A stretch of DNA of 22,333 nucleotides. Source: a virus. Position 1 is the stretch's first letter, and every line of letters starts with the position of its first letter. Both the position numbers and the translations under genes were made by a program. The stretch spans positions 1 through 22,333 of the IMG/VR virus record IMGVR_UViG_3300044846_001688; one strand, written 5' to 3'. A model generated the notes under the pieces. It did not search any database. It was not told where the DNA came from and saw only the letters and a list, made by a program, of their open reading frames with translations. Below, in pieces: positions 1 to 22,333 of this stretch.

Positions 1-100
1 CGACATCAACCACGCACAGGCCGCGCTCGACGCAGCCGAGGCTTTCGGCGACGAGAGACACCGTCTCGTCGGTCGCCCCGTTTCCATCAACCAGGAGTGA
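1..100 (+). CDS. 3' end of an unknown gene (partial)
   Basis: The frame that begins at base 2 is open for 32 codons and stops with TGA at 98-100. The visible end of the protein reads AQAALDAAEAFGDERH and finishes SINQE. The Ala/Asp/Glu-rich composition and GC-rich third positions resemble the neighbouring genes. The stop overlaps an ATG at 100 (TGATG), and the ribosome-binding site of the next gene lies inside its last codons, which is the usual coupling in this phage. Too little is visible to assign a family. The frame could be open by chance, but its end position fits an operon. Confidence 0.5.
   Translation, partial: DINHAQAALDAAEAFGDERHRLVGRPVSINQE
93..97 (+). promoter_or_regulatory. Shine-Dalgarno AGGAG deciding the start at 106
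   Basis: AGGAG ends 8 bases before the ATG at 106. It is only 2 bases before the ATG at 100 and overlaps the GTG at 97. Spacing therefore favours 106 over the two longer in-frame starts. Confidence 0.6.
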
Positions 101-105
101 TGACT

Positions 106-402
106 ATGCCTGAGTACGACAACACGAATAAGGGAGCACTCTTCAAGAACGAAGAGAAGCGCCCAGATCGAGCCATGAAAAACCCCGACGGCACCGAATG
201 GGTTATGAAGGACGCCGACTATAGCGGCGAGGCCGACATTAACGGGGTGCTGCACTTTGTCGATGGCTATTTGCAAAAGAGCAAGGCCGGAAAGACCTAC
301 ATGAGGCTCAAGTTCAAGCCGAAGCAGCAGCAGCACGAGCGCCCAAAGACCCTCGCGGAGCAGAAGCCCGAGGAGTTCATCGACGACGATATCCCGTTCT
401 GA
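106..402 (+). CDS. Small phage protein with an SSB-type C-terminal tail (DDDIPF)
   Basis: This 98-residue protein begins MPEYDNTNKGALFKNEEKRP and has a compact central part around residues 37-72 (ADINGVLHFVDGYLQKSKAG, then YMRLKFKPK). That pattern is seen in short phage proteins that start 'tGaLFKN' and are usually annotated hypothetical. A polar linker follows, and the last residues are FIDDDIPF. The acidic DDDIPF end matches the C-terminal tip of bacterial single-stranded DNA-binding protein, which recruits repair and replication enzymes. I infer a role around phage DNA replication or recombination, supported by the NinB-like gene 13 bases downstream. No complete OB fold is evident by eye. 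The start at 106 is chosen from Shine-Dalgarno spacing; starts at 97 or 100 would add up to three residues. Confidence 0.75.
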   Translation: MPEYDNTNKGALFKNEEKRPDRAMKNPDGTEWVMKDADYSGEADINGVLHFVDGYLQKSKAGKTYMRLKFKPKQQQHERPKTLAEQKPEEFIDDDIPF

Positions 403-415
403 GGCGGGAGCGTAG

Positions 416-829
416 ATGAACCGCATCTTCCCCAAAGGCACCACCCCTGACCAGATCGCTTCGGCGATCTCGGTCATGGTGCGGTGGCTGGACCAGACCA
501 AGTCCTGGAAGGTCACGCTCGAGGAGTTCAAGCCCCGGCGCTCGGACATGCAGAACGCCTTCCTCTGGGGCGTCGTCTACCCGTCCATCCTCGAGGGTGG
601 CGGGGAGGCGCTGGCAGGCTGGCAGAAGGACGACCTGCACGAGTTCATGCTCGGCGAGCACTTCGGCTGGGAGACGCTCACGCTCGGCGGGAAGACCGTC
701 CACAAGCCGGTGCGCCGCTCGTCCCGACTCAACAAGCAGGACTTCTCCGACTACCTCGAGTTCCTGTCCCGCCGCGCCGCAGAGCTCGGCATCGTGATAC
801 CCGAACCGTCCTATGGAGACACACCATGA
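416..829 (+). CDS. ninB: NinB-like recombination protein
   Basis: The 137-residue protein shows the NinB (lambda Orf-type) layout. Residues about 42-60 carry RSDMQNAFLWGVVYP, matching the family's 'RS..QN.l.W' motif. The C-terminal third reads SSRLNKQDFSDYLEFLSRRA followed by AELGIVIPEP, the family's conserved 'S...L....F......i...a.e.GI..P.P' ending. Lambda NinB/Orf binds single-stranded DNA and helps load the recombinase in phage recombination; that role is inferred here by family. The gene follows the SSB-tailed protein by 13 bases and its TGA overlaps the ATG of the next gene (ATGA, 826-829). A YbcO-type gene lies just downstream, giving a small nin-like cluster. The N-terminal 25 residues match the motif less clearly. 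Confidence 0.7.
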   Translation: MNRIFPKGTTPDQIASAISVMVRWLDQTKSWKVTLEEFKPRRSDMQNAFLWGVVYPSILEGGGEALAGWQKDDLHEFMLGEHFGWETLTLGGKTVHKPVRRSSRLNKQDFSDYLEFLSRRAAELGIVIPEPSYGDTP

Positions 830-1035
830 CGCAGACAGAACAGATCCGCGCCCACCTAGTATCGGGCCGCGATATTACCCCCCTCGAAGCCCTCGACCAG
901 TACGGCTGCTTCCGGCTCGCCGCCCGGGTCGCCGACCTTCGCGCCGAAGGCCTCGACGTGCAGACCGTGACCGAGGAGCGGAACGGCAAGCGGTACGCAC
1001 GGTACCGGCTCGTCGGCCAGCTCGAGCTCGTATGA
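826..1035 (+). CDS. Small helix-turn-helix protein (HTH_39-like)
   Basis: This is a 69-residue protein whose frame is easily missed because it is open further upstream. The start ATG at 826 overlaps the previous stop, which fixes the start. Residues about 3-40 (TEQIRAHLVSGRDITPLEAL, then DQYGCFRLAARVADLRAEG) match the winged helix-turn-helix pattern of small phage and bacterial proteins of the HTH_39 type: 'Q...Il..L..G..iT..eAl..yG...La.rI..LR..G'. The remainder (QTVTEERNGKRYARYRL) would form the wing. It is probably a DNA-binding accessory or regulatory protein; no target is known. Its TGA overlaps the next gene's ATG (ATGA, 1032-1035), so the three genes form one translationally coupled unit. 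Confidence 0.75.
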   Translation: MTQTEQIRAHLVSGRDITPLEALDQYGCFRLAARVADLRAEGLDVQTVTEERNGKRYARYRLVGQLELV

Positions 1036-1325
1036 AGCGGCGTGACCTGCGCAAGGAAGCCCGGGGCCGGGGATGCACCGTGCGGCTCCCCGGAGTGTGC
1101 AACCACAACTCCGAGACGGTCGTCCTGGCGCACATCCGCATGGCCGGGATCTCCGGCATGGGGCTCAAGGCCGACGACCTGCTCGGGGCATGGGCGTGCT
1201 CTGCCTGCCACGATGCCATCGATCGCCGCTCCCACCCCGACCTCGAGCGCGACTATGTGCGCCTCGCCCACCTCGAAGGCATGGTGCGCACCATCGCGCA
1301 GTTACGGTCGGAAGGTCTCGTCTGA
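1032..1325 (+). CDS. YbcO/DUF1364-family nuclease-like protein
   Basis: The 97-residue protein matches the YbcO (DUF1364) family almost end to end: DLRKEARGRGCTVRLPGVCN, then AHIRMAGISGMGLKADDLLG and AWACSACHDAIDRR. Candidate metal or catalytic residues are C15, C23, H34, C56, C59, H60 and D61. YbcO of a cryptic lambdoid prophage in E. coli is thought to be a nuclease-like nin-region protein; activity here is inference. The start at 1032 is used because it gives an ATGA overlap with the helix-turn-helix gene; the longer open frame upstream is a shadow. It is the last plus-strand gene, and its stop is one base from the stop of the convergent fibre gene. Confidence 0.85.
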   Translation: MKRRDLRKEARGRGCTVRLPGVCNHNSETVVLAHIRMAGISGMGLKADDLLGAWACSACHDAIDRRSHPDLERDYVRLAHLEGMVRTIAQLRSEGLV

Positions 1326-1326
1326 C

Positions 1327-1995
1327 TTACGGCCCAGCATCGCGCCATACGCCAGTGCTGTAGAAGTACAGCTTGTTGTTCGTGGTATCGACCACGATCG
1401 GCGCGAAGCCGGTCACGGTCGTCGGCGTTCCCGTCGGCGTGCCGGCGCAGGTCGGCACATAGAGGAACCCGTCCGTCGCGGACGTGGCAACCGCGCCAGC
1501 GCCGACCGACACGTTGCCAGCAGCAGTGATGACCACGCGAGGCAACCCGGCGTTGCTGAACGTCATCGTCAGCGCCGCTTGGGTCTGGCTGATGATGGCG
1601 TTGCCAGCCGTGTCCACGCCGAACAGTGTGCCAGTGAGCCCGGTGTTTGCATTACCGGCAGACATGGCCGCCTGCGTCGATCCGGCACGGTAGAGGCTCA
1701 ACACTTGGGTCGGAGCGTTCCCGGCAGCGATGCCGACGTTTCCGTTGGATTCGACCCGCACCGCGTTCGTGCTGTTGGTCGAAATGCCGACGGTGTTGGC
1801 AGCAGGCAGATACACGCCGTTCGCCGGGACTGTCGTGCCGGTCACCGCGACACCAGCCGCAGAGACTTGGCGTCCCGCAGTCAGGTCTGCGACCGTAGCG
1901 CGGAAGGTGCTGCCACTCTGCACAAGCGGCACGGATTCGGTGCCAGCGAGCGGGGTGGTAGCGGTGGACAGTTGCGAAATTTTCTTGTCAGCCAT
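1327..1995 (-). CDS. Second tail fibre / receptor-associated protein
   Basis: This 222-residue protein begins MADKKISQLSTATTPLAGTE and continues VPLVQSGSTFRATVADLTAG, a start common in phage tail-fibre and head-fibre proteins ('ISQLP..tpLtGtElvPvvQ'). The middle is low-complexity and beta-rich, with repeats such as VESNGNVGI and ITAAGNVSV, typical of trimeric fibres. The end (APIVVDTTNNKLYFYSTGVW) resembles a small terminal domain found on many fibre proteins. The ATG is preceded by AGGAG and lies 13 bases after the tailspike gene. Base composition is GC-rich, unlike the end of the tailspike. It is probably a virion fibre or a partner of the tailspike; no enzymatic motif is visible. Confidence 0.7.
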   Translation of the reverse strand: MADKKISQLSTATTPLAGTESVPLVQSGSTFRATVADLTAGRQVSAAGVAVTGTTVPANGVYLPAANTVGISTNSTNAVRVESNGNVGIAAGNAPTQVLSLYRAGSTQAAMSAGNANTGLTGTLFGVDTAGNAIISQTQAALTMTFSNAGLPRVVITAAGNVSVGAGAVATSATDGFLYVPTCAGTPTGTPTTVTGFAPIVVDTTNNKLYFYSTGVWRDAGP

Positions 1996-2008
1996 GATGC
2001 TCTCCTAA

Positions 2009-4150
2009 TCAGGTCTGGGTGCCGACGACGGTGCCGTCTGTGTCTGATGTTGGCGCAGAAGAATATTTGATCCTCAACACATTAGCGCTGTCAGTCCACA
2101 TAAATGTATACAAGCCGAATTGCGATCCAGAAATAACGGAAGGATTGAGCCATCCAGCACCAGAAGTTAAAAAATTACCCGATCCATCTGTTAGAACGCT
2201 TCCAATATAAAGGCGTGTAGCGTCCCCGGTCTTAACCTCATATCCGCTGGCAGAGTCAACGACGGGAACTGTCGTGCTGAACTCTACGTCTGCAGCGCCA
2301 GAACTTTCAAACAGATAACAATAATAGCGAGTGCTTACAGCAAGTCCGCTATTTGTTTTGTTAATTCCAAGCGCCGGAACTTGAAGCTCGACCCACTCTC
2401 CGGTTGTGCTTCCGGCATTAACTCCACGCAGTCTGAATGGCGTGGAATTTCCTTTGGCTAGGTTAATGCCTGTTGTCTGAACAGGACGGAATCGAAATTC
2501 CGTCGAGCTAAGAACTGCAGACGCACAGCTCTGTTGGATGGTGTCAAATTGCCATCCAACAAATCGAGACTGTCCAGCATAATCAAAGTTTTGCCAGATA
2601 GTGTTCCTTACTCGGCAGCTTTTTAGGTCTGCATTTGCCCCGCTGATCACAAAGGCTTGAATGTTGTTGTTTCCAGATGTGGCGCGAACCACAATGTTTT
2701 CTATTTTTACGCCTCGCACAAGATTTGAAGCGGCGTCAAACTCCGCGCCGCGTATTGCGCTGTAGGCATCGCTGTTGTAGATATTCCCACCAGACCAAAT
2801 CAATCCATCTACACCGTCGCAATAAAAGGATCGGGTTTTGTTGTTTTCAAATACGGTGTTTTCCATCATCACCGTATTTGCCAAACCTGAGCCCCCTTGA
2901 ATGTACAGGCCGACGTTTTCACAGAGCACGAACGCCGCTTGATCCGTTGTTAAAACTTGACCCTTCCAGCGCATACCGCCAGAGGTCGGGGGAACCGCTG
3001 CAGATACCGTGCCGCACGCTTGAATGAAAACCTGTTGCAAGCGAAGGAATGATGTTTCGTTGTGCGAGCCAGTAACATCAACGTCGAACCCCCAGCCAGC
3101 GCAATTTTCGATTCTGCATTGGTTAAGTTCGACATTGTTCGAGCCATCCGCATCACCTTCATTCATGGTGATTTGAATGCCGTCTCCAGACAATCCCGTG
3201 ACCCATACGTCTTTCAGAGACACGTTATATGCGCGACGCAGCGTTACCCCACGGGCGGCGCTCGGCGCTCCCAATGTCGTGATCTTCATCCCAGCAATCG
3301 AAACATATAGCTGAAATTTTAGTGTGGTGCTGGTATCTATGTTGATTGCCGAACCAGAAGAAACGCGGGTATCGAGGATTGTCTTGTCCGGGCCTTCACC
3401 AATTAAGTTAAGACCAGGCGTGAAAACCTGAGACGAAGTTGTGACCCAATTAAGCTGCGAATTTAGACGGTATGTTCCAGCAGGAATAAATACTGGCCTC
3501 CCAGCTGCGGCATTAATGGCGTTTTGAATCGGGATGCTGTCGTCAGCAGCCCCATCACCCACCGCACCGAAGTCCTTCACGCTCACCACATCGCGCAACT
3601 TGTCGTTCACCGAGCGCGGCACCGCGCCGGTCCCGGACTGCGTGAAGATGTCCGTCGTGGCATCCACCCCGACCGTCGCCACCGGCAGACCGTTCGCATC
3701 GAAGGAGAGGAACTTGCTCGCCCGAGCACTGGCCGCAGGAACCTGCGATGACATCACCGCATCAGATGCAGGGAACTTGATCGATCGCGCAGACTCCTCG
3801 CCGAGCTGCTGCGTGAGCATGGTCACCTTGTCGAGCGCGGTCTCGAGCGACTCAGCCGGAAGCCGGTCGTTCGGCAGCAGGTCGGTCTCCTGCGTCGCCT
3901 CGATGTTGCGCCGGATCGTGACCGTCACCGCCGCAGCAGGGGCCGTGAGCATCGTCACCGTGCCACCAGAGGACACCCCAGCACCCGCCACCGTGTAGTT
4001 GGTGGTCAGCGCCTGGACGGTCTCGGTCGTGCCAGAGCGCAGGATGACCTGCAGGTCAGCCGCCTCGAGGAAGTAGAACGGCACCGCAAAGGCGGTCGTC
4101 GAACCGTTGCCGGTATAACTGACCTTGCTGGTTGTCGATGAGACTGTCAT
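2009..4150 (-). CDS. Tailspike: T7 gp17-like anchor plus pectate-lyase-type beta-helix
   Basis: The 713-residue protein has two parts. Residues about 1-135 resemble the T7 tail-fibre N-terminal domain, which attaches the fibre to the tail (YTGNGSTTAFAVPFYFLEAA near the start; LPNDRLPAESLETALDKVTM around 90-115). From about residue 187 comes the pectate-lyase-superfamily entry motif VSVKDFGAVGDGAADDS, then IQNAIN and VFIPAGTYRL, followed by a long beta-helix and a beta-rich end. Such spikes bind and often cleave surface polysaccharide; catalytic residues cannot be assigned by eye. The ATG is 2 bases after the upstream stop, with AAGGA inside that gene's end. DNA encoding residues after about 207 is markedly AT-rich, while the N-terminal part is GC-rich like the rest of the phage, suggesting a swapped receptor-binding domain. 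Confidence 0.88.
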   Translation of the reverse strand: MTVSSTTSKVSYTGNGSTTAFAVPFYFLEAADLQVILRSGTTETVQALTTNYTVAGAGVSSGGTVTMLTAPAAAVTVTIRRNIEATQETDLLPNDRLPAESLETALDKVTMLTQQLGEESARSIKFPASDAVMSSQVPAASARASKFLSFDANGLPVATVGVDATTDIFTQSGTGAVPRSVNDKLRDVVSVKDFGAVGDGAADDSIPIQNAINAAAGRPVFIPAGTYRLNSQLNWVTTSSQVFTPGLNLIGEGPDKTILDTRVSSGSAINIDTSTTLKFQLYVSIAGMKITTLGAPSAARGVTLRRAYNVSLKDVWVTGLSGDGIQITMNEGDADGSNNVELNQCRIENCAGWGFDVDVTGSHNETSFLRLQQVFIQACGTVSAAVPPTSGGMRWKGQVLTTDQAAFVLCENVGLYIQGGSGLANTVMMENTVFENNKTRSFYCDGVDGLIWSGGNIYNSDAYSAIRGAEFDAASNLVRGVKIENIVVRATSGNNNIQAFVISGANADLKSCRVRNTIWQNFDYAGQSRFVGWQFDTIQQSCASAVLSSTEFRFRPVQTTGINLAKGNSTPFRLRGVNAGSTTGEWVELQVPALGINKTNSGLAVSTRYYCYLFESSGAADVEFSTTVPVVDSASGYEVKTGDATRLYIGSVLTDGSGNFLTSGAGWLNPSVISGSQFGLYTFMWTDSANVLRIKYSSAPTSDTDGTVVGTQT
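2012..3530 (-). other. AT-rich island covering the tailspike receptor-binding region
   Basis: Hand counts of 60-base lines give 27/60 GC at 2041, 27/60 at 2101 and 26/60 at 3421. Counts outside the island are 38/60 at 3541 and 39/60 at 3661. The change falls within about 50 bases of the codons for the DFGAVGDG motif, and the other edge coincides with the end of the gene. This fits replacement of the beta-helix part from a source of different composition. Confidence 0.75.
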
Positions 4151-4152
4151 AC

Positions 4153-7100
4153 CTATTCCTTCGGCGGCCCGTACAAAACCTCGTACATGAACTGCTGCGG
4201 ACTCTCCGGGTTCGCCTCGTCGTTCAGCACATCAAGCGTGTACTCGCCGCTGATTCTGACCTGCCGGGTCGGCAACCCAAAGACATACCCGCTGCCCTCA
4301 AGCAAATCCCAAGCAACATCATTAAACTCCCGGTCTCCAGACATTACCTCCGTAGACCGGACAAATGTGCGCCCGAGCTTTTCAAGCGATCCCGCCACCG
4401 GAGTCAACCTCCAGCTCGGCTGAAACTTCATCTCGCCTTCGCCCGCCAAGCCTATCATGGCGGCTTCTACCACGCCAGAACCCTCCTTGACGATGGGGAC
4501 CGACGCGAGCGGGTAAAGCAATGACTTGCGGATCGCCCACCACGTCTCGTCCTCATCCTCATCCGGGCCGCGCCCCGCCAGGATTTCGCCTAGCACCGCC
4601 GGCAGGATGACCAGCGCCAGCATCCGGGCGACCGCCCGGGGCATGTCGCGCACCCGGCGGGTGGTCGCGCCGACATCCCGCATCCGGGCATACAGCACCG
4701 AGAACGGGGTGTAATACATGGTCAGCAGCTTCATCAGCTCGTTGTCGCGCTGCACCGCTGCAAGGTCTTTAGCGCCCGCTGCGCCCTGCGAGAGCCGCAC
4801 CGCCCTGTCCCCTGCCCGGATTGCGTCCTCCTCCCCAAGACCCTCTGCGAGCGCCTGACGGTATGCCCCAAGCCATGTCGGAATAGTGACCTGCCGGTCA
4901 GCCATCGCTGTCAGGTAAAACGCCGACTTGCGAATTGTCGCCAAAGGACTGTTGTCGCCGCGCAACTTGCGGAGATTGTCGCGCACATCGCGGTCGATGT
5001 TGTCGGTGCGGAACTTCATCTCGCCCGACCGATCGTAGACAAACTGCTCAAGCGTCTCTCGATGAGTCGAGAACGGGCCGAACCGATTGTAGTCAATCAG
5101 CGCCTGGGTGAAAAACCGAGGCTTTACAACATCGAGCGACGGACCAATACCGGCGAACTGCGCCATCATTGTCGTGACTTTCCAACCCATCGTCACGATT
5201 GCCATGTTCGTGCGGAACTGCATCACCGCTCGTGAAAACACATTCCCTGAGTGCAGCGTGTCTGCGCGGTCAGATACCAGCACCTGCATCCACTTGGTAA
5301 ACTCTCGATACCGCGCCTCGCCCAAGCGGTCAATCATGACCTCCTTGATCTCGTCATCCTTCAAGAGCTTGTTCAGCGAGAAGATAGCCTCTCGATGCGA
5401 GATGTCCTTGATGACCTTGGTCAGGTGGCTGGTCAGCACCTGCTCATAGTCGAGCTGCACCGCCGCTTTCAGATTCTCAACGCGCTGTTTCGTGTACCCC
5501 TTGTCCGTCCGCGCCCGCCCGTAGCCGTTCGCCATGAACTGCGCCACGGACTCGGTAGCCTCGGCCTGCTTGTCGCCAACCCCAGACAGACGCGGGTCGT
5601 AGGCGAGCGGGAAGTACCCGCCGCGGTAATCACCGAACCGGGTCTGCACCACACGCGGCTCAACCTTCGGCGGCGCCACGCCGGACGTGCGCTCCTCGAG
5701 CGCCTTGATCTCCGGCCACAGGGAATTGACCGCATCCCAGATGCCTTGGATGTAGTCCCAATCCTCCTTCGCCAACTTGCCGAGCGCGGCATTGATGGAG
5801 GAATCGCTCCACCCGTACCCGTCCCGCAGCCGCTGGTAGTTGCTGTCATTGCCGACGTTCATGGCGATGCTGATGAGGGTGTAGCGGGTGACCGGGGATT
5901 CGATCCCGGGCAGCAGCACATCGACCTTGTCGGTCAGGGAATCGCCCCAGCCCTTCGGCATCGACTCGGTCAGCTCCTGGATCTTCTGGGTCACCATCGC
6001 GTGGAGCTCGTACTCCTTCACCTGCGCGTCGTTCGCCAGGTCGAACACGAACCGCGCCCACGGCCCGTCAATCTTGCCGTTGTCCAACCACTCAACCATC
6101 TGCTCGACCTTGAGGATGGCGGCATCGAACCGCCGCCACGCCTTGGCCCCGCGCGCGCGCAACGGCTCGCCGACCGTGTTGGGGATGCGGAGCTCGCCGG
6201 TCGTGGCGAGGCGATCGGACTCGGTCGCCGACTTGATGAGCTCGTCCTTGGTCTCTTGGAACTCCACCGCCGCAGCCTTCCGCAGCAGTTTGTCCTTCAG
6301 CCGTGCGAGGTGTTCGATGTTCCGCACGGTGTCGTAGACCGCCCGCAGCTCATCGACCGATGCGTTCTTGTAGTTGACCAGCCGCGCCTCGTCGAGCAGC
6401 TGGTCTGGGACATTGACGATGAGACCGAGCGCGGCCTGCTGCTCGGCGAAATCGACCAGCGACTGGCGGCGGGCAAGCACCCGCAGCGGCACACGCCGGA
6501 ACTCGTACTTCTCGAGGATGGCGTCGATCTGGTCGAGATAGCCGCCGCCGGCCTTCGCCAGCCGCTCGCGGGTCGCCTTCTTGTCGAACTTGTTGGCATA
6601 GTCGTAGATGCGGTCGAGCTGCTGCTGCGCCTTGCGGGCCTCGAGGTACATGTAGTGGTTCAGCAGCTCGCGCTGCTTCTCGGTCGCAGCCGCGTTGTAG
6701 TCCTTCCTGCGGATCGCATCGAACGCCGCCTTCGATGCGCGGCGCTCGGCGAGCAGGTACTTTCCGGGCGAGATGTCCCGCGCCATCATCTGCCCGATGC
6801 GACCGGCCGCAGCCCGGGCGAACGCCTGCGGGTCGGCCATGGCGGCATCGACCATGTCCATGCCGGCGCGGCGCTGCTCGGCCTCCTCGCGGCGCAGGGC
6901 AGCGACCACCGGGCGCACCTGCCGCTGGAGCCGGCGGATGGCGACGAGCTCCGCCTTCAGCACGTTGGCCCGCTCGGAATTGTGGATGGCGGCCATGGCC
7001 TCGTCGGCGATCGTCCCGTCCATCCGCATGTCGCCGAACTCCGCAGCCATGCGGTTTGCGGTCTCGGCCTCAATGAGCTCCTTGCGCGGGCGCAGGTTGA

Positions 7101-10100
7101 TGAGCGCCGTCATCAGCGCCTCGCCGCTCTCGAACCCGAGCATCTCGGCTGCGGTGTCGATGTCGGTGCCGCCGTCCTTGGTGTAGACCTTCCGCAGGAA
7201 CCGGGGCATCCGCTTCAGGTACTCGGAGCCGAACCGGTTCTCCAGCGCTTGGCGGGAGAGCTTGACGGGGACGCCGTCCGGCAGCTTGCCCTCAGTCAGG
7301 ATCGCGGCTGCGCGGTAGGCCGGCGAGGAGTCCACCTCCTCGGTGACCTTCTCCAGCATCTTGGCGCGCTCGGCCTTCCACCACTTCTCGCGCTCGCGCT
7401 GGTACTCGCGGATGAGCCGCCCCTGCAACTTCTCCTTCGCGGCCTCTCCGGCAGCCTCTGCGGTCTTCTTGTAGGCCGCGAACTCGGCCTCCGTCATGCC
7501 GGCATCCTGCGCGCTGGCGAACACCTCCCGCACGTCGAGCTCGGCATTGGCCGACTCGATCTCCTTGTCGGTCGCGTAGATGCGGTCGAACACGCCGCGC
7601 ACCTCGTCGTTCAGCGTGACATCGAGCCGAGTCAGGGTGCGATAAATTAGCGTCATCCACGCCCGAGCCCGCTGGAAGATGCCGCGCAGGGACGCGCTCG
7701 GCGCGTTGCCCTCCATCAAGTACGCCTCGTTCCCACGAGCAAACATCTCGTGCTGGGCAACCCCTATCTCGGAGCGGTTCTTGACCTTGAACCACTTCAT
7801 CAGGGTCTCAGCGTCGGCCTTAATCTGCGGACTTGCGTCAGCCCGCTCGGCAAGGTCGAGCAGCACCTCGAGGTAGAAATGGCCGGTCTCGTGGATGAAG
7901 GTGGACAGGTCGGCCTTCTCAAGCAGCCCGATGCGGACATTGCGGTCGGCACCAAACTGGATAAACCCGCGCTTGTCTTCGGGGGAGACGGCTTGGAAAA
8001 AAGATTTTTCCTCAACAAATGGCGCTCTAATTCTTCGCCCCGCATCTCTTAGAGAACTGGTTACATTTTTTTTGCCTCTGTTAACTTCAGAATTAACAAA
8101 GTCACGAACAATAGCATCCCAATTTCCCAAAAATTTTCCTGCATTTTCTTCGAAATACCCATACAAAAAGCCCAAACCTTCATCTAAAACATTTTCTCGA
8201 CCAAACGATCTTGTTTCATCTGAAACATAGGTTGCTTCCTCAAAAAGCTCTTCAGCCAAATTTTCAAGTTCCTGGGCGGTCATCTTGTTAAGCTGATCCG
8301 CGTGCAACTCCGCAGGAGGAGGTGCTTTTTTTACTTGAAGATTGTCTATATAGATTCTTTTTCTATCTTGCCCAAACTGCATCCCAACATCACCCATCCC
8401 CTCGCTCGCCTTGGCGATCAGCGCCTTGACGGTCGCGTTGTCGGTGGTCGTGACATCGATACCTTGCTGCCCGAGGAACTGCTCCAGTCCCTCAAGCGCG
8501 TCGGCAAGCTCGGCCAGATCCGCCCGCTCCTTCCCGGGCATGAACACGCCCTCACCGCGGAACTCCCGGTCCATGGCATCGAGGAATGTCTGCTCGGTCT
8601 CGCCGACATCGAACCCGGCCTCGAGCGCGAGCTCGCGGGCCTCGTCGAACGTCATGCCGGTCTCGGACACCAACGCCTTCTCGCCGACCCGCCGGTTGTC
8701 GCGGTCCCAAAGCTTGGCATCGCGGGCGCCGAGCTCGCCGCCCTGATCCTGCACCCCGCCCCGCTCACGCAGGAACTCGGCCAGGGACTTGCCGTAGATT
8801 TCCCGCCGGCTCGGGATGTCGCCGCTGCGGAGCCGATCGATGAGGGGGTCGAGCGCGGTGTCCACCCCGGCCCGGGCCTGCAGGATGTCCGGCAGCGGGG
8901 TGACCACACTGAGCCCATACTGCTCATGCAGGGCGGCAGGGTCGATGCCGCTACGCTGCGCCAGAGCGTTTATGGCGCGTGAGTACATGGTCGCGTATGT
9001 GTCAGCGGTCGCCCTGTCAAATCGCCCCAGAAGCTGCCCTAGGACCTCCTGCTTCACCTGTTCGATGGCGGGGGTCTCAACCTCCACCCCCTCCTGCTCC
9101 ATCATGGTCTGGATCTCGGCCTCGACCTCCTTGCGGCGGGCCTCGAGCGCCTCCACCTCCCGGATGGTCAGGTCGCCCTGCGCCAACCGGACGTCCTTCA
9201 TCAGGCCGCTGTGGTGCGGGGTCGGGGCGAGCCGGGTCGCGTAGGCTTCGATGGGGATGACCACGTCGCTGCCGGTGGCGACCGCTTCGGTGTAGTTGGT
9301 CGCGCCGACCTCGTTGGCGACCTGTTCCGGGTCGACGTTCTGGCTCTGCCAATACTGGGTGAATTGGTCGGCGGGGATGAAGACGTTCTCGACCGGCCCC
9401 TGCTCGCGCAGGCGGGCAACATAGTCTTGGAACACCTGCGGCAACCGCTCGCGGAGCTTGGACTCACCCGCCGCCTCGCCGAGCGCCTGCATGAACTGCT
9501 GGGTCTGGTTGGCCTTGCGGACCTCCCGCACGTTGCTGACCGTGGAGATTGCGGCACCCGGCAGGCCGACACCGGCACCGCCGGCAAAGCCCGCCGCGCC
9601 GGACTCTAGCACCCGCATCAGGTCGCTGCCGGCCGCCTCCGGCGCGAACTCCTGCCCGCTGACGCCCTGCGCCAACTCGCGCCCGAGGATGACACCGAGC
9701 TCTTGCAGCGACTCGGTGACGCCCTCGACGCTCGAGGCCGCTAGCCACTTCTTGCCCGCCTGCGCGATGGCATTGCGGAAGGTCGGGCGCGCCAGCAGGG
9801 TCTTGATGGCCTCACGCGAACCGGCGCCGAGCAGCCGGTCGAGACCCGGGATCATCTTGGCGAGCGCGAGGTCGCCGACCGTCTCAAGGCCGGCATTCAG
9901 CAGACCCGCCGCAGCCGCGGCCCCGCGCGCGACCGCAGGGTCAATCAACTGGCCGGACTCGTCCCGCATCTGCTCGTACTCGGCGAACGCGAACCCGGCC
10001 TCGGCCTTGTAGTTGTAGACCGTCGTGGCGGTGATGAATCCGGTGCGGCCACCGAAGAAGAACCCGCCAGGGACCGTAAGGATTTCCTCCGGCAGCGCCA

Positions 10101-10743
10101 CCTGCGGACCCAGCTGACCGAGGAGCGCCGCCGCGCCGGCACCGGCTACCGCGCCGGGAATCGCGCCCTTGGTACCTTCGCGCACCGAGGACACCAATTG
10201 GCGTCCGGTGTAGCCGGTCTCGCCGAGGAACCACGCGACGGGGTTGTCGCCGCGCTCAGGGGTCTTGCCGAGCGCCTGCATGTCGCCAAGCAGCTTGCGC
10301 CGTTCCTCTTGCTCGGACGGCGAAAGAATCTCGCCAGACAGCCAGCGCCAGTTCAGCGGTTCCACCCGATCTTGAACGGAACCCTGTTTCCATCCCTGCC
10401 CGATTGCCCGGAACGTCCGGTCGATGCGAGTCAGCACGCTAACATCGTCGCGCGCGACATCGGCCTGCTCCGCGAGGAAATTCGCGGTGACAGGCGAATC
10501 CTTAATCAACCCATCGTAGTCCACCTCGCCGAGAATGGCCTGACGCTCAATCTCCTTGCGGTCGATTCGCACGGTATCGACAGGCACATTGACCTTCTCG
10601 GCGAGCTTGCGGAGATCGGCCTCGACATCCGGGTTGGTCTGCGCCGCGCCGTACATCGCCGAGCGCAACGATTCGTTCTGGCCTTGGCGAACCAGATCAA
10701 GGTACGGATTTTCTTCCTCAACCAATCGGCGGTAATCCGTCAC
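4153..10743 (-). CDS. Giant internal virion / DNA-ejection protein (gp16-position, polyvalent-type, with HETGH zincin motif)
   Basis: This 2196-residue protein occupies the T7 gp16 position, between a gp15-like gene and the tailspike. It probably enters the cell with DNA. Residues about 190-260 are Gly/Ala-rich and hydrophobic (PGAVAGAGAAALLGQLG, then PGGFFFGGRTGFITATTVYN), a likely membrane segment. Residues about 650-715 (LAEFLRERGGVQDQGGELGA, MTFDEARELALEAGFDVG) resemble a domain of phage polyvalent proteins. HETGH at 951-955, with HEMFARGNEAYL near 998-1009, looks like a zincin with E1006 a candidate third ligand. Charged, coiled-coil-like sequence follows to about 1550. A hydrophobic stretch near 2040-2055 (MLALVILPAVLGEILAG) may be a second membrane segment. 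No lytic transglycosylase motif was seen at the N-terminus, unlike T7 gp16. The start is GTG, overlapping the previous stop (GTGA). An AT-rich insert encodes residues about 788-918. Confidence 0.85.
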   Translation of the reverse strand: MTDYRRLVEEENPYLDLVRQGQNESLRSAMYGAAQTNPDVEADLRKLAEKVNVPVDTVRIDRKEIERQAILGEVDYDGLIKDSPVTANFLAEQADVARDDVSVLTRIDRTFRAIGQGWKQGSVQDRVEPLNWRWLSGEILSPSEQEERRKLLGDMQALGKTPERGDNPVAWFLGETGYTGRQLVSSVREGTKGAIPGAVAGAGAAALLGQLGPQVALPEEILTVPGGFFFGGRTGFITATTVYNYKAEAGFAFAEYEQMRDESGQLIDPAVARGAAAAAGLLNAGLETVGDLALAKMIPGLDRLLGAGSREAIKTLLARPTFRNAIAQAGKKWLAASSVEGVTESLQELGVILGRELAQGVSGQEFAPEAAGSDLMRVLESGAAGFAGGAGVGLPGAAISTVSNVREVRKANQTQQFMQALGEAAGESKLRERLPQVFQDYVARLREQGPVENVFIPADQFTQYWQSQNVDPEQVANEVGATNYTEAVATGSDVVIPIEAYATRLAPTPHHSGLMKDVRLAQGDLTIREVEALEARRKEVEAEIQTMMEQEGVEVETPAIEQVKQEVLGQLLGRFDRATADTYATMYSRAINALAQRSGIDPAALHEQYGLSVVTPLPDILQARAGVDTALDPLIDRLRSGDIPSRREIYGKSLAEFLRERGGVQDQGGELGARDAKLWDRDNRRVGEKALVSETGMTFDEARELALEAGFDVGETEQTFLDAMDREFRGEGVFMPGKERADLAELADALEGLEQFLGQQGIDVTTTDNATVKALIAKASEGMGDVGMQFGQDRKRIYIDNLQVKKAPPPAELHADQLNKMTAQELENLAEELFEEATYVSDETRSFGRENVLDEGLGFLYGYFEENAGKFLGNWDAIVRDFVNSEVNRGKKNVTSSLRDAGRRIRAPFVEEKSFFQAVSPEDKRGFIQFGADRNVRIGLLEKADLSTFIHETGHFYLEVLLDLAERADASPQIKADAETLMKWFKVKNRSEIGVAQHEMFARGNEAYLMEGNAPSASLRGIFQRARAWMTLIYRTLTRLDVTLNDEVRGVFDRIYATDKEIESANAELDVREVFASAQDAGMTEAEFAAYKKTAEAAGEAAKEKLQGRLIREYQREREKWWKAERAKMLEKVTEEVDSSPAYRAAAILTEGKLPDGVPVKLSRQALENRFGSEYLKRMPRFLRKVYTKDGGTDIDTAAEMLGFESGEALMTALINLRPRKELIEAETANRMAAEFGDMRMDGTIADEAMAAIHNSERANVLKAELVAIRRLQRQVRPVVAALRREEAEQRRAGMDMVDAAMADPQAFARAAAGRIGQMMARDISPGKYLLAERRASKAAFDAIRRKDYNAAATEKQRELLNHYMYLEARKAQQQLDRIYDYANKFDKKATRERLAKAGGGYLDQIDAILEKYEFRRVPLRVLARRQSLVDFAEQQAALGLIVNVPDQLLDEARLVNYKNASVDELRAVYDTVRNIEHLARLKDKLLRKAAAVEFQETKDELIKSATESDRLATTGELRIPNTVGEPLRARGAKAWRRFDAAILKVEQMVEWLDNGKIDGPWARFVFDLANDAQVKEYELHAMVTQKIQELTESMPKGWGDSLTDKVDVLLPGIESPVTRYTLISIAMNVGNDSNYQRLRDGYGWSDSSINAALGKLAKEDWDYIQGIWDAVNSLWPEIKALEERTSGVAPPKVEPRVVQTRFGDYRGGYFPLAYDPRLSGVGDKQAEATESVAQFMANGYGRARTDKGYTKQRVENLKAAVQLDYEQVLTSHLTKVIKDISHREAIFSLNKLLKDDEIKEVMIDRLGEARYREFTKWMQVLVSDRADTLHSGNVFSRAVMQFRTNMAIVTMGWKVTTMMAQFAGIGPSLDVVKPRFFTQALIDYNRFGPFSTHRETLEQFVYDRSGEMKFRTDNIDRDVRDNLRKLRGDNSPLATIRKSAFYLTAMADRQVTIPTWLGAYRQALAEGLGEEDAIRAGDRAVRLSQGAAGAKDLAAVQRDNELMKLLTMYYTPFSVLYARMRDVGATTRRVRDMPRAVARMLALVILPAVLGEILAGRGPDEDEDETWWAIRKSLLYPLASVPIVKEGSGVVEAAMIGLAGEGEMKFQPSWRLTPVAGSLEKLGRTFVRSTEVMSGDREFNDVAWDLLEGSGYVFGLPTRQVRISGEYTLDVLNDEANPESPQQFMYEVLYGPPKE
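7985..8395 (-). other. AT-rich insert inside the giant ejection-protein gene
   Basis: Hand counts give 20/60 GC in the line at 8041 and 23/60 at 8101, against 42/60 at 8581 in the same gene. The reading frame is intact across it, encoding about residues 788-918, including RKRIYIDNLQVKKAPPPAEL and ENVLDEGLGFLYGYFEENAG. The coding strand carries A7 and A8 runs (8326-8332 and 8066-8073). The island ends about 30 residues before the HETGH motif. It looks like an in-frame domain acquisition. Confidence 0.75.
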
Positions 10744-12395
10744 TTCACGAGCCCCTGCGCTTTCTGGAAGTAGTATTGGATGTTTTGCTCGGTCACCGGC
10801 TTGCCGGCAGCGCGCAGCGCATTGCTGATTTGCCGGCGGTCGAAGTCAGGCACCACGACCGAGACAACCTCTTGCCCCGGCTTGACCTCAAACAGCGCCA
10901 CCTCATCGGTGCCGAACAGGCCGCCGCGGACTTCGGTGCTAGCAAACAGCCGATCGATTTCCGCGTTCCGCTGCTCCGGCGTAAGCTTGCGACCCGCCGC
11001 CCGCTCCGCCTCCGCGATGTTGGTTCCCAAGATAGACCACGCCTTGGCGACACGCTTCGCCATGTCGGTTCCCGGCCTTGGGTCCGGGGTAATTCCCATC
11101 TCGGCGAATCGCGTGTTCATGCGCTGCGTCGTGGTCTGAATCTCGGTCTGCGCCACCTCCGGCGCGTTTATCAGGTCTGCCTGCAGCCGCGTCAATTCCT
11201 TGAACTCGGCATCCTCGAGTTTGCCGCGCACGGCCAGAAGATTGGTCTGCTTCAGCATTTGCGGTTTAGTTCGCAGGTTATAGTAGAGCTCCATGTCGGT
11301 CTCGACCTTGCCGCCGCCGCGCAGACTGTCCGCGTAGTTTCTGACCTGCCCAATCTTGTCGCCGGGAATCGCCGCCCGCAGCGAGGCCGGCAGCGCGGCG
11401 AAATTGCCGCCGTTCGCCTCGAGCCGACCGTAGACCGCAGCCATGACCTCCTGCTGCTGCCGCTCGCGATCGCGCAACTTGGACCCCAACTGCGCCAGCG
11501 CCTCACTGGTCGCGTCGTCGCGCACCCGCACATTGTCACCGGCAACCTCGCGCACCGCCTGACGCACCTCGGTCTCGCTCGGGATGCGATTGCCGAACGA
11601 CCCCATCACATCGTCCGCAATACGCGCAGACGCCCGCAGGTCGGTCTCGGTCGCCACCTTGCCCTCGAGCTCCACGAGTCTCGGAGCCTTAATGGTCGAT
11701 CGGTTGCGGTCAATGTACTGCGCAGCAAATTCTACATCCCCAGCATCGAGCGCCGAATTGACCACCGCCGAATGCACCTGGTCGATGTTGTCCATCTGCA
11801 CCGCAAGCAGCGCGTCGCCGGTAATGCCGTTGCGGTCAGCCCAGAGCGCCGTATTCGTTGCGATGCGCCCGATGCTGTCGTTTACCTTCGCCTGGTCGCG
11901 CCAGTTGAGCGCGGCTTGATTCGTCTCGGTGGCGACCGCCCCCTTGTAAACATTATCCCGGTACTGATCTGTCTCGCGCAGGACATGCCGCATCAAAGAG
12001 TCGTCGAACTCAGCCTCGGCCATTGCAGCCCGACGCCGGAACATGTCTTGCTGCCGAGTGTTCGGCAACCCAGACGCTACCCGCTCAATCGTTTTCTTGA
12101 AATCGCCCGAGTATTTGGTCATGAAATCAGGCGCTACCGCATCAGCGGCCTTCTTCGATGCAAACCCCGTCTCCGGGTTCATCATCAAATCGGTCTGCTG
12201 GTCGCGCAACTGATTGAACGCATCCTCAACACGCAGCTCGTCGAGGTCAGCCGAAAGCCTAGCAAACGCTGTAGCCCCACGCGCCACGGCCTCGGCAGTC
12301 TCCGCAGCCTGAGTCCCCACAGCAGCGAGCCCACGCGCACTCGGCGTAGCGATGCGCGGGACAACCTGCTGACGGTAGAACTCAAGCTTTGCCAT
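10740..12395 (-). CDS. gp15-like internal virion protein
   Basis: The 551-residue, mostly helical, charged protein sits where T7 gp15 does. The N-terminus (MAKLEFYRQQVVPRIATPSA, then ARGATAFARLSADLDELRVE) and the motif NPETGFASKKAADAV around residues 75-90 match internal-core/ejection proteins of podoviruses. The end (VVPDFDRRQISNALRAAGKP, VTEQNIQYYFQKAQ) resembles their C-terminal helix pair. By family it would form the periplasmic part of the DNA-ejection tunnel with the gp14- and gp16-like proteins. The ATG has GAGGTG upstream and lies 3 bases after the gp14-like gene; the stop overlaps the GTG of the giant gene. No enzymatic motif is seen. The assignment rests mainly on position and general character. 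Confidence 0.72.
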   Translation of the reverse strand: MAKLEFYRQQVVPRIATPSARGLAAVGTQAAETAEAVARGATAFARLSADLDELRVEDAFNQLRDQQTDLMMNPETGFASKKAADAVAPDFMTKYSGDFKKTIERVASGLPNTRQQDMFRRRAAMAEAEFDDSLMRHVLRETDQYRDNVYKGAVATETNQAALNWRDQAKVNDSIGRIATNTALWADRNGITGDALLAVQMDNIDQVHSAVVNSALDAGDVEFAAQYIDRNRSTIKAPRLVELEGKVATETDLRASARIADDVMGSFGNRIPSETEVRQAVREVAGDNVRVRDDATSEALAQLGSKLRDRERQQQEVMAAVYGRLEANGGNFAALPASLRAAIPGDKIGQVRNYADSLRGGGKVETDMELYYNLRTKPQMLKQTNLLAVRGKLEDAEFKELTRLQADLINAPEVAQTEIQTTTQRMNTRFAEMGITPDPRPGTDMAKRVAKAWSILGTNIAEAERAAGRKLTPEQRNAEIDRLFASTEVRGGLFGTDEVALFEVKPGQEVVSVVVPDFDRRQISNALRAAGKPVTEQNIQYYFQKAQGLVK

Positions 12396-12398
12396 GAA

Positions 12399-12953
12399 TC
12401 ACCTCGGGCTCAACCCGGCACCCGGATACCGGCGCGGAGCGGTCGTCATCGTGGTCGGGACACGCCGTCCCGTCACGTTCACCCCGGTCAACTGCGACGC
12501 ATTCGGGCGGCTTCCCGGCATCGTGCCGCCCGCGCTTGCATATTGTCCGATGCCCATAGCCATGGCCTGCAGGACACCTTGCGTCCACGACGGGCGGGCG
12601 GCACGGGTGATGCGAGCCTCGGTCAGCAGGCCCTGCGCCTGCGTCTCGCCCTGATACGCCAGAGACAGTGCGTCCAACTCCGCAGCCGTCGCCGCCTGCT
12701 TGTAGACGTCCCCGAAGGACACCGAGTCGAGCAGCCCCGCCTGAGCGCCAGCCGCCCGAAGTTCGCCGAACTGCCGCCGCGTCTCCCGGCCAAGCGCCTC
12801 GGTCTCAAGACCAGCCTGCCGCCGAGCGACACCGGCCTCTATCTCGAGCGCCCGCGCCTGCGCCGCGCCGACCTGCCGCTGCTGGCCGGTCGCCATCAGG
12901 GACGAGGCCGCCGCAGCCGAGGCGATGACTCCCAAAGTGACCGGGTCTGCCAT
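12399..12953 (-). CDS. gp14-like internal virion protein
   Basis: This 184-residue protein starts MADPVTLGVIASAAAASSLM, a short hydrophobic Ala-rich segment. A long Ala/Gln/Arg/Glu helix (QQRQVGAAQARALEIEAGVA, then RRQAGLETEALGRETRRQFG) follows, with a Gly/Pro-rich tail. This matches the small internal virion protein B class (T7 gp14), which in T7 forms the outer-membrane part of the ejection channel. Its place between the gp13-like and gp15-like genes fits. The ATG overlaps the previous stop by one base (TGATG) and the stop is 3 bases from the gp15-like ATG. A membrane-active role is inferred from the N-terminal segment and position. Confidence 0.7.
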   Translation of the reverse strand: MADPVTLGVIASAAAASSLMATGQQRQVGAAQARALEIEAGVARRQAGLETEALGRETRRQFGELRAAGAQAGLLDSVSFGDVYKQAATAAELDALSLAYQGETQAQGLLTEARITRAARPSWTQGVLQAMAMGIGQYASAGGTMPGSRPNASQLTGVNVTGRRVPTTMTTAPRRYPGAGLSPR

Positions 12954-13381
12954 CAGAGCACCCTCGCGTACATGTCCATATCCTGACCTCGCTGGAAGGC
13001 CCGCATCCGGCCTTCACGCTCGAACCCGAGCATTCTCGCCCATCGGTGACCGGGCATAAAGTCCGGCACCACATAGGCCTCGACGCGCTCGATTCCGCAG
13101 CCGTCGAAGAACTCCGCGACCGCCCGATGCAGCGGGACCATCCACCGGCCAGAGTCCGCAGAGAGCAGCGCCCACGCCGACGCCCGCCCCTCCCAGAGGT
13201 TCACGAGCCCGGCGCAGCAGACAATCCGACCGCCCGCCCGCGCCGTGTAGCAGGGGCCAGCCTCGACCAACTCCTGCCCGTACCCGGAACGCCCGATGAA
13301 CGCCGACAGGAACTCCTGCGAGGGCTGCAGGCTCAACTCCCGAAGGTCAGCAGGCGTGAAGGGCAGCACTTCGAACGTCAT
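12953..13381 (-). CDS. GNAT-type acetyltransferase-like protein at the gp13 position
   Basis: The 142-residue protein has the shape of a GNAT-fold or DUF2833 protein. A central strand region (GGRIVCCAGLVNLWEGRASA, WALLSADSG) is followed by LHRAVAEFFDGCGIERVEAY and the late motif HRWARMLGFEREGRMRAFQR, as in acetyltransferases where a C-terminal strand follows 'A.k.yeklGF...G'. In T7 the corresponding slot holds gp13, an internal-virion-protein-A assembly factor with a similar fold. A clear acetyl-CoA loop (Q/R-x-x-G-x-G/A) is not evident, so enzymatic activity is doubtful. The gene overlaps tail tubular B by 4 bases (ATGA) and the gp14-like gene by 1. Confidence 0.72.
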   Translation of the reverse strand: MTFEVLPFTPADLRELSLQPSQEFLSAFIGRSGYGQELVEAGPCYTARAGGRIVCCAGLVNLWEGRASAWALLSADSGRWMVPLHRAVAEFFDGCGIERVEAYVVPDFMPGHRWARMLGFEREGRMRAFQRGQDMDMYARVL

Positions 13382-16239
13382 CCCTGCGTCTCCATCTCGG
13401 GGTACAGCGCGATGACGGTCATCGGGAGCGGCTGGTCAGCCACCACCCAGATGCGCCCGTCCGTCTCGTACCCGCCCGGAAAGGCGAACACATCAGTATC
13501 GCCCGTCAGCAGGGGCGGCTCCTCGTCCATAAAGTCGTTGTTCTTCCGGTACTGGATGAGGTCGAGGTTGTTCGGCCCCGGTCCCACCTTGCCGCCCAAG
13601 CTCGCATATAGCCGCAACCCGCACTTGTGGATGCGCTTGATCTTGGCCTGTGCCGTGCCGATCGCCGCACCCGCCTCGATGCGCTGCGTCGCAAGCGTCG
13701 AGGTGTACGGATACCCCACAGTCGCCCGAGAGGTTGGGAACGGCATCGTCACCGCACCGTCCGTCACCACAAGTCCGGTAACCTCCTCGCCGTCCGCAAG
13801 CGCAGAGACCGTCTCGCCCTCGAGGTGCCACAGGCCGCGCAAGGTCGTCGCCGTCAGCCGCCACTCGTTGAACGGGACATCATCGTTCGGAAACACCGAG
13901 ACGATGGTCACAAGCGCCGATTCTTGGTCGATGACCGTGGTGATCTCCGCACGCGCCGAGCGCCAGAGCTCGTTCTCCTCGTCGTAGTACCGATGCACGA
14001 TCTCGCGCCCAACATCCCCCGCAACAAACACAGGGTCGTTGATGGTGATGAGGTCGCCGTTCTCAGCTTCGATAATCTCGTCGGCCTCGCTCGCAATCTC
14101 AAGGCTTGAGGTTACCGTGACTTCCACCCCGGTAGATCCGGCAGTCTGGTACCCGTCCGCAAGGAACAGATCGGCAGGCACCACCGAGTTGAACTCAAGC
14201 GAGGCGTCCAGGTACCCAGCCCCTTGGATGTCCTCGCCTTCCTCAATCGACTGCCCGATGTACTCGATGAACCGCTGCGTCCGGTTCACATCGTCTTCGG
14301 TTGTCAACTGGTCAGAACCCTCGGTCAACAAACCGCCACCGGCCTCAAGCGCCAACTCATACGGGAAGTCGCCCTCGATGGTGCGCGAGACCACCAACCA
14401 CACATCGTCCAAGTCCCCGTTCGGGCTCGGGATGATCTGCACCGCCTCGACCTTTGCGTCGTTCCCCGCGATGGGATGCTGGTGCCAGCCATAGATGTTC
14501 TGCTCGCGGTCGTAGGTCAACCCGATAAGCTGCCCGTTCCCCAGGACGCACCAGATGATGTCATCCGGCTCCTTCTGGTATTCCATGTCCACGATGCCGG
14601 AGCGCGTGATTTCGGGGTAGAGCACGTTCATGTCCCGAGGTACAAACGCATCCACCTGCAGGTCGAACCGCAGCTCCATGATGCGCCGCCCACCCACGCG
14701 GGCGAAGATGACCGCATCCTCGACCAGAGTCGGCTCGAGCTCCATCGACCCCTCGGCACTCTGCAGGTCGAACTTCACGTTCTCCGGGCCGAGCGGCGCA
14801 GTCGTCACGTTTTCGCGAATAGCGATTTCAGCCCCCGCAGTCCCGACGATGAGCGCGTTACCCGGACGCAGCCACCGCACCTTGTCCACATTGCCGACCG
14901 CCAGAGTCAGGTTCAGCGCGTTGTCGGCAAGAATCTCGCCCATCGTATCGACCGCATGGGAGGAGTAGTCCCCAGCAACCGAGGCATACACATCCTGCCC
15001 ACCGCCCCACCACAGCCGGTCGCGCCAGAAGGCCGTCTTGTAGGGGTATGCCGCACCCATGCCCAGCCCCCACGCGCCCACACGGTATGCGCACGAGGCC
15101 GTCGAGAGCAGCTCGTTCGGAGCCACGCCGGGACCCACCACATCAGCCACCACCACCGTCGTGCTCGTGACCGAGGTGATCTTGAGGATGACATACCCCG
15201 GATGCAGGAACTTCCACAGCACACCCGTATTTCCGTCGTAGTCCTGCCCCTCCTCGTGAATGGGCCGGATCGCGCCGGTCGTGGCACTGTTCATCGCCTC
15301 GTAGAACTTGCCCGAGGACTTGCGGATGTCGCCAGCCGTGATGGCCTTTGCCGGCTCCCACTGCGTCGTCGTGATGTTCACCGGCTGCAACCGCAGGAGC
15401 ATCCCCACGGAGTCGTTGTCGAAGATGGCAAGGGCAGAGGTCACCGTGACACTGCCGGTCGTCGCGGTCAGCGAGAAGCTTTCTTTCGCATTCGGCTCAC
15501 GCTGGAATGGGCCATCGGTCGGCGCGTAGTCCGCAAAGGCCCAGCTCGTGTTCCCGCTGCGCGTCAGGGTCTGCGGCGCATACCCCTCGCACCCGATATA
15601 GAGCACATCGCCAGACTGGGCAATGGATAGCGCCGAGGTGTTCTCAGCGGTGAGCAAATCCTCCACCGCATACGGACTCGGGATCGTGTAGACCCGCGCC
15701 ACATCTCCGTTGCCACCGTAGGCCGTGTACCCGGTCGTGTCGATCACGCCGCCGTCGATGTCGTAGAGCTCGAAGGTCTTGGCTCCGGCATTGACATTCG
15801 TCACCTTCACATACCGGCCATTCACCTGTGACATGCCGGCGACCTGCGAGATGTACATCCAGTCGCCGTTCGACGGGTCTGCACCCACATAGGTCAGCAC
15901 ACCCGGACTCGCCTGCGTGATGTTCGAGATGTCGAGCGGGTCCTCGAGCACCACCCCACGGTCGGTGTAGAACCGGCAGTAGTAGTCGCCGAACTCGATG
16001 ATGTACGCCTGGTCGAAGGCGAACTCGAACCGCTGCAGCCACACCCGCTTGTCAGGGTACCGCGCCTGCAGGACGTACTTCGTCCCCGGACACCGCTTCG
16101 CCGGACCCTGAGCGGTCGGGATGAACCGCCGCATGCGGTAGGCCGAGGATGCGTACTTGTCGAAGTCGGTGCGGCCGCTCATCAGCGACCCGACCTCGCC
16201 CCCGTTGAAGTTGACGATGGCTGGATTGACGCTCGGCAT
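13378..16239 (-). CDS. Tail tubular protein B (gp12-like nozzle)
   Basis: The 953-residue protein starts MPSVNPAIVNFNGGEVGSLM, then SGRTDFDKYASSAYRMRRFI and GPAKRCPGTKYV, the conserved N-terminus of podoviral gp12-type nozzle proteins. Later parts (ALSIAQSGDVLYIGCEGYAP, PYKTAFWRDRLWWGGGQDVY, MEYQKEPDDIIWCVL) match the propeller-like body. Six copies would form the tail nozzle to which the tailspike attaches. I use the ATG at 16239 because it overlaps the gp11-like stop (TGATG) and has GAGG five bases upstream. A TTG seven codons earlier (16260) would overlap the previous gene by 22 bases and is less likely. The stop overlaps the gp13-like ATG (ATGA). Confidence 0.9.
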   Translation of the reverse strand: MPSVNPAIVNFNGGEVGSLMSGRTDFDKYASSAYRMRRFIPTAQGPAKRCPGTKYVLQARYPDKRVWLQRFEFAFDQAYIIEFGDYYCRFYTDRGVVLEDPLDISNITQASPGVLTYVGADPSNGDWMYISQVAGMSQVNGRYVKVTNVNAGAKTFELYDIDGGVIDTTGYTAYGGNGDVARVYTIPSPYAVEDLLTAENTSALSIAQSGDVLYIGCEGYAPQTLTRSGNTSWAFADYAPTDGPFQREPNAKESFSLTATTGSVTVTSALAIFDNDSVGMLLRLQPVNITTTQWEPAKAITAGDIRKSSGKFYEAMNSATTGAIRPIHEEGQDYDGNTGVLWKFLHPGYVILKITSVTSTTVVVADVVGPGVAPNELLSTASCAYRVGAWGLGMGAAYPYKTAFWRDRLWWGGGQDVYASVAGDYSSHAVDTMGEILADNALNLTLAVGNVDKVRWLRPGNALIVGTAGAEIAIRENVTTAPLGPENVKFDLQSAEGSMELEPTLVEDAVIFARVGGRRIMELRFDLQVDAFVPRDMNVLYPEITRSGIVDMEYQKEPDDIIWCVLGNGQLIGLTYDREQNIYGWHQHPIAGNDAKVEAVQIIPSPNGDLDDVWLVVSRTIEGDFPYELALEAGGGLLTEGSDQLTTEDDVNRTQRFIEYIGQSIEEGEDIQGAGYLDASLEFNSVVPADLFLADGYQTAGSTGVEVTVTSSLEIASEADEIIEAENGDLITINDPVFVAGDVGREIVHRYYDEENELWRSARAEITTVIDQESALVTIVSVFPNDDVPFNEWRLTATTLRGLWHLEGETVSALADGEEVTGLVVTDGAVTMPFPTSRATVGYPYTSTLATQRIEAGAAIGTAQAKIKRIHKCGLRLYASLGGKVGPGPNNLDLIQYRKNNDFMDEEPPLLTGDTDVFAFPGGYETDGRIWVVADQPLPMTVIALYPEMETQG

Positions 16240-16841
16240 CAGAGCCTCACGGACAGCCAAGTCGTGTCGGCGATGCTCTCCGGCGGGTTCTCGATGGCGT
16301 TCGAACGGACCGCCTCAGTCAGGCACAGGCGATAGTCGCGCAGCGCCGCGTTCTTCTTGGCGTCCGACTGCGTCAGGGCCTCTGCGACGTTGTACGCCAG
16401 CAGAGCCGAAAACGCCTCGTCAAACGACGAGTCGAACTGGGTCGGGTCAGTCACCCGCGACAGATACCGCAGGTTCATCTGACCAGATGAGTTGGTCAGT
16501 ATCTTGCCACCCTCGAGCTGGTACTCCTGCCCACCGCCGCCAATCAGGTCGGACAAATCCGGCGCAGGGAAGTACGCGCCGACCTGCAGGATGCGCAGAC
16601 AGTCGGTCGGCAGGGTGTACTGGTATGAATAGCCAAAGGTCGGCACCGCGACATCTGCCGCGATGTTCGCCCGCTTCACGCAGAACCGCCAGTTGTAGGT
16701 GCGCTGAAGCTTGTCCCGCAGCATCCCATAGATGGCGTTCAGCTCACGCGCAGGCTTGGTGTTATCCGTAAGCGAAGTGATCCGCAGGTCACCAATCTTG
16801 GTGAGCGCGAGGTTCGCAATTGCAACGTCACTCGTAGCCAC
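16239..16841 (-). CDS. Tail tubular protein A (gp11-like adaptor)
   Basis: The 200-residue protein starts ATSDVAIANLALTKIGDLRI and continues DNTKPARELNAIYGMLRDKL, then RTYNWRFCVKRA, the conserved start of T7 gp11-type head-tail adaptors. The middle has YQYTLPTDCLRILQVG, another family hallmark, and the end is helical. By family it forms a 12-fold ring between portal and nozzle. The start is GTG with GGGAGGAG just upstream. The TGA shares a base with the ATG of tail tubular B, so the two are translationally coupled. The preceding 62-aa gene ends 18 bases upstream. Confidence 0.88.
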   Translation of the reverse strand: MATSDVAIANLALTKIGDLRITSLTDNTKPARELNAIYGMLRDKLQRTYNWRFCVKRANIAADVAVPTFGYSYQYTLPTDCLRILQVGAYFPAPDLSDLIGGGGQEYQLEGGKILTNSSGQMNLRYLSRVTDPTQFDSSFDEAFSALLAYNVAEALTQSDAKKNAALRDYRLCLTEAVRSNAIENPPESIADTTWLSVRL

Positions 16842-16859
16842 GGGCTCCTCCCGCAGCTA

Positions 16860-17048
16860 TTAGGCTGGCGGCCAAGTATCCTGGGTGATTGCTTCCTTGA
16901 GCGTGTCGATCAGCAAGAGCACCTCGAGCTTGCTCATACCGATGAGATCCACCCGCACCTCGACATCGAGGCTGGTCGTGGACGCACTCTCGGTCACGCT
17001 GCGGACACCGGCAGCGCCACGGTCGATTCCATAGAAACGGTCAGCCAT
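16860..17048 (-). CDS. 62-aa conserved-looking phage protein of unknown function
   Basis: The protein starts MADRFYGIDRGAAGVRSVTE, followed by LDVEVRVDLIGMSKLEVLLL and a C-terminal helix ending DTWPPA. Short proteins with a 'DRFYGI' start and a 'kl.v...i..l...I..d.WP' end occur in this slot of podoviral structural operons; no function is known to me. GGGAG lies 7 bases before the ATG. A terminator stands between it and the putative cement gene, so it is the first gene after the capsid transcription block. It could be a head completion or chaperone-like factor, but nothing in the sequence shows that. Confidence 0.72.
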   Translation of the reverse strand: MADRFYGIDRGAAGVRSVTESASTTSLDVEVRVDLIGMSKLEVLLLIDTLKEAITQDTWPPA

Positions 17049-17067
17049 GTCTGTCTCCCAGAAAGAA

Positions 17068-17095
17068 GGGGCGAGCCGGTTGCCCGACCCGCCCC
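17068..17095 (-). terminator. Intrinsic terminator after the capsid genes
   Basis: On the minus strand GGGGCGGGTCGG - GCAA - CCGGCTCGCCCC forms a 12-bp stem with a GNRA tetraloop, followed at once by TTCTTTCT. Two pairs are G-U wobbles that become A-C mismatches in plus-strand RNA, so the hairpin is built for the late-gene direction. It sits 6 bases after the stop of the putative cement gene. Some read-through is expected because tail genes follow. The position recalls the T-phi terminator after T7 gene 10. Confidence 0.85.
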
Positions 17096-17101
17096 TATGC
17101 C

Positions 17102-17608
17102 TTACGCCGTGTAGCGACCGATGAGCTTCACGGTGGCGGTGGCGTCAGCGGCCGCCGTCAGCGTGAGCGTCACGTCGTAGAACACGCCCGGATCGGCGGT
17201 GAGGCCGAGGGCGTCCCACAGCTCCTTGCCCGAGTTGGCGATGGTGAAGAAACCACCGCCCTCGTGCAGAACGTCCACGCCGTTGAGCGCACCGTCCTTG
17301 AGGGACAGGGCGTCGGCGAAGAAGTTCGCATCGACCACCGCGCCACCGTCCTTGGCCGTGCGGTACAGGCCGATGTCGGTGATGGTCGTGGTGCCGATGT
17401 CGGGCGAGTAGATGCGGAGGTCGGTCACCACCGCGTTCGACGGGAGCCGGAACATCCGGTACGTCGAGGCGATGCTGTCCGTGTCCGTGATCGCCACGGT
17501 GGCGACCTCGATGCGCTCGAAACCGCCATCGACACGAGGGTTGTTGAGGACCGCCGGGACTGCGTCCGCGTTGGTGACGAGAGTGGACTTGAGATTGACT
17601 ACAGCCAT
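17102..17608 (-). CDS. Putative capsid cement/decoration protein
   Basis: The 168-residue, beta-rich protein follows the major capsid gene by 14 bases and has GGGAG upstream of the ATG. Characteristic stretches are MAVVNLKSTLVTNADAVPAV, DTDSIASTYRMFRLPSNAVV, DIGLYRTAKDGGAVVDANFF and LWDALGLTADPGVFYDVTLT. This pattern is common in proteins encoded directly after the coat in BPP-1-type podoviruses, where the equivalent product is a cement protein on the outside of the capsid. The assignment is by position, size and beta-rich character; no structure comparison was possible. A strong terminator follows, so coat and cement end one transcription block, fitting high-copy capsid components. Confidence 0.62.
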   Translation of the reverse strand: MAVVNLKSTLVTNADAVPAVLNNPRVDGGFERIEVATVAITDTDSIASTYRMFRLPSNAVVTDLRIYSPDIGTTTITDIGLYRTAKDGGAVVDANFFADALSLKDGALNGVDVLHEGGGFFTIANSGKELWDALGLTADPGVFYDVTLTLTAAADATATVKLIGRYTA

Positions 17609-17622
17609 GATGGTCTACTCCC

Positions 17623-18516
17623 TTACTCGGCGCACAGGATGTCGACGACCTTCTTCTCTTCCGTGCGCGTGGCACCGAAGGTACCCATCAGGTAGACCTG
17701 ATACGGGTGCGAAGACAGGTCACGACGCTGCGTGACGTTGGACATGATGTCGTTCCAGACGCCCAGGTGAACACCCGACGGCACCCACACGGGGCAGCGG
17801 CGGTGAGTCGTACCAGAGGAGACAGGAAGACGCTCGGTGTGGATGAAGTTGATCCCGAGGAAGCGGGTCACCTTGCCGTCCTGCAGCACCGGAGCATCGG
17901 TGTTGAAGTCGGCGTTCGTGACCTGCAACTGACCGAGAAGGTCATCGTGCTGCTCGGCGCTGATGGCGCAGTAGGCGGGCTCGGCATCGAGGTCCACCTC
18001 GTTCTCCATCAGGATGCGACGCGCTTCACGCAGCTTGTCCACCGTGAGGCCCACGTTGCCAGCGGCAGCGTAGTTCACAGCGACCTGCTGGTTGGAGGTG
18101 TCGAAGTTGGTGGTCGTGCCACCGGCCTCGCCCGTCTTGTTCGCGCCGAAGATGCCCGAGATGATGACATCATCGATGGCGCGGCCCATCGCGTAGAGCC
18201 CGTTCTGCGAGTAGGCAGACTGCGGGTCGGCGAGGAGACGGAGCTTGTCGAAGTTGTCGATCAGGTCAGCCCAGTCGAAATCCTCCGGGAACACCCAACG
18301 GCGGTTGTTCGGAGTGTTGACCGGGACGATCGGCGAGTACCGGGTCGAAACGGCACGGGCGCTGGTGGCACCGTACTGCGTGACGACTTCAGAAGCCTTG
18401 CCCTTGTACGAGCCAGTCTGCACGGCACCGCGCAGCTTGGAGCCCTTCTGCTGCAGGAGCAGCGAGATGTTCGTGCCGTACTGAACGGCATAAACGGATG
18501 CGATATTGTCGGCCAT
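17623..18516 (-). CDS. Major capsid protein
   Basis: The 297-residue protein matches the Phage_capsid_2/BPP-1-type coat family: FPEDFDWADLIDNFDKLRLL followed by DPQSAYSQNGLYAMGRAIDD and VIISGIFGANKTGEAGG, then TVDKLREARRILMENEVDLD, then FLGINFIHTERLP, and CPVWVPSGVHLGVW near the end. These are the spine helix and P/A-domain-like stretches of an HK97-type fold. It would assemble the icosahedral head on the scaffold protein encoded upstream. GGAGGG lies just before the ATG. The 229-base gap before it contains a hairpin and no convincing gene. The next gene is the putative cement protein. Confidence 0.88.
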   Translation of the reverse strand: MADNIASVYAVQYGTNISLLLQQKGSKLRGAVQTGSYKGKASEVVTQYGATSARAVSTRYSPIVPVNTPNNRRWVFPEDFDWADLIDNFDKLRLLADPQSAYSQNGLYAMGRAIDDVIISGIFGANKTGEAGGTTTNFDTSNQQVAVNYAAAGNVGLTVDKLREARRILMENEVDLDAEPAYCAISAEQHDDLLGQLQVTNADFNTDAPVLQDGKVTRFLGINFIHTERLPVSSGTTHRRCPVWVPSGVHLGVWNDIMSNVTQRRDLSSHPYQVYLMGTFGATRTEEKKVVDILCAE

Positions 18517-18595
18517 GATAGCCCTCCAGAAAACATTAGATGACGATGTTCTCGGATGGCTTGTCCGTTACCGGGGCCGGAATCCTTGCCCGTTC

Positions 18596-18610
18596 CGCTC
18601 GGGCCGAGCG
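18596..18610. repeat. Short perfect palindrome
   Basis: CGCTCGG-G-CCGAGCG is a 7-bp inverted repeat around one base. The spacing leaves only 5-6 bp if folded as RNA. No T-run follows on the minus strand. It could be an operator or chance in GC-rich DNA. Confidence 0.35.
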
Positions 18611-18665
18611 ACCGTCTTTCCGGTTGTCAGCGGGGCCTCGCGGCTTGCCCGACCTCTGGTAAAGA

Positions 18666-18689
18666 GCCGGGAGGTTTAACCCTCCCGGC
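18666..18689 (-). terminator. Hairpin between scaffold and capsid genes (possible attenuator or processing site)
   Basis: Nine perfect pairs (GCCGGGAGG with CCTCCCGGC) close a 6-base loop. The minus strand then reads TCTTTACC, only a weak T-tract, so termination would be partial at best. The minus-strand loop reads GTTAAA. It lies 57 bases after the scaffold stop and about 150 bases before the capsid start, where it could lower scaffold relative to capsid message or protect the 5' end of capsid mRNA. Confidence 0.55.
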
Positions 18690-18745
18690 AACACACAGAG
18701 GAGAACACACGGGCGGATAGTACGACGACCATCTGCCGGATGCAA

Positions 18746-19603
18746 CTACTCCTCGGTGACACCCGGATTCGCCATCCGGTTAAGCGCCATCATCTCCTCG
18801 ATGGCACTCTGTCGGACACGCTGGTCTTGGTGCATATACCGACCCATGAACTCCTGATCGGCGAACAGCGAGGCCACCTTGTTCTTGGCCTGCGCCGGGG
18901 TCAACGCACCGCTCGACGGGGTGTCGCTGCCCACAAAGTCAGCCTCGCCGAACTTGGCACCGATGGCGTGGAACAGTTTCATCACCTTTGCGGTGCCGAT
19001 CGCCCGCTCGAGCGAGTCAAAGGTCGCCTCGTCGATCCCGGCTTCCTTGCCGAACTTGAGCACCGCCCGCTTGGCGAGCTCCTCGTTCTGCGCAGCAGCC
19101 GCGCCCCACTCGCCCTTGAGCGCCGAATACTCGGCCTCGGACTGCTTGGAGAATGCCTCGTCTGCCGCCTCGATGCGCGAGGTCGAGGCCTTGTTCCACC
19201 ACTCGGCGAGCCCCTTGGCCTGCTTCGTGGTCAGCCCGAGCTCGTGCAGCACCGGGGCCGCAGCCTGCGCGAACGAGCCGTCATCGCCATCCGGCACCGG
19301 CAACTCGTACTTGTCGGCGCTCTCCGGGCGACCGAGCCGGTTGTACACCGCGCTCCAGCCGTCGGCGTCATCGTCCGACTTGGGGGCGAGAATGGTGCGA
19401 CCGGCCTTGTCAGCGCCGAACACCTTCTCGAGGTTCTGATAGGACAGGAGCGCGTCAGCCGGTCCCTTCCACCCCTTCGCCTTGACCAGCTCGCCGAGCT
19501 GACCAGTCGTGGCGGGGTCGAGACCTTCCGGCGCGTACCACACGGGAGCCGCTGCCGGAGCAGTCGGGTTGCCTGCGGGTGCAGACCCTTGTTCGTCACT
19601 CAT
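18746..19603 (-). CDS. Capsid assembly scaffold protein
   Basis: The protein of about 285 residues is acidic and helical, and lies directly before the coat gene, the normal scaffold position. The N-terminal part is a disordered Pro/Ala-rich leader. Next come PATTGQLGELVKAKGWKGPA and DALLSYQNLEKVFGADKAGR, then LPVPDGDDGSFAQAAAPVLH and GLTTKQAKGLAEWWN, typical of podoviral scaffolds. The end is a charged helix (FADQEFMGRYMHQDQRVRQS), the part that usually contacts the coat. Starts at 19606 (GTG) and 19603 (ATG) are adjacent; AGAGGA is 8 bases before the ATG, which I prefer. The start lies inside the end of the Bbp19-like gene, so the two are coupled. Confidence 0.82.
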   Translation of the reverse strand: MSDEQGSAPAGNPTAPAAAPVWYAPEGLDPATTGQLGELVKAKGWKGPADALLSYQNLEKVFGADKAGRTILAPKSDDDADGWSAVYNRLGRPESADKYELPVPDGDDGSFAQAAAPVLHELGLTTKQAKGLAEWWNKASTSRIEAADEAFSKQSEAEYSALKGEWGAAAAQNEELAKRAVLKFGKEAGIDEATFDSLERAIGTAKVMKLFHAIGAKFGEADFVGSDTPSSGALTPAQAKNKVASLFADQEFMGRYMHQDQRVRQSAIEEMMALNRMANPGVTEE

Positions 19604-19889
19604 CACGGAAATCCTCTTGCAGATTGGTCAAGGTTCGTTCGTCCAAGTGCAGCGCCTCGACAATCATCTGCACCGTCTCCTGCCGGCCAACCATCCGGCC
19701 AACTTGGAACATGTCCGCCTGCGAACCGGGGGCGGCAGGCGGCTTACCGAGCCTCGCGAACCGCTTCAGGTGCGCGACCACTATCCGGCCATCGTCTGAC
19801 AGTTCGTTGCTCTGGGGGTTGAGGAACAGCCGCTTGTAGGCGCGGCTCCTCCACAGGATCTGACGGATACGCGCCAGCATGTGATTCAT
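19596..19889 (-). CDS. Bbp19-like phage protein
   Basis: This 97-residue protein resembles the Bbp19 family, named after Bordetella phage BPP-1. The pattern is: a basic start (MLARIRQILWRSRAYKRLFL), then DDGRIVVAHLKRFARL, then an acid/hydrophobic helix around VGRMVGRQETVQMIVEALHL and an acidic end EDFRDE. The family is found upstream of scaffold and coat genes in podoviruses; its function is not known to me. The ATG overlaps the previous stop (ATGA, 19886-19889), and the stop overlaps the scaffold start. A second ATG three codons in is possible. The basic/Trp-rich start followed by an acidic C-terminus may suggest a nucleic-acid or protein-contact role, but that is speculation. Confidence 0.72.
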   Translation of the reverse strand: MNHMLARIRQILWRSRAYKRLFLNPQSNELSDDGRIVVAHLKRFARLGKPPAAPGSQADMFQVGRMVGRQETVQMIVEALHLDERTLTNLQEDFRDE

Positions 19890-20068
19890 GTGCGATTGTC
19901 GTCCTGACGGAATGCGGTCCCGCCGCAGCCGGGGGCCTCAGTGTACCACCCGTGATGCACTGCATGAGAGCACCAGACCCGCTCCTGCTTCTGGGTGATG
20001 CCAGCCGCCCACCAGCAGAGGCGGCAGAGCAGGGTCGATGATGGATTCCGGTCCGTGGTATCGCTCAC
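19886..20068 (-). CDS. 60-aa Cys/His-rich, putative zinc-binding protein
   Basis: The frame is easily overlooked because it is open further upstream inside the phosphoesterase gene. The GTG at 20068 overlaps the phosphoesterase stop (GTGA), and its own TGA overlaps the next ATG (ATGA). This double coupling is the main evidence that it is real. The sequence reads MSDTTDRNPSSTLLCRLCWW, then RVWCSHAVHHGWYTEAPGCG. Candidate metal ligands are C15, C18, C33, H35, H38 or H39, and C48, resembling a small zinc-binding module. I do not recognise the family. It could be a structural zinc protein or a DNA/RNA-contact factor tied to the neighbouring phosphoesterase. Confidence 0.72.
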   Translation of the reverse strand: MSDTTDRNPSSTLLCRLCWWAAGITQKQERVWCSHAVHHGWYTEAPGCGGTAFRQDDNRT

Positions 20069-21060
20069 ACGGCCTCGCCACGGAACCACGCCTTGCCACC
20101 GTCCACCACCACGATCTCGGGCGGCAGCAGCCGACCCTCGCGGAAGGTCAGGACGGCGAAGCCCGACGCCCAATTGACCGGCCCCGCCTCGACGTAGGTG
20201 AACTGCGGCCCGGTGATGTCGGCCATGGTGCCGGTGTCCACGCCGTATCTACGGCCCCGGTAGTCGGCCCACGGGGTCACCTTCAACTGGTGGAGGTGGC
20301 CGTGGACGTAGGACACGCCCGCCTTCAGGGTGCTGTTATAGGCGGCATGGATGCCACCGTTCACCGGGCGGTGCCGGATGCAGACCCACCCGTCGGTGCG
20401 GGCGTTCAAGTGCAGCGCCCATCCAGCCCGCCAGCGGGGCAGGAAGTCCAAGAGCGTCGAGCCCGGCATCCCCTCGACCTCCGAGACGCGACCGGATAGG
20501 TAGTTCTCGAAGCGGGCGTCGTGGTTGCCGATGGTGCGCACGAGCTTGGCCGCGCCCGCCGCTCGAGCGATCTCGGCGCAGCGGTCTTGGACGGTATGGA
20601 TCTCGTCCTTCAGCTGCGGCTGCTGTTCCCACATGATTCGCGGGTGCCGCGAGATGCGAGCGCCGTCGAGGATGTCGCCGTTGAGCACGACCATCGCGGG
20701 GTTGAGCGCCTTGGCGAGACGGCAGAAGGCCTCATGCGCGACGGTGACGATGCCGGGCCAGTAGTGGCAATCGGAGGCCACGAGCACCACGCCGTCCTCG
20801 AGCGTGTCGTGCATCTCGCCTTCGTACTTCTCGGCCCGCTCGGCGGCGAGGGCGTTGGCGCGACGTCCGGCTGCGCTTCGGTCGCTTGCGCCGCGAATGG
20901 GAGTGATGGATTCCAGCGCCATGCCGTACTTCGACTCCATCGACCGGCGGCGGCTGTAGACGCTGCGCAGGTTGATGTTGAGCGCCTTGGCAACGAGCGG
21001 GGCCTTCTTCAGGCGCTGCCACGCGGCGATGAACTCCTGATCCGATGCGGTCAGCGGCAC
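20065..21060 (-). CDS. Helix-turn-helix / calcineurin-type metallophosphoesterase
   Basis: The 331-residue protein carries the calcineurin-like phosphoesterase motifs in order: D97-x-H99 (SDCHYW), G128-D129 (LNGDILDG), GNHD at 178-181, H230 and GHLH at 254-257. Together these make a dinuclear metal site. The first 45 residues (FIAAWQRLKKAPLVAKALNI, LRSVYSRRRSME) look like a helix-turn-helix, which would put the enzyme on DNA or RNA. The reaction may be nuclease or phosphodiesterase; the substrate is unknown. The start GTG has GGAG at suitable spacing and lies 10 bases inside the zincin gene; the stop overlaps the next GTG. Related phosphoesterases occur in podoviral late operons. Confidence 0.85.
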   Translation of the reverse strand: MPLTASDQEFIAAWQRLKKAPLVAKALNINLRSVYSRRRSMESKYGMALESITPIRGASDRSAAGRRANALAAERAEKYEGEMHDTLEDGVVLVASDCHYWPGIVTVAHEAFCRLAKALNPAMVVLNGDILDGARISRHPRIMWEQQPQLKDEIHTVQDRCAEIARAAGAAKLVRTIGNHDARFENYLSGRVSEVEGMPGSTLLDFLPRWRAGWALHLNARTDGWVCIRHRPVNGGIHAAYNSTLKAGVSYVHGHLHQLKVTPWADYRGRRYGVDTGTMADITGPQFTYVEAGPVNWASGFAVLTFREGRLLPPEIVVVDGGKAWFRGEAV

Positions 21061-21374
21061 GGCTTGGCTCCAGAGTCGAAGGTCGTCAGGGACTGGTGAA
21101 GCAGGCTCGCCAAGTTGTCCACGAAGACCTCATCGTGTGTCAGGGGATGGTTCATCTCGTCGAGCAGGGCATGCGCCCACTCGTGGCAGAATGTCTGCTG
21201 CAGCTCGGTGTCGCCCTGATCGCCGCGCAGGTCGATGCGGTGGCGGGTCGGGTCGTACATCCCGACGGTGTCCATCGGGTGCGGCCAGCGGGTGCGAGGG
21301 ATGATGCGCACGGCGAGCTGGTGACCGTGCATCTGGAACCGGCGCGGTATCTGCAGCCGGACGTGGCGGTTCAT
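21051..21374 (-). CDS. Small HEWAH zincin (ImmA/IrrE- or SprT-like peptidase fold)
   Basis: This 107-residue protein contains HEWAH at residues 64-68, preceded by DTELQQTFC and followed by LLDEMNHPLTHDEVFVDNLA. H64, E65 and H68 form the zinc site; E82 is a good candidate for the third ligand, as in compact phage zincins with 'HE..H.ll...........E..vd.lA..L.q'. The N-terminal half is beta-rich with YDPTRHRIDLR. It probably acts as a peptidase, but the substrate is unknown. The ATG overlaps the Rz stop (ATGA), and its end overlaps the phosphoesterase start by 10 bases. It sits between lysis and head genes, so prohead processing, cell-wall action or host-factor cleavage are all open. Confidence 0.82.
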   Translation of the reverse strand: MNRHVRLQIPRRFQMHGHQLAVRIIPRTRWPHPMDTVGMYDPTRHRIDLRGDQGDTELQQTFCHEWAHALLDEMNHPLTHDEVFVDNLASLLHQSLTTFDSGAKPCR

Positions 21375-21817
21375 CTCAGCCAGTCCTGGAGCTCGGCGAG
21401 CCGGGTCGCGTCTCGCTCGCAGGCGGCGAGGTGGGCGGCAATAGCCTCTCCAACCTCTCCCGCGTCGCCGGACTCTCCGGCGGGAGCATCAGGGACGGGG
21501 GCGGCGGGACAGGCTCCGGGCAGACCAGAGGCGGCGTTACGCAGCCGCCGAGCAAGGTCGCGACCACGCCGATCGGCAGCACCCAACTTCGATTGCAGGT
21601 CACGCTCCACCCCCTCTCTGCGCACAACGTCGGCACGATGCTTCTCGTACTGCGCGACGATGACCGCTGTGGACTCCTGCCTGACCTTCGCCATGACAGC
21701 AGACCACTCGGCCTCGGTGACCGCCGAACCGGCCTTATAGCCAGCCCGGTACGCATGCGAGAACCCGAACCACCCGGCAGCGAGTAGGGCGACGGCAACC
21801 GCCGCCCAGACCTTCAC
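21371..21817 (-). CDS. Rz: Rz-like inner-membrane spanin
   Basis: The 148-residue protein has the i-spanin plan: an N-terminal membrane anchor (VWAAVAVALLAAGWFGFSHA), then a long charged helical periplasmic part (SAVTEAEWSAVMAKVRQEST to EGVERDLQSKLGAADRRGRD), and a helical end. With Rz1 it would fuse inner and outer membranes at the last step of Gram-negative lysis. The start is GTG overlapping the holin stop (GTGA, 21814-21817). The stop overlaps the zincin ATG. An Rz1-type lipoprotein is nested in another frame, which strongly supports the call. Confidence 0.85.
   Translation of the reverse strand: MKVWAAVAVALLAAGWFGFSHAYRAGYKAGSAVTEAEWSAVMAKVRQESTAVIVAQYEKHRADVVRREGVERDLQSKLGAADRRGRDLARRLRNAASGLPGACPAAPVPDAPAGESGDAGEVGEAIAAHLAACERDATRLAELQDWLR
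21376..21603 (-). CDS. Rz1: Rz1-like outer-membrane spanin lipoprotein, nested in Rz
   Basis: A second frame within Rz encodes 75 residues from GTG at 21603: TCNRSWVLPIGVVATLLGGC. This is a short signal sequence ending in the lipobox LGG-C, with Cys21 lipidated. A Pro-rich mature part (PPLVCPEPVPPPPSLMLPPE) and a charged stretch RERLERLL follow. These are the hallmarks of Rz1. AGGGGG lies 6 bases before the GTG. The frame is open further upstream (to 21798), but that extension would bury the signal sequence, so the short start is preferred. It ends 5 bases before the Rz end, so it is fully embedded. Confidence 0.85.
   Translation of the reverse strand: MTCNRSWVLPIGVVATLLGGCVTPPLVCPEPVPPPPSLMLPPESPATRERLERLLPPTSPPASETRPGSPSSRTG
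21610..21615 (-). promoter_or_regulatory. Shine-Dalgarno AGGGGG deciding the Rz1 start
   Basis: AGGGGG on the minus strand ends 6 bases before the GTG at 21603. It supports internal initiation of Rz1 within the Rz gene and argues against the much longer open frame. Confidence 0.55.
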
Positions 21818-21993
21818 GCCTGCGGCTCGACCTTGCGCTTCGAGTACACCGACCAGATGGCAGCGGCGATCGTGGCAGCAGCGCCACCCACCGCAGCGAT
21901 GGTCTCGGCATCCGCGAAGCCCTTGCCCACCAGATAGCCACCGATGGCAGCAATGACAGCACGGACAATGCCCGCAACTTGTTCAGCAGTCAT
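21814..21993 (-). CDS. Small two-segment holin (Pam3-gp28-like)
   Basis: This 59-residue protein starts MTAEQVAGIVRAVIAAIGGY and continues LVGKGFADAETIAAVGGAAA, TIAAAIWSVYSKRK. It has two short hydrophobic segments (about 5-24 and 30-50) separated by a polar turn, and a basic C-terminus. This is the shape of small class II holins, and the spacing resembles Pam3-gp28-type putative holins. It lies between the endolysin and Rz genes, as expected for a lysis cassette. The ATG has GAGGTG a few bases upstream; the stop overlaps the Rz GTG. A different frame over the same DNA is open for 80 codons but lacks these features. Confidence 0.82.
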   Translation of the reverse strand: MTAEQVAGIVRAVIAAIGGYLVGKGFADAETIAAVGGAAATIAAAIWSVYSKRKVEPQA

Positions 21994-22017
21994 GATTCAC
22001 CTCGCTCTGTAATACGA

Positions 22018-22333
22018 TCAGTTGACGGATAACCGGACAGATTTCGCGTGAGGATGTTGGAAATGGGGGAATTCGCGGAACCGCTTCCACCGGCCCGCCC
22101 ACTCAAGGCCCGCCGCCTCGCCGAGTCTCCCGACCTGCTGCCAGACCGGGGCGGTCGCAGACCAGACCGGCTTGCCGCTCACCATCGGGACGACGTCCAC
22201 GGCCAGACTCGCAGGCTTCCCGTTGAAGCGGAAGTTGTGCATCGACTGGCCGGGCTTCGCATTCGTCACCTTGAGGCCGGGCTTGGTGCGCCCCTGCGCA
22301 TAGAGTCGCGCCTGCTCCTCATCCGATCGGTAG
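22018..22333 (-). CDS. Peptidase M15 endolysin (partial, N-terminus beyond window)
   Basis: The frame stays open to the right edge, giving 104 visible residues starting YRSDEEQARLYAQGRTKPGL, then TNAKPGQSMHNF, KPASLAVDVVP, VWQQVGRLGEAAGLEWAGRW, and FREFPHFQHP. This is the VanY/M15 L-alanyl-D-glutamate endopeptidase pattern: the zinc ligands are His in SMHNF, Asp in LAVD and the late His in PHFQ. It cleaves peptide cross-links or stems of the cell wall. The internal GTG at 22269 is not the true start, because the conserved YRSDEEQA part lies upstream. The lysis order is endolysin, holin, Rz/Rz1. Confidence 0.9.
   Translation of the reverse strand, partial: YRSDEEQARLYAQGRTKPGLKVTNAKPGQSMHNFRFNGKPASLAVDVVPMVSGKPVWSATAPVWQQVGRLGEAAGLEWAGRWKRFREFPHFQHPHAKSVRLSVN

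Follow-up and report, generated by a model that had tools for sequence, protein, structure and literature searches.

Domain exchange in tailspikes of known phages

The exchange of receptor-binding domains is a well-documented way for phages to change what they bind. Between genera of E. coli phages, such exchange was described for domains with conserved motifs before and after them, and recombination was proposed from the conserved DNA that flanks these domains on either side (Pas et al., 2023, PMC10408124). Across known phages, a survey of their protein families revealed domain mosaicism that emerged recently, with tail spikes among the most enriched classes (Smug et al., 2023, PMC10684548). 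For T7-like and Klebsiella phages, an architecture of anchor and depolymerase has been described (Latka et al., 2019, PMC6872550).

The tailspike gene analyzed here is located on a 22,333-bp IMG/VR virus record, the whole of which is called the window in the following, and consists of an anchor, a short joint, a beta-helix head, and a C-terminal tag (Table 1). Its joint may correspond to the 44-nt motif one of Pas et al. (PMC10408124). The conserved stretch at the 3' side is coding in our case, being the C-terminal tag of the protein, whereas in the E. coli phages it is non-coding, terminator-like, and located downstream of the gene. Furthermore, the heads of Pas et al. (PMC10408124) are tied to O-antigen serogroups. 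With the mosaic proteins of Smug et al. (PMC10684548), the tailspike has in common that a shared fragment of at least 90% identity is combined with an unrelated remainder. However, that work surveyed families of known phages, while we describe one case from an uncultivated lineage with edges at the nucleotide level. In contrast to the proteins discussed by Latka et al. (PMC6872550), no C-terminal chaperone was identified, and a short shared tag is found at the end instead.

Table 1. Features of the tailspike locus; positions refer to the window unless another locus is named.
Feature	Position	Strand	Remarks
Tailspike gene	2009..4150	minus	713 aa, single intact ORF
Anchor, aa 1-190	3581..4150	minus	Lineage-typical tail-attachment domain; GC3 0.83
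Joint, aa 169-200 (QSGTGAVPRSVNDKLRDVVSVKDFGAVGDG)	3551..3646	minus	Common to phages with otherwise unrelated anchors
5' edge interval of the exchanged part	3530..3605		From exact runs, identity decay, and GC edge
Foreign head, beta-helix, about aa 201-550	2501..3550	minus	Predicted from PF12708, AlphaFold2, Foldseek, and relatives L080-L082
Foreign head, C-terminal beta domains, about aa 569-676	2123..2446	minus	Predicted by AlphaFold2; 59-67% identical in L080-L082
C-terminal tag, about aa 681-713 (..FMWTDSANVLRIKYSSAPTSDTDGTVVGTQT)	2012..2110	minus	Common to many unrelated phage tail proteins
Exact 114-nt match with L019	1925..2038		Last 9 tailspike codons, stop, and into the fibre gene; its high end is the 3' edge
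Downstream fibre gene, 222 aa	1327..1995	minus	Phage-typical composition; 90-91% identical in L005 and L019
Inserts in the 2196-aa virion protein, relatives	L003:3677-4162; L005:2832-4238; L007:3114-4247; L159:2924-4504; L017:126-4235

Architecture of the tailspike

A relationship of the anchor with the N-terminus of T7-type tail fibres was found in two ways: it matches PHROG tail families down to 2e-45 over aa 1-216, and it matches the solved tail-fibre chains 8ck1/28lx with E = 2e-15, with which the fold comparison by Foldseek agrees. The Pfam T7 model reached 23.7 bits on the anchor, slightly below its cut-off of 25.2. HTVC010P-type Pelagibacter phages are at most 52% identical to the anchor over aa 14-154.

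The head is a right-handed beta-helix according to three types of evidence. PF12708 matches aa 189-341 with 52 bits against a cut-off of 27. An AlphaFold2 model, calculated for the monomer from 11 sequences of the window and its relatives (mean pLDDT 72, pTM 0.60), predicts a beta-helix at about residues 195-550, followed by beta domains and a C-terminal hairpin, while aa 83-173 of the anchor form a region of low confidence. Foldseek matched the model to the tailspikes of Dettilon, CBA120 TSP2, Sf6, and K2-2 and to the beta-helix sugar enzyme AlgE4. Since the whole-chain TM-scores of these matches are low, they support the beta-helix fold but not an enzyme class.

Anchor and head have different nearest relatives

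Searched separately, the two parts of the protein proved to have different nearest relatives, as the preliminary description of this DNA had expected of a domain swap: L002-L009 and L025 for the anchor, and L080-L082 and L231, which bear unrelated anchors, for the head. Relatives of the anchor were detected at 78 loci in viral contigs, and the nine just named are 92-93% identical to it. This one anchor type bears three different heads. Besides the window, L002, L003, and L025 combine a near-identical anchor with a head that has no detectable similarity to the window head (in L003 the anchor is 93% identical and the head gave no match at E 1e-4), while L004-L009 combine it with a head of the L005 type that is 43% identical. 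In the L005 lineage this head is placed between an upstream gene with 94% and a downstream fibre gene with 90% identity to the window. The closest relatives of the window head (L080, L081, L082, and L231) are 58-60% identical over all 514 residues. Similarity of L082 and L231 to the anchor query starts at residue 169 only, within the joint that precedes DFGAVGDG; L080 and L081 gave no significant match with this query. By sequence comparison, the head is closest to those of phages with unrelated anchors. In a maximum-likelihood tree of the heads, the window grouped with L080/L081/L082 (support 100/99), and the heads of L005, L019, and L084 were found elsewhere.

One might speculate that a head of the L005 type diverged fast and in place, driven by selection from host receptors and without any exchange. 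The L005-type head is homologous to the window head along its whole length, despite the identity of only 43%, and tag and flanking genes are likewise the same in both. However, heads on unrelated anchors are closer to the window head than this sister head is. Forcing the window head together with those of L005 and L019 costs 228 log units, so that the tree rejects such a group (AU p = 3.8e-7), and selection on the protein leaves unexplained why GC3 is 0.48 in the window head and 0.79 in the L005 head. Divergence in place is thus extremely unlikely, unless missing intermediates have produced the grouping with L080-L082 artificially.

We found neither one closest homologue for the full length of the protein nor an equal composition shift in all relatives. 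Instead, the nearest relatives of the two parts differ, their trees disagree, and a fragment of at least 90% identity stands beside a dissimilar remainder. The tailspike is very probably a natural chimera, in which the lineage's own anchor carries a head of different ancestry.

A donor with more than about 60% identity was found neither in the viral contigs nor by a narrower profile scan. Among cultivated phages no head donor was detected, plasmids gave no match, and bacterial genome contigs yielded only two distant relatives of the head, with 36% and, over a part, 44% identity. Nearly all relatives come from uncultivated records without an assigned host. These distant relatives, L140:2899-4404 and L141:10001-11212, come from a Sphingomonadaceae bin (36%) and from Bradyrhizobium (44%, partial), and possibly lie in prophages.

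Base composition of the head

Maximum-likelihood segmentation delivered one low-GC block at this locus, spanning 1968-3529 with 48.7% GC, with flanks of 64.6% before and 64.1% after it. The support intervals of its edges are 1952-2059 on the left and 3488-3561 on the right, with likelihood-ratio statistics of 90 and 53 for the two edges. Within the tailspike, GC3 falls from about 0.83 (aa 1-190) to about 0.48 (aa 191-713) and GC from about 64% to about 49%. Elsewhere in the window, there is no second stretch of 1542 nt below 58.2% GC and no second stretch of 514 codons with GC3 below 0.70. The codon-usage score of the head is -0.37, while the lowest score among the other genes of the window is 0.05.

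The preliminary description had given 43-45% GC for the DNA of the beta-helix. The drop as such is confirmed; these values, however, are those of low lines, the mean of the head being 49%. Its placement of one break at DFGAVGDG (3551-3574) agrees with the right edge of the low-GC block, and the neighboring fibre gene indeed returns to the composition of the phage, with a GC3 of 0.77. The other break had been assigned to the end of the gene, but the stop codon is about 30 nt away from the 3' edge, which falls within the last 9-10 codons.

Low GC alone is weak evidence, since the heads of most relatives are also lower in GC3 than their anchors. Consequently, a drop in GC might be a general property of beta-helix heads, caused by codon or structural bias or by circulation in lower-GC phages, and as such uninformative on recent exchange. 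Besides the trend among the relatives, L082 fits this explanation, as its related head resides in a phage of 64% GC and has a low GC3 of 0.64 as well. In contrast, no other member of the close anchor group shows a drop as large as that of the window (0.83 to 0.48), the next being L016 (0.86 to 0.57), and among the heads of the family GC3 is correlated with the GC of the genome around them (r = 0.84 for 15 non-redundant loci). In addition, the exchange is evident from relationships that are independent of composition. We therefore consider it very unlikely that a general drop accounts for the locus.

From the fit of GC3 to genome GC, the window head deviates by 2.7 residual SD toward lower values, and a genome GC of about 51% would fit its composition. 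This supports the origin of the head from a lower-GC phage with too little time since then for adjustment, and it gives no date. The head is newly acquired, as had been suggested, only in the sense that it arrived later than the separation from the lineages of L003 and L005.

Edges of the exchanged part

Upstream of the head, the window and L003 share 93% DNA identity until about 3538, including perfect matches of 50 and 66 nt. The final long exact run with L003/L025 stops at 3605, from where identity fades through the joint and reaches background by about 3530. On the other side, the exact match with L019 begins in the codons of DGTVVGTQT; just upstream of it, identity is about half, then lower. 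Judged from these edge alignments, the neighborhood is therefore a mosaic, L003-like before the head and L019-like after it, with a third source for the head itself. Conserved stretches are present at both edges, namely the joint, whose consensus GTGAVxRxVxxKLRDxVSVKDFGAVGDG occurs on unrelated anchors, and the C-terminal tag. In the alignments, both edges fall within stretches that stay conserved even between phages whose anchors or heads differ.

The record could also be a misassembly that joined two phages at these two conserved edges. The window is a single metagenomic record, and its 3' junction is located at a stretch of 114 nt that is identical to another phage, a typical place for assemblers to join contigs. 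However, both junctions are in frame and the ORF of 713 aa is intact, the downstream DNA is not that of L019 itself but diverges after 1925, and at the 5' edge there is no long exact match with L005, the longest nearby run being 15 nt. Furthermore, independent records demonstrate other head exchanges near the same edge in this lineage. For these reasons, we judge a misassembly highly unlikely. A genuine exchange of the receptor-binding module with precise bounds, as put forward earlier, is supported by sequence, tree, and composition.

Among spikes, 28 have anchors that are at least about 70% identical, and these hold 10 head superfamilies. A second, independent exchange in the lineage became visible when L019:2962-5133 was compared with L005:8001-10172, which share one head (about 98%) on different anchors (about 75% DNA identity). 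Here the break is found near nt 500 of the gene, and DFGAVGDG follows about 80 nt downstream of it. Crossover positions thus differ between events, so that the edges are regional rather than fixed sites.

The neighboring genes have features of their own. Compared with L003 and L025, the fibre gene is a mosaic, too: the DNA of its first 30 codons (1995-1906) and of its final portion, beginning at about 1504, is 81-85% identical to that of L003, while its middle gave no DNA match with L003. Adjoining the fibre gene, a gene for a putative nuclease of the YbcO type (PF07102, E = 1e-37) at 1035-1325 on the plus strand converges on the tail genes.

The C-terminal tag

The tag follows the pattern W..DS.G.LRIK...PTSDTDGT[VI]VGTQ[TSA]-stop over about 33 residues. 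Scanning the codons of viral contigs for DTDGT[VI]VGTQ delivered 87 stretches, and at the fetched loci the motif is at most 2 residues away from the ORF end in 70 of 73 non-redundant ORFs. In the 59 proteins of sufficient length, the 150 residues preceding the tag form 29 clusters with no detectable mutual similarity, while in an alignment of 40 tags the W, the P, D-T-D-G-T, and V-G-T-Q are invariant. Tag-bearing loci span 31 to 66% GC; besides the window (2012-2110, minus strand), they comprise L095, L097, L142-L227, and L228:6001-6114.

The tag was also found at the end of gp67, a small connector of the N4-like phage Possum, and it matches related Enterobacteria phage proteins. The likeness to gp67 of this Pectobacterium phage (PMC9569702) includes the position of the tag at the extreme C-terminus and another spike gene that comes after the gene; however, the body of gp67 is a small connector, whereas the window protein is a beta-helix. 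In the passages on gp67, its authors propose helix-helix docking and do not mention the tag. No family in Pfam or NCBIfam covers the tag, solved structures contain no real match, and a similar stretch is internal to one PHROG tail family. The literal string of the tag was absent from the literature searched, which covered a minority of subscription papers.

Two explanations of the tag were rejected. It is not a dedicated DNA recombination site, since synonymous positions vary freely and follow the gene's own GC (r = 0.87 between the GC3 of tag and gene body). Neither is it generally docked by a downstream protein with N-terminal KISxLT..TPLAGTE, as such a gene comes next in only 8 of 67 tagged genes, all eight having heads of the window's family. 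Tentatively, we propose an undescribed portable end-module that might cap or register the trimer or dock a partner, and that might also offer exchanged heads a shared landing place on the 3' side, like the DFGAVGDG joint at the 5' side; this seems possible to us rather than probable. The idea of a landing place is based on the tag being shared by unrelated spikes and fibres. If the tag is a general end-module, it would allow simple recognition of spike and fibre ends in metagenomes and provide a testable account of the neat 3' edge of the exchange.

A variable insert in a large virion protein

A second low-GC block of the window (7909-8373, minus strand, 43% GC, GC3 0.37) is located inside a 2196-aa protein (10743-4153), a large virion protein of the polyvalent type with LPD22 at its N-terminus. 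Polyvalent proteins with such domains are already known (PMC5512222). The inserts that relatives contain at the same place are very dissimilar, with lengths of 0.5 to 4.1 kb and with GNAT-like (weak), DUF7178, PBECR5 nuclease family, and RadC contents, between flanks conserved at 87-95% and about 90%. The region resembles a slot for exchangeable cargo, with an HExxH metallopeptidase-like motif downstream of it.

Possible course and meaning of the head exchange

The head would have been swapped by recombination between two phages in one cell or host. Before this event, the recipient may have borne a head of the L005/L019 type, which is 43% identical and comes with the same tag and the same next fibre gene, and the genome of the donor probably had a GC content of about 51%. 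Short similarity at the protein-conserved edges may guide, or at least tolerate, crossovers, with frame and fold being kept; the conservation of the edges can be read from the alignments, whereas their guiding role is what we infer. Crossovers within the joint and the tag are most likely, since similarity is highest there and joining at these places preserves the fold. A new beta-helix head of the depolymerase or adhesin kind would alter the surface polysaccharide that is bound or cut, and this kind of domain suggests that the host range may have changed as a result.

The locus thus presents a head exchange with clean bounds and independent support, found in an uncultivated phage lineage of which the only cultivated relatives are distant ones, Pelagibacter phages of the HTVC010P kind. 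With 10 head superfamilies on 28 related anchors, this lineage swaps its heads often.
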